Below are positions 1 through 64,000 of a stretch of 64,000 nucleotides of DNA, piece by piece. The notes under the pieces are model-generated. The model saw only the letters and a list, made by a program, of their open reading frames with translations. It searched no databases and was not told where the DNA came from. Source of the stretch: Chaenocephalus aceratus (lineage: Eukaryota; Chordata; Actinopteri; Perciformes; Channichthyidae); assembly GCA_023974075.1 (NCBI GenBank), contig CM043800.1, positions 22,138,218-22,202,217 on the forward strand, read 5' to 3'. Position 1 is the stretch's first letter. Every line of letters begins with the position of its first letter. A program made the position numbers and the translations under genes.

Positions 1-533
1 TGTAGATGTGGAAATAGGTGCATTCGATCAGCTGACTGTGTTTTCACAATAAAAGTAGTTCTTAGTGAATGTCCTGTACTGGTCTTAAAATCTCATAACA
101 TCAGCTTTTAATGTTCCTCTTGGATGTTCTTCTTGACCCTCAGAGAAGGAGAAAATGTCGTGTCTTTCAGGCATGTCCTTTCCTAACAAAAATGACAGGA
201 AACATAAAAAATATTATTGCAGAACAAGTGTGTTATTTATGAAAGTGGTGTGTTTGTGTGTTTAGGGGCTGTAGATATAATTATTTTGTAATTGTAATGA
301 TTTTTTTTTATTTCAACAGTGAGCTACAAAGACGATCAGATTATGAATGAACAGTATGAAGCTCATCAACATTGAAATATATGTTATTATCAAAATAATA
401 TTTAACTGTTATCAAAACGTAGTGCAACTGTAGAAGCTTGCTCTGTTGTCTCACTGAAATAATCACTTTTACCACGTTTTTTCAGACACTATTGAGAGAT
501 AAATAGTAGCAATTCTCACTATGTGTTAAATAT
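1..533. repeat. Segmental duplication copy A, first part
   Basis: This stretch is nearly identical to 40768-41300, with a few substitutions and small indels. Both copies share the T-rich run followed by CAACAG and the same flanking A/T-rich sequence. It continues at 1981-2019 and 8260-9836, after two mobile elements are removed. Copy A probably begins before the window. No convincing ORF is visible, so what the duplicated unit encodes, if anything, is unknown. Confidence 0.8.
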
Positions 534-1980
534 CAGGGCATGACATTAAGGATTTTGGGAGATGGCCCTGTGGGCCATCTAAGCTAATTTACAGATGGCC
601 CTGAGTCCAATAGAGATGGCCCTGAAAAATGCGCGCGGACGAAATGACTCACGAAAGGTTTGAGGGACCTGCAGGTCTTAGATGCTGTCTGGTGCATTCT
701 CTAGAATTATAAGATGAACCACCACAATATTATATTGTACAATTTCAATTTTATTCTTAATTTCACTTCTTCTTGTTTGTGTTTGCTGATTCAACGACTC
801 AATGGCCCTCTGTCTGTCAGAGGGCCACTGACTGGGGTTGAAGATGGAACATTTTGAAGGGACACTCCCTTTCTGGAGATCTTGGAATCTTTTCTCCAGG
901 TGCTTGATGAGCACATCTGCAAACACATACAAAATGTCAAATTATAATCCCTGTCTCTGGACCACCATAAAAAATCATTTATATCATAACAAATGTGAAA
1001 TTATATTCCTGTCTCTGGACCACCATAAAATAATTATCTATTAAAACATGTTATGCCCATATTTACTTATGAAGAAAATATTTACTTTTGAAGAAAAAAT
1101 ATTGAATATTTACTTTGAAGAAAATATTATTGGGCACATACCTATGACTTTGATTCTCTTTTTTCGGGGGGGGGGCTGCAGCTCAGTCTTTCTCTTCTTT
1201 CCAGGTTGTTCACCTTGCTTTGGTGGACTAAGAAACATTGTAATACACTCTGACTTTAAATTATTTGATCATTATGTATTCAGCATCAGAATCCGTAACA
1301 AACTGAAATTCCCGCGAAAATGTGGTTGCATTCGATTAATTGTCCGGGTAGTATTCAGTTGCGCCACTTATGTGACATGACAGACAAGAATAGTCAACTC
1401 TAATGTCTAACACTTAACGTGGAGAAAGAGATGTCCTGTATGGGTTGATTGTGCGTTGATCTGTTGGTAATGCCTCAGGGTTCCGGTGGGCATGTAACCA
1501 AATACATAATGCTGCGCTATACTTTGTGGCCTCACCCAGTTGCATAGCGACACTTATTGTTTAGGTGTCTTTTAATAAGCAGGTAGTCATATCATTAGCT
1601 AGAACTAGCTGGATCTGATCGATATGGACATAAACGCGAGTGAAGTCTAATCTGACGGGAGAGAGAGATCACCTGCTACTGCTGCTGCTGCTGACGAGTC
1701 GACACGCAGCTCTGCATAATCACATGCAGTGGTGAGCGGACAAAACACACACTTCAGGTTAGAATATCACACGTAGCTATTTTAATTACTTCTCAAACTA
1801 CCTAAACTAGTTATAGATGTGTTTAGTTTTACTGTCGGGTCACTCATTACTGGATCCGCGAGCTGCATGATACTGGCATAATAGATTGCCCGATCGGGCA
1901 ACCAGCAGGTGAGGCTTCATGGCCCGAGCTGAATGCTAGATGGCCCCGGGCCATCGGGCCATCCTTAATGTCGAGCCCTG
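534..1980 (-). mobile_element. hAT-like DNA transposon, decayed (TIR CAGGGC...)
   Basis: The left end reads CAGGGCATGACATTAAGG and the right end is its inverted counterpart, ending CCTTAATGTCGAGCCCTG, with two mismatches over 18 bp. Copy B of the duplication at 41300-41310 is an empty site and fixes both ends. The flanking repeat visible is only AATAT (529-533 and 1981-1985), shorter than the 8 bp expected for hAT, so the superfamily rests on the CAGGGC terminus and the transposase remnant inside. The interior carries several copies of a GATGGCCC motif near both ends, probable subterminal repeats, and a GCTGCTGCTGCTG run. Confidence 0.7.
678..932 (-). pseudogene. hAT transposase remnant
   Basis: An 84-residue minus-strand frame lies inside the 534-1980 element. 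It contains a stretch like LIKHLEKRF followed by IFNPSQWP, which resembles the region before the C-terminal dimerisation domain of ZNF862-like hAT transposases. A second minus-strand fragment near 1160-1240 is proline- and lysine-rich and could be another exon. Nothing like a full transposase survives, so this is a remnant. The match is from memory of the family and is moderate. Confidence 0.4.
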
Positions 1981-2019
1981 AATATCTTTGCCTTCAATAT
2001 ATTAAATTAGAAAGCTGAC

Positions 2020-2384
2020 TGTACTGTCTATCTCCCGACAGTATGGGTGGAATCAAGATGGACGGAAACAACTCCTAGTTTTGATTATTTAATCAAAATC
2101 CAAATAGGTTGTTAACCTTAGAAGAAAAAGGACAACAACAATACACCAATTAGGATCACACATATCCCATACACATTAAATCACATTCAATATAATAATC
2201 ACACTTACTAGTGGCCTCTCCTGATTCCTCAATCTCAATGACGTTAATGTATGTTTCCCCTCTATTTATACATCTCAATAAACCCCGCGAATCTCCATCC
2301 AGATTTAAAGTCACACTCACATAAAATGAACCCCATTAATTTAACCCTCATACACCCAACACAAAACCATGAATTTACAGCACA
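2020..2384 (-). repeat. BEL/Pao 3' LTR (365 bp)
   Basis: This is the downstream LTR in the minus-strand sense. It matches 7236-7465 plus 8112-8254 with one visible difference (CACCAATT against CATCAATT). It has canonical TG...CA ends on both strands. The pol frame runs about ten bases into it before stopping. Confidence 0.9.
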
Positions 2385-4456
2385 CCTCCCACTTGGCCTC
2401 CTGGTCGGATGACCCAAGGTGGCCACCAACCTAAATAACCTTGCTCTGGTGGTGGTGTCTGAAGAGGTTCCTTCTTCTTAGTTCTCCACTTCGGAATCTT
2501 CAACAACCCCGAAGCCAGGTTCCTCCGCAGAGGTACAGGTTTGACTTTTCTGTTGTCCAGGACTCTTGCCTCCCACTTTGCTTGACCCGCCGCTCGGCCT
2601 CTTCTAGTCAGCCATTTCTCTGCAGCTCGCCTGACCCATGCGACCACTCCACATAGCCTAGCCAGACTGCTGAACCTCTCTAGTTTCACCAGGTTCAGAA
2701 CAGCAATGCTCCGAAACTTCCTTTCCGGTCTTCTCTCTGTCAAGACTGAAGCTTCTTCCCTTTCTGAGGTTTCTGGGGATCCGCCAACCTTAACTAGGGA
2801 CTCCTCAGTCTCTGCGTCCTTTCCACTGGTGTCGTCATGGATAGGGGTTTTGTTTGACTGGACTCTAGTGAGGATTATCGAGAATGCCTTTCTTTGACGC
2901 TTGCCCACACTCTCTCTGGCACCGGTTGCCACCTCCGCGGCCGACTTCATGGGCCATTCTTCTAGCTGCCTCACCAGGAACTCAGGTCCCCTCTGCCACT
3001 CTGAGCCTTCTCCCTGGTCTTCAGGAGTTGCTACTCTTGTTACGATGTAAGTCTTTAATCGAGCTGCAAAGACCGCACCGCACATCTCAGCTTTGACTAC
3101 ATCTCCCTTTTGGTCGAGAGGTGTTAGCTTTGCCTTTGACTCCACCAACCTGACCCCTGGCTCTGCTACTGCTCCAGCTTGGACCTGCTCCGCAGTCCTC
3201 TGCCTCCCACTTTGGCCTGACCTGACCCATGGTTTGAGGGAGGAGCCTCCGGTGCTCAGGATCTCTTCTACCCCCTCTGTGATTTTCTCCAGTCTCTTTG
3301 GGTCATTGTGGGACGTTAAGATATCGTCCACATAACTGTCCTCCTCCAGGACCCTGCGATCTTCCACCATGTGCGCGAAACTGGGCTGCTTCTCTGTTTT
3401 CAGGAAGGTGGCCTCCACTCCTCTTCTGTTGTTTGGAAGTGAGGCTGGGTCCTCGGTCCATGGGTAAGATGCGTCCCAGTGCGGAGTCAGGCAGTATTCA
3501 TCTTTGGCCATGTAGGACAGCCCCTCTTTAATCACGTCCAGCTCCCTTTCTTCTGCCAGGGTCATTTTCTTTCCTCCTGGCTGGCATGTGACGCAGCGAC
3601 ACCCACCACACATGGGTTCACAGGCTGCACCGATGCTGTCCCACTTCCACCACTCGAGAACTTCTCTCTTCGTTGCAGTTGTATCCCTGGTCTCCGCCTT
3701 TACTTCCTGAGTCAGACTCTTAGTCTCTTCTTCCCTCAGGATCTCAGGACTCTCGACTACTTCTCTGTACTCCACAGCAGCTGTCCTCATTGAGCGAGCG
3801 AAGTGCGTCTCGGACTGGTGCATAGTCACTTTTATATTCTCAAACAGACTGGGATGTGCTCCGCCCACGGTTTTACCCAGTGGGCCCTCCCATAAGACGA
3901 GGTCTCCAACTATCCTCAGTCTTTGTGGAGCAAGTCTCCCCTCTCTGTGACTGATGAGAAGTTCAACATGGTCTGGTCTCTTCAGTTCGTCCATTGCAAC
4001 CTCTGGAAAGAACCTCTTTAGCTGTTCAGGTCTGACGCTCCGATGCACTTTAGCAATCTCCTCTAGGCCATAACAAACCAGCTTGTGAGCCCTCACAGTA
4101 CCTTTGGGGGTCTTGACTCTTACTCGCAGGAGGTACCTCTTCGTCTTGACTGTCACGGTCATCCCTCCAACTCCATGCACGACCAGAGTGACTTCTTCTC
4201 TGCTCAGACCGAGCCTGTCAGCCGCTACGTGAGTGATGTAGTTGGTGTCTGATGCGAGGTCAATCAGAGCTCCGATCTTCTGCCCAGCGTTGGCAGTGAC
4301 TTCCAACAGCATCATGATGACAGGGTGCTCGGTCAGTCCATTATTTTCCAGAAGTCCACCTTCATCCTTCCTAGTGCTCCTTGTCACTGAAGTCTTGTTG
4401 CTGTTACTGAAAGCTTTCTTGATCTCTGCCGCCACCTCTGGGGAACATTTGGACAA
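2375..4456 (-). pseudogene. BEL/Pao pol, deletion derivative (protease, RT fragment, connection)
   Basis: An open frame of 693 codons. Residues ~45-150 form a BEL-type aspartic protease, with ASDTNYITH where the active-site triplet sits. After a proline/threonine-poor linker, YVDD (around residue 376) marks the reverse-transcriptase active site, but the fingers and palm before it and most RNase H after it are missing. Around residues 480-500 an RGPEFL...EWP stretch and a later AWVRRAAEKW stretch are typical of the Pao connection and the start of integrase. No integrase D,D,E core is present. Although catalytically gutted, the frame has no stop, which suggests the deletion preceded insertion. 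It is in the same frame as the second gag ORF, separated by a TAG at 4532-4534. Confidence 0.75.
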
Positions 4457-4531
4457 GGCCAGCTTTTGTTCTTCTGTTAGCTCTCTTACCCTCTCGCTGC
4501 CTTTTCCAAGTTTTCCCTTTGGAAGCTGTTC

Positions 4532-5245
4532 CTATTTTGGACAGAGGAGGTAGTGGTGGTCCGAGGAGGTCCTCTCTTGGCAGTCTTCCCTGTTGCAGAG
4601 GAACCTGTCTGTGCACTCTTCTACCCCATCGTGACATCCAAGACAAACGCGGCATGCTCCTACCTTCTCCACAGCAGTCTTTCTCTCAGCCAAGCCAAAC
4701 CCCTTGAACTTCTTGCAGAAGAATAACTTGTTATTATGCGTATCCTCTCCACACACGACGCACTCACCTTCTGGAGTGTCCCTTCTGGTGGCTTTTGTGT
4801 AGGCATACTTCCTCTCGAACCTATTTTGCGGTTTGTCCATTTTCTCAGATGTCTCCATTATTTTCAGTTGTTCCAAGATCTCTAGAATTTCTTCTTGCTC
4901 CTTCAGGAACTTCAGAAGCGTACTGAAATGGTTGACTGGGGTGACACCGTTTTCGGGCTTAGCCCTGAAGATGACCCACTCTCGCTTCACCTGGTCGGGC
5001 AGCTTGCTTTCTATAGACCTAATCATCAGCGGGTGGTTGATGGCTCCAGGGTTCTCGAGGTCTGTGAGGTCTGCCAAAGCCTTTTCCACAGCTTGGATGA
5101 GGTCTATCACCTTCCTCGGCTGATCTCCTTTCACAGCTGGTATCTTCTCCAGTTCTGCGACGATCTGCAGTGTAATCGTGGTCCTGTTTCCATACCGGTT
5201 CTCCAATACTCTGAACATGTTTTCGACTGTACTGTAACTGGCCAT
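4532..5245 (-). pseudogene. BEL/Pao gag, C-terminal part with zinc-binding motifs
   Basis: The 237-codon frame begins with the capsid-like MASYSTVENMF stretch and ends just after a cysteine/histidine-rich block: CVVC..., CRVCLGCHDG and CNREDCQ followed by HHYLLCP. This block is characteristic of BEL/Pao gag. It continues the gag that starts at 6359, but in a different frame; the shift lies near 5240-5250. It ends at a TAG (4532-4534), and the pol frame follows in phase. Whether that stop is a mutation or a natural readthrough site cannot be decided from one copy. Confidence 0.75.
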
Positions 5246-6359
5246 CAGTTTTTACCTTTTCTTCCATGCTGTCCAGAAGCTGGAACTTCTTGACTTCAGG
5301 CGACCCGGATGGTTCTCCCTGCTTCTGCAAAGATTCCCAGTCCTTTTTCCAGCTGTGAAACTCCCTCATACTGCCACTAAACTTGGGAAGGCTTACCGGC
5401 TTGAGTCGTATCTTTGATATCGCTCCCATCGGGTTGTATCTGGGTTCCGTGCCTGCCTCTTCCACTGCTTTATGCTGCGCTTTCATGAGGTCAAACCGTG
5501 CTTCTTCTGCTGCAATCTGAGCCTCGGCCAATTTAGAGCGTTGGGCCTGGTCTTGCCTTAGCTGAACCAGGGCGAACTGGGCGCGCTCATCCTCTGCTGC
5601 AATGCGTGCTTCCTCTGCAGCAATTTGAATCTCGGCGAGCTTCGCACGTTGGGTCTCAGCTAACTTGGTGCGCTCATCCTCTTCTGCGGTGCGTGCCAAC
5701 TCTGCTGTGCCGCGTGCCAACTCTGCTGCGCCGCGTGCCAACTCTGCTGCGACGCGTGCTTTGTTGAACTCAGCTTCCTTTTGACGCTTGAGTGCGTTTT
5801 TCCTTGTCTCCAGCTGGCGCACTATCTCTTCCACATCTTTTTGGTCGGTCACAGGAGCCCATTCCCTCCAGGTGCTGTGCACTTCCTTTAATTCTTTAAT
5901 CAGTATTTCTAAATGTTTAAGTTGCTTTTCGTAATTCTCATAGCTCACCAGGTCAATTTGTGTCGCTTCTGCGTCCTCATAGACCTTTTCAGCTTCCCCG
6001 ATGGCAAACATCACTTTCTTTTCTCCATGCCTAGACCAAAGGTTTGCTTTAATCACTTCACTGACCTCTTTAAGCCTTTGGCTGGTCTCTCCATCAGTCT
6101 TTTCCACGTCTGCCCTCAGCTCTTCTGGTACTTGGTCCTCGTCGCTATCAGCGTTCAGAATTAATTGCATCAGGTATTCACTGTTTGCCTCTGTGACTTT
6201 GGTGGCGGCCTTGTGGACTTCACTATATTCTTTCATCAACTCCTCCTCTAACATAGTGTTCACTGTCTTTGTTACTGAGTTCACCTTACGAACTAGAGCC
6301 ACCTTCGCCCTCGTCCGCAGGTCTTTCAGATGCTTCACTGTTTCCTCCCCCTTAATCAT
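5246..6359 (-). pseudogene. BEL/Pao gag, N-terminal part (coiled coil)
   Basis: The frame starts at the ATG at 6359 and stays open to 5019, but gag homology ends near residue 373 (about 5240), where it shifts to the frame of the 4532-5245 ORF. Residues ~190-310 form a long charged alanine/glutamate-rich coiled coil built from repeats such as AELARG (21-bp DNA repeats at 5695-5760) and IAAEEARI. The following PKFSG...FHSWKKDWESL stretch is the conserved BEL gag capsid start. The start was chosen because it is the first ATG after the leader and is followed directly by gag-like sequence. The indel makes this copy unable to give full gag without recoding. Confidence 0.7.
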
Positions 6360-7235
6360 CTCTCTGAATTTAAGGTTGAGTTTAGCTCAATCTGTTTTGT
6401 CCTGGCTAGCTAGTTGGATCGCTAGCTGGTTAGCTCCGTTTTCTAGCCACCAGCTTAGTGCCTTTGGCTTAGCTAGCTTCTCCTTTACTCCCTGGGTAGC
6501 TTCGTTTGCTAACCAATAACGTGGTGTCTTTGACTTTGATAGCTAGCTTGGGTTCCTATGCTAGCACTCTTCAGTCTGCTAGCTAGTTGTTGTCTTCTTG
6601 CTAGTTAGCTTTATTTTGTGGAAACCTTCAGTCTGCTGGATAGCTACTGCTTTGTTTTTGCTATGCTAACACTAGCTTCTTTGGCTAGATAGCGCCGAAA
6701 TATTGTCTGTGTTACTCACGTGATCAGACCACGTTAGCTCCGCTAGCTTTGCGCCTTCCCTTTCCGCCGACCGTTGCGACCACGGGGTTTCCTTATCGTC
6801 CGGTTGTCAGCTCGACTCGCGGACCGGCGCTCCTCGGTGCTTCGCGAGTTCCGGTAGCTTCGTTAGCTACGCTCCGCTAGCTTCGACGGTCCTTGCTAGC
6901 TTTGCTAGCCTCGGGCCTTCCCTTTCCGCCGACCGTTGCGACCACGGGGTTTCCTTATCGTCCGGTTGTCAGCTCGACTCGCGGACCGGCGCTCCTCGGT
7001 GCTTTGCGAGTTCCGGTAGCTTCGTTAGCTACTCTCCGCTAGCTTCGACGGTCCTTGCTAGCTTTGACGGTCCTTGCTAGCTTTGCTAGCCTCGGGCCTT
7101 CCCTTCCCGCCGCTCGTTGCGACCACGGGCTTTCCTGCTCGTTCGGTCGTGAGCTCCGGTAGCTTCGTTCGCTCCTCTAGCTGTGTCTCGCCATCGGTTG
7201 AAAACGTTATCCCTCCCGATGCGTTAGTTAACAAC
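6360..7235 (-). repeat. BEL/Pao leader with GCTAGC-rich stretch and tandem repeats
   Basis: This is the 5' untranslated leader between the 5' LTR and gag. Positions 6395-6720 are extraordinarily rich in GCTAGC/TTAGCT palindromes. Positions about 6745-7200 hold two and a half copies of a unit of roughly 160-180 bp, containing CCTTCCCTTTCCGCCGACCG and CGGACCGGCGCTCCTCGG. No ORF is present. Confidence 0.75.
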
Positions 7236-8254
7236 TGTACTGTCTATCTCCCGACAGTATGGGTGGAATCAAGATGGACGGAAACAACTCCTAGTTTTGA
7301 TTATTTAATCAAAATCCAAATAGGTTGTTAACCTTAGAAGAAAAAGGACAACAACAATACATCAATTAGGATCACACATATCCCATACACATTAAATCAC
7401 ATTCAATATAATAATCACACTTACTAGTGGCCTCTCCTGATTCCTCAATCTCAATGACGTTAATGCAGCGTTTCTCAAAGTGTGGGGCGCGCTGTTTTTA
7501 ACAGTTGATTACCCTGAACTTTAAGTATAATTCAACTGAAAAACCTATTTAAAAAATAAATAAAATCGTTTTATTTCGATTATGTTGTTTTCATAATCGT
7601 TGCAAGCCAAAATCGTAATTGCGATTAAAATACGATTAATTGAGCAGCCCTAGCTCAAAGTGCACCAGATTGATGCATTCAACTTCAACATTTAAAAAAA
7701 ATCTTCCTGGGGGTGCATGCCCCCGGACCCTCGAGGATGTGACGTCCACCACCAAATACAGCAGGTTAAAATAATTAAATTGCATACATTTTATTTTAGT
7801 AAACACTGAAAACGGGTCCCACAGACCCAAACAGCACTCAAAGGTTAAAGGTAGCATATAATAATGTTAAAATGTGCTAAATATATACACTGCAAAAAAA
7901 CAAAAAAGGAGTAAAAGTAGCTCACGACTTGTTTTATTTTTTGAAAGTAACCCTCATCCTAAAAAAGGTTGGAGACCCCTGTTATAGAACGATACATTTG
8001 ACAATGTTAAGCTTGGCCTACCATTTTATTGGAGCGATGAGGAACAGGTGGGGCTTGAAAAGGCCCACCTGTTCAAAGTGGGGAATGACAGAAAAAGTTT
8101 GAGAACCACTGCGTTAATGTATGTTTCCCCTCTATTTATACATCTCAATAAACCCCGCGAATCTCCATCCAGATTTAAAGTCACACTCACATAAAATGAA
8201 CCCCATTAATTTAACCCTCATACACCCAACACAAAACCATGAATTTACAGCACA
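7236..8254 (-). repeat. BEL/Pao 5' LTR, split by a hAT element
   Basis: LTR sequence occupies 7236-7465 and 8112-8254. It is near-identical to 2020-2384 once the hAT element and one copy of its 8-bp target duplication are removed. Confidence 0.88.
7466..8111. mobile_element. Non-autonomous hAT element inside the BEL LTR
   Basis: The ends CAGCGTTTCTCAAAG and TTTGAGAACCACTG form imperfect terminal inverted repeats, and the element is flanked by a perfect 8-bp duplication CGTTAATG (7458-7465 and 8112-8119), as expected of hAT. The interior includes the terminus of another hAT family (ATTGAGCAGCCCTA near 7640-7653). No transposase is seen. Confidence 0.88.
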
Positions 8255-8259
8255 CTGAC

Positions 8260-9836
8260 AAAACCATATTTCTTTAGCTTTTATTTATACAGGTGTAGAT
8301 CTCATTGAGACACAAGGTCTCATTTTCACACTTTCATATTGCTTGTTAACATCTAAATGTAACCTTTTGCATGGAAAAAAACCCTCAACTTAACTGATGT
8401 GTAAGTGATCTAGTATTTAGTATTGTTTAATGGAATGTATATCAGTGTATTCAAGTCAATACTTCATTTATTTAAACAAATATCTTTCTTGATTCTTTGT
8501 ACAGTATGACAAATAGAGTCTTTGTACCTGTACTGAAGTTCACTGCTGTGAGGAGTCCAGTTCTGTCTCTCACTCTCTGGTCCAGCCTGTCTGCATCACC
8601 TGGACACTTTAAACAAACATATATATATATATGTAAAGTACCATGTGTACAAACAATATAACTGATTCTCTTCTGTTGAACATGTTGGATTGTGTATTGT
8701 CCGAGTGAGGGTCCTTTTTATTTTACTGTAACTTTGGAAGTTGTGTTACCAATGCTTACTGTTTATTTGATACCCATTTGGTAATGCAATTATTAAAAAC
8801 AACAAGGTTTGGGTTCGTTCTTCAGATGACTGTGACGTTAACGTGTAAGCTCAATAATGAACTCCAGCTCAACCAACCATATTGTAATATCTAACCTAAT
8901 CATCTTGAAATATGACATTATTATTTGTAATATACACACATCTTATTGTGAGGTTGATTTCACATACACTACTTCGACATGAGCTTGTCTACATACTTGA
9001 GCATAGCCAATTTAAATTAACCTTAGCGATGCATACAGTTCCTACCTACATAATAACATATCTCTCTAAGTTACAAGGATGTAACCTTATTTTATAACCT
9101 CAAACAGAAGCCGTTTGTTCGACAGTATTATCCCACTTAACGCTTAACACTTGTCTATTTCATTTTAACCTTTATATATACAGTCTATGGTTTTAACTTG
9201 GAGACTACGATTAGCATCGTTAGCACCGATGTAGCTACCACTCACTTACACGCTAACCCAAGCCTTAACATTCATTACGTAGCTGATTCAAATCATAAAC
9301 ACATCAATAAGTACTCGATTTTCTCTTACCGCAAAAACCGCATTCATGCACCGTCTGTTTCAACCGCAGAGCGAGTCACAATAGTCCGATATATAAGCAT
9401 GAAGAACAAATAACCACGGCCGGCTTCAAGTTGTGTTCCCTGGATGAACTGAGGAGGCAGAGTCCCTGTAGCTAGCTTCACGGAGCAGGTAGCAGAGAGA
9501 CAAGAAGCTAGCAGCAGCAGTCACTTGACAGAGCTGTCACTCAATGTGACCACGCCCTAATATATGCATAACTTTAAGGCTTAATATTAATTAAACAGAT
9601 GAGTTGAGAAAATATGCACCCCCCACACAGTAGTCATGAAGGGGGAATCTAACTATACAGAGAATATGGTGTAGATGTAAACATGTTTATTTCTGCTGTA
9701 AAGTTGGGCATTTTAACATGGGGGTCTATGGAAATGTCTCCCTTCTGCAGACTGCTCCTACTGGCCACTAGATGAACTGCAGCGTGTGGCACTTCCGTAT
9801 TGGCGTCCCGGCTCTTCCCCAGAGTTTGCCGCTTGG
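8260..9836. repeat. Segmental duplication copy A, second part
   Basis: The sequence matches 41336-43556 with the 42208-42993 hAT removed. Copy B lacks about 70 bp near 8262-8330 and 24 bp near 8560. Homology ends at 9836/43556, where the flanks diverge into different transposon ends. No reliable gene is recognised. The 8912-9413 frames are short and not conserved as protein between copies. Confidence 0.8.
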
Positions 9837-10119
9837 TGTGAACGCAGTCCGCACCAAAGCATAGGATGCGTAGTATTTACGCGTAATTTCCTGTACAGGT
9901 TACTGGAGAAGTTAGCAAATTGTCGCTAACAAAATGAGCGGCAGGGGACAAACGTCAAGCTACGAAGAACACAGAAGCCTTCTGGATATCTGGGCAGAAG
10001 ACAACATTCCTCAACTTTGGAAAGTTGGGGGGGCTGCAGAAAAGTGGCAGCTACTCTGATATTAAAGACAAATGTATTTGGTATGACGACCTCGACTATA
10101 TCTTGAACACAAGACCCTA
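9837..10119 (+). pseudogene. PIF/Harbinger Myb/SANT-like protein remnant
   Basis: The ATG at 9934 opens a short frame with SYEEHRSLLDIWAEDNI, the start of a Myb/SANT-like DNA-binding domain found in the second protein of Harbinger transposons. A frameshift in the G run near 10030 is followed by WYDDLDYILNTRP in another frame (about 10080-10118), the typical C-terminal side of the same domain. The upstream GGTGTGAACGCAG near 9837 may be a transposon terminus. Clearly broken. Confidence 0.5.
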
Positions 10120-10122
10120 GTG

Positions 10123-10166
10123 AGCCCCGTAGATGTGTTTTTATTCAAAAAACACATCTAGGGGCT
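10123..10166. repeat. Short hairpin (20-bp arms)
   Basis: AGCCCCGTAGATGTG... pairs with ...CACATCTAGGGGCT across a four-base loop, with one bulged position. A second small hairpin, GGGGCT...AGCCCC, follows at 10161-10178. No terminator function is implied in a eukaryotic genome. It may be a transposon end. Confidence 0.6.
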
Positions 10167-10279
10167 AGATTCAGCCCCTAGTTTTGCTGATATAGGCTTA
10201 CGTCTTCCTTCTCTCTGTCTATACCTGTGTACTCTCATGTTCCGATTAACCCAGCTTCCCCAAATTTCTTTCTTTTTGG

Positions 10280-10731
10280 TGTCTATATACGCCGGGATCC
10301 GGAGTCATGGATGATCCTGCGGTCCTGTGCCCTGGATCTTGAGTCGTGGCTGTGGTCCTGGATCATAGGTCCTGGATGGATATCCTCGTGGATTCATCTT
10401 CCTATTATACACACATGCATTTCCAAACATTTGGACTACCTATGTTGCAAATGTATTATCTTTTCAATTTACACACGGCATCTATTGCACGTCTGTCCGT
10501 CCTGGGAGAGGGATCCCTCCTCTGTTGCTCTCCCTGAGGTTTCTCCCATTTTCCCCTTTAAACTGTGGGTTTTCTCCGGAAGTTTTTCCTTGTACGATGT
10601 GAGGGTCTAAGGACAGAGGGTGTCGTATTGTCATACTGATATTCTGTACACACTGTGAAGACCACTGAGACAAATGTAACATTTGTGATATTGGGCTATA
10701 TAAATAAACATTGATTGATTGATTGATTGAT
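10280..10731 (+). mobile_element. LINE (L2/CR1-type) 3' tail ending in (ATTG)n
   Basis: The sequence ends in GGGCTATATAAATAAACATTG followed by repeated ATTG, the tail style of a common teleost LINE and its derived SINEs. A second copy in reverse orientation lies at 32552-32737 and is over 85 percent alike by eye. No reverse transcriptase is present here, so it is a 5'-truncated copy. Confidence 0.7.
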
Positions 10732-11173
10732 TTTTGTCTCTAGGTTGTGTGTAACCAGAATCGGCGCCAGAACTATTAAAGGGAGGGCATAATTATGATT
10801 TTCATGGGAGGGCACACAAAACCGTCATGTGCTGCGGGCCTGCGGCAAAATATATATCAAACAGCAAGGCCAACAGCATTGCGTAAAGACGCACACTTAT
10901 CGCAAATACATACACAAATAAAGGGCAACATAGAAACCACTTTTGAAACATTGTGTGCGTGGCAGCACAAACACTGGTAAATCACGAGCAAGGCACACTG
11001 GTTAAGGATGGCAGCTTCCTCATCGTTGCCCTCGGAGAGAAATAGTAGAGACGGAGACGATGAACTGTTTAGCCCGCCTTGGGCATGGTTTATTTTCCTA
11101 TGCACTGCACTCGGACATGCTGTGGAGTGAATCGTGGTCACCTCTGAGAGGGAGTTGGTTGACAGCTATAATA

Positions 11174-11539
11174 TCAACGACAGTTTACACGTAATAACGG
11201 TTCCGTGCCAGCTGATCTGCACCAAAGTACTAATTTCCTTATTTGTTTCCTCGCGTATCTGTCTCTCCACAAACTCTCACATGAAATGTATTCTTTTGAT
11301 GCAGCATGCCTTAGCAGTCCTTTATCAGTCTGTAATGCGTGTTTCCAGTCGCAAAAACCTTTGACAGTAAAAGCCGCATCAGATGAAGACGTATTTACTT
11401 TAAACTGTCTACAGGGGAAACAAAAGGCTGCGTCTGCTTTTAACGAATATTCAAGCCATGGTCTGTTGTTGTACCGTGCAGTGGCAAAAGTGCGCTTCTT
11501 TCCTGAAAACAATCTCCCTGGATAACGATCCAGTTTCAC
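11174..11539 (-). pseudogene. hAT transposase, TTF-type zinc-finger fragment
   Basis: The 121-residue frame contains KRTFATARYNNRPWLEYSL, then FCFPCRQF and GFCDWKHAL, the landmarks of the TTF-type zinc finger in ZMYM1-like hAT transposases. An upstream proline-rich segment (11565-11825) ends in another frame, and the DLGINKP stretch that normally precedes the domain is readable only after a shift near 11540. The frame ends early and no catalytic RNase H-like core follows. Confidence 0.6.
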
Positions 11540-11839
11540 CTGGTTGGGTTTATTAATCCCAAGATCATCTGGGGCTGTTGGTCTTTGAGCGGTTGCTGGC
11601 CCAATAGTAGCCTACCTGTTGATGTGTTGTAAGGTAGCGTCTGTACTGTAGTGGAGGCACCGGCACGGAGGAGGATGCTGGCGGGTGTGGTACAGGGTGT
11701 GGCAACGCAGGTGGTGATGGTAGGGGCACAAGGAGCTGTGCCTCGGAGGACAGCGTTGGTGGCGGCCGCCTTGATGAGTCAAGGATTGGGCTCGCTAACT
11801 CAGCCCCAGGGTTTTCCGAGGTCAAGCTTGTGACATTAA

Positions 11840-12453
11840 CGGCCCGTCTACACTATAGCGTCGACAGCGTCGAAAGCTCCAATCTGCCCATTCACTTTCA
11901 ATGGGGTGACGTCACGTAGCCGCGCTTTTTCGCCGAACTGAATTGTGGGTAGCAGAGCGGTCCGTCTCAGGCGTCTCAGGCGACAGAAGTTGAACAATGT
12001 TCAACTTCTGTCGCCTGAGACGCCGGAGTAGCCAGCGCCAGCCAATCAAATCCCGTTTCCCAAAATCTGACAGCTGAAGCCGTAGCCAATCAAACCGCGT
12101 CTAAGCTGGGAGAAATATCCCGCCGTTCATTTCTATAGTTCAAAAAAAGTCGGAGGAGAAACTAACTATCGCCGTAGCAAATCACCCGGTTTTGTATGAC
12201 CAGACCCTCTTCACCTACCGGGATACAAACCGGAGGAACCAGGCATGGAGGGAGGTGGCAGAGACAGTGGGGGAAACTGGTAGGTTTTGGCCTGTTTGGG
12301 GAGTTTATATATATATTGCTCGGTTTTTGCTTTGTATGTCGGGGGTGGGAGATTCATGTGATTGGTTGTTGGTCGTGTTGCTTGAATAAAATCCCCAAGC
12401 TCCAGACACGCCTAGCTCCAAGCTATTTTTGAAGCTGTAGTGTGGACGCTCCG
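11840..12453 (+). mobile_element. PIF/Harbinger element with MADF fragment, nested in the hAT
   Basis: The ends CGGCCCGTCTACACTATAGC and GCTGTAGTGTGGACGCTCCG are inverted repeats. The target duplication is TAA (11837-11839 and 12454-12456), as expected of Harbinger. Inside, about 12150-12270 reads in the plus strand as a MADF-like segment (LTIAVANHPVLYDQ...YRDTNRRNQAWREVA), the DNA-binding partner protein of such elements. It interrupts the hAT transposase frame, which resumes on the other side. Confidence 0.8.
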
Positions 12454-12574
12454 TAAGGCGTGCTGCTGCAACGGCAGGTGCAGGGTCGCCAGCAGCTGCA
12501 TCGGCTGCAGTTCTTTCATCGCCATTTCGTTTTAATAAATCCTTAGACCTTTTAAGCCAATTTCTGATGTCCAT
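12454..12574 (-). pseudogene. hAT transposase N-terminal exon fragment
   Basis: From the ATG at 12574 the frame reads MDIRNWLKR, then a lysine/alanine-rich linker, a usual start for TTF-type hAT transposases. It is cut at 12454 by the nested Harbinger element and resumes beyond 11836. Not functional. Confidence 0.45.
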
Positions 12575-12905
12575 TTTGTAATTCAAACCGAAATGGGAGT
12601 CTACAGAATGCACAATAAACAAATCCCGAATAGGCGGCAGAGTGTGATGCTGTGTGATTGGTCTAAATGTGGACGAATCACAAGACACATGCATAATTTG
12701 ACGTAGCCTGCGATTTATTTTTTTAGTTACTATATGACATCACATACATCGTTGCATAAAAGTTCACAGTTTATTTATAATTAAAAAAATAAAATATATA
12801 TATTTTTTAATTTGCATAAATAATAAAAAACGTGTTTATTGGGGGAGGGCATGAATGTCAAATGGGAGGGCCTGGCCCTCCCACGGTACCGGGCATGTGT
12901 GTACA

Positions 12906-13677
12906 TACAGTAGCCTAGAGGGTCAGGCTTTCATTGATTCTGAAAGCATTCATTAATTGACGGAGATAAACAACTATAAACATAAGATAGCCTCTATTTG
13001 CTTTTGTGACTGCGACCTCACTGGTCCCCTGTTTCAGCAAAAAGGCTGTGGTATAATCCCATCAGAGCCACCTGTCGTTGTTGAAACATCCTCCTTACTG
13101 CAGAACGTCTTTCATTACACGCATGTGTACATCAATCGTTATGAAAATGTATTATTGGAATGAATTGAGTCTGTGTTTAATTTCCTGTTTTATTTTTTTA
13201 ATGTATTTGCTCCTGGTTTCTTCCTTCCTGTGTTTCCCCTCATGTCAGATTATCTCATTGTGTTCACCTGCTGCCCGTGTTTCACCTCCCCTTCCCAGCT
13301 GCGTCTAATTTTGTGATTACCATTGTGTGTATTACGTCTTGAGAGTTTATCGTAGTTTTTCCCTGGTATTGGCTCCTGTGGCCTGTACTACGAAGCAGAA
13401 TGTGCGGTTAGCGAGGTAACTTCAGAGTTAACTGAGGGTTTTCGGTCATACGACGCTGGTTCACTTTTTACCGGGGTAGATCTCCATGGTAATTTATGCT
13501 GAACAGTGAACACCTAACCTGCTAAATGTATTATTGGAATAAATGTACTATTAGGTGTGAATGCAACCGTCATATGTTATACATAATGTAGAAGAATTAC
13601 TGAACTCCTGGCTTTGCAAAAGCTAATTACGCTGATTTCAAGGTGGGAAGGGCTAGGGATTAAAAGGGCAAGGAAGT
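12906..13677. other. Unassigned; possible LTR-like and MITE-end fragments
   Basis: No gene is seen. Positions about 13165-13375 are C/T-rich and resemble the composition of fish gypsy LTRs, but no partner copy or TG...CA boundary could be fixed. GGCCTGTACTACGAAGC at 13379 looks like the terminus of a widespread fish MITE; its other end is not present. The 12957-13308 frames are short and uninformative. Confidence 0.35.
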
Positions 13678-13681
13678 TTAA

Positions 13682-14759
13682 CCTGTTAAGCACTGAGTCT
13701 GTTTTTCAGGTCTCAGGCTCGAAAATGACATTTACAGAACAAATGACCATAACTACACTTCTAAAAGGGGAAAATTAATAATATTTGTTCTCAAAGTAAT
13801 GATAAACCTGTGAGTTGGATGTAGAAAAGTCAGAATCAATATAGATGTTTTTTATTTTAAAGAAAATTCAGATTGAACATAGTAAAAAACTGTAAATTAT
13901 AGTGTCCGTCCAAAAATTATTTTGTACTTATAGTGAAAACTACCCTTGGATGATTGTAAGGTAGACTAAAAGCTTTAGAAATCCAAAGTACAACATATAA
14001 TAAGTACCCTGTATCAAGATTGATGCAAAACAAGTGGCATTTGACCCTTTTAGAGAGGTTTAGCAAAAAAAAACCTGAGGTGATTTGGGTGGAAATGGCC
14101 GTTTCTCTGGAACCCATTGGTCGATTTTGGTGATTGACATCTCTTTTTGACCGTTAGAGCCAATAGAATCGAACACACACACACACACACACACGAGAAA
14201 TGAGAGCTATGCGCACCCAGTTTTGCATGAGAGCGAACCTATCTCTCGCTCTGACATCTGGAAACGGAAAAGCAGGTTTATTGCTTATGGATTATCAGAA
14301 ATAATTTCAAAGGGACACAGACACATTGGATTAACCTTCAGCAGCGTTTTTATCGTTTTAATGCCATTGAAGACCACTTTTGACCAGACAATGACGAAGG
14401 TAAGCCATTTTGTTTTGATGTCTGTTCTTGTTAATATCTTCGAGTTCTTAATAATGTAGGTACCGATCGATTCTGTGTCTTCTCACGATGATAATCGATG
14501 GGTTGGACGTGCAGCTACGATAAGTAATAAGGGTGTTATGAGTGAGTTCTGTCCAGTATTACGTTAGCATTTTTTCGCTCGTGGCTAATTCAGAGGCAGA
14601 GCGTTAGCTTTGTGGGTTTAAAAAAAAAAAAAAAAAAAGATCAGTTAGCTGACTTTCTTCCCGTTACATGGATATAAAACATTCATAGTTTATTGAATAT
14701 TAAGATGCCCTCAGACGCCGTGTCCTGCAGATGACGCGTTTTCCCTGGTGTACAACAGG
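13682..14759. mobile_element. TTAA-target DNA transposon, copy 1
   Basis: The element begins CCTGTTAAGCACTGAG and ends GTACAACAGG, flanked by TTAA on both sides (13678-13681 and 14760-14763). TTAA target sites point to piggyBac- or Kolobok-type transposases. The first ~500 bp align with copy 2 (25095-26158) and the last ~550 bp with copy 3 (27999-28562). It contains (CA)11 near 14174-14195 and an A18 run near 14620. No transposase is recognisable, so it is non-autonomous. Confidence 0.65.
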
Positions 14760-14763
14760 TTAA

Positions 14764-15348
14764 CAAAAATATATTGGCCGGCCACTAGAGGGAAAAAGTT
14801 ATCTGGGAAGTAACAGTTGGTAACATGATAAAGAGGGATACAAAAAAACATGAATGTTTCTGCAAATGGAGGTCAATGAGTGCTTGTTGCAATAGGGAAA
14901 GAGGTTTTAATGTAAAATACTCTTGCTTCACAGCGCCTTTTCTTAAAACAGTAATTTATTGTTGTCATTGTGCAAGGAAGAAAAGACATCTATCAGACAA
15001 ACATAACCTATAGTTGCAAGAATAATTTTGCTGGTGCCGCATCAGAATTGTTGGAGAATTGATACAGGATGTTTTCCTCTTTTTTAATTTATATATATAT
15101 ATATATATGCAAATATACTCATTTAAATAACTGAATGGTCCAGAGGTAAGGACCACAATTACATGTGTTTTACTGACTGCTATAGACCTATCATAATGAA
15201 ATGCATTTGACAACTTTGCCACACTATAACCAGCTGATTTAATATATTTAATATGTATAGATCTGCTAATAACAAAAATGATGGCTATGCTTAATTAAAG
15301 ACACAAAGCGAGGCTTCTGTTGCAACATTAATACCACAGCGCAGTATA
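14764..15348. other. Unassigned AT-rich sequence with (AT)n
   Basis: No gene or transposon end is recognised. A short (AT)n microsatellite lies near 15090-15110. Confidence 0.4.
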
Positions 15349-16279
15349 ATGGTGACCAGGGCCAACTTGTGGCCCCACGCAAAGTTACGTGACGAGGCCC
15401 TATGAAAAATGTCAATGGCGCGATTAGTGCTGCGTACCTGGACTCACATTCAGGTTCGGACTCAAGTCCAGAGGTTCAGGTTCAGGTCCGGACTTATAAG
15501 TCCAGACCTGAACCCATGGCTTATGTCAAGTTGTGTGAGTAACTAAAGTGAACTTATTGTGAGCTAATTATCAATTGAAAATAAACCCATAATCAACTCA
15601 AATTCAAACTCGTCAGGTTTATTGTGCTCCCTTCCAACTTGTGTCTACATTTCTCTACAAAGTACAAATGTAAAAAAAAACACTTTTTGCCACTTAGTCT
15701 ACAAATGAATTATGACAGCAACTACAGTGAACTACTACAAAGTTCAAACATTTATTTCATTTACTAAACTAAAGTAACCAAACAGTCCCTGAGCTGACTG
15801 AGCCTAAATCCCTAAAACGTTGCTGAAAGGTAGAGTGTAGAGTAGACTATACGCATTACACTGTTACACACCTACTATACAGGCTACACTGTAGTGACTG
15901 TACAGTCAGAGTGTACTGTACTGTCCGTACACCATGTCATTTATACAACTCTACATGTGTACATTATACAGTACATACTACATACATAGTGATGTACATC
16001 ATTTTGAATTAAATACACTATTTAATTTAAATCAGTTTTATTCTGAAAAAACCGGAAGTTCACACTGTTAACTTAATACTTTTATTCTGAAAATTCTTCA
16101 CTTCCGGTTAGCATTAGCTAACAAATGCAAATGCTACGTTTTCAAACCGTGAATCGAAGGTGAAATGACATGTGATGTTGTACACTGAGCACACTGGGAT
16201 TAGAACTCATTTATTGACGCTGAATTCTTTCACACACAGTGACATCATGAGCTACCCACAATGCAACGCGCGCCATAGA

Positions 16280-16287
16280 TATATAAA
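16280..16287 (+). promoter_or_regulatory. TATA-like box upstream of the 16407 exon
   Basis: TATATAAA lies about 120 bp upstream of the ATG at 16407, in the same strand. It is a plausible core promoter for the exon carried by the element, but AT-rich sequence is common here. Confidence 0.35.
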
Positions 16288-16406
16288 TACGCCATTTTCC
16301 TGGAGGTGCTAATATCCTGGTGGTGCTAATATAAACAGCTAGCTAACATAGCCAGGCAGAGCGCACTCATTTTTTTTTCTGAATTAACGACCGAAGAAAT
16401 CGCTGC

Positions 16407-16590
16407 ATGTCTTCGGATTACATCTCTGGACTTGAGGGGTGTGCTCTAGGTCGTTACCAACGTAAACTAGAGCTGTGTGGGTTGTCGGATTGCCCTTACA
16501 GACTGCCTGCAGATGTATGGAAAAACGACTCTCGAAAGTGGCCTTCGGTCGATTTTGGCAGCATCTACGTCTATCTTCTGGAAACACCAG
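16407..16590 (+). pseudogene. First exon of a fish YqaJ-associated transposon protein (partial)
   Basis: From the ATG the frame reads MSSDYISGLEG, RYQRKLELCGL and DVWKNDSRKWPSVDFGSIYVYLL, and stops being protein-like exactly at CACCAG|GTGAATA, a good splice donor. The pattern (RY..KL, then a W....WP...Y.DI.NYL-like block) resembles the N-terminus of the multicopy uncharacterised fish proteins that also carry a YqaJ-type nuclease, which I associate with ISL2EU-like transposons. The remaining exons are absent from this element. The family assignment is from memory and moderate. Confidence 0.45.
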
Positions 16591-17074
16591 GTGAATACCC
16601 CACTTGTCACATTAATATCATCATGCCATTGCATATATGTGGTATTTTAGAGTTGACTATATTGATTAAGGCAATAGACTGATATTCTGCTCAAATGGCG
16701 CATACCGGAAGTACGGTGTCGCCCTCGGCCCAAAACCCGTATGTGTGAGAAAGAATAACGTTTATCAGGGAATGTTTAAATAACCACAGACACCAGAATA
16801 TACGTAAGTGCTAGTTTTTTTGCGAGTCCAAGTACCGGTTCCCGACGTTCCGGTTTTAACCGGACTTGAACCGAAACTTTTTACAAGTCCAGTACCGGTT
16901 CGGCGTACCGGTACGCAGCACTAGGGGCGATGCATGCACATGAACTGCGGCGTGCCTAATTGGGGCGCATTTGCGATTCAGATGAGGCTCCCTCCGCGAG
17001 GTGAGGACCCCTCCGCGAGGTGAGGCCCCACGCAGTCTGCGTGACCTTCGTGTAGGGGCAGGCCTGATGGTGAC

Positions 17075-17802
17075 GTAATTTAACTAAGAAAAAATGGTTT
17101 TCTCGACCAGAAAATGCTGTATTGCTCCACATAAGGTTGATTTCAGACAGACAAGCACTTGAAAGTCTGAAAGTAGAAAAGGCTCTTCGAAATCCACAAA
17201 GCATGTGTACTCAATTGCCCCTAGTTATTATGTTTAACCAGCCAACATGTCATGTAATGCACTTTATGAAAAAATAAATAAATCTGTGCAATTGCAAATA
17301 ATTTGCTGTTCTACAATGTGAACGCAATAGGACACCTATATTACACTTAAAAAGGACCACACATAGTCAATGGGGCTTCCAACCCCCAGATAGCAGCAAA
17401 AAGGGAGTCAAAGCAAAACTGTACTTTAAGTAATTTCTCTGTACAACTTTAATGGCACCAGTAAAAATCCACCGGGTAGCAATGCTACCTTTTCAAAAGG
17501 AAGACATAATCATATCACATATTTAAGACAATCTCAAGAAATAACAAAAAGAATTCAGCAATATGATTGACAAGGACAGCATAATTTGCCACTAAAAATA
17601 CAATGTAGCAATGTAGTTGTCCTTATAGGGGGCAATTGGTGGGACTCCACTAGTTTTTTTTTTTTTTTTTTTAATTCACATTAATTTGGTATGCTTCCCA
17701 CCCGAGCCATGATTTCTGATATTTACTTATTAACAGATGTTTCTTTTCATGCCAAAGAAAAATGTATTAAAGTAATTGGTCAACAAAAAAATGTAACAAA
17801 CT
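17075..17802. other. Probable 3' UTR/intergenic sequence below the zinc-finger gene
   Basis: No ORF of interest is seen. On the minus strand it would be the 3' UTR of the zinc-finger gene; an ATTAAA-like signal followed directly by an A-rich run (T19 on the plus strand, about 17654-17672) is 130-150 nt past the stop. The A run could mark old polyadenylated end sequence or be a simple homopolymer. Confidence 0.35.
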
Positions 17803-19800
17803 TTACATCATACAGTTATTGAAATACTTGTATTCAAAAGAGTAAAAAAGACTCAACTCCCGAGAGCTTGGTTGTTGGCAATTACAGTTACGATTGACAC
17901 GATAATTACCCGTTTTCTGAGCCATGAGAAGTCTGTGCTGAAGGAATGTGTCCAGGCATGAGAATGTCTCGGTGCATTCAGTACATTCGTAAAGGACCTC
18001 TGAGGAATTTCCTTTGTCATTTTGAGTATGGTCCATACAGTCATCCTCTATGTCATCTGCATTCCCCTTTTCTAAAACAGCGTCCCTTCTGCTGTAAGAT
18101 GTTTGTTCAACATCATTTGCATCTCCGGAGCTTGGGTGATTCTCAAGCTGAAGCTCAAGGGACAAAGTGTTCCTGAATTGAGCTGGATGCCTCTGGGACT
18201 TACTAGGTTCCTTTTTGTGATAGCGCAAGTGCCGTTGGTACACACATAGCAGCCCAAATCTCTTTCCACATTCTTGGCACTTGTAGTTAACTCGGCCAGC
18301 TTTTCCTGATTGTTTGCTCTTTGATTGCTGCTCTAGTGATGACATTTGTTCATTGTCAGAGGAGCTCTTGGTTTTCTCATCAGTAGAGTCTGTGTATATT
18401 TCACCATTGAAAGGACTGGTGTCTGGCCCATTTTTGGGATTCGTGTACAAGTGTTTCAAACCTGGTTTCTTTTCCGATTCTGCTTTGTGATACATGGCTA
18501 GATGCCTTCTTAAATCACAGCGCTGTGGGAAATGTCTACCACAAAATACACATGTGTGCATGGTACCCTTATGGTATCGCATGTGCCGAGATAAACTGCT
18601 AGAATGGTTAAAAACACGTTGACACTGCTTGCAAGGATGCAGCTTGCCATTTGGATTACTCGTCCTTCTACGTCGGCCTTTAGGCGGCATTCTTCGCCGA
18701 ATTGTTTTCTCTGATTCTTGATTCAGCTTATCTATTTCCTCCTGAGTTTGATGTGTGCGATGATGCTCCTTGAGAGATGTTAACCTTTGGAAACGATCAC
18801 CACACAAACCGCATCTGTATGGTGTAGGAGAGAAATCAGCAACAATCTTATTGCTAGTATCCCTAAAGATTTTACTATCTCCAATATTTACACCAATAGA
18901 TGTCCCATTACTGTAGACATTTTTAGGTGGTGTGTCTTCTATGTTCTTAGACTTCACTTCAATTTCGGATGCCAATGGTTCTTCAGGCTCTTTTCCTTTG
19001 CAATGATGCAGTGAATGGGTCTGAAAATCTGACATCCAGAAAAAATTCAACTTGCACTTCCTGCAAGGATATGATTTCTCTAGATTATTCTCCTGCCTAA
19101 TCACACATCCATCCAAAGCTGTAGCCTTGGGGAGGTGATTTTCTTTGTGATGAGCATTTAGTGCATCTATTTGAAGGAATCGCTTACCACAATGACTACA
19201 GCAATGAAATCTTTCTTTGACATGGTCTTGGAGGTGTTTCTTAAGATCCTGTCTACCTTCAAAGATCTTACAACACAGAGTACACTTATAACCTCGCTCT
19301 GTGTTTCGATACTGCTGGTGACGATGCAAACTCTGCAGGCTGTTAAATGATCTGCTACATATTTCACAACGGTAATGCCCCTGGCGGGACTTGTCTAGGT
19401 TCAAGTCAGATGGCCTTGACCCGAACACATCTCTATTATAAGGAGAATGCTGTGGCTTCAGAGTTGGAGACATGCGTTTGATGGCGGATGGGAAATGAGA
19501 TGGCAGAACTCCAGAAGATACTGGTTTTACAGAAGATTGTGATTCCAAGCCGTTCACAACTGTCAGTGTACCATTTTCTTGCAGCACATATTCCCGAGGG
19601 ACTTCAAATCCATTTGATGAGCCATCAAAGGAAAATGACTCTAGAGGTCCATGAATGGTCATGTGGCTCAATAGATAAGAGTACTGACTGAACCCATCAC
19701 CGCACTCTGTGCAGATAAAGGTACAGGATTCTCCGATCAATTTTGATGAAGTAGCAGCATTCACTGATTTCTGCTTTTCCATGATGATCCGTGATGGCAT
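17803..19800 (-). CDS. C2H2 zinc-finger protein (665 aa)
   Basis: A single-exon open frame encoding a nuclear, presumably DNA-binding, protein. About ten C2H2 units are visible, starting near residues 30, 145, 173, 200, 246, 330, 390, 417, 508 and ~610. They are scattered rather than in one array. The second (YRCEIC...HRHQQYRN) and the last (YECTEC...QHRLLMAQK) lack the final histidine and are probably degenerate. A basic patch RRRMPPKGRRRR (368-379) is a likely nuclear-localisation signal. No KRAB, SCAN or BTB domain is present. The start is the first ATG after a good splice acceptor (19961-19962); an upstream ATG there gives only a 26-codon uORF. I do not recognise the ortholog. It is one of few intact host frames in a transposon-dense region. 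Confidence 0.88.
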   Translation of the reverse strand: MPSRIIMEKQKSVNAATSSKLIGESCTFICTECGDGFSQYSYLLSHMTIHGPLESFSFDGSSNGFEVPREYVLQENGTLTVVNGLESQSSVKPVSSGVLPSHFPSAIKRMSPTLKPQHSPYNRDVFGSRPSDLNLDKSRQGHYRCEICSRSFNSLQSLHRHQQYRNTERGYKCTLCCKIFEGRQDLKKHLQDHVKERFHCCSHCGKRFLQIDALNAHHKENHLPKATALDGCVIRQENNLEKSYPCRKCKLNFFWMSDFQTHSLHHCKGKEPEEPLASEIEVKSKNIEDTPPKNVYSNGTSIGVNIGDSKIFRDTSNKIVADFSPTPYRCGLCGDRFQRLTSLKEHHRTHQTQEEIDKLNQESEKTIRRRMPPKGRRRRTSNPNGKLHPCKQCQRVFNHSSSLSRHMRYHKGTMHTCVFCGRHFPQRCDLRRHLAMYHKAESEKKPGLKHLYTNPKNGPDTSPFNGEIYTDSTDEKTKSSSDNEQMSSLEQQSKSKQSGKAGRVNYKCQECGKRFGLLCVYQRHLRYHKKEPSKSQRHPAQFRNTLSLELQLENHPSSGDANDVEQTSYSRRDAVLEKGNADDIEDDCMDHTQNDKGNSSEVLYECTECTETFSCLDTFLQHRLLMAQKTGNYRVNRNCNCQQPSSRELSLFYSFEYKYFNNCMM

Positions 19801-19962
19801 CCCTTTTCAATGAGCAAGTATGAGTAAAACGTTATCCAGACATTCACATATTGGTTTTCATGTGCGAATCAGTGTGTCCACTCTCTCAGCAGGCTGGTTT
19901 TGAAGAAGATGTCCTTGCGAGCTGAACGTTCATCCCTCTGGTTTTCCATGATGTATCAGCAC
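19801..19962 (-). other. 5' UTR part of the zinc-finger exon, with uORF and splice acceptor
   Basis: On the minus strand a pyrimidine-rich tract followed by CCCCCCCTAG|GTGCTGATACATC gives an acceptor at 19961. Just inside, ATGGAAAACCAGAGGG opens a 26-codon uORF that ends before the main start at 19800. So at least one upstream noncoding exon is expected. Confidence 0.55.
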
Positions 19963-20934
19963 CTAGGGGGGATAAGAAAAAAAAAATCAAATCAACAAAC
20001 TACTGGAGCCCAATTTGTGTGAACATTTAAAAAATATTCCCTATGACTATGCAATGTAACTTTTGCTTTTTTTTTTATAAAATAACCCAAGCCCGGTTTG
20101 ATAACGTGATGACTAAATTCTTGATACCAATACATTTTTACTGAATACAGCTTGAATTCACTATACTGCAACTCTATGGAACCTTTTAAAACAAAATTGG
20201 TAACAGTTAACGTTAACTAGCTGTATAACAACTCTGTGTAATGTGTGTACCCAGAAATGTGTGTAACACCAGAGTGAACAAAGTTAATTTCCTCGTTGGG
20301 GATTAATAAAGTATGTCTTATTCTTCTTCTAGCTGTCCTCCTGTCTATTTCTATACGGAGTTGTTGTTCAAAATGTAGCAATATCTTTAATATGTGGTGT
20401 TGATAGTTTACTGCGTCCCAAACACAGTACTACTGGGCAGTAGGTGGTACTATATAACCTACACCATGTTTATAGAATACTTGAATCGCATTGTTTCCTA
20501 TATATTGGTTCTTTTGACATCCCTAATGCTACTGGTTAAAGCCGTCTTTAGCCCTATTGTTTACTGTGGCCACCAGATGAAACTGTTTGACAAAGTAAGA
20601 CCTGCTATGGATGATGCATTTAGGCACTAGTAACATACATTGGGTAAATAACTACATTACTTTTTTCGTTGTGATGTTTGTGAGTTAGCTATCTTAAAGT
20701 TAGTGTTTGTTCTATTTAGCAGATAAGCTAATGAGCACGGGCCTCTCATCTATGACTAGATTCATACTTTCTCCAAGCACTGTCTTTTAACGAACATGTT
20801 GAGGAACCAGGACATGACGGTTTCAAAGGAAACATTGCTGCGGCGCTTTTCAAATGCATTCGCATTTGAGCAAAACAATACAGGTGCCATCTAGTTCCAT
20901 TATATTCAAGAAGGCAGACATCCATCTTTTCATC
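19963..20934. other. Intronic/intergenic sequence with a LINE-like tail
   Basis: No gene is seen. CTCGTTGGGGATTAATAAAGT followed by TCTTATTCTTCTTCT near 20292-20330 resembles a common fish LINE/SINE 3' tail; a similar AACTTGGGATCAATAAAGTAT lies near 37252-37272. The rest is unassigned. Confidence 0.4.
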
Positions 20935-21424
20935 AATGCAAGATGGCGCCGTGCTAGGTGGCAGCCTGTTGCAAGCAGCTCCAAGTATGTTTATGCTTAT
21001 AATTTGGAACGTGAGGAATAAAAAAAGAAAAAAAAAGTTTTAACAACATGTTTATTTATTGACTTTTCATTCCTGTATAATCATTTTGTGCAAAGATGGC
21101 ACTGTTTGTCAGAGCACTTCATCCTTCTGGGATTTCATGAAGAACAGCTCCAACGCCTGTGTGTATGGGAACGCCTCTGGTGCTGGTCCATTAACTTGGG
21201 CATACTATGCCTCCCCTTGGCAGATTGGATCACAACCTTGTCTTACTGGCACCAAAATATGTCCCTCTTGTTCAGCTGAAGCCTGCATCAACAAGAACTG
21301 TGAGAACGTGGACTCACGGGGCAAATGAGGCTCTACAGGACTGCTTTGAGACCAGGGACTGGGATGTGCTTGTTTGCCACATGGAGAGGATATCAACAAC
21401 ATGACTGACTGCATCACTGACTAC
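20935..21424 (+). pseudogene. LINE fragment (5' region and end of endonuclease)
   Basis: CAAGATGGCGCCGTG near 20939 resembles a LINE 5' UTR. At 21207-21404 the plus-strand frame reads PLGRLDHNLVLLAPKYVPL, then TRTVRTW and ALQDCFETRDWDVL, the characteristic boundary between endonuclease and reverse transcriptase of L2/Rex1/Jockey-like fish LINEs. It is cut at 21424 by a hAT end. The intermediate portion is deleted or rearranged. Confidence 0.6.
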
Positions 21425-23338
21425 TAGGGATGGGTATCGAGAACCGGTACCAAGTCAATACCGGTGCCTGATTGGACGGTATCGGTATATACCGTTAAGC
21501 CGCTGGAAAAACGGTGCAGCTATCGGTATATGTGTTACGTCTACTTCCTTAGTTTAACTTTAAACCATTCTGGTTGGTTGGGAACGGTCATCCTGTGTGA
21601 TGTATCCGGTTTGAGACCCCTCTGATTGGCCACTGTAAATGCCACTCGTCATCTCTCTCAACAGCGCTCTTATTATTGTTGTGAGCCTCCCGCAGGCATG
21701 GCGGACAGAGCGATGCAATCGAAGGTCTGTGTGCACTTTAAAAAATGTAGTGGCGATAGTGCAAGGTGCAATCTATGTACTCAATTAGTTGCTTGTAAAG
21801 GGGGTAATACAAGCAACTTAATGAAGCATTTGAAAACAAGACACTCATTGAATCTAAAACGGTGCAGCGTATTTGACAGCCTAAACAATGTGGCTGCTAG
21901 CGATACTGCTAGTGCTAATAGTGCTAGCAGTAGCACGCTAACAACGTCCTCCTCAGTGCAACCTGATAGGATTTGCGGGACAAATGTGACGGTATTTTAA
22001 AAATACTAAACTGTCGGCAACTATAGATGCCGTTTTCGCAGGCTTCAGCCGCGCTGTGTGTAAATGTGACTTGAGCGAAGGCTCGCAGGCAGGTTAGCTG
22101 CTGCGCACGGGTAATATGATTTGTTTACCCGAGTGAAGTCTTGCAGGCACATCGCCTTGTCTTTTTTTAGTTTAACAACACTGACAGTGTATTAATGTGA
22201 GCTCCTACACCTATAATAATTTGGCCTTTCATTGAATGCTTTATAAACCAGTTAAACTTACAGATGTCATTGTGAATTGGAAAACTGCATTTAAATGTTG
22301 TTAAAGGTGAACGTTTCAATGTATGGTTCAGCAATTGTTGGTCGTTTACTAGGAATTGACATATTTTAAGCTCAAATACTTTGTTCCATGTTTAAACCTT
22401 CAGACACATTTTGACGTGTTTCAGTTCAGCACATCATTTATTTTGTGGTGATTTAAAAGTACAATCCAGAATAATATACGTACTCGCCTTTATCTTTTTG
22501 CCATCTTAGTCTTTTTACCAATTTCTTCATATCACAGTTTTGCATGATATCACTGTAGGACAATGTTTTAAGGATCTCTTGTTGAGCTAGGTTGTCAGTT
22601 TGAAATGTCTGGATGAAGATGTAACTGATTTATAAATGTTATAAATGCCTCTCCTCCACTGACGCATCAAGCCCCCTCCCCCGCTTCGCTGTTGCCCCTT
22701 CCCAGGGCTCTCGACTAACTTTTTTCACCATCCTCCCGGAACCGTCCCGAAATACAATCTAAGCCGTCCCGAAATTATTGTGGACCATCCCGAATTTAAA
22801 ATGTTAGTTTTTATACATTATCATTAGTTAAAATCATTCAAAGTGACCTTTAACATAAATAAAACATCATACAAATCATTAGATGATAATTCATCAACCT
22901 TTTTATTTGAGTAAATCATTCAATCACATAAACAAATATATCCAATTAACAAAAAAATCCAAACACTGTCGTGAAGATAGAACCCAGAGTAACCACTAAC
23001 CAGGATGACAGTCTGTAACACAGTCAGGAGACCTTTACAAACGGCCCCGCCCCCTCGCACACAGACGGGAGAGAGAGATCTCATCTGGATTGGAAAGATC
23101 GAAAATACATCATAGACGCATGTTGTAGTCTTATTGCATATTAGAAACGGAGTTGGCGAAACCAAAACTGCGATATAATGTGTATGTAGCAATAATACAT
23201 ATGACATATTTTTTAAATGTCTCCAGTACCGATAAAAAGTCCGATAACGTCGGAGCTTAACATTACCACTGACTTTAATAATTCCGGCCCGGGGCCCGTT
23301 TAATACCGGGGCTACGGGGGGCTCGGTACCCATCCCTA
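21425..23338 (+). mobile_element. hAT element ends (TAGGGATGGGTA...), BED type, interleaved with another element
   Basis: The left end TAGGGATGGGTATCGAG and right end CTCGGTACCCATCCCTA are inverted repeats, each followed internally by ACCGG-rich sequence. No matching 8-bp duplication is seen (left flank CTGACTAC, right flank CATGGGGA). The right end lies inside the span of the 22703-23870 element rather than being nested around it, so the two elements are interleaved. Confidence 0.5.
21698..22000 (+). pseudogene. hAT transposase N-terminal exon with BED zinc finger
   Basis: From the ATG at 21698 the frame reads MADRAMQSKVCVHF, then CNLCTQLVACKGGNTSNL and HLKTRHSL. This is a complete BED zinc-finger pattern (CxxC...HxxxxH), the DNA-binding domain of many hAT transposases. 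A serine/threonine/alanine-rich linker follows and the frame ends at 22000 with no catalytic domain. The upstream in-frame ATG at 21626 is less likely, because the preceding residues do not resemble the family. Confidence 0.6.
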
Positions 23339-23870
23339 CATGGGGAGAGGCGCATCATATTGCTAAGGACTGAATACGATGGCCTTATTAGCCATAGGGG
23401 ATGAAGTGGAGTAAGTAAATAAAGCGGCCGGCGCTCCAGGGTCTGGTTCTGCTGTGCGCTTTTGTGATGTAACGGTAAAACATTTCAGAATTCCTTAACG
23501 GGATGCCATTGCCATTGTACATCACTCAACCTGCGAAATACACACACTCAATACATAGCTAGACCCGCGAATTTGCGGGCCAGGAATTCGCGGGAGCCAG
23601 CGGCACAGATGTAGCTACGTAAGTGTGTGTGTGCTTCGCGGGTTGCTAAATGTTTTGTGCGTGTGTGTTTATGTTGACAAGGAGGTTTAATAACTGTGTG
23701 CTACACAAAACGTGCAGTCTGTTTCATTTTCATTGCCGTTTGTAGTACAGTTAGCAGGGTATTTTTATTTTAACTCTCGTCCCAAATTCGTCCCAAAATT
23801 ATTTGTTATCCTCCCCGACACTATTTTTTTCGGCCCCGGGACGACGGGACGTCCTTAAGCTCGAGCCCTG
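22703..23870. mobile_element. hAT-like element (TIR CAGGGCTC...)
   Basis: The left end CAGGGCTCTCGACTAAC and right end CTTAAGCTCGAGCCCTG are inverted repeats. Both flanks contain CCCTTCC directly adjacent (22696-22702 and 23871-23877), a probable 7-8 bp duplication. The subterminal sequence is rich in GTCCCG/CGGGAC on both sides. It shares its terminus type with the 534-1980 element. It encloses the right end of the 21425 element. Confidence 0.6.
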
Positions 23871-24020
23871 CCCTTCCCCACCAAAGCAATTCCAGGGCCA
23901 GTTCACCAACATTTTGTTTTCGATACCAAGTCAAGAATTGCGATTCCGATTATTTTTCGATACTTTTCTTTTATTATTTTCATGATAAATGAAATTGTAG
24001 TTTATCTGTTAAGTGTTTTC

Positions 24021-24817
24021 TTACAACATGGTCTCTTCTTTATACTTGAGTTTGTGATTTATTTGATGGTTAACTTTATATTTTATTAACATGTAATAGT
24101 AGGCTACAGTAATATAAATAATTATTGACAAAATGTACATTGCAGATGTTAGCCACATTGGTAAGTTAGCTAAAAAGATAGTTATCATTGCCATTAATTG
24201 CCTCGTCAAACTACGAAAACGTTTGTCACAAAATAAATGACACTTGTTTGACTTAGATTTGAGGGCATGGGCTTGAGCATGATGTAATTATGTTATCTAT
24301 CACATTCGCTAACCTGTCTGTCTTTAAATTCTTTAAACAGCTCTGGATGCCGGTCGGCGAGGTGCTTAGCCAAGTTTGACGTGTTGGCTCCCTTGGTTTG
24401 TAGGGATCTAAAACATGTCTGACAGACAGGCCTCGTGGTGTCCAGTAGGCTTGCCCTCACTGTCAGAGATATAGCTAACTTCCAGCTCAAAAAAAATTGT
24501 CGGTCTAGACTCTAGAGGCAAGAGCTTAGGAGCTAAGAGGCGGCGTCTCTTACGTCGAGGCGGGGGCAGGGGCAGATTCGTCGTTGAAGTAGATGCTGAA
24601 GACCACAAAGAGGTCTTGAATTTCGCATGTGATGTTTGTAAAGTTCCAAGTAAAGTCGTCCCTTGTAAAGTCGTCCGATGCCTTCCATTGATTTTCGTAA
24701 GAGTATAACCAAAGCGAACAGCGCTTCAATACAATCGGCCATTGTTGTTTTTGTCGATGTGAGGGATTTCCGCGCGGTTTGGATTTTATGAAGCAGGCAC
24801 GTAAACGGTGACGTCAT
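24021..24817 (-). pseudogene. BED-type hAT transposase remnant, minus strand
   Basis: Two overlapping minus-strand frames together form a BED finger: a basic N-terminal part with RRKRRRLLAPK (24408-24608), and CQTCFRSLQTKGANTSNLA with HLADRHPELFKEF (24293-24490). They are frameshifted near 24450. The upstream minus-strand frame (24533-24817) may be the leader. The transposon ends could not be placed. Opposite in orientation to the 21698 exon. Confidence 0.5.
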
Positions 24818-25090
24818 GACGCAGCAGCGGCAGCTCTGGGCGGTGTGAACAGAGCGGGAGCAGAAAAGGGAAACCGGAGCTGAACCAGAAAAGCTCCCGC
24901 TCGGAGCTAGAAAGGGAAAAGCGCTGGTGTGAAAGCCGCATCACTCGCGGGGAATTTAAAGTGAAATGGAATTGGTTCCAAAACCTAACTACACATCTCG
25001 ACCCTCCGGTGTGACAGTATTTTGGATTCAAGCCAAATCAACGAGGCGAACCTACGGACTTGAATGAGCCGAGCGATGTGTCGCATTTGT
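24818..25090. other. Unassigned; transposon-flank-like sequence
   Basis: This stretch contains GGTGACGTCATGACGC near 24810, very like the CRE-containing sequence at 32277-32292, and purine-rich AGAAAGGGAAAAGCGC. No gene is seen. Confidence 0.3.
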
Positions 25091-25094
25091 TTAA

Positions 25095-26158
25095 CCTGTT
25101 AAGCACTGAGCCTGTTTTTCAGGTCTCAGGCTCGAAAATGACATTCCCAGAACAAATGACCATATCTTTCCTCCTAAAAGGGTTAAATTAATAATCTTTT
25201 TTCTCAAAGTAATGACAAACCTGTGAGTTGGATGTAGAAAAGTCAGAATCAATATAGATGTTTTTTATTTTAAAGAATTCAGATTGAACATAGTAAAAAA
25301 CTGTAAATTATAGTGTCCCTTCAAAAATGGAAAACTACCCTTGGATGATGGTAAGGTAGACTAAAAGCTTTAGGAATCCAAAGTACAACATATAATAAGT
25401 ACCCTGCATCAAGATTGATGCAAAACAAGTTGCTAAACCTCTTTTTAGAGAGGTTTAGCCAAAAAAAACAAAAACTTTTTTTTTTATCTCTGGCCCCCCC
25501 CCTGGTCGATTTTGCTGATTGACATCTCTTTCTAACCGTCAGAGCCAATGGAATTCGAGGGAAAGTCCCCCATACACACTCAGCTTAACAAATAAGGAGT
25601 GAGAGAGACGCGTACAAAAACCGGAAGCTGTGCTAACCTCTGGTGGCTACCATTAGCAGCTAATTCTTCTTCTCCGATTTTTGCATAAAAATGTAATTAT
25701 GGATTATCAAAATGTTTTCAAAGTGACAGACACATTGCTATAACCTATGGATTAACCTTCAGACGCGTTTTTTCTCGTTGTAATGCCATTGAACACGACT
25801 TTTGATCAGAATAACAGCTAAGGTGAGCATATCTCCATGTTTTGCAACCTAAAGCTACTCGTGTGTAGTCTGTATTGCTTCCCTGTCACGAGTTCAGATC
25901 GCTCAGTGATGATGCTTATATTTCTATAATCTGTGGACTCTCAGGATGTTATCTAAACTTGTTTGTGCAGATTCAATAAGTATATCGATCAGTGTAGCTA
26001 GAGTTCTGTGCTAACAGCCTTAAGATTGTTTCACTCATAGCCAATTCAGAGGCTCGGCGCTAGATCAGTTAGCTGAGTTTCTTCCCGTTACATGGATATA
26101 AAACATTCATAGTTTGTTGAATATTAAGATGCCCTCCGACGCTGTTTCCTGCAGATGA
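25095..26158. mobile_element. TTAA-target DNA transposon, copy 2 (right end lost)
   Basis: It starts CCTGTTAAGCACTGAG right after TTAA (25091-25094) and follows copy 1 closely until about 26158, where a BED-type hAT fragment takes over and the right terminus is absent. Short minus-strand frames shared with copy 1 are not recognisable as transposase. Confidence 0.6.
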
Positions 26159-26159
26159 T

Positions 26160-26397
26160 GCATTTTTCCCCCCGGTATCGGGGGTGCTGTGTAGAAGAGG
26201 CTAAAAAGGTAGCGACAAAAGCAGGAAATACCACGCATTTTAAACTACACCTAAAACACAACCACCCCATTCTGTTTTCCCAGCTGGTAGCAAACACGGC
26301 AGCTGGAGATGGAGAGCCCCCACCTTCCCGACAGTTTACAATCAAAGATGCATTTGCCCGACAATGCAAACATGTCTACTTGAGCAGGTCTACTTGA
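26160..26397 (+). pseudogene. BED zinc-finger hAT fragment
   Basis: The plus-strand frame contains VATKAGNTTHFKLHLKHNHP followed by a PPPSRQFTIKDAF stretch, the second half of a BED finger and the linker typical of ZBED-like hAT transposases. The first cysteine pair is replaced by unrelated sequence (RGCCVEE). It ends in short tandem repeats. Confidence 0.5.
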
Positions 26398-26435
26398 GCT
26401 TGTCTACTTGAGCATGTCTACTTGAGCATGTCTCC
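26370..26435. repeat. Short tandem repeat, ~15-16 bp unit
   Basis: TCTACTTGAGCATG-type units occur four times in a row with small differences (26372-26433). Confidence 0.7.
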
Positions 26436-26499
26436 CTTGCTTTGTCCTACGCAAGCAACCTTCCCACATCAATCCTACACAAGGCTTTATAAATGAGGC

Positions 26500-27110
26500 C
26501 CCAGGTTATGAGACAGCTAGAGAAACTAAACCAAGGCAAAGCTGCGGTATCAGCCCCAGGATTCTGAAGACCTGTGCCAGCCAGCTTCCTCCTGTTCTAC
26601 AACACCTGTTCAACCTGACCCTGTACCTGGACGACTCCTTCTGGGCTAAATGACTATCGCCCATTAGCTCTCACACACATGTGATGAAGGTGCTGGAGAG
26701 ACTGGTCTTGGCCCATCTCAGATCGTAGATGACATCATTTTGTTGACCCTCTGCAATTTGCTTTTATAGCCTCACCTGGGGGTGGATGACGCCATTATCT
26801 ACCTGCTGCAGCGTGCTAACTCGTACCTGGATGGATCAGGTTGCACTGTGAGAATCACCTTTCTTGAATTCTCCAGTGCATTCAACACGATCCAGCCACG
26901 GTTACCAAGTGACAGGCTGCAGGCTATGAGGGTAGACGCATCCACCATCTCCTGGATTACAAACGACCTCACAGACAGGACACAATATGTCCGGCTGGGC
27001 AGTGCTCTGTCTGATGTGGTGGTTGGTAGTACAGGAGCCCGACAGGGGAATGTACTCTCTCCTTTCCGTGTCACCTTATACACCACTGACTTTAAATCAG
27101 CGTTTCCGCC
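26500..27110 (+). pseudogene. LINE reverse-transcriptase fragment (L2/Rex-like)
   Basis: Positions about 26500-26640 read as the N-terminal RT segment (MRQLEKLNQGKAA...ISPRILKTCASQLP). From 26782 the frame gives DDAIIYLLQRANSYL, then FLEFSSAFNTIQP, ending with GARQGNVLSPF, i.e. RT blocks before the catalytic YADD. The YADD block and everything after it are missing. Frames are broken between the two parts. It is another truncated copy of a family like that at 20935-21424. Confidence 0.65.
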
Positions 27111-27710
27111 AGGGGGGGGGGGGGCTTTTGCTGCCATTTGACGCCGTTATTCAGCTCGGGACGCCTTGAACTCGAGCCGAGGGCGTCGAAAAATATTAAT
27201 AATTCGAGAGAAGATCGAGAGTTTTTATCGCTTGAGGGTCAAAAGAGTCTGGTGGGATTCTTTTCGGACTATTTAAGATCATTTCCCCGAGATCGGCGGT
27301 GCCTGCTACAACACAGAACGTGCACGATTTGGACGCGATGAGTGGTGCACGTGCGTGAGCTGCGAACACCAGAGCCTCGCAGCGGCGAAACTGAGGCTCC
27401 GTGGTAAACTGTGGTAACATGAAGAGCAGTTAGGGAGCAGAAATAGCCAGCGCTTTAAGAGAGCCGAGCCAAATGATCCGGCTCACTAACGTAAAAAAAG
27501 ACAGTATCTATAAGGGACGGCTCAAGTAAAAAGTCAAGCACCCCCCACCCCCCTCTGCTGCTGCGGACAAGAAAGCCAAACAACTCACGTTCACCGAGGC
27601 ATCAACCTCCAAAACCCTTTTGAGGGCTACAAGAAACGAAGTGAGTAGCCTACAAGATTGAAGCTGGTCAGATAATGAACGAGTAAATGAAAACAGAATG
27701 AGGCGGAGAA

Positions 27711-27741
<31 letters not shown>

Positions 27742-27948
27742 TGTGATTAAAATAGCCCAATTGCTTTGACAATAAATAAACATTGAATGTGTTTAATTGA
27801 ATAGGAAAGGGGTTTAACGTTAGTGGCAGGTTGTGTTTGAGAGAGAATAAATAAGACGGCACAATATAAAAAAAAAAAGAGGATTATTTTTTCGCAACTT
27901 TCCACATATTTCGCAACTTCCCGCAATTGCGCCGCATAAAAACCCTGC
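27111..27948 (+). mobile_element. hAT-like fragment with N-terminal exon and one terminus
   Basis: The right end, CGCCGCATAAAAACCCTG at 27931-27948, matches a hAT-type CAGGGTTTTTATGCGGCG terminus. At about 27555-27620 a plus-strand frame reads AAADKKAKQLTFTEASTS and ends before a GTGAGTAG donor-like site, as in hAT transposase first exons. The left terminus is not clear; a G12 run sits at 27111-27122. Contains (GT)n at 27711-27732. Confidence 0.45.
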
Positions 27949-27998
27949 AAGTTTAGTCGCATAATCAAGGATTTTTGCCGGCGTTTTTCTGGAGGGTC

Positions 27999-28562
27999 TA
28001 ATTAGCAGCTAACTTTTGCTCTGCGATTTTTACATAAAAATAGAATTATGGATTATAAATGAAATAATGTTTTTATACAGAGACGTTAAAAACCTATGGA
28101 TTAACCGATTCAGCCGCGTTTTTTCTCGTTTTTATGCCATTGAACACGTCTTTTGATCAGATTGACAGCTACGGTGAGACGATCTCCCCTAGAAGCTCCG
28201 TAAAGGTACGTGTTGTGATGTCTGTGTTTGCTTCCCCTGTCACGAGTTCGAATCACTCAGTGATGATACTATATACCTAAATAATCTGTGGAACCTCAGC
28301 TTTAATCGGATATCTTGTATGTGCAGCTACGATAAGTAATAAGTGTACTTTTATCTTGAGTTCTGTGCCAAAGTCCGTAAGCATTTTTCGCTCAGGGGTC
28401 ATTTAGATGCTTCTTATGAGACTTGTGATTTGTTTTGGTAAAAATGGTTTGTATTGTCAATCAACTGAGATTATTCCCGTTAATCTGGTATAACACATTA
28501 ATAGGGTCTTAAATAGTAAGATCCCCTGAGACACAGTGTCGTGAAAAAAAAGTCTTAACAGG
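27999..28562. mobile_element. TTAA-target DNA transposon, copy 3 (5'-truncated)
   Basis: Similar to the second halves of copies 1 and 2 (ATTAGCAGCTAA..., the TTTTATGCCATTGAACACG stretch and the terminal region). It ends GTCTTAACAGG followed by TTAA (28563-28566), giving the expected inverted repeat of CCTGTTAAG. Confidence 0.6.
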
Positions 28563-28566
28563 TTAA

Positions 28567-29295
28567 AAAAAACGCAATATATATCGCAGGGGAACAAAAA
28601 ACCGCAATGTAAATTTTTTTCAATATCGTGCAGCCCTAGCCCCTATCCAATATGATACTCAATTGCGGGGCACATTTTTGAAAAATCACTCGTGGAGGTC
28701 GTAAGCTAACAGCGAATACACCATTTTTGATGATTTACATGGCGCAAATTGCTCCAAACTGCTCGTATATAGTTTTTCCGATATTCACGAAACGCTGTAT
28801 ACACATTGCTATTATGATTGCACACATATTTCAAATTGCCTTCCATTAGCCCCGCCCCACAAAAACTCAGCAATTTTCAAATATGTGCATTTTTCATGCA
28901 TTTTAAGCACATTTTTGCAAACTCCTCCTAGGGAAATGTTCGGAAAAATTCCAATCCAGGACAAGTTAAGCGCATATCCAATGTCATGCTACATTGAGAA
29001 GGAATAGTCCTTCGCTCAAATGGGGAGCTCGTAGGCTAACGGAGAATGTACAATTTTTGACCATTTATATGTCAGATAACCTACTGACACCTGCCTGCCT
29101 GCCTGCCACATCAACTCTCTCATACCTCATTCACACCAACGCAACTACCATGAGTGTGGAGTAACGTTGTATCTTTCATTTAAATGAACTGTAACCTTCA
29201 CCCAGGTATGTAACAGCTGTTCTCAAAAGAACACGTGAAGTAAAGTTTAATATTTATAGTTTTATAATGAGGTGATCAACGTGAATGCTCAGGTT
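28567..29295. other. hAT terminus and unassigned sequence
   Basis: AATATCGTGCAGCCCTAG at 28622-28639 is the terminus of the TAGGGCTGCACGAT hAT family, also seen at 47086. The region 28640-29290 has repeated-looking phrases (GGAGGTCGTAAGCTAACAGCGAATA and GGAGCTCGTAGGCTAACGGAGAATG about 350 bp apart) and no ORF. Confidence 0.4.

Positions 29296-29349
<54 letters not shown>
29296..29349. repeat. (CA)n microsatellite
   Basis: About 27 uninterrupted CA units. Confidence 0.95.
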
Positions 29350-29351
<2 letters not shown>

Positions 29352-29707
29352 TTTTATTATGTGAAGCACTATATGGTGTCATAACAAATATCTATTGTTT
29401 ATTTGTAGATATATCCTAAAGCCTACAAATAAAGTGTGAAATGTAGGCCTGGTATTATTGCGCGATATATATTATACACACTGTTCTGCACTGACCTCAG
29501 CAGTTGTATTTAACATCCAGGGGAGATGTGATTAGTGAGTAAACAAACGGTAAAGGGCAGAAAGTCTGATGCACATTTGATCATCTTAAATAACTTATAA
29601 TCACAACGGCAACAGTTCGCAGAGCTGTGCTTTGTTGACATAAGTCCAGCCATGCGTCACGCCTCTTTTAAACATCACTGTTGGCTGAAATCGACTCCGG
29701 AGAATAC

Positions 29708-29960
29708 ATCAGTGTACCCTCGGTTATAGCTCCTCCAGAGAGACTCCTCTCTCCTCTGCATCAGTGTACCCTCGGTTATAGCTCCTCCAGAGAGACTCCT
29801 CTCTCCTCTACATCTTTGTACCCTCGGTTATAGCTCCTCCAGAGAGACTCCTCTCTCCTCTACATCTTTGTACCCTCGGTTATAGCTCTTCCAGAGAGAC
29901 TCCTCTCTCCTCTACATCTTTGTATCCTCGGTTACGGCTCCTCCAGACAGCCTCCTCGAT
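29708..29960. repeat. 52-bp tandem repeat, five copies
   Basis: Units carrying CCTCGGTTATAGCTCCTCC and AGAGAGACTCCTCTCTCCTC repeat every 52 bp; the last copy is more diverged and partial. There are few substitutions between the middle units, suggesting recent expansion. The units contain the self-complementary GAGAGACTCCTCTCTC. Confidence 0.9.
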
Positions 29961-30586
29961 AATCAATCCTCGACGACCCTTTAGAGAAATGTGTTTTCTT
30001 TCAAGACGGCGTACCGACATCCGTTTCCGGGTCACTGCCGGAGGACCTGGGAGTCTGGGACGCGAACATTTGAGAAATGACAAACGGCTCATTTCCGAGG
30101 ACTCGCGCGCATCTGCTTGACGCCGGGACGACCGGCTGCCCTCCCCGACAGGCCCACGGACGCGAGGGCCCGCTCATCACTGCGCGCACATGTGCGACCG
30201 CAGTTTTAATTAATATTATTTCTTGTCCCAATATGGTTTCAGTTTTAAGGCTTACAGTGTCAATATCATTTTTTCCATGCAAATGGTCTTGTATCATGAT
30301 ATACTCCATAATATAGATATCCTTTCCATACTAAAAGTTTGAGAAAATCCATTTATTTAACTTGACAAATTTCCAATCTGAGCTTCTGAACTTACTTTGA
30401 ATTGCTTTAAGATTCTTAATGCAGAGGATCTGCAAAGCAAAATGTTGCAATTGATATCTGCCCCCCACCCATAGTGGGCAGCCAGGTTTAATGGCTTACT
30501 ATGCTCAAGACTAATTAAGACCTGTCAACAACAACCACATGTGGAAATTAGCAGGAGGAATGCTCACTTTGAAATATAAAACTGGA
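29961..30586. other. Unassigned, GC-rich then AT-rich
   Basis: Positions 29960-30190 are rich in C+G with frequent CpG and follow directly on the 52-bp repeats. The overlapping short frames on both strands do not resemble known proteins. Confidence 0.3.
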
Positions 30587-30658
30587 TGGCTGTGGTTCTG
30601 TGGGTAAGTGCACTGATCTTCGGAGCAGGGGAGACTGGTTCAATCCCCACTGCAGTCA
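30587..30658 (+). repeat. tRNA-like sequence (decayed tRNA or SINE head)
   Basis: An A-box-like TGGTTCTGTGGGTAAG and a B-box-like GGTTCAATCCC occur at tRNA spacing. The outer seven bases TGGCTGT and GCAGTCA can pair with two G-U wobbles. The T-stem pairing is poor, so it is not a functional tRNA gene. Confidence 0.4.
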
Positions 30659-32128
30659 GTTAAGGGTGTCAAAATTCAGAGATACCCATTTCCAAAATAT
30701 CAGTACACAACAAACATAGATTTAAAATGTTGTTTTGGCACAACCACAGAACCAAATACAATTCTGAATGAAATTTACGGCAGACAATACAGCTATGAAA
30801 GCTGGGCCTGTTACAAGTATTTAATTCTACTTTTGGGCCTCCCTCACTGGACCTGGACTTTAACTCTCCCCCCCCCCCCCACACAAACCACACAAACCCA
30901 GCACCCAGCACCTTTTACGCTGCTATGGATACAGATTTTAAAGTCACTGTTATTTTGTATATATTGATTGTTGCTCTTTTATTATTGTCGTTAATGTGTG
31001 CATAATATGTATAAAAGTGTTGATTGTATATGTATATATTTTTTATTTCCTCAGGATTCAAACAATTCATAAGGGATGCACTAACAGGGAAATCACAATC
31101 CAATCTAGAGCATCAGGACCGATCCATATATATATATATATATATACACATCGGTATATATAGGCCATTTATCATTTATATTATTTTTGCTGGGTCCAAC
31201 CAGCAACATTATGTAAAAACAATTCAATTTAAACTCCTGCACTGTGAGAAAATTCACTTCAAAATGCATTAAAAAAACTGGGCAATATTCTGCAGGTAGG
31301 TGAAAACTTAAATAATGCTGCTGTAGTTTGAAATCTCCCTCTTAACTCAGTATAACATTTACTGATGAAGAAAACGGTCTAAAACCTGACCATTTCAGCA
31401 ATTCTGCTCTATTCAGATGATACAAGAACACAACAGGAAACGTTACAAAATGTTAATGGTTTACCATAGAACAAAATGTCTTTGTTGTAAGTTATATTTT
31501 CAATACCTTCGTAGCTTTGTCTTTTATTTAATATTCACAATACTATAAACACTATTGTTATTTACTAAAATCTCGACCATAGAAATGTCTCAGCAAACTG
31601 AAATAGCAAATGGATGTTTTCAAAAGACCAAATCTGTACGTAGTATTATAAAGTATGTGAAATCATTTGATAGGGAAGAGGCCATTTAACATGAGCTGTG
31701 TTGAGCAAACTGAGCTCTGGCAGGATTTCCCTGACGTTGTACATGACCATTATGTACCAAGACTTTTGTGATGCGGGGTTTCATGAGTATCGTATGCAGC
31801 CAGGGGGCGACTGAACATTTCCCAAACAACAATTGTATATAGGAAGCTGGTTAACGTGAGCCTGCTTAGAAAGCTTGTGTTTAATTGAAAATAATAAGAG
31901 TACATAAATGTCGAGGGCTCATTGGGAGTGATAAAGCTACAGACAGGCATAAATAAAAATCAGCCGCACACGGCTTCAACTGAACGTGAAGCTAATAGTG
32001 TGGTCAGACGATAGCTAACGCTATCTGCACTTAGCTAAGGCTAGTTAGCAAGGGGAGAAAACACAGTGATTTGTAAATCAATAGGCATTTAAGGGTCGGC
32101 CGTTTAGCCTGATGTAAACATGACTTAC
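30659..32128. other. Unassigned; simple repeats
   Basis: No gene is seen. A C13 run occurs near 30868-30880 and (TA)n near 31125-31145. The section 31900-32128 would be intron downstream of the candidate exon at 32129 on the minus strand. Confidence 0.3.
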
Positions 32129-32275
32129 CACGCAATATGGTACACCTCAGCACAAAGTAAAATAAATGTCCAGCAATCCGTTAGTACGGTTCAGGAACGG
32201 ATCAGTGTTTAGCGCAGCAGGCCAAGGCAGCCTCTCCTGGTCGGACTCTGAAGCATATTAAGAAGAACCTACAGA
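32129..32275 (-). other. Candidate noncoding first exon (minus strand)
   Basis: On the minus strand the sequence ATATTGCGTG is followed by GTAAGT, a consensus splice donor (intron from 32128 down). About 150 bp upstream lies a CRE-type site. The only ATG within gives a 15-codon uORF, so the exon would be noncoding. The zinc-finger coding exon at 19961, same strand, needs an upstream exon and this is the best candidate seen; the intron would be 12 kb. RNA data are required to link them. Confidence 0.35.
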
Positions 32276-32278
32276 CCG

Positions 32279-32286
32279 TGACGTCA
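32279..32286 (-). promoter_or_regulatory. CRE site TGACGTCA
   Basis: A perfect palindromic CREB/ATF site directly upstream of the candidate minus-strand first exon, in CpG-containing sequence (GACGCACGCACGTCGC). A near-identical context occurs at 24810, so it may be repeat-derived. Confidence 0.4.
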
Positions 32287-32429
32287 TGACGCACGCACGT
32301 CGCATACGTTTATGATGTTTCTGACTGAATCTCACCCTGGGCTTACTCCAAACCACATTTTGAACTTTTCTACCAAATAAGGACCCAGGTGTCCCAGGAA
32401 AGTTCCTTATACAGCTTTAGCCTTTATTG

Positions 32430-33484
32430 TAGGGATTGACCGATATGGCTTTTTCAAGGCCAAAACCGATAACGATTATTAGTAATCAAGGAGACCGATA
32501 ACCAATATTTGGAACCGATATACATTTGCAGTCAAATCAGAAAATCTTGGTCAATCAACGTTTATTTATATAGCCCAATATCACAAATGTTACATTTGTC
32601 TCAGTGGTCTTCACAGTTTGTACAGAATATCAGTATGACAATACGACACCCTCTGTCCTTTGACCCTCACATCGTACAAGGAAAAACTTCCAGAGAAAAC
32701 CCCACAGTTTAAAGGGGAAAATGGGAGAAGCCTCAGGGAGAAGAAAATAAAATCTTGGTGTCAAAATGTAGAATAACACAAACTCCAACACAACTTCTAT
32801 GAAATGCATTTAAGCATATATTATGTTTAATGAACTTTTAAACATCTTACAACTGGTTTCCTCTCTGTGCCCTTTTCTTTAGTGCAGCCATCTGCAATGA
32901 GTTAGAGAGAGACAAGAAGTGGGCTGCAGGCTGACATGCTTAACTAACAATAATGCTTAATTTATTATATCAAAACAATGCCTGTCTATCTAGCATGCAA
33001 TCCCAATAAACTGCTAGCAACTGCAACACACTAGTGCTAGCTAATGTTTTGCAAACTATTAAAAGTGAGGCTATTACAGTAGACCTATAACGTTAGTCTA
33101 GTAGCCTCACTTCTAATATTTTGCTAAACATTTGCTAGATACATGTTGGCTAGCTAATGAGCTTCACATAGGCTATCAACCTGAAAAACTGCGAGGATCC
33201 ACTCGCAGCCCACCCCCCTCCGCACCACAGTACTCCGCTGTGAGACGCTCCACGCACCCCCAACTCTGTGACTTCCCGCGTCCTGTAACTGATAGAATTG
33301 GATGATAAGATCGTGGTGTTTTTGCAACTTCAGCATAGGGGATTGGGATGTTTATTGAACATCGGCTTAACATTATGCAGTATGACTCTGCCGCTCAGCA
33401 CTGCTGCTTGCTTCAGTCTGTGGCTGAAGTCGAATAGTCCACTCCATTTAGCTTAGGAACCTTCCTAACGTAGTGAAATTACCA
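32430..33484. mobile_element. hAT-like element (CCGATA family), left part
   Basis: Begins TAGGGATTGACCGATATGG with CCGATAACGATT and CCGATAACC repeats. The matching other side, rich in CCGATA and ATCGG, is at 39126-39423. The ~6-kb gap between is the inverted-repeat stack. The extreme right terminus is lost at a junction near 39423. The LINE tail 32552-32737 is nested in it. Confidence 0.5.
32552..32737 (-). mobile_element. LINE 3' tail, reverse copy
   Basis: Reverse complement of the 10550-10731 tail, beginning with CAATCAACGTTTATTTATA and containing TCACATCGTACAAGGAAAAA. No coding sequence. Confidence 0.7.
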
Positions 33485-33493
33485 GGGCTGCAG

Positions 33494-34420
33494 TCGGATA
33501 GTTTAAAAATCAGCTCCTAAATTCTAACCCTATCGTATATTCCTTGACCTCTGAGTGAAACGTCACGGGGTTAAGGGATAGTGGATAGGAGAATTCAAAA
33601 GGACTTAGGAGAAGAGACTGCGGTACTTTAGAGAATCCGAATGCACTTTCACTAACCGATGTGTTTATGATGCGCCAGCGGACGTCATTGTGTGCGTTTG
33701 CTGCTGTGGGAAACCACAGTTTTCTATACAGCGGACTACAACATGGATGTTTAATAAGAACGAGGGACTACTGTAAACTCATCTCGAGACTCTGCACCGT
33801 GCTCTGAAGCTGCTGCTTTGCTTTATGAACGTAGACAACAGAGAAGCATATTCTTCATGACCAAAGTTGGAATTGAAATAAAAAATGAAAGTGAAACTTA
33901 TGCTCGTCCCCCTTTCCCTCCGGTCCACATTAATACAAATGATCCCAATACATATGATTGTATGAACTATGAAAATATCTTAAAATCAATACAGATGTAT
34001 TTATTATAAACGTTAGTCTTTAACACCTATCACTGTGTATATCACCATTCAAACATATTTTAAAAGTTGAACAAACCCCACACAGCTCAGTGAAATGTTG
34101 ACTTTATTTGATAATTTCAGTAAAAACTAACGTTCATATTTCTCTTTTTGATTATAATACGGATGAACGTTCAAAACAAAGCACTTTGGCAACTTACCAC
34201 ATACGTTTTAAAAAGCTTAATAAGCACCGTAACTTTTCATATAATTTCTCCATCATAATCGTTTGTGTCCGTGAACGGCCGACTGTTGTGTGACGTAAAA
34301 TGCTGCGGCTGCAAGGCATTGTGGGGCAGCATTTTCTCCTCTCCTTTCGGTTAGGGAGGTCCAGTGGTTCCTAAGCTAAAGGAGGTTATAAAGGAAGTTT
34401 GAAACCTCCTTTCCTATCAT
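33494..34420 (+). repeat. Large fold-back: left arm (~927 bp)
   Basis: It is the inverted partner of 34516-35309 plus 38994-39125, separated from it by a 95-bp spacer (34421-34515). Identity looks above 90 percent. The MITE-like terminus GGGCTGCAGTCGGATAG at about 33486 pairs with CTATTCGACTGCAGCCC at 34496-34513. The short plus-strand frames at 33818 and 34108 are not conserved as protein in the other arm. Confidence 0.85.
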
Positions 34421-34515
34421 CTAGAGAATTCGAACGGCACTTATCATGGCTGCCACTGAGGGACTTCCGGGTCATTTAATTCCTAAGCTAAATGGACTAT
34501 TCGACTGCAGCCCAA

Positions 34516-35309
34516 ATGATAGGAAAGGAGGTTTCAAACTTCCTTTATAACCTCCTTTAGCTTAGGAACCACTGGACTTCCCTTGACCATGGGCCCTTGA
34601 GGAAAGGAGAGGAGAAAATGCTGCCCCACAAGGCACAATGCCTTGCGGCCGCAGCATTTGCCGTCACACAGTCGGCCGTTCACGGAAACAACCGATTATG
34701 ACCGAGAAATTATATCATGAAAGTTACTGTGCTTATTAAGCATTTTAAAACGTATGTGGTAACTTGCCAAAGTGCTTTGTTTTGAACGTTCATCAGTATT
34801 ATAATCAAAAAGAGAAATATGAACGTTAGTTTTTACTGAAATGATCAAATAAAGTCAACATTTCACAGTGTTTACTGAGCTGTGTGGGGGTTGTTCAACT
34901 TTTAAAAGATGTTTGAATGGTGATATACACAGTGATAGATGTTAAGGACTAACATTTATAATAAATACATTTGTACTGATTTTAAGATATTTTCATAGTT
35001 CATACAATCATACGTATTGGGATCATTTGTATTAATGTGGACCGGAGGGAGAGGGTGACGACGAGCATAAGTTTCAATTTCCTTTTTTATTTAAATTCCA
35101 ACTTTGGTCATGAAGAATATGTTTCTCTGTTGTCCACGTTCATAAAGCATAACACAACAGCATCAGAGCACGGTACAGAGTCCATAGATTAGTTTACAGT
35201 CGCTGTATAAAAAACTGTAGTTTCCATAGTTTCCCCACAGCAGCAGACGCACATTTATGACGTCCGCTGGCGCATCATAAACACGTCGGATAGTGAAAGT
35301 GCAGTCGGA
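34516..35309 (-). repeat. Large fold-back: right arm, first part
   Basis: Inverted copy of 33640-34420. The arm is interrupted after 35309 by a MITE and continues at 38994-39125. Confidence 0.85.
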
Positions 35310-35646
35310 GGCCGTTTCTCAATCGCGAGGATGCTGGCTTGGTAGTCGCGTACTTCCAAGTCACTTCCTTCAGAAATGAAGCAAGTATACTTCCAAGCCA
35401 TGGCTACGGAAAACGAAGAAGAATGGAACAGGCTAACAAGTGTGCCACTCTCTCTAACGGTTTCAACATAAACTGTATCAAAAATAAATACCTCACGATG
35501 TCTATCTAATTATGAACTTGCTTTACTTTCACGGAACACATTTTTCGTGATAACAAAAAAATGTAACAAAGTAACATATTTACCAACACCTGTTCTACGG
35601 CACTACATACTTACATTTAAATGTGTGCTGCGTCGGTTCAGCCATT

Positions 35647-38600
35647 CCAACCCAGTCTCACAAAAAAACGTGTAATAACTACGTTGGTCCACAACGTAGG
35701 ACATAGTATTTCTACGAAAACGCCTCTGAAATTGTAAGATCCTTACGTTTTTTTTCACCATTCATTCCAATGGCTGGCGTCTATGTCACGTGATCTTCAC
35801 ATTTCTCCCTGCAGAAAAAAAAAAACATGGCCGAACTTCGTTTTATTCTCGGTGTAAAATGCCTATTTAAAGTTACTTTGGCCATTAAAATGCGTTTTGA
35901 TGTCATTTGATGCGAGAAATATGAGTTGTTATTTCAGATTATGTGTGCAGTGGATGTACATGATCTTTAGTTTGCTAGTTATTACGAAGATTACTTCAGG
36001 AAATGGTGTCTATACAACGTTTTCATTGTTACCAAGGTGGTTGCTAGGGACGCTGCTATCGATATTATTTCTGTTATGTTGTGTAACTGTTTAATGGTGT
36101 TATCTTTATTGCTACCCCCTTCCCCGTCAAAGTATAGTGTTGGTCCACAGCGCAAACGTATTAGTTTAACAAAATCCGCATCTAAAATGGTGCAGAAACG
36201 TTATTTTCCCCTGTACAATTCCAGTCTCACATCTCACAGCACATCGTCATTAACAAATACCAGAAACAGACCGAAAAGACTTTATTCCGAGTGTACTTGC
36301 TTTTCTCTTTGAAAGTCATCACATAACGGCATTGTAATACACGGTTCGGCTGCATTAAATATTACATATCTGCCGTAGTTCGGTATTTATAGAGCCCTGA
36401 TGAGAAGACTTCTAGACAAACATGAGGAACTGCCGCCAACACTGGAAACATGACGTGGATCATAAATATATCAACAATTAAACAACATCTTACATTTCTT
36501 TTCACACAATGCGTCTCCTTGCAGTATCAACACTAATTCGGCGGACTTTTATATTTGATCCAATTGGTAGATAGGCTGTATTTACACCATAGAGGTGCAC
36601 AGCTGATATAAAGGGACACCTAGTGGTTAAAGCATGTTATTGAATTTCATTATTTTTATTATTAGATATTAATAGAATCCCTATAAAGTATGTTCATTAC
36701 TCGTTATTCTCTACTAATAGTTAAGTAAAGACTGTATATAATGACTATTTTGCACATCCCTTTCAAGATTTCAAGATTTTCTAAGGTTTATTGACATATC
36801 ATATAGGCCTACACAACTATGGTGTAGTTATGCAATGAATGAAAAACTTGGGTCGCAGGTTCCTCAACAGTGCATTACAAGACAACTATCAATATTTGTG
36901 CATACCTCCAGCAATGTTAACTATGTTGAAGCACTTATTTTAACTGATATTATACATATGTATTATACTCTTATAAGATGTATGTAGATAGTATAAGAAA
37001 TGTGCAGAATATGACAATTTAATGGTGGAGGTACACATATTGAAAGATGTCTTGTGATGCACTGTTGAGGAACCTGTGACCAAAGTTTTTCATCTCCGGC
37101 CTTGTCAGGTATTGAACAATCAATAAATAAAGAACACAGAATTATTAAATATAAAACACAGAATTTGTGTGATTATACTAAATGATTTACAAATAAACAC
37201 CACTGCATATTTACAACTATACACATGCTGATGTAACGCAAATGTTTCCAACTTGGGATCAATAAAGTATATCTTATCTTAAGATGATCGATGGCTACTG
37301 CCATATTTGCACAATGTGCCTCTGAACCTTGACAAGTGCATGTTTCAGGCTCATCAATGAACAACAGGAGGGGTCACAGACATAAGACCAGCTGTTAAAT
37401 AAAGCTCTTCTGACCTTAGCTGACATGTGGGTATATATTAATGCTGCCCATTATGGGCACAAGCAATTTTCACCCATTTATTAATTATATGTTTTACATT
37501 TGAGTGTTTCCTATCCCCTAAACCTCCAGGGATGTACACAGTTTAATACTGGCAACTTCTTATTATGGGAAATATGAAAACGTCTTTTAAAACTACAACT
37601 CCCAGTAGAGATTGCCATAGATAGAGAACATGTTGCGAAACACACAATAGCCAGCATGTGTAATTCTGGGGACGGGGTGGGGGAGGGGGGGAGGGGACGA
37701 CGCGGTGGACCCGTTCAAATCCAGTTTTGGACAGTCTGCCGTGGTTCCATCCCATTTCAAGTGCTGTTCGACGCTCTGCACACTCTCCAATCACAGAGCT
37801 TGAGGACTATCACGGGGTTTGTCAAGCGAAGCGGAGAGAATACTTACTTCCGGGTGTAATATTCTGTAAAGCAAATGAGCTGCTCCGACCCTCGATCCTG
37901 ACGGACTCCAACTTGTGTTTATTAATCAAACAAATAAATAAACACAAGGATAATTATGTGTTATTGTTGAGTAAATGGAGAATTGCACAGGGGAAAATAA
38001 CATATCTATTGTGGTGATTGACATTATTCACCCACGGATCTATGGGTTAGGGTATTGTTCTGCACGGACATTTTAGTGAGCCGGACTTCCTGTCTCCGCC
38101 GGTCTTCGCTTCCCGGGCATGAAGCTGTTTACATGTGTTTTGAGATGCTAAATAAAAGTCTAGCTTGTACCTTTGATACCCCGCCTCCGACTCCCATCTC
38201 TCGGCACCACACTATGCCACAATTTTAGATGCGGATTTTGTTAAACTAATACGTTTGCACTGTGGACCAACACTATACATTGACGGGGAAGGGGGGTAGC
38301 AATAAAGATAACACCATTTTACCAAACATAACAGAAATAATATCGATAGCAGCGTCCCTAGCAACCACCTTGGTAACAATGAAAACGTTGTATAGACACA
38401 ATTTCTTGAAGTAATCTTCATAATAACTAGCAAACTAAAGATCATGTACATCCACTGCACACATAATCTGAAATAACAACTCATATTTCTCGCATCAAAT
38501 TACATCAAAGGGCATTTTAATCGCCAAACTAACCTTAAAATAGGCATTTTCCACCGAGAATAAAACGAATGTCGGCCATGTTTTTTTTTTTTTCTGCAGG

Positions 38601-38761
38601 GAGAAATGTGAAGATCACGTGACATAGACGCCAGCCATTGGAATGAATGGTGAAAAAAAACGTAGGCATTTTACAATTTCAGAGGCGTTTTCGTAGAAAT
38701 ACTACGTCCTACGTTGTGGACCAACGTAGTTATTACACGTTTTTTTATGAGACTGGGTTGG
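35647..38761. mobile_element. 3.1-kb element with ~545-bp inverted termini
   Basis: Ends CCAACCCAGTCTCA and TGAGACTGGGTTGG; flanks CCATT (35642-35646 and 38762-38766). The left arm 35647-36193 and right arm 38218-38761 are inverted copies with scattered differences. Subterminally, ACGTTGGTCCACAACGTAGG is itself palindromic. The 2-kb interior contains a smaller hairpin (36828-37105) and G-rich sequence near 37675-37700, but no recognisable transposase. A partial copy is at 62752-63300. Superfamily unknown; fold-back-like. Confidence 0.75.
36828..37105. repeat. Inverted repeat with ~75-bp arms
   Basis: Positions about 36840-36920 (GGTTCCTCAACAGTGCATTA) pair with 37025-37105 (TGATGCACTGTTGAGGAACC) around a ~100-bp loop. 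It lies inside the 3.1-kb element. Confidence 0.75.
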
Positions 38762-38993
38762 CCATTCTCCGCAAGGGTTTTTGAAATTGGTCCGTGCGCA
38801 AAGCATTGTGGGGATTTTAAGGACACGAAGTCTACCCATGTGCAGCCTCGAAATTTCCCCGAAACCAAGGACGCAGCCTCGGTGGAATTCCAAGTATGCT
38901 GGAGATTAGAACAGTCATTCGGCGGCACTCGATGACGTAGCATCCTTGAAATATTGGCTTGGAAGCCAAGATCCTCGCGATTGAGAAACGGCC

Positions 38994-39125
38994 GGATTCT
39001 CTAAAGTACCGCAGTCTCTTCTCCTAAATCCTTTTGAATTCTCCTATCCACTATCCCTTAACCCCGTGACGTTTCACTCAGAGGTCAAGGAATAGCGATA
39101 GGGTTAGACGTTAGGAGCTGATTTT
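38994..39125 (-). repeat. Large fold-back: right arm, second part
   Basis: Inverted copy of 33500-33633, including CCCCGTGACGTTTCACTCAG. It completes the arm interrupted at 35309; the two parts add up to about 925 bp, matching the left arm. Confidence 0.85.
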
Positions 39126-39423
39126 TGGTTTATCCAACCGCAACCTGTGTCTGCGTTCTTTCGCACCTGCCTGTAATAATCTGAGAAGGTCCCGCCTCTT
39201 TGGCTGGCTCCCGCCCGGAAAATCTTCAGTGTTAATTGACACTTCAGTAATAGCCTATCAGATAGCGCTGTGGGCAGGACATTGCTCGTGTACAGTGGTG
39301 ACTGCACATTGCAGCCAGAGAAACGGCCGCATCAGAGCCAAAGTTTTATCAGCAATTTGATAAAAAAAAGGCCGATACCGATAATCGGTCAAATGCGGAA
39401 TATCGGCCCCGATAATCGGCCGA
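39126..39423. mobile_element. hAT-like element (CCGATA family), right part
   Basis: Contains GGCCGATACCGATAATCGG and CGATAATCGGCCGAT and pairs with the left part at 32430. The sequence switches abruptly near 39423 to a different hAT fragment. Confidence 0.5.
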
Positions 39424-39545
39424 TCACGCAGACTGCATGCGTGGGGCCTCACCTCGCGGAGGGGGCCTCCTCTTGCGGAGAGAGCCTCAACTGAGCCACA
39501 AATGCGGCGCACCTATGCGCTTATGCGGCGCAATTAGTGTGGTTT
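39424..39545. mobile_element. hAT MITE fragment, related to 15357-17066
   Basis: CACGCAGACTGCATGCGTGG and CCTCACCTCGCGGAGG match the reverse complement of the right side of the 15357-17066 element. Truncated on the left at the junction with the CCGATA element. Confidence 0.6.
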
Positions 39546-40620
39546 AGCCATAGACTGTATATAAATGGACGTAGGGTCCGTGACGTCACCCATAGGATTC
39601 TGCAGAGTTGCCGAGAAGCCCTTAGTAGGCGGAGTCGGGCACTAACGGCTCGACAGTGACGTCAGAGTTCAACTCCCGCCTGCTCCAAATAAGGGCAAAG
39701 AGGCGGAAGCTCCAGAGCTAGCTGAAGCTACCAAGCTAAGCTAACATGCTCCCCATCTGCACACTGCCGTCGCATTTTACGTTTCTAAGGTAAGCGGACA
39801 TGAAACTATTCAGCAAAACTATAAATAATAATCTAAGTTATTGAGTTTTTAGCATAATACTTCAGAATCTTAAAATCCCTTAACATTTGTATGCAATTGT
39901 GCTAAATTCAACACTGGAATCAAGCAAATATTAATATGTTTGCATGAGTTATTTATATTTTGATATCACTTAATTATACGTTTAATACATTTAAGTCAAG
40001 CTAAGGTACATGTGATGGTAGCTAGTTAGTGTTCTTACCTGTGAGGCCTCCTCCAAACAGCATAATAACCAGACTGTATCATTAAAACTAAGTACCAGTT
40101 CTAGATCCTTGACTTTAGACAAACAATTCAAAAGACAAAATATATTTAAAGACCAATCTTTATTTGAATGTGCCTCTTAACCTGAGATATTAGTTATACA
40201 GTAATAGTATTGACAATCTAAAAAAACTGAGCAACTCAACAGTCACCTTTATATTTCTTATTGTCTAAAGCATTTATTATTTTCATTTTTCCCCTCTCAT
40301 ATTCAGTGTGGACGGATTGAGACAGCGTGGTGTCCAGAGAGCTGCAGAGACTTCAGGGAGAAACCTCCGTGTGATGGATGTCCTGTCTGTTGGTTTGGAG
40401 AGGACTGAGGGTCTTTCCTCAGCGAGGAGGACCAGGCCTGATGGAGGAGCTGATACCAACTGCACAGGCCTAGTCTGTCACTTTATTTGACTACATGTGT
40501 TTACTTATTTAATAGGTTTACACCTTCTGTCCATATGTGCTATTTATTGTGCTGTTTGATTAAGTTTTGCTTCACATTTCAATACATTGTATTTGTATTT
40601 GCACTCCTTTCGTCCATTAT
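39546..40620 (+). repeat. Promoter- and exon-like repeat unit (possible spliced noncoding transcript)
   Basis: The unit opens with TATATAAA (39558-39565) and TGACGTCA (39581-39588). An exon-like section ends TTTCTAAG|GTAAGC (about 39791), an excellent donor. A pyrimidine tract and CTCATATTCAG|TGTGGACGG (40306) give a good acceptor. The second exon-like block 40307-40490 has overlapping open frames on both strands (60 codons each), neither resembling a known protein. The TAGACTGTATATAAATGG start is one I recall as repetitive in fish genomes. Coding capacity is doubtful. Confidence 0.4.
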
Positions 40621-42207
40621 TCTTACTGAAAATGTTAGATTACACATTCACATCTGACTGAAGATTGGCCCCATTTATTTGTGACGTTGCAAACTCTGCT
40701 GCGGTACAAGGCACAAGTGATGTGAAGCTCATAAAGTGAGGCGAATAGAAATAATCAGCTGATGGAGTGTAGATGTGGAAATAGGTGCATTCGATCAGCT
40801 GACTGTTTTCACAATAAAAGTAGTTTCTTAGTGAATTTCCTGTACTGGTCTTAACATCTCATAACATCAGCTTTTAATGTTCCTCTTGGATGTTCTTCTT
40901 GACCCTCAGAGAAGGAGAAAATGTCGTGTCTTTCAGGCATGTCCTTTCCTAACAAAAATGACAGGAAACATAAAACATATTATTGCAGAACAAGTGTGTT
41001 ATTTATGAAAGCGGTGTGTTTGTGTGTTTAGGGGCTGTAGATATAATTATTTTGTAATTGTAATGTTTTTTTTTTATTTCAACAGTGAGCTACAAAGACA
41101 ATCAGATTATGAATGAACAGTATGAAGTTCATCAACATTTAAATATATGTTATTATCAAAATAATATTTAACTGTTATCAAAACGTAGTGCAACTGTAGA
41201 AGCTTGCTCTGTTGTCTCACTGAAAGAATAACTTTTACCACGTTTTTTACAGACAATATTCAGAGATAAATAGTAGCAGTTCTCACTATGTGTTAAATAT
41301 ATTTGCCTTCAATACATTAAATTAGAAAGCTGACAAAGTCATATTGCTTGTTAACATCTAAATGTAACTTTTTGCATGGAAAAACCCCTCAACTTAACTG
41401 ATGTGTAGGTGATCTAGTATTTAGAATTGTTTAATGGAATGTATATCAGTGTATTAAAGTCAATACTTCATTCATTTAAACCAATATCTTTCTTGATTCT
41501 TTGTACAGTATAAAAAAAAGAGTATTTGTACCTGAGCTGAAGTTCACTGCTGTGAGGAGTCCAGTTCTGTCTGCATCACCTGGACACCTTAAACAAACAG
41601 ATATATATGTAAAGTACCATGTGTACAAACAATATAACTGATTCTCTTCTGTTGAGCATATTGGATTGTGTATTGTCCGAGTCAGGGTCCTTTTTATTTT
41701 ACTGTAACTTTGGAAGTTGTGTTACCAATGCTTACTGTTTATTTGATACCAATTTGGTAATGCAATTAATAAAAACAACAAGGTTTGGGTTCGTTCTTCA
41801 GATGACTGTGACGTTAACGTGTAAGCTCAATAATGAACTCCAGCTCAACCAACCATATTGTAATATCTAAGTAATCATCTTGAAATATGACATTAATAAT
41901 TGTAATATACACACATCTTATTGTGAGGTTGATTTCACATACACTACTTCGACATTAGCTTGTCTACATACTTGAGCATAGCCAATTTAAATGAACCTTA
42001 GCGATGCATACAGTTCCTACCTACATAATAAAATATCTCTCTAAGTTACAAGGATGACCTTATTTTATCAACCTTGTCTATTTCGTTTTAACCTTTATAT
42101 AAACAGCCTATGATTTTAACTTGGAGGCTACGATTAGCATCGTTAGTATCGATGTAGCTACCACTCGCTTACACGCTAACCCAAGCCTTAACATTCATTA
42201 CGTAGCT

Positions 42208-42993
42208 CAGTGGTTCTCATATTTTTCAGTCGGGCCCCCCTTGGGTAATTGGAAATATTTTCGGGACCCCCCCCCAACCCGGTTCCCATCTAATTGGTAG
42301 GATTAATTGTATATTGTTGTACAAACATTACATTTGTCTCTGCTGATAATAAGAAGATGTAAAGATCCAACTATAATTTTATATTTTATTATGGATTACA
42401 CATGAACAAAAGTGCTTGTAATAGATACTGTGAATTAATTTGGCCTAATTAAAACTGGTTGGCCTTCTTCCCTGAGTAGTAGATTTTTAAATTCAAATTT
42501 CTTTAAGGAAAATATATTAATTAATTACTATTTCTACTGCAGGTTGCAAACTATCACATCACTTTACCATTCCTATTCCACACATAGCTTATCAATGACT
42601 TGTGTGTGCTTGCTTTCCCTCGCAGATCTTCTCAAACCGGGGCTGTTGTTTTGAGACTGCCACTCTCAGTTCATTCTCAATGTTCAGCTTTGATCTGTAT
42701 TTGGTTTTGATGGCAGCAACAGCAGAAAAAGCCTATTCACACAAGTAGGATGTTGCAAAAGGCAGCATTATGCCCACAGCTCTCTGACCAATGAGATATT
42801 TTCGAGCAGTGTTTGTTTACAATTGAATAATAATAATAATAATACATTTGATTATAGCACACTTTAAAAACAACGTCATCTCTCAAGGTGCTTCACAAAG
42901 CTAAAAGGAGAAAATAATAAAATCTTCCCGCGACCCACCTGCAGTACCTCCGCGACCCACCAGGGGTCACACCCCACAGTTTGAAAACCACTG
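42208..42993 (-). mobile_element. hAT element with dimerisation-domain remnant
   Basis: Ends CAGTGGTTCTCA and TTTGAAAACCACTG, with a perfect 8-bp duplication ACGTAGCT (42200-42207 and 42994-43001). Copy A at 9278-9285 is the empty site. Contains (AAT)n at 42824-42843. Confidence 0.9.
42600..42790 (-). pseudogene. hAT transposase C-terminal dimerisation (hATC) remnant
   Basis: The minus strand reads LPFATSYLCE, a TAG stop, then AFSAVAAIKTKYRSKLNIE and LRVAVSKQQPRFEKIC. This is the hATC domain of ZBED/SCAND3-like transposases, where the stop replaces a small residue before FSA. The rest of the transposase is deleted. Confidence 0.65.
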
Positions 42994-43556
42994 ACGTAGC
43001 TGATTAAAATCATTAACACATAAATAAGTACTCGATTTTTACTTACCGCAAAACCGCATGGATGCACCGTCTTTTTCAACCGCAGAGCGAGTCACAATAG
43101 TCCGATATATAAGCATGAAGAACAAACACGGCCGGGGTCAAGTTGTGTTCCCTGGATGAGCTGAGCAGGCAGAGTCCCTGTAGCTTCACGGAGCAGCTAG
43201 CAGAGAGACAAGAAGCTAGCAGCAGCAGTCACTTGACAGAGCTGTCACTCAATGTGACCACGCCCTAATTTATGCAAAAACTTAAAGACCTAATATAAAT
43301 AAAAGGGTCGTGTTAGAAAACAATTCACTCACAGATTCATAATCATGAAGGTGGAATCTAACTATATTCATAATAATATTTATTGCATCCATGGGAAGAA
43401 ACATGTTTTTTTATACTGTAAAGTTGGGCATTTTAACATGGGGGTCTATGGAAATTGCTCCTTTCTGCAGTCAGTCCCTATCGGCCAATATATTAACTGC
43501 AGTGTGTGGCACTTCCGTATTGGCGTCCCAGCTCTTCCCCAGAGTTTGCCGCTTGG

Positions 43557-43606
43557 GCCCAATGTGATATATTTTCATGGGGCCCAAAATCCCTGACGGC
43601 GCCCCT
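43557..43606. mobile_element. Isolated hAT terminus
   Basis: TTTTCATGGGGCCCAAAATC...GGCGCCCCTG is the right end of a hAT family with CAGGGGCGCCG termini. It joins directly onto the end of duplication copy B at 43556. No left end in the window. Confidence 0.45.
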
Positions 43607-44156
43607 GAGTAAGACACAAACCTCCGCAAAATACAGTAAACCGATGGTTGCAGGTCCAAGTTTAACTCTCTGAGGCCTGCATGGTCTGCCTACAAAACAA
43701 AAATAAAAAATGTTTATGCAGCCCCAACAACAGCCTCTAATCATCAACAGACTTCATGCAATGCTTCATCGGATGCATATATTAGATCATAATCTCTATC
43801 TCACTCCTAAAACATCTAAATCTACTTTCAGCATGGATATTTGTTCATAAAATACATCCATTGTTTGTTTCATATGCTTCTTGAAATCCCAAAAAACACA
43901 TCGTCTTTCTAGAACAGATTACAAATCGCCTGAAAATGGTACAAACAAGTGGCAACATGTTTGACGAAGGTGTTGCGCTGGGCTATATCATGCAATCGAA
44001 ACTTAAGCTCGCTCCATTGCGGAGATATACCTGCAAGAGTGCGGAAAACTTAATTCACTAGCTATATCTATTTTGAAACAACTGCTGTTATTTTGCTCTG
44101 GAAATGACATTTTACAATCCTTTTATCTCTATTATGGTTAAGGCACTGCTGTGATT
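43607..44156. other. Unassigned
   Basis: No gene, repeat array or transposon end is recognised. Confidence 0.3.
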
Positions 44157-44157
44157 C

Positions 44158-44324
44158 AACAACCAACCAACCAACCAACCAACCAACCAACCAACCAACC
44201 AACCAACCAACCAACCAACCAACCAACCAACCAACCAACCAACCAACCAACCAACCAACCAACCAACCAACCAACCAACCAACCAACCAACCAACCAACC
44301 AACCAACCAACCAACCAACCAACC
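44158..44324. repeat. (AACC)n tetranucleotide array, ~42 units
   Basis: About 167 bp of perfect CAAC/AACC repeat. On the minus strand it reads as an artefactual WLVG polymer in open frames. It lies about 130 bp beyond the polyadenylation signal of the GPCR gene. Confidence 0.95.
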
Positions 44325-44455
44325 ACATAACTGCAGATCTCTTGTGGCCATTTGCAAACACATTTTTAGCACACAAAGGGATCACAATTGACTATTTAAT
44401 TTTACTTAAAGTTCATATAAAACTCACAAGTCAGACTATATCAGGTCTAAATGCT

Positions 44456-44461
44456 TTTATT
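44456..44461 (-). promoter_or_regulatory. Polyadenylation signal AATAAA of the GPCR gene
   Basis: TTTATT on the plus strand gives AATAAA on the minus strand, about 150 nt past the stop codon of the receptor. Confidence 0.55.
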
Positions 44462-44611
44462 TGGCACAATGTTTACAGCTTGTCTTGAGGGTCCTGATAT
44501 GAAGACAAAAAAAGCAAAAAAAAAAGGAATTTTAAATAGACATTTACATTTCTGTCAAGATAATTTGCTTCATATAGTTCCAGTATTTGTTCCTTCATGT
44601 TATTGACAACC

Positions 44612-45706
44612 CTATACTTCAGTACTAAGAGCTGATCGTCTGGTGTCCCCTGACTGTGTGTCACTGTGGGATCCTGAGACTTCCTCCTGGAAGGCAGTCT
44701 CCAGTACAGCCAGGATGGATTTACAGACCTTATTCTTGAAATCTTGACCCATGAACACATACAGCAGTGGGTTTAGGCAACTGTTGAGAAAGGCCAGGTT
44801 GGTTGCTATAGGGACCCCAATGGTGATGACATAGCCTAATGTTTCACTGTGTTGAGAGGAATTCACCAGCTCAATTAAAGCCATGATGTGAAAAGGAGCC
44901 CAGCACAGGAAAAAAGTGGTGATAGCTGCAGCGATGATCTTAAAAGGACGACTTGATTGGCTGGCCAGGGTGCGGTTTCTTCTGAGACGATGGATTATCA
45001 CAGCATAGCAGGAGACAATGACAGTGAAGGGGACAACGAATCCCAGGAGGAGCTGGGTGATGGTCATGGCCTGATGACGTAACAGACGCAGCTGATTCAC
45101 AGATTCTGTTACATAGTCATCAGAAAGAGCATAGTTGTCGAAGCAATTGATGATGTCTTGATAGAAATATGATGGCGCAGTGTCCCTAAACACGAAGTAT
45201 GGAGCGCTGAGAGTCAGAGCCAGTACCCAAACAGCCAGACTCACACAGGACGCCTTGCGTACACTTCGGTGGTTCTGGGCCCAGACGGGCCACACCACAG
45301 ACACACATCTGTCCACACTGATCACCATCAGGATGTAGACACTGGCAAAGATGTTCAGAAAGCTTATAGTTCTGTTCAGCTTGCACATGAACTTGCCGAA
45401 GGGCCAGTGAAAATTCATAGCTATGTAAACAACACTCAGCGGTAAACATGCTGTGAAGATGAAGTCGGCTATGGCGAGGTTGAGGAACCAAACTGTGGTA
45501 ACTGTTTTCTGCATCTTGAATCCGGTCACCCAGATAACCACTCCATTCCCGAGCACACCGAGAACAAAGGTCAGGCAGTAAATTACAAGGGACATGGTGT
45601 TGAGAGACTCTCTCAGATCAGCATACTTGTCAGTAAACACAGAGCCATTATTTTCAGACACGTCTGTTGTGTTGATGTTATAAGAAGGGGTAGCGGTCAT
45701 CTCCAT
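44612..45706 (-). CDS. cmklr1-like: Chemerin receptor-like class A GPCR (364 aa)
   Basis: A seven-transmembrane receptor of the chemoattractant (CMKLR/FPR) branch, expected at the leukocyte plasma membrane and Gi-coupled. Landmarks: N-glycosylation sites at N12 and N20; GNGVVIWV (TM1, N54); LAIAD (D81, TM2); C108 and C188 for the extracellular disulfide; DRCVSVVWPVWAQNHR (132-147), where DRC replaces DRY, as in cmklr1/FPR relatives; FFLCWAPFH in TM6; NPLLY (312-316) in TM7; and a serine/threonine-rich tail for arrestin. The open frame continues to an ATG at 45784, but a splice acceptor (TATTGCAG|GTTTC, exon from 45720) precedes the ATG at 45706, so that start was chosen; a second ATG is two codons later. 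The upstream noncoding exon was not found. It is probably one of several fish paralogs; the exact ortholog is undecided. Confidence 0.88.
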   Translation of the reverse strand: MEMTATPSYNINTTDVSENNGSVFTDKYADLRESLNTMSLVIYCLTFVLGVLGNGVVIWVTGFKMQKTVTTVWFLNLAIADFIFTACLPLSVVYIAMNFHWPFGKFMCKLNRTISFLNIFASVYILMVISVDRCVSVVWPVWAQNHRSVRKASCVSLAVWVLALTLSAPYFVFRDTAPSYFYQDIINCFDNYALSDDYVTESVNQLRLLRHQAMTITQLLLGFVVPFTVIVSCYAVIIHRLRRNRTLASQSSRPFKIIAAAITTFFLCWAPFHIMALIELVNSSQHSETLGYVITIGVPIATNLAFLNSCLNPLLYVFMGQDFKNKVCKSILAVLETAFQEEVSGSHSDTQSGDTRRSALSTEV

Positions 45707-45720
45707 TGTTGCATTGAAAC

Positions 45721-46228
45721 CTGCAATAGCGATATGAGAAAACAACATGAAGAAAGGTCTCAAGCAAGTCTTGAAGTGTAACATAATCGATCACAGTAAA
45801 GCAAATAATCCATATATATATGTATATAATCCATCTTTACATAAACAATACTGTTTAATACTGTGTTGCTTATCCTGTCTATAATTCATGTATTGCAAGA
45901 TGCATTATGCTAATCTTTTAATAATAATAAAATGTTAGTACATCAAAAATCAATTGGATGAAACTCCCACCTCTAAAGCAAAATCCCTGCAAGTCTGGAG
46001 ATTCAAAGAACATTTTTAAATAAAATACGAGATTAGCCAAATCACAGAATTGCACAGAATACTTCAGAATAAAATCTTGTCATTTGACTTGATGATAAAT
46101 TAACATTAAATGATGTATAGAAGTGATTGCTGATACACTTTAACTCAAGCTTAAATATCAACTGCCTCTCTCTGTGGTGTAGGCTATGGGGATTTCAGAC
46201 ATGAACATGCTTGTTCTCCCTTGAGGTT
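45721..46228. other. Probable 5' intron/flank of the GPCR gene
   Basis: AT-rich and without ORFs of interest. The minus-strand acceptor at 45721-45722 suggests an intron starts here. No first exon was identified. Confidence 0.35.
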
Positions 46229-46400
46229 AATCTAAAAAATGCCTTTGCTGTCAGTGCTGCACTCTCATGGAATAATCTGTAATGTCATCTAAACTCCAAA
46301 CAAAGCGTCTACTCTCCAGACCTTTAAAATAGGTACTGTTCTTTGCGTGTTTGACTATTTTCACTGACACTGAAACTTGTTAACTGTAAGTTTTCTCTCT
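46229..46400 (+). pseudogene. LINE ORF C-terminal remnant
   Basis: The plus-strand frame reads NAFAVSAALSWNNL, a stop, then VYSPDL, which resembles the RAFSVAAPTLWNSLP...TFK end of L2/RTE-like LINE proteins. Two stops interrupt it. Short and decayed. Confidence 0.35.
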
Positions 46401-46612
46401 TCTTTTTTCTTGTATATTATTACACCAAACTGTAACAAAGGCGTTTCATAAAAAAAGAGACACAAATCTAAATTGCCATATGCATATAGGAACATGTTTT
46501 GTTGACCAAAAGCTTAAAAATGTACAAACTGTTTTCAGTTTGGCCCACAAACAAGTAAGCCATCTGAAATAAAGTGATTTAGTTTCAGTATACATTTAAA
46601 TTATTAGCTTTA

Positions 46613-47085
46613 TTATTTATATTGAAGCATTTTCAATAACCTAAAATCCTTCGTCAACCCAAAATCAATGTTCATGTTCCCTAGGACATGGACCAGGATG
46701 CATGGCTGAGGTGTGTTTGTCACTTTGCACTCCTTGCATTTAAGTGTTGCCTCGCAATCTTTGGCAATACGCTTTGTGGATTCACAACATCGAAAGCAGA
46801 TGGATTTCTCCTTTGAATAGGTTATTCTCTCATCAAGATGTCTTCCTCGAAACCAACGGCATTTTGACAGTGGATGAGGCTTTTTATGCACTGGGCATTG
46901 TGTGTCTGGTTCCTCTGTCTTGATAGCTGAGCTAGACTGTGAGGCAGAAGAAGTCACTTCAGTTTTCCTAACTGAAACAGCTGTTCTCGGAGTGTATTTA
47001 GGTGTTCTATCCACTTTAATGTCACATTGGGAAAAGGAGAGACTGAATGCAAAACTTGGATCATTTCTGATATTTGCCTGGGCAC
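46613..47085 (-). pseudogene. BEL/Pao-type gag remnant (zinc-knuckle part)
   Basis: The minus-strand frame contains NIRNDPSFAFSL, then CPVHKKPHPLSKCRWFRG, ICFRCC and KCKEC. This cysteine pattern is diagnostic of BEL/Pao-like gag, of a different lineage from the element at 2020-8254. Upstream (minus-strand) gag sequence continues at 47693-47787 (ERWVTQRSRYKEDY...) and again at 62713-62751, showing that both the hAT at 47086 and the Harbinger stack at 47791 were inserted into it. The C-terminal side is frameshifted and ends near 46640. No pol is present. Confidence 0.65.
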
Positions 47086-47684
47086 TAGGGCTGCACGATT
47101 TTGGGAAAAAATCGAATTGCGATTTTTCTGACAAATATTGCGATTGCGATTCAAATTGCGATATTTGTTTTTAAGCGAGCCAACGGAAGTTTATTGTAAA
47201 ATGCGGCCATAACTCCGGCTAGGAAGGTCGTATCAACGTACTCCCGTCTCTAGCACCCCCGCAGCCCGAGCTACAAGTGAAAAAACTAAACTTACATGAA
47301 ACTTCCGTTGGGTTGCTTTAAAGTCAAGCTTCAGTTTAAGATTCACCCTGTAATAGAAACATGTGATGGAGCATTACTAACCTGACTCAGATGGTTTGTT
47401 TCACCAAACCATCTAAAGCTCCATTGGAAGCCATTTGGAAAGGGCAGGCACTTTCAGAAGCACTTGGCAGGTGATTGGATCAATCTGTCTATCACCTTCT
47501 ATCATGGGCTACTTCTGATTGATTAACAATGGCTGGTACATGTGGAGCACAGCACTTCTTATTGGTGTGGATGACTAACACACAAAAAAAAAAATGTAAA
47601 AAAAAATCGCAGGCTTTGCAATTTGATAATCGCATCATTTCAAATCGCGATTTCGATTTAAAATCGATTAATCGTTCAGCCCTA
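47086..47684. mobile_element. hAT MITE (TAGGGCTGCACGAT)
   Basis: Ends TAGGGCTGCACGATTTTGGG and AATCGTTCAGCCCTA, with a perfect 8-bp duplication CTGGGCAC (47078-47085 and 47685-47692). AATCG/CGATT-rich subterminal sequence. No transposase. It interrupts the gag remnant. Confidence 0.9.
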
Positions 47685-47892
47685 CTGGGCACATACAAAT
47701 GTCACAAATAACCTGAAAGGTGGGAAAGGCACAAGATAATCTTCCTTATACCTGGAGCGTTGCGTTACCCAGCGCTCTCGTAGGCTGTAATGCTACGTTC
47801 ACACCAGACGCGATGCGACGTTTGGGGGTGGCGAGATTACATGTAAAGTCAATGCAGAGACACGATCAGACGCGAATTTGCTACGACGGCGC

Positions 47893-49158
47893 TGTTTAGA
47901 GTAGGTGAGGTCCTGATAATTTATTCCGGTAAATTACTCTGACCTACTAATTGACCTGACCGAAGTTACTGAGTCTATGTAAGTTTACTGCTTGGCTCAG
48001 ATCCACCAACGTCAGCAAGATCTCAACTCTACTAACTCCCCGAAGAACCAGGTTCAATTAACTGCTGTTTCTATTCAGACAACTCTTTTTTAATATGTTT
48101 AAGGGATCCCGAAGGATTTTGATATCAGTAAATGAGGTGTGTTCCTACCTAAGTGTGTGTGGCAGGGTGCAGTCTTACCTTTGAAGCAGGAGAGGAGAGC
48201 ACAGATTTTCTTTTTAGTTGTCCCAATCCAAAAGGTGAGATCAGTTTATTTGAAGAAAAATAGGTCCAAACTAATACAGAGTCTTTACCTTTTAACACAT
48301 TATAATCATACAAAACATATCATGCTGGGGTTATATTTTTTATCTAAAACCTTAATTCATATTCATTTTATTCCCGTGCGTACGCCTTCCGGGTATACCT
48401 AAATAGTGTTATTCATTTGATTCCTGTACGTTTCTAATAACGTCTTCCAGGTAGATCTAAATAGTGTTATTCATAAGATTCCTGTACGTTTCTAATAACG
48501 TCTTCCAGGTCGATCTAAATAGTCATAAGATTCCTGTGCGTCCGAACAACGTCTTCCAGGTATATCTAAATAGTCATAAGATTCCTGTACGTCCGAACAA
48601 CGTCTTCCAGGTATACCTTACCGAGAGCCATCTAACCCAGCTCTGAGGGCCAGAGCTTACCGGGAGAGAGTATACCAGGGGTTTCCCCCTCTCTCCCCCC
48701 GAAATCCAAAAAAGCCAGTCTTTTTATGCTCAAAAAACCGGATAGAAACACCACAAACACCTCCTCTATACCCAACCAACATCTTCTATTGGCTATGGCA
48801 TAAGACACACCTTCCCAAGTTTGTGTAAAAAAACAAAACATGACTAGACATGACTATGGCTATGACATAACCACCTTTTTGAGGCCTCAATGTGTTTCTC
48901 CTTAAGTCCGGAGCCCCCCTCCCTGCTGTGAGAGGAGAGGAAAGAACCTGCCTACTCTCTTATCAGAGAGTAGGGCATAAATCATTATAAGTCTTACACT
49001 CAACTTAACAAACCACTTTGTTTTGTTTATGCTGTAAATATAGAAAAACCTAAAATATGAAGCATTTTCATTGTGGGTTATACAAGAATATAATTGATTA
49101 TATTTGATTATAACTAACTTTTGTTTTAAGTATTCAACATACTATGAAGCTCTCAACA
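47893..49158 (-). repeat. ERV 3' LTR (1266 bp)
   Basis: Colinear with 60645-62012 apart from two fewer 51-bp units (48370-48617) and scattered substitutions. On the minus strand GCATAAAAAG (48720-48729) is a TATA-like box, with the repeats downstream of it, i.e. in the expected R/U5 part. Confidence 0.88.
48370..48617. repeat. 51-bp tandem repeats in the ERV 3' LTR (about 5 units)
   Basis: Units carry AACGTCTTCCAGGTATATC and AAATAGTCATAAGATTCCTG. Some units are longer, with an extra TGTTATT. Confidence 0.85.
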
Positions 49159-49168
49159 CCCTCTTTTT
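49159..49168 (-). promoter_or_regulatory. ERV polypurine tract
   Basis: AAAAAGAGGG on the minus strand directly abuts the LTR start TGTTGAGAG, the expected position for the plus-strand primer. Confidence 0.7.
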
Positions 49169-49238
49169 AAAACGCAAAGTTATCAAACAGCAACAACTAA
49201 AATTGTAAGCATACATACATATTCAAAAACCATCAAGA

Positions 49239-49738
49239 TGTCATAGTCTGCTCCATCATTCACCAGTAGTTTTCCATTCACCTGTCTCACCTGTTTTCCA
49301 CACCCACTCGTTAACTCACTCTCTTTCTCTTCTGCACCCATTAGCTTCTGCCAGTATTTAAACTCGCACCTGACACACACTCTTTGCCAGATTGTACTTT
49401 GCCTCATGCTTGTCTCTCCCGCGTTCAACACTAGATTGCCTACCCGGTTCCGACCCTGCCTGTCCCCGACCTGCCTGCTCTGCCTGTTTCCTGATCCTGC
49501 CTGTCCCTCGACTATCCTGCCTGGCCTGTTATCCGACCCTGCCTGTATCTACGCTGACCGCCTCGCTTACTCCCTGACCCTCTGCCTGTCCCTGACTCAC
49601 CTTCTGCCCGCTGTCCTCCGGTGCGTTATACTGCCCGGTTGGTATTCCTCCGATCCAGTGGAATCTCCAATAAAGGATATTACCAATTCTCCTTGGTTTC
49701 TCGAGTGCTGCATTTGGGTTCTCCTTAAGATTGTGACA
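49239..49738 (+). repeat. Gypsy 5' LTR
   Basis: TGTCATAGTC...GATTGTGACA, 500 bp. Contains the TATA-like TATTTAAA at 49355-49362. Confidence 0.93.
49355..49362 (+). promoter_or_regulatory. TATA box of the gypsy LTR
   Basis: TATTTAAA, with the predicted transcription start about 25-30 nt downstream, near 49384-49387, where the sequence is GCCAGATTGT. Confidence 0.6.
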
Positions 49739-49740
49739 GA

Positions 49741-49750
49741 ACAATCTGGC
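49741..49750 (+). promoter_or_regulatory. Primer-binding site, self-primed type
   Basis: ACAATCTGGC starts two bases after the 5' LTR. It does not begin TGG as tRNA-primed sites do, but is an exact complement of GCCAGATTGT at 49386-49395, near the predicted RNA 5' end. This matches the self-priming of Tf1/sushi elements. Confidence 0.65.
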
Positions 49751-49756
49751 CAGAAC

Positions 49757-50770
49757 ATGGACCCAGCGCACTCCTCTTCACCAAGAGACCGTTTCGAGAG
49801 AGTTGAGGACGCTCTCCAGAGGCAGGAAGCCTCGATAGCCGCCCTGGCCACCGAGGCTCATCATGCTACATCTTCACATGACCAGACGCTAACCTATTTA
49901 GCTGCGCAACTACAGCAGCTAACGGCTACGGTGCAGCAGCTAGTGGCAGGAGTGGCCGCTCCAGCGCCTCTTCCTATGCCGTCGACACCCGCTTCTGCAT
50001 CACCTCTGATGGGATTTACCCCGGAGCCTCGGGTGGGAACTCCGGAGCGCTACGCCGGGGAACCGGAGGGCTGCAGCCCGTTTCTTACGAACTGTTCTAT
50101 CCTGTTTGCACTGCAGCCACACACTTTCGCTTCTGAAGCTGCTCGTGTGGCATTCACGGTCAATCATTTGACTGGGAAAGCCCGACTGTGGGGCACAGCG
50201 GAATGGGAGCAACAAACACCCGCCTGCTCTTCGTTCCCCGCTTTTTCTGCGGAGCTGCGCAAGGTGTTTGGACCCGTGTCTGTGGGTCCAGACGCTGCAG
50301 GAGGACTATTGAACCTGAGCCAGGGTAATGGATCTATAGTGGATTATGCCATTGAGTTTCGCACCCGGAGCCGCCTCAGCAACTGGAATTCTGCAGCCCA
50401 GTGTGACGCCTATCTGCGTGGGTTGGCGGATTACATCAAAGATGAGCTTGTGTCGTTTGATTTGCCCAATTCACTGGATGGGTTGATTGAACTGACTTCC
50501 CGCATGGATCGGCGCATCCAGACACGGAGACGGGAGCGACGATCGGCGGAAGTTCAACATGCCTGGGCGCCCCGACGTCCGAGTTTGGCTGCGACTCCTC
50601 ACCTCACTCCAGAGCCGCAACCAGGGGGGGATGAGCCCATGCAGGTGGGTCGTACCAACCTCACTTTGGAGGAACGTGAGCATCGCAGACGTCGTAACCT
50701 GTGTCTCTACTGCGGCCGGGCCGGCCATTTCGTTTCTCACTGCCCGGTAAAAGGCAAGGCTCAGCAGTAA
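49757..50770 (+). CDS. gag: Gypsy gag (337 aa)
   Basis: The structural protein that assembles the intracellular particle and packages the RNA. Residues ~13-75 are a coiled coil ([19 protein letters not shown]...[12 protein letters not shown]). A proline-rich linker (78-100) precedes the capsid-like region (~105-270, with [17 protein letters not shown] and the [14 protein letters not shown] retrotransposon gag core). The single CCHC zinc knuckle [14 protein letters not shown] lies at residues 316-329. The start is the first ATG after the primer-binding site; the open frame extends upstream into the LTR, but transcription starts near 49385 and no earlier in-frame ATG is preferred. It ends in TAATG, overlapping the likely pol start. 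Confidence 0.9.
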
Positions 50771-53700
50771 TGGGGAACATACTGGTGAGCCAAACCCCTG
50801 GATTTGTTCCCACTCAGAGACCATTGAGCCACGCCAGGTTGATATTGCCGGATAGCTCTCAGGCTCTTGCAGTTTTTATTGACTCTGGTTCGGACGCGAG
50901 TATTATGGATGAAGAGCTTATGCTGCAGTTGGGTATAGACCGGGTTCCCTTATCTCGCCCAGTTCCAGCCAACGCCTTAGACGGTCACCTGCTGGGGACA
51001 GTGACTCATCAGACTGTACCCGTTCACATGCTCCTGTCTGGGAACCATCACGAGACTATTCAGTTTCATGTTCTCCGGTCTCCACATATCCCGCTTATCC
51101 TGGGTTACCCATGGCTCCGCCGCCACAACCCTAACATTGACTGGGAGACGGGAGCCATTTTGGGATGGAGCCCCTCTTGTCATCAGATCTGTCTGAAACA
51201 GGCTGCCGCGCCTCAACGCTCGGGGAACCCCAGCCAAGTTCTGGATGTTACAGGAGTTCCACCGGAATATCTGGACTTCAAGGAAGTATTCAGCAAGTCG
51301 AGGGCTACTTCCCTACCACCACACCGGCCCTACGACTGTGCCATCGACCTGCATCCCGGCACCAGCCCTCCCAGGGGTCGATTGTACTCCCTGTCTGCTC
51401 CGGAAAGAGTTTCCATGGAGACTTATATCAATGACGCTCTGGCGGCTGGGATTATTCGCCCGTCCTCATCACCTGCTGGCGCAGGGTTCTTCTTTGTAGA
51501 GAAGAAAGACAAGACCATAAGGCCCTGTATCGACTTTCGGGGTCTTAATGACATTACAATCAAGAATCGATACCCACTGCCTCTTATCTCTTCTGCATTT
51601 GAGTTGTTGCAGGGAGCAACCATATTCACGAAGCTGGACTTGCGTAACGCGTACCACTTGGTACGTATTCGCGAGGGGGATGAGTGGAAGACCGCCTTCA
51701 ACACCACCTCGGGGCACTACGAGTACCTAGTCATGCCTTTTGGGCTTACCAACGCCCCTGCAGTATTCCAGGCGTTGGTAAATGATGTGCTCCGAGACAT
51801 GTTGGACCGACACGTGTTTGTTTACTTGGATGACATCCTGATCTTTTCCAAGACACTGAAAGAACACGTGCACCACGTCCAGGCGGTTCTCAGGAGATTA
51901 CTCGAGAACTCGCTGTTTGTTAAAACGGAGAAGTGCGAGTTTCACACATCCTCTGTCTCTTTTCTGGGATACATCGTGGGACAAGGGAGCATCGAGATGG
52001 ATCCTTCCAAGGTTGATGCAGTCACTTCCTGGCCGGTTCCAGATTCCCGGAAGCGGCTACAACAGTTCCTCGGGTTCGCCAACTTCTACCGGAGGTTCAT
52101 TCGTGGATACAGTACCTTGGCCGCTCCTCTCACAGCCCTGACCTCCTCTAAGGTCATGTTCCAGTGGTCCTCCTCGGCTGAGGAGGCATTCCAGAACCTT
52201 AAGGCGAGGTTCACCTCCGGCCCCATCCTCCGAGTACCCGATCCTGTAAGACAGTTTGTTTTGGAGGTGGATGCTTCTGATATGGGGGTGGGAGCCATCC
52301 TGTCTCAGCGAGCAATGGACAGCCAAAAACTCCATCCCTGTGCTTTCTTTTCAAAGCGTTTGACTCCAGCGGAAAGGAATTATGATGTGGGAAACCGGGA
52401 GCTGCTAGCAGTGAAGTTGGCTCTGGAGGAGTGGCGTCACTGGCTCGAGGGGACCAGTCAACCTTTCCTGGTGTGGACCGACCACAAGAATTTGGAGTAC
52501 ATCCGGTCGGCCCGCAGACTGAATTCCCGACAGGCTAGATGGGCCCTTTTCTTCACTCGGTTCAATTTCTCCCTCTCCTACCGCCCTGGTTCTCGGAACA
52601 TTAAGGCTGACGCTCTTTCTCGTCAGTTTGGAGAGGGAGGTAACATTCCCAGGGGCTTGGACACCATCCTTCCGACTTCTCAGCTCGTCGCCGCCCTCAT
52701 CTGGGAGGTGGAGGAGAGGGTCAAGGCTGCCCAGCAGGACCAGCCGGGACCCAGTGCCTGTCCTCCGAACCGCCTGTTCGTTCCGCAGACGTTGAGGTCT
52801 GATGTTCTCCAGTTGGCTCATAACTCCAGACTCACCTGCCATCCTGGGATCCAACGCACAGGGGAGGTAGTCCAGCGAAGGTTCTGGTGGGCAACACTTA
52901 AGGAGGACACCAGGGAATTTGTTAATGCCTGCCCCGTTTGCAATCAGAACAAGTCTTCTCACCAAGCTCCTGCTGGTCTCCTACGACCTCTGCCTATCCC
53001 TCATCGCCCCTGGTCTCACATTTCTTTGGACTTTGTTACTGGTCTGCCACCGTCCAACGGACACACTGCCATCTTGACGGTGGTAGACCGATTCAGTAAG
53101 ATGGCTCATTTTGTGCCGATACCCAAGCTCCCCTCAGCTAAAGAGACGGCAGAGCTGGTCCTGCTCCATGTGTTCCGGCTCCATGGGCTGCCTACTGATG
53201 TGGTTTCCGATCGTGGTCCTCAATTTACCTCGGTGTTCTGGAGGGAATTCTGCACGCTCCTTGGGGCCACGGTCAGTCTGTCATCCGGTTTCCATCCGCA
53301 GTCCAACGGTCAGACTGAAAGGAAGAACCAGGAGATGGAGACAACCTTACGATGTATAGTCTCCAAGAACCCAGCGGCCTGGGCTAAACAGCTGCTCTGG
53401 GTCGAGTACGCCCACAACACTCTGGTCAGTTCGGCCACCAAGCTGTCCCCATTTCAGTGTGCTTACGGGCTTCAACCCCCTCTGTTTCCGGCCCTGGAGA
53501 GGGAGGTTACCTGTCCGTCCGTCCAGGCTTTCATCCGTCGTTGTCGACAGACCTGGAATCAAGCCCGGAGAACTCTCGTCTGTTCGGCCAACCGGTACGC
53601 CTCCTCTGCCAACCGCCGACGTTCTGAAGCACCTGTCTACCAGGTGGGCCAAAAGGTATGGCTTTCCTCCCGGGATATTCCTTTACGGGTGGATTCAAAG

Positions 53701-54225
53701 AAACTTGCACCTAAATTCATTGGACCGTTTGAGATTGTCAGAATAATCAATCCCGCAGCAGTAAGGCTAAGACTGCCTCGGACTCTGCGGATCCATCCCA
53801 CCTTCCACGTTTCCAGGATCAAACCTGTCCGAGAGAGTGCCTTGGTTCCTGCGATCCCTCCCCCACCACCCCCCCGGATGATTGACGGCGGGCCTACGTA
53901 CACTCTCCGACGACTTCTTCGTTCCCGTCGCAGAGGAAGAGGAGTCCAGTACCTGGTGGACTGGAAGGGTTACGGCCCTGAGGAGAGGTGTTGGGTTCCA
54001 GCTCGTCATGTGTTGGACCCCCGGCTCATCAGGGAGTTCCATCGGCGTAATCCCGAGCAACCGTCTAAGACCGTCACGTTGACGGGCAGAGACACAGGGA
54101 GAGTCTCTCCTCTTACCGTCAGCTCTTCCGAGGAGGACAGCGAGGGGCAGGCTTCTGATGAGGATGCAGATTCCCACAGGGGGCAGGAGAGGGAGGCGGA
54201 AAGAACTTTTTCAGATGAGTACTAA
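50770..54225 (+). CDS. pol: Gypsy pol polyprotein (protease-RT-RNase H-integrase-chromodomain, 1151 aa)
   Basis: Replicates and inserts the element. Protease: [10 protein letters not shown]38. Reverse transcriptase: about residues 210-400 with [11 protein letters not shown] and YLDD at 352-355. RNase [13 protein letters not shown] and the [16 protein letters not shown] block. Integrase: HHCC finger ([10 protein letters not shown]...CPVCNQNK) and a core with D754, D814 and E850, i.e. 35 residues between the last two. C-terminal chromodomain near 1055-1100 ([17 protein letters not shown]), which targets integration to marked chromatin in chromoviruses. No stop or frameshift is seen. The ORF is open from 50701, in the -1 frame relative to gag; the ATG at 50770 overlaps the gag stop. 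All catalytic residues seem present, so the copy may be competent. Confidence 0.93.
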
Positions 54226-54296
54226 TCCCACCTCCCACCTTCATCTGTAGATTAGCATTTAGGGACGTCAGGAGCCGTCCATTAAGGGGGGGGTTC

Positions 54297-54796
54297 TGTC
54301 ATAGTCTGCTCCATCATTCACCAGTAGTTTTCCATTCACCTGTCTCACCTGTTTTCCACACCCACTCGTTAACTCACTCTCTTTCTCTTCTGCACCCATT
54401 AGCTTCTGCCAGTATTTAAACTCGCACCTGACACACACTCTTTGCCAGATTGTACTTTGCCTCATGCTTGTCTCTCCCGCGTTCAACACTAGATTGCCTA
54501 CCCGGTTCCGACCCTGCCTGTCCCCGACCTGCCTGCTCTGCCTGTTTCCTGATCCTGCCTGTCCCTCGACTATCCTGCCTGGCCTGTTATCCGACCCTGC
54601 CTGTATCTACGCTGACCGCCTCGCTTACTCCCTGACCCTCTGCCTGTCCCTGACTCACCTTCTGCCCGCTGTCCTCCGGTGCGTTATACTGCCCGGTTGG
54701 TATTCCTCCGATCCAGTGGAATCTCCAATAAAGGATATTACCAATTCTCCTTGGTTTCTCGAGTGCTGCATTTGGGTTCTCCTTAAGATTGTGACA
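54297..54796 (+). repeat. Gypsy 3' LTR
   Basis: 500 bp; no difference from 49239-49738 was found on reading. Confidence 0.93.
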
Positions 54797-54801
54797 CAAG
54801 A

Positions 54802-54893
54802 AGCATTCTCATTATGGGTTCATACAAGAATATGATTGATCATATATGATTTATAATTAACTTTCGTTTTAAGTATTTACTTCATACTATGAT
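54802..54893 (-). repeat. Extra partial ERV LTR start with second polypurine tract
   Basis: AGCATTCTCATTATGGG...ATGATCTCAACA is a diverged copy of 49060-49158, and is followed by CCCTCTTTTTAAAACGC as at 49159-49175. So the U3 start, polypurine tract and adjoining ~50 bp occur twice in tandem in the ERV, with the gypsy element inserted between them. Confidence 0.7.
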
Positions 54894-55352
54894 CTCAACA
54901 CCCTCTTTTTAAAACGCAAAGTTATCAAACAGCAACAGATAAAATCGTAAAAACATATACATATTACATACGTAAAACTTCAAGCATCAATATCATGAAA
55001 AGTTCTTCAGTATGTGTAATCAGGACGACCTTTTGATGAACCTGGTGTGAAAAACACCGAAAACATAGTACCTCACTGGAATGTTCTTGTTATCACATAG
55101 GTCAGGCACCCGAGTAAAAAGAGTCATGATGATCATAGATTTGTGCGCACCCCCACTCGGCCTGGCACTTGCAGAAGCGGGGCCTATCTGTGGTTCCGGT
55201 GTAGACTCCTAAATCCATGTTGCTATCTGATGTAAATCCTGGACCCTGACCATGGAGGGGTTGAGGTTCCTCCCTGGATGACACCTCCAAACGAAAGCCA
55301 GATAACTCGGTCGACAGTTGTTGTGGATTTTTTAGACCTCGTCAATAATCGC

Positions 55353-55448
55353 TCATGACTTTGTGACAAGGTCAATGAAGCCCCACACAATGATAGCACA
55401 AACGAGGAACCAGAAGCATATGAAACAGCTTAGCTGGCACTCGCTCAT
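55353..55448 (-). other. Small hydrophobic ORF downstream of ERV integrase (31 codons)
   Basis: An ATG at 55448 opens 31 codons with a hydrophobic core (CFICFWFLVCAIIVWGF) and short polar ends, like a signal peptide or single membrane segment. It lies after integrase, where env would start. Further on (55102-55290) is a cysteine-containing frame, possibly an env remnant. Too short to name. Confidence 0.3.
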
Positions 55449-55539
55449 GACATCCTGTGTGTGCAGTGTGAGATTAGGTGTATGTGGTGCGAGTGTGGTG
55501 CTGGTGGTGACTTGGCACGTCACTTGTTGTCGTCTGTTT

Positions 55540-57780
55540 CTACCGTCTCTCCCGGTCTGTGACTACGACCTTGCAGTGGTTGACGTGGATCCACGTAGCT
55601 CTCTCGGTGACCTTGACCGCTGTCTGGGTGACGAGGAGCACCTGGTAGGGCCCTTGCCAACGGTTGGATTTCCAGCTCTTTCTCCGGAAGTCCTTGACCA
55701 GCACGAAGTCGTTGGAGATAGTGAAGTGGACCAGTGTCAGGGGTAGGTAGGGCTGCTGCTACCTGGCGTCTGATATCTGACCATGCAGTTATCAGGTAGT
55801 CGTTGTCCTTTTTTGGGAAATCCACTGCGATCGGGGTGGCTCAGCGGGTAGAGATGCAGCCTGTCCCTCAGAGCTGGAAGAAACATCATCCTCCACTGGC
55901 AGGGGTACAGGTGACTCAGCCGCTGGCTCCATGCTGCACAGGTTTCCTGGGTCCAGGACTTGGCTTCACTTGAGGCACTGTGACTGAAGTTGTCCCGCTA
56001 GGCAGGTTCAAATCCTCTTGGTAGATTGCTGAGGTATTAATCTCAACAATATAGCTAAGATCAAGTATAAATCATTTTTCTGATTCATAAAAAGTTGTTT
56101 TCAGTTTAAAAACTTCCCCAAGGGTTTTCTCAAGCACTGGGCCATAACTTACTCTTATCAGTTTAACGACTTGACAGCCCTGCACCTCCATGCTGTGTGA
56201 AAACCAGCAAAAAAGAAGGAGGAAGATGTGCTCAAAAAAATCTAATTTAAATGAATACTGTTGTAGGGTGTAGGTATATAACAATTAAAATAACTGAAAA
56301 GAAAACTAATAGTGTAAAATTAAAAAACAATGATAAAAATAATACAAAGGTTATTTCCCATTCCCTCTTTGATACTGAGGTATTCTCCATTCAAGCTCTA
56401 ATGATCCATATGCTAATAGACAGAGTTTCGTCTTGCCATCTTTCTTTGCATAATGCACTAAAGATTCTAACAGTTCTACTGCTAAATACTTTGCATTTGA
56501 GATATTGCTTGTTACTCAGACCTAAATTCCCTCTTTTGCTCTATAAAATATCCCTTGGTACCGAATTTACCAAGACAAATTCTAAATTATTGCAGGAAGA
56601 TCCCACAAAAAGCCATCCTCTCCTGTGGAAGAAAGCACATTAACTGCCACGGGTGTGTGCAAAACATGTCATGTGATGTGAGACTGATAGCATCAACAGT
56701 GGATTGGGTAGGCCGCAGTCATATTCCTATCTGGATTCTAAACTCAGTTGGCTCGGGTGAACCGGTCCTCTCTTCTGGAGTGAAACTACGTTCTCAGAGA
56801 TTGACTTCACTGTATCCAAACCTTCTGATTTAGTTTTAAGCTACCCCTTCTCTGGACTTCGCCCCTTTCTGGTCACCCATACACGATTTCTGAACTTAAA
56901 CGGAAAAGGTGTGATAGTTAGATATGACCTGACCTTTGCCCTAGGTAGCTTTTCCATACATATAGGAATATATTCAGCCTTGTCAAATTGATTGGAATGT
57001 CCCAATTTGTTTTACATATGTCAGCCCTAAAACTGATTAGTGGTTCTTCCTCTATTATTTTAAGATGCTCAGGATGAACTTTCTTGAACCCATCCACCTC
57101 TACACATTGAAGACATGTTGACCGTGTGTGTTGTAAGTGCAATCGCAGTTTCGGTATAAGGATTTTATTGTGGAGACAATATGTTCTCATCCGAAATAGG
57201 CCACATGGCCTAAACTGCTGTGTAATTCACGCACAACCTGGGGAGCGTTCTTCAGGGGGTACGTGAATGCTTCCACCCTTTTTCCATATTCTAGGGAATA
57301 TGGCAGTCAGGTGGTTAACTCTTCCCCGGCTTTAAGCAAGGTAAAACTTCTCTATTACCCTGATAGTCTAATTTTATCTTATCTGTATGGCTACGGACAT
57401 GATTCCACTCTAGGTACATGCCTGCTCTTAACTCTGCAATAAGACCCTCACTTGAAGGGCATGTGTAAGTGCTTCACCTTTCACATTGGTAAACTGCCTT
57501 TGTTCCCAGTTATTAAGCTCTTCTTTACCCGCTTTGTAACAATACGGATGTGTGTTATTTTACGTTGTTTTGCAAAAAGAAGTCCCTCAACAAATGGCCT
57601 TTGCCTCAGCAGTTTGTGCTGTACCTAGTATTGCACCCTTTTGCTTGCAAAGTACTTCACCTGAATTAGTTTTCATTATAAAGGCCCAAGTGGCTGCTTG
57701 GTCACCTTTTCGCAAACTCCCCTCTGTAAACAGTGTTATCTTTGGAGCAGCGGTTTTTCTTTAAGGGTTTCAATGTTTCC
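55540..57780 (-). pseudogene. pol: ERV pol remnant: RNase H and integrase pieces
   Basis: Order on the minus strand. RNase H, about 57740-57350: KGDQAATWAFIMKTNSGEV, then TAQTAEAKAI and, in another frame, LEWNHVRSHTDK. Then a CLQC-containing segment (56918-57190) that may be the integrase zinc finger. Last, the integrase C-terminal SH3-like domain, 55540-55740: NRWQGPYQVLLVTQTAVKV and WIHVNHCKVV, typical of gamma/epsilon-type retroviruses. The section 55850-56900 could not be assigned and the D,D,E core was not found. Multiple frameshifts and stops. The protein is non-functional. Confidence 0.6.
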
Positions 57781-57894
57781 CTGTGTGGCTTACTTCCTGT
57801 GGTCCTAAACTCCACATCTGGATCAGACATCATCCTCTGCCATTTTCCATTCTTATTCTCTCAGTTTTTTGATATTGATATTTTTGTTCTGGTG

Positions 57895-58249
57895 TTAAGA
57901 TAATTTTTTTCTTTTTAATCTCCCTCTTTTCTTAACAACTGGAGCTATGTCTATTTTAGATCTGACTTGGTCAAGAGTTGATTTGTTCTTTGGTGAGAGG
58001 AACACTCTTCCCCTTGTGCTTGGTGGGGGTGGGGGTGGATAGCCTGCTTGAGGATAGTTTCTTACAATATCCATCTTCCTCTCTGTGCTGAGGCCATACA
58101 ACTTTTAATGGGTCGCTCCGTGGTCTGCTCAGATTTTCTTCCCCTCCAGAGGTCACACCTGTCTCTGACCCTGTGTGCTGGGTTTTTCTGCAGCACCTCG
58201 GGAGCAGAGAAAGGGGGAGATTTTTTTCCAAAAGTGTAAGCTCCTTCAT
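57895..58249 (-). pseudogene. ERV internal region of unknown role, basic and proline-rich
   Basis: Two overlapping minus-strand frames: one with PPPPPPST and a basic end KKRGRLKRKK, the other serine/threonine-rich. They lie between the macro domain and RNase H, where gag C-terminus, protease and RT would normally be. The basic patch could be a nucleocapsid-like segment, but no CCHC knuckle is seen. Confidence 0.3.
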
Positions 58250-58640
58250 GAGAAAAATAGTTTAGTTGATTTTGGTAAAGTATTTGAGCTTTAGCTTCGC
58301 AAAAAACTTCTTCATATTAGTTTTGAAGATATTGTTGGGGTTTGATATCTGCTGATAGTTCCCACTTAGGTTTTATTTTAAAAGTACATGCAAAACAACC
58401 AGTATTTGTGGGTCATCTGATCACCACCTTGCCTTCTGACAGTTTAATAGTCCTTATCATATTATCACTCTGTGCTAGGACCTATTCTCTTTGCCAGAGC
58501 TACTGCTATTCCTCCTGCATGTTTTAGCTTCCTATTAGCAGGGTTCACTAACATGGTTTGTTGATCTAGTTTAAGATTTTCAATAATTGACATTAATTAT
58601 TTCCAACATTCCTTTTCCCTGAATATCATGTCTAACAATG
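58230..58640 (-). pseudogene. Macro-domain (ADP-ribose-binding) remnant in the ERV
   Basis: On the minus strand, MLVNPANRKLKHAGGIA (from about 58554) matches the signature of macro domains (VN.AN..L.H.GG.A), including the loop that binds the distal ribose. Before it, RHDIQGKG and INVN strands fit the start of the fold (about 58639-58580). After it, EGKVVI, a stop, TNTGCFACT and PKWE fit the following strand and the PKW/GPRW position, then YEEVFCEAKAQ fits the next helix. The pieces lie in two or three frames with several stops, so it is a decayed copy. The NPAN/HAGGIA style is closest, from memory, to PARP9/14-type macro domains. Family assignment is fairly strong; placement in gag or between gag and pol is unknown. 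Confidence 0.6.
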
Positions 58641-58655
58641 TGTTTTCTTCTAGGA

Positions 58656-58943
58656 TTAGTAGATACTCATAAATGGCATTTGTGAGCTTTTATCCCTGTA
58701 GGGTGGAGGTAGGGTCTCAGACATTATACCACCTGCTTGTTGCTCTCTGTCCAAACGGTAGTCTGACAGGAAAGTATTTAGGTCGCGATACGCCCGTGGG
58801 TCTGGGCTAAGCTGACCAGGGCGGGCAGAAGCTCCGGATTTAGCTTCTGTGTATCCCTCCCCATCTGAAGTTGGCTCCGAGTCATTAAATTGCATTCTAA
58901 CTTCATCAGCCATTCTTTTTATTTTATTTTTTATTTTATTCAA
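58656..58943 (-). pseudogene. gag: ERV gag-like ORF with PPPY late-domain motif
   Basis: A 95-codon frame on the minus strand with a basic N-terminus (NKIKNKIKRMADEV), an acidic/serine middle, and ETLPPPYRDK near the end. PPPY is the classical retroviral late motif that recruits NEDD4-type ligases. It is the first long ORF after the leader, fitting the start of gag. It ends in a stop at 58656; in the next frame YEYLLILEENTLLD continues towards the macro domain, indicating a frameshift. No capsid homology is recognised. Confidence 0.45.
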
Positions 58944-59047
58944 GGGTTTACGTTCACTCTTTTATACACATGCAAGTTTCTAGGCTTTTACTCACACCGG
59001 AGGATCAGTCCGACTATACCGTCACTTGGTTCTAGGTTACTCTTCTG

Positions 59048-60080
59048 CAGTGTGCGAACTATACCACGGTCTCCAGGGGAGCCGGGATTTATTTATTTTT
59101 TGCGGGGGGGGTGGGTAAATGCTGATCCGTGCATTAATAGCAACAGCACAGACATAGGCCTATTATAAAGAGAACATCTGTTACACACAGGGTGGTGACA
59201 CAGGTCTACATTTACATGAAACGTCCCGATGGATCATGTTCATGTCAACAGATTACCCGAGCATGTATGGGCTACGCACACTTCAATCAACTTGATAATA
59301 AATAATCCACGGACCACCATTGTAACGTTTGACTGTTTAATGAAATCAACTTAAAATGACTCAAAAACAGGCTACATTGTTTCACATGGGCTATAGCCTA
59401 TTATGGCTGTAGCCTACACAGAGCCGAACACACGCGATAAGAGCAGCCAGTGACACCAACCATGAACAATATTAATATTAATAATACAGCTATAGCACAA
59501 CACAACCCTCTCACTGCCTGGAGAGACGCGACGCCACACACACTACACAACGGCTCGTCTTCTTGTGTCTCTTCAGCCCCCAAGTTAACGTTAGCTGTCA
59601 AGTTAGCACTAGCACTGACCTTAGCTCCCTCCTCTCTCGGTTCTGTTGTACGATATGCTACCACCAGCTACATTCGGTTGGTCTTCTTGATCAGGTTGTT
59701 TGGCCGTCTTTTTAAAGAAATTGCCCAAGGTACGTTGTTTTTTTCTTTTCGACATGTCAGCAGCAGCAACAATGCCTGGTAAACATGCAGTGCTAACTAA
59801 ACGAGCTTGTGAGTGAGTGGGTAGTGGGTGGAGCTGCGGGCAGCGTGCACGGTGCAAGCAGGCGACACTTTTTTCATGAATCATAAACTCTAAATATAAT
59901 TTTATTTCACTTATTTTACACCTTTGAAAAAAAAAACATGCCCAAAATGGAATTTATTTGGTCATCATATCAGTATTTTAGAGAGCTCCCCCCAAATTTC
60001 ACAAACCATGTTCCCAGGGGAGCTCATGTCACCACTAGGGGAGCTATAGCTCCCCCTGCTCCCCTCCAGTTCGCACCCTG
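59048..60080 (-). mobile_element. hAT element inside the ERV leader
   Basis: Ends CAGTGTGCGAACT and AGTTCGCACCCTG, with a perfect 8-bp duplication CTCTTCTG (59040-59047 and 60081-60088). GGGGAGC repeats occur near both ends. Contains one transposase exon. Confidence 0.9.
59621..59755 (-). pseudogene. hAT transposase N-terminal exon
   Basis: From the ATG at 59755 the frame reads MSKRKKQRTLGNFFKKT, the typical start of TTF/ZMYM-type hAT transposases. It is followed by an acidic linker and no catalytic domain. Confidence 0.5.
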
Positions 60081-60626
60081 CTCTTCTGGATTCAGCTAGT
60101 ACATGCGGACACCTCAGTTAAGAGTGTTATGTATCGAGCTTCGAGCTGTTTCAACAGCATAGGTACCTTTACCTATGTTTATCTTTATTAAATCTCCTAT
60201 TAACTCTTCCCCACGTTATGTTTTAACGCAAAAGTTCAAACCGCAGCTCTTTGTCAAGTCCTACCTATAAGTTTCAAAGTAATTTGGACAGATACTGAGC
60301 AGTGCTCCTACGGCTGACTTCACTACTAGCCACCAAACCTGTGTTAAAGGGACCACAGGGGCTTCCCAATTTGGCTAGGGGAAGAAGAATCTACTTTAGC
60401 TTCTTTAACAGACAGCAATATCCGATATAATATAACCCTCAGTCCGGTGCAATAGTATCAACTTAAATTACTACACTTTTAGGTTAAAATATATATTCTA
60501 GGATTCGGGTAGGTATTTTAACAAGACTTTCAGCCTGTATTTCGCTGATTTGTACTCATCGACTTTTTTCACTAGGTCGTTTTGGTTCTTGTATTTTGAC
60601 TCTGTAAAAGTATTACTTTTCACAGA

Positions 60627-60644
60627 GCCCCACGTTGGGCACCA
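60627..60644 (-). promoter_or_regulatory. ERV primer-binding site, tRNA-Lys(1,2)-like
   Basis: TGGTGCCCAACGTGGGGC on the minus strand directly follows the 5' LTR. It differs by one base from the tRNA-Lys1,2 site used by spumaviruses, visna virus and Mason-Pfizer monkey virus (TGGCGCCCAACGTGGGGC). Confidence 0.75.
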
Positions 60645-62012
60645 TGTTTAGAGTAGGTGAGGTCCTGATCATTTATTCCGGTAAATTACTCTGACCTACT
60701 AATTGACCTGACCGAAGTTACTGAGTCTATGTAAGTTTACTGCTTGGCTCAGATTCACCAACGTCAGCAAGATCTCAACTCTACTAACTCCCCGAAGAAC
60801 CAGGTTCAATTAACTGCTGTTTCTATTCAGACAACTCTTTTTTAATCTGTTTAAGCGATCCCGAAGGATTTTGATATCAGTAAATGAGGTGTGTTCCTAC
60901 CTAAGTGTGTGTGGCAGGGTGCAGTCTTACCTTTGAAGCAGGAGAGGAGAGCACAGATTTTCTTTTTAGTTGTCCCAATCCAAAAGGTGAGATTAGTTTA
61001 TTTGAAGAATAATAGGTCCAAACTAATACAGAGTCTTTACCTTGTAACACATTATAATCATACAAAACATATCATGCTGGGGTTATATTTTTTATCTAAA
61101 ACCTTAATTCATATTCATTTTATTCCCGTGCGTACGCCTTCCGGGTATACCTAAATAGTGTTATTAATTTGATTCCTGTACGTTTCTAATAACGCCTTCC
61201 AGGTCGATCTAAATAGTCATAAGATTCCTGTACGTTTCTAATAACGTCTTCCAGGTAGATCTAAATAGTGTTATTCATAAGATTCCTGTGCGTCCGAACA
61301 ACGTCTTCCAGGTATATCTAAATAGTCATAAGATTCCTGTATGTCCGAACAACGTCTTCCAGGTATATCTAAATAGTCATAAGATTCCTGTACGTCCGAA
61401 CAACGTCTTCCAGGTATATCTAAATAGTCATAAGATTCCTGTACGTCCGAACAACGTCTTCCAGGTATACCTTACCGAGAGCCATCTAACCCAGCTCTGA
61501 GGGCCAGAGCTTACCGGGAGAGAGTATACCAGGGGTTTCCCCCTCTCTCCCCCCGAAATCCAAAAAAGCCAGTCTTTTTATGCTCAAAAAACCGGATAGA
61601 AACCCCACAAACACCTCCTCTATACCCAACCAACATCTTCTATTGGCTATGGCATAAGACACACCTTCCCAAGTTTGTGTAAAAAACAAAACATGACAAG
61701 ACATATTCTATGGCTATGACATAACCACCTTTTTGAGGCCTCAATGTGTTTCTCCTTAAGTCCGGAGCCCCCCTCCCTGCTGTGAGAGGAGAGGAAAGAA
61801 CCTGCCTACTCTCTTATCAGAGAGTAGGGCATAAATCATTATAAGTCTTACACTCAACTTAACAAACCACTTTGTTTTGTTTATGCTGTAAATATAGAAA
61901 AACCTAAAATATGAAGCATTTTCATTGTGGGTTATACAAGAATATAATTGATTATATTTGATTATAACTAACTTTCGTTTTAAGTATTCAACATACTATG
62001 AAGCTCTCAACA
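60645..62012 (-). repeat. ERV 5' LTR (1368 bp)
   Basis: Longer than the 3' LTR by exactly 102 bp, two 51-bp repeat units. TATA-like GCATAAAAAG on the minus strand at 61574-61583. Confidence 0.88.
61135..61471. repeat. 51-bp tandem repeats in the ERV 5' LTR (about 7 units)
   Basis: Same unit as at 48370-48617, with two extra copies. Because 51 is a multiple of three, it produces an artefactual plus-strand ORF of repeated 17-residue units (61288-61500). Confidence 0.88.
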
Positions 62013-62751
62013 GCGCGCATGAAGCGGTGGACGCGGCGCGAATCACGCGATTGAATGGGGCCGCGTCAAACGTGAGAGTTACATTTTTTCAACTCGGGCG
62101 TCAAATTCACGTGACGCGTTCTCGCGGAAGCCAATCAGCGGTGAGGATCTCAGCCTGCCGTCACTGACGTTCAACCAGAAAACATCAGCCATTAGCAGTT
62201 AGCAGTTAGCACACAGAGATCACAGCTCCTCATATCTGTTCAGAAACTGTACAAAAGTTAAACAAGAACAAACCACAGACTGTCTGTGTCATGGCGAATA
62301 CAGTCGCTGGTTTATTTATGTCTGTAGGCCGTTGTTATGAGTGTGGAGTGAGCATATACAACGTTAGCTTAGCCTGGTCGACCCAATCTCCATTCAGAAA
62401 ACAAGAATTTTAAAAGGTTTTCCGCCTGCCGTCTTGTCTGCAGACTTGTCAAGCATTAATTCATGGTTTTTACTAACCGGTATCAGTATGTTGTTACGTC
62501 GGCATAATTTAGAAACGTGTATTACAATTTAATCACGGTAAAATATGTTCATTTTGTTGTAGTTGTAGCTCCCGAGTCAGCGCGTCTTTTTTGAATGATG
62601 CGAGTAAACACAGCTGGCAGCCGTGGTGAAACTCGAGCGACTAGAGCGATACGATAGGAGCGCTTAGAGCGAAGCGAATATTCGCATCGCGTCCAGTGTG
62701 AACGTAGCATAAGGAAGCTTTTCCACTATTGGATTAACACCTCTTGCAGTG

Positions 62752-63300
62752 CAGATTTTGTTAAACTAATACTAATTTCCTGAAGTAATCTTCGTAATAA
62801 CTAGCAAACTAAAGATCATGTACATCCACTGCACACATAATCTGAAATAACAACTCATATTTCTCGCATCAAATGACATCAAAACGCATTTTAATGGCCA
62901 AACTAACTTTAAAATAGGCATTTTCCACCGAGAATAAAACGAAGTTCGGCCATGTTTTTTTTTTCTGCAGGGAGAAATTTGAAGATCATGTGACATAGAC
63001 TCCACTCCAGCCATTGGAATGAATGGTGAAAAAAAACGGGGTTTGTCAAACAGAGCACATGGTGTAGTCCTAAACGATAGGCGGGGATTCTGGGTAGTGT
63101 ATAGTGTCTTCTGCCATCCTTTACTCCGAAAAAATATTTGTTTCTCCGAATCGAAGGGGAAAAATACAAAGCATTGCACACAATTTAAACCAATCAATGT
63201 TGTGTAATTAACAAGGATAATCTGGTGTTTTTTAGTCGATGAGTAGTGCAGATATCACTGTAAAATCAATCGACAGTAAGGGGAATACTTACTTCCGGGT
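62752..63300. mobile_element. Fragment of the 3.1-kb fold-back element family
   Basis: 62752-63045 matches the right arm 38225-38660 with an internal deletion (e.g. GATCATGTACATCCACTGCA, and TTTTTTTCTGCAGGGAGAAA). 63275-63310 (ACTTACTTCCGGGTGTA) matches its interior near 37845. Neither full terminus is present. Confidence 0.65.
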
Positions 63301-64000
63301 GTACAATTCTCCGTTATCCAATGGGAATGAACGCTCACATTGCCTTGAAGGGCAGCCGACACAAACGAATGCCGTGCTTCCATGAGCGTCAAATCCCGCC
63401 GCAGATGGGAATACATTGCAATCAGTTGAAAGCTATTTGCATCCCTTTATGAAGCTGAAGGAGCCTAGGAGCTTCACAACTGCACAACACGGGACCCTGA
63501 CCAAACGTCGCTCCTGGACCATTATGGAGTGAGAGTGTGTTGAACAAAGACTCAGAAGACAGTTGTTGAGTTGACCATTTACTGAGGCTTGACATTTTAA
63601 AATTGCAAGAATAAACAGAAAAATACAACACAAGTTACACAATTGAAATAATACATGTGCAACATAATGCAAATAGGGTGCAGTATATGTCCGTTAGCTT
63701 AGCAGCTAGTTAGCTTAGCTTATCTTAAACATTGAAACCACACAATCAATTAAACCACATTTTTGGAACACATAACTTGGCACACAGGTACATTTGTATA
63801 CTTAAAGACAGATCTACTCCAAGGATTAAAACAAAATGATATGTGGCATAGAACTGAGCTACGATGTGCTCTGCATGGCTTTGCTGTGTAAACTAAAACA
63901 CAAGGGGAGTCGCGCTATTTGGTGCCTATACACAAGTTTTGATAAGAGTTAAATATTATTTTGATAATAAAATATATTTCAATGTTTATGAACTTCATAC
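63301..64000. other. Unassigned
   Basis: No gene or element is recognised. It contains GTTAGCTTAGC phrases near 63690-63722. Confidence 0.3.

Follow-up and report, generated by a model that had tools for sequence, protein, structure and literature searches.

A PARP14-type macro domain fused to Gag in a probable foamy-like endogenous retrovirus of the icefish Chaenocephalus aceratus, and its broken remnant in a deleted subfamily

The window, that is the whole stretch of 64,000 nucleotides of Chaenocephalus aceratus DNA that was analysed, holds a minus-strand provirus whose LTRs and recognisable internal parts are collected in Table 1. Two later insertions obscure it. At 59048-60080, inside the provirus leader, lies a 1,033-bp hAT-like insert with 13-base inverted ends (12 of 13 bases alike) and 8-base target duplications (59040-59047 and 60081-60088), a duplication length that we take as the mark of a hAT element. 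The second insert, a Ty3/gypsy-like element named by eye from its pol-like frame, is nested near the 3' end of the provirus at 49239-54802 and has 506-bp LTRs that are 99.6% identical and an open frame of 1,175 codons. Adjoining the inner edge of the 3' LTR there seems to be a duplication, in the window (about 54803-54965) as well as in a related copy on C17 (L073:1-370), that takes in the end of the internal region, the polypurine tract and the beginning of the LTR. The GCGC found outside both LTR ends is the likely target duplication. The LTRs differ by 20 mismatches over 1,265 aligned bases (K2P 0.016), and 102 of the 104 gap columns of their alignment fall within a zone of tandem units of about 51 bases (61112-61472 and 48382-48618), the number of units being unequal between the two LTRs. 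From this LTR distance the window copy inserted recently, about 0.5 to 4 million years ago according to the rates of 1.46e-8 (PMC8672886) and 1.9-2.4e-9 (PMC6001957) quoted from these two sources.

Table 1. Parts of the provirus recognised in the window; L009, L010 and L015 designate related copies or their parts elsewhere in the genome
Feature	Position	Strand	Remarks
5' LTR	60645..62012	-	1,368 bp; outer flank GCGC; paired with 47893-49158
Primer binding site, tRNA-Lys1,2 type	60627..60644	-	17/18 bases
Leader of gag-like frame with PPPY	58659..58913	-	85 codons from ATG; aligned with the L010 and L009 frames
Macro-domain remnant	58257..58572	-	upper boundary approximate; Pfam Macro on 58468-58596; 85.9% identity to L010; shared stop and length changes
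Later-gag fragment, past internal deletion	57938..58173	-	68.6% over 245 bp to L009
pol remnant, RNase H and integrase start	57014..57848	-	L015 Pol residues about 644-927; tblastn 62.7% over 263 aa, E 5.8e-85, and 55% over 47 aa
pol remnant, integrase end	56739..57016	-	L015 Pol residues about 1035-1126; tblastn 74.7% over 75 aa and 94% over 18 aa
Remnant of the ORF 3' of pol in L015	56556..56940	-	tblastn 54% over 96 aa, E 1.3e-12
3' LTR	47893..49158	-	1,266 bp; outer flank GCGC

A sequence-only reading of this DNA had proposed a macro-domain signature on the minus strand at 58230..58640, and the proposal is borne out by a Pfam Macro match to the piece 58468-58596, which reads LMSIIENLKLDQQTMLVNPANRKLKHAGGIAVALAKRIGPSTE, together with the identity of 85.9% over 815 bp between 58257-59047 and the copy L010 (G000:C17). 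The profile search thus returned the expected domain (E 9.7e-4), the window piece alone scoring 19.5 bits, under the Pfam cut-off of 22; against solved structures the same piece matches viral and PARP14 macro domains at E 0.002-0.003. Its relatives are recognised over most of the domain: L010 at E 1.8e-11 (44.4 bits), L009 on C5 at 5.9e-12 (46.0 bits) and L011 on C7 at 1e-10 (42.0 bits). Chance resemblance, for which the low score of the isolated window piece could be invoked, was rejected as vanishingly improbable because the segment is 86% identical in DNA to the frames of L010, which is open, and L009. We therefore regard the macro-domain remnant as real on the grounds of this homology.

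The remnant covers about the first two thirds of the domain, including loop 1 (NPAN..HAGGIA); the alignment with L010 ends at 58257, and loop 2 and the C-terminal third are absent from the window copy. Some of the motifs first read in the window have to be placed anew. HAGGIA does not lie thirteen residues past NPAN but begins 8 residues downstream of that motif's first N, and EGKVVI is the counterpart of EGNVVV in L010. TNTGCF, which had been taken to stand at the expected spacing, is a frame-shifted reading of the strand that is DDPHIPVVLHV in L010; the window keeps this strand in another frame as SDDPQILVVLHV, the ancestral frame being represented by the piece SDDPQILVVLHVLLK at 58376-58420. 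The candidacy of TNTGCF as the second ADP-ribose loop was consequently abandoned, the real loop 2 being absent here.

Genome-wide, at least 23 Macro matches were obtained (150 of 168 candidates scored), all copy numbers given here being lower bounds; at least six are copies of the provirus family (C5, C17, C7, C418, C13 and C16:41.47 Mb), and L001-L004 resemble macroPARP exons. In the C17 copy L010 a single frame stays open over 1,154 codons between stops (about 1,138 counted from its ATG); it begins MADEVRTQFND and runs through the leader and the macro domain into the rest of gag. The gag frame of the C5 copy has one stop, situated past the macro part, and the leader of the lineage bears a late-domain-like motif, PPPY or PSPY. 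A Pfam search at E up to 1, covering the L010 frame over its first 1,049 codons, returned Macro alone, with WWE and PARP catalytic domains absent. The fully open copy has its macro domain as the N-terminal part of Gag, not as a module between gag and RNase H. The order PPPY frame, macro domain, RNase H is indeed that of the window, but it is not the native layout, because it results from the deletion of most of gag, the protease and the RT. In the same way, the suggested capture of a PARP-like macro domain by a retrovirus is upheld by the frame shared with gag in the C17 copy, though not as a module intermediate between gag and pol.

Downstream of gag, the C17 provirus has a pol frame of 1,130 codons, encoding RT, RNase H and integrase, then an ORF of 395 codons (L015:3177-4361) and ORFs of 146 and at least 368 codons, the last two being called env-like by position only; none of the three gave a significant Pfam match. 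From the matched part of its 5' LTR to the end of its 3' LTR it measures about 15 kb. The 5' LTR before 6909324 has no match to the fetched 3' LTR stretch, and the copy may therefore be incomplete at its edge. The last 432 bases of its LTRs, which can be cleanly compared, show 2 differences; a longer piece, tandem repeats included, shows 10 mismatches and 19 gap columns in 720. A copy on C8 (L059, C8:10709400-10712500), considered as a distant lineage on account of a translated match of 62.5% and rejected as such, differs from the C17 copy by 2 substitutions and 6 small gaps over 2,655 bp (99.66% identity), and reflects either a very recent insertion or an unpolished assembly. Being so nearly identical, it does not count as a second, independent case, and the zero distances that it gave were disregarded.

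The class of the element was assigned from its Pol. Compared with solved structures, the 1,130-codon C17 Pol matches best the protease-RT chains 7ksf (E 3.6e-86) and 7o24 (E 2.1e-79), which we take to be foamy-virus chains, and then 4hkq (E 2.4e-36), presumably gammaretroviral, and Ty3 (E 2.3e-31); by this ranking it is nearest to foamy-virus Pol. What we take to be the 18-base tRNA-Lys1,2 primer pattern lies by the 5' LTR, with 18 of 18 bases in L010 and L009, 17 of 18 in the window and 14 of 18, ungapped, in L011. The RT of the family was found at two places, open on C17 and broken on C8, in a search that scored 150 of 4,697 candidates, the next matches being at most 37% identical, and both places have the macro segment upstream. 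The 395-codon ORF directly 3' of pol occupies the position of the acc3 gene of foamy-like endogenous retroviruses (FLERVs). The rest of Gag gave no match to solved foamy Gag structures (its single hit, E 0.84, is unrelated), nor did the ORF of 368 codons at the env position match a solved structure; viral contigs searched with the leader, the macro domain and the RT yielded no confirmed relative, and a protein collection searched with the macro region no scoring one. On the basis of the foamy-type Pol, the Lys1,2 primer site and the long post-pol ORF ahead of ORFs in the place of env, we assign the element with high confidence to the FLERVs, with a macro domain fused to its Gag.

The window copy belongs to a deleted and amplified subfamily. 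A DNA search with the window segment found it at no fewer than 40 places (40 of 182 candidates scored, window included), all at least 94% identical. L013 has the deletions of the window over 57017-59047, at 94.4% identity. One in-frame stop is common to all 23 aligned members of the subfamily, the window included, and is absent from L010, L011 and L014. The breaks of the domain are thus inherited and do not stem from decay of the window copy, an explanation rejected since 23 of 23 copies carry the stop; the copy that gave rise to the subfamily had a broken macro domain before it moved. These non-autonomous copies probably moved with proteins supplied in trans. An open later-gag piece of 322-356 codons persists in 12 of the 40 matches of a gag search (L032-L043, 97-99% identity), and the macro segment is broken in all five of these twelve whose upstream part was fetched; the open piece possibly reflects only the youth of these copies, or possibly a useful truncated Gag.

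The same search bears on whether a host macroPARP exon or pseudogene was inserted only at this locus, an origin to which the kinship of the domain with PARP14-type domains could point. We reject this single insertion as highly improbable: the segment is present at the 40 or more places just mentioned, it keeps the same order with LTR, leader, gag or pol pieces in the compared copies, it belongs to an open frame fused to Gag, and the closest host frame in the set L001-L007, from a PARP14-like exon on C18, reaches only 49% identity over 53 aa.

Another side of the subfamily is a stretch at 55543-55758 that corresponds to the C-terminal integrase domain of class I (MLV-type) retroviruses (Pfam MLVIN_C, E 3.4e-11) in an otherwise foamy-like element; part of it is also in L013 at 94%, and the deleted subfamily may therefore be a chimera of two retrovirus classes. 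Could the whole element be an epsilon-like (class I) retrovirus, the foamy likeness of its C17 copy having been acquired by recombination? The MLVIN_C stretch would fit such an origin, as would the epsilon-like label given to published macro-domain retroviruses in a review (PMC4977317). We nevertheless consider it quite unlikely, since the RT, the RNase H and the primer site of the C17 copy are of foamy type and the RNase H-integrase remnant of the window, a piece of which gives Pfam RNase_H at E 0.026, under the cut-off, matches the C17 Pol.

The selection test, which opposes one open lineage to decayed outgroups, rests in its main count on 149 codons polarised by L011 and L014; pairwise values were computed for 11 copies, and L060 was left unused for its poor macro-domain alignment (dN 0.67 or more). 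On the branch to L010, the macro domain accumulated 18 nonsynonymous and 30 synonymous changes (dN/dS 0.17, p 1.4e-10), distributed 8, 8 and 32 over the three codon positions, and polarisation by L011 and the window gives a dN/dS of 0.23 (p 6.3e-6). On the window branch the value is 0.90 (16 nonsynonymous to 5 synonymous) and on the L014 branch 0.85 (30 to 10, plus 4 of stop type), so that the branches to these two broken copies look neutral. The bootstrap ranges are 0.09-0.30 for L010, 0.34-2.92 for the window and 0.45-1.60 for L014, and the comparison of live with dead branches gives p 0.004 and 0.0006. For L011 the result depends on the outgroup, with a dN/dS of 0.36 (p 0.055) or 1.16 (p 1.0). 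The leader yields 0.55 (p 0.08) or 0.74 (p 0.59) for L010 and, on the branch to the broken L014, 0.28 (p 0.004), so that low dN/dS values also occur outside the open copy's macro domain. The synonymous divergence between L010 and L011 is 0.22 in the leader against 0.52 in the macro domain, a difference that may be due to recombination. Taken together, the macro domain was very probably under purifying selection on the branch to the open copy; the check proposed with the sequence-only reading asked whether intact copies keep it open between gag and pol and under purifying selection, and the C17 copy does keep it open and selected, but as the N-terminal part of Gag.

The best solved matches of the macro domain are PARP14 structures, 3vfq (E 1.1e-10) and 3q6z (E 1.6e-8), and since 3q6z is PARP14 macrodomain 1 (PMC10221186), this domain is its nearest solved relative by sequence. 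Loop 1 is kept in the window, L010, L009 and L011, all of which show the N-x-(A/S)-N..GG pattern. Loop 2 reads FGNGIFGYT in L011 and L062, FGNGIFRYT in L014 and L063, and FGNEISGFT in L010, a form shared by L009: in the open lineage, a Gly has become Glu and a Phe has become Ser. Hydrolases of the PARP14-macrodomain-1 type are described as having an Asn or Ser and a Gly in loop 1 and a hydrophobic followed by an aromatic residue in loop 2 (PMC10221186), to which the Gly ahead of these two is added (PMC7729036); the GIFGY of L011 and L062 fits this description and the EISGF of L010 does not. In SARS-CoV-2, N244D, G334V or F336L nearly abolishes the activity (PMC7729036), and G334 and F336 are, in our reading, loop-2 residues. 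The open lineage lacks residues on which hydrolysis depends in other macro domains. Its domain is predicted to be a binder with weak or no hydrolase activity: hydrolysis in this lineage appears improbable, and binding of ADP-ribose by the Gag-fused domain fairly likely.

The model we propose, which we consider likely as a whole, is that of a FLERV whose Gag was extended at its N-terminus by a PPPY/PSPY leader and a macro domain of the PARP14-macrodomain-1 type, in one frame in the C17 copy, the window copy being a deleted derivative. The macro domain was, as the counts on one branch show, kept by purifying selection while the virus replicated. Its place in Gag would mean that as much of it was made as of the capsid, and that it travelled into the virions and the newly infected cells. 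By analogy with other viral macro domains, it would most likely have bound ADP-ribosylated proteins in the infected cell, and the older lineage with a canonical loop 2 would probably have removed ADP-ribose as well, thereby opposing the interferon-induced PARPs; the still-open lineage, with its altered loop 2, would have retained binding with weak or no hydrolysis. In the subfamily of the window copy, the macro function was lost before amplification, mobilisation in trans probably following. Antagonism of the host PARPs, which is argued from this analogy, seems to us an evenly balanced proposition.

The loss of the loop-2 Gly and Phe in the open lineage despite purifying selection, and the very fusion of the domain to Gag, would also agree with a macro domain that is now purely structural, a membrane or assembly part of Gag in which selection keeps the fold and not the ADP-ribose chemistry. 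Loop 1 (NPAN..L.H.GG.A) is however fully kept, as is GIFGY in loop 2 of the older lineage, and we consider this structural role rather unlikely, albeit worth weighing. The ADP-ribose-binding model that we prefer can be extended, tentatively and with somewhat less than even confidence, to a group of fish foamy-like retroviruses in which the first folded domain of Gag was a PARP14-type macro domain, hence many copies of an ADP-ribose reader or eraser per virion, and in which the domain stayed under selection while one lineage gave up catalysis for binding.

Macro domains are not foreign to retroviral genomes, contrary to what the sequence-only reading assumed. Fish endogenous retroviruses with macro-domain ORFs were found by Basta et al. 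in 2009, according to the review that places them among epsilon-like elements (PMC4977317), and a SARS-CoV-2 paper (PMC10499221) refers to the same work on the relatedness between macrodomains of viruses and cells. As presented in that review, these elements share with the present one a macro domain inside a fish endogenous retrovirus and differ by their epsilon-like classification, the present element being foamy-like. Aiewsakun and Katzourakis (2017, PMC5512871) describe FLERVs of ray-finned fish, with acc3 as an ORF after pol, and took ORF-1 as gag from its position; these FLERVs have in common with our element the foamy-type Pol, the tRNA-Lys primer site, a very large provirus and a long ORF right after pol, and the portion of that paper available to us names no macro domain, whereas the present Gag starts with one. 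A literature search pairing foamy virus or gag with macro domain gave no title on a foamy macro domain among the matches listed. Macro-domain retroviruses of fish were thus already known, and what may be new here is a Gag-fused macro domain in a foamy-like retrovirus.

Compared with macrodomain 1 of PARP14 and PARP9, the domain shares the loop 1 pattern and has PARP14 as best solved match, but it resides in a viral Gag, its loop 2 is altered in the open lineage and its identity to the best host copy is the 49% over 53 aa given above. Coronavirus nsp3 Mac1, whose chains were matched by sequence, and the macro domains of alphavirus nsP3 are likewise virus-encoded with an NxAN..GG loop 1; they belong to replicase proteins, whereas the present domain is part of a retroviral structural polyprotein.

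In conclusion, the best-studied viral macro domains are those of RNA-virus replicases, to which a fusion with a retroviral structural protein offers a contrast. If our model is correct, the conflict between PARPs and macro domains would extend to the foamy-like retroviruses, through a structural protein that was under selection and recently active. The genome of C. aceratus would then hold a dated record of this conflict, in the form of an older catalytic loop of canonical type next to a newer, altered one, and the exchange of catalysis for binding would mirror the repeated loss of macro-domain activity reported in host PARPs and in alphaviruses.
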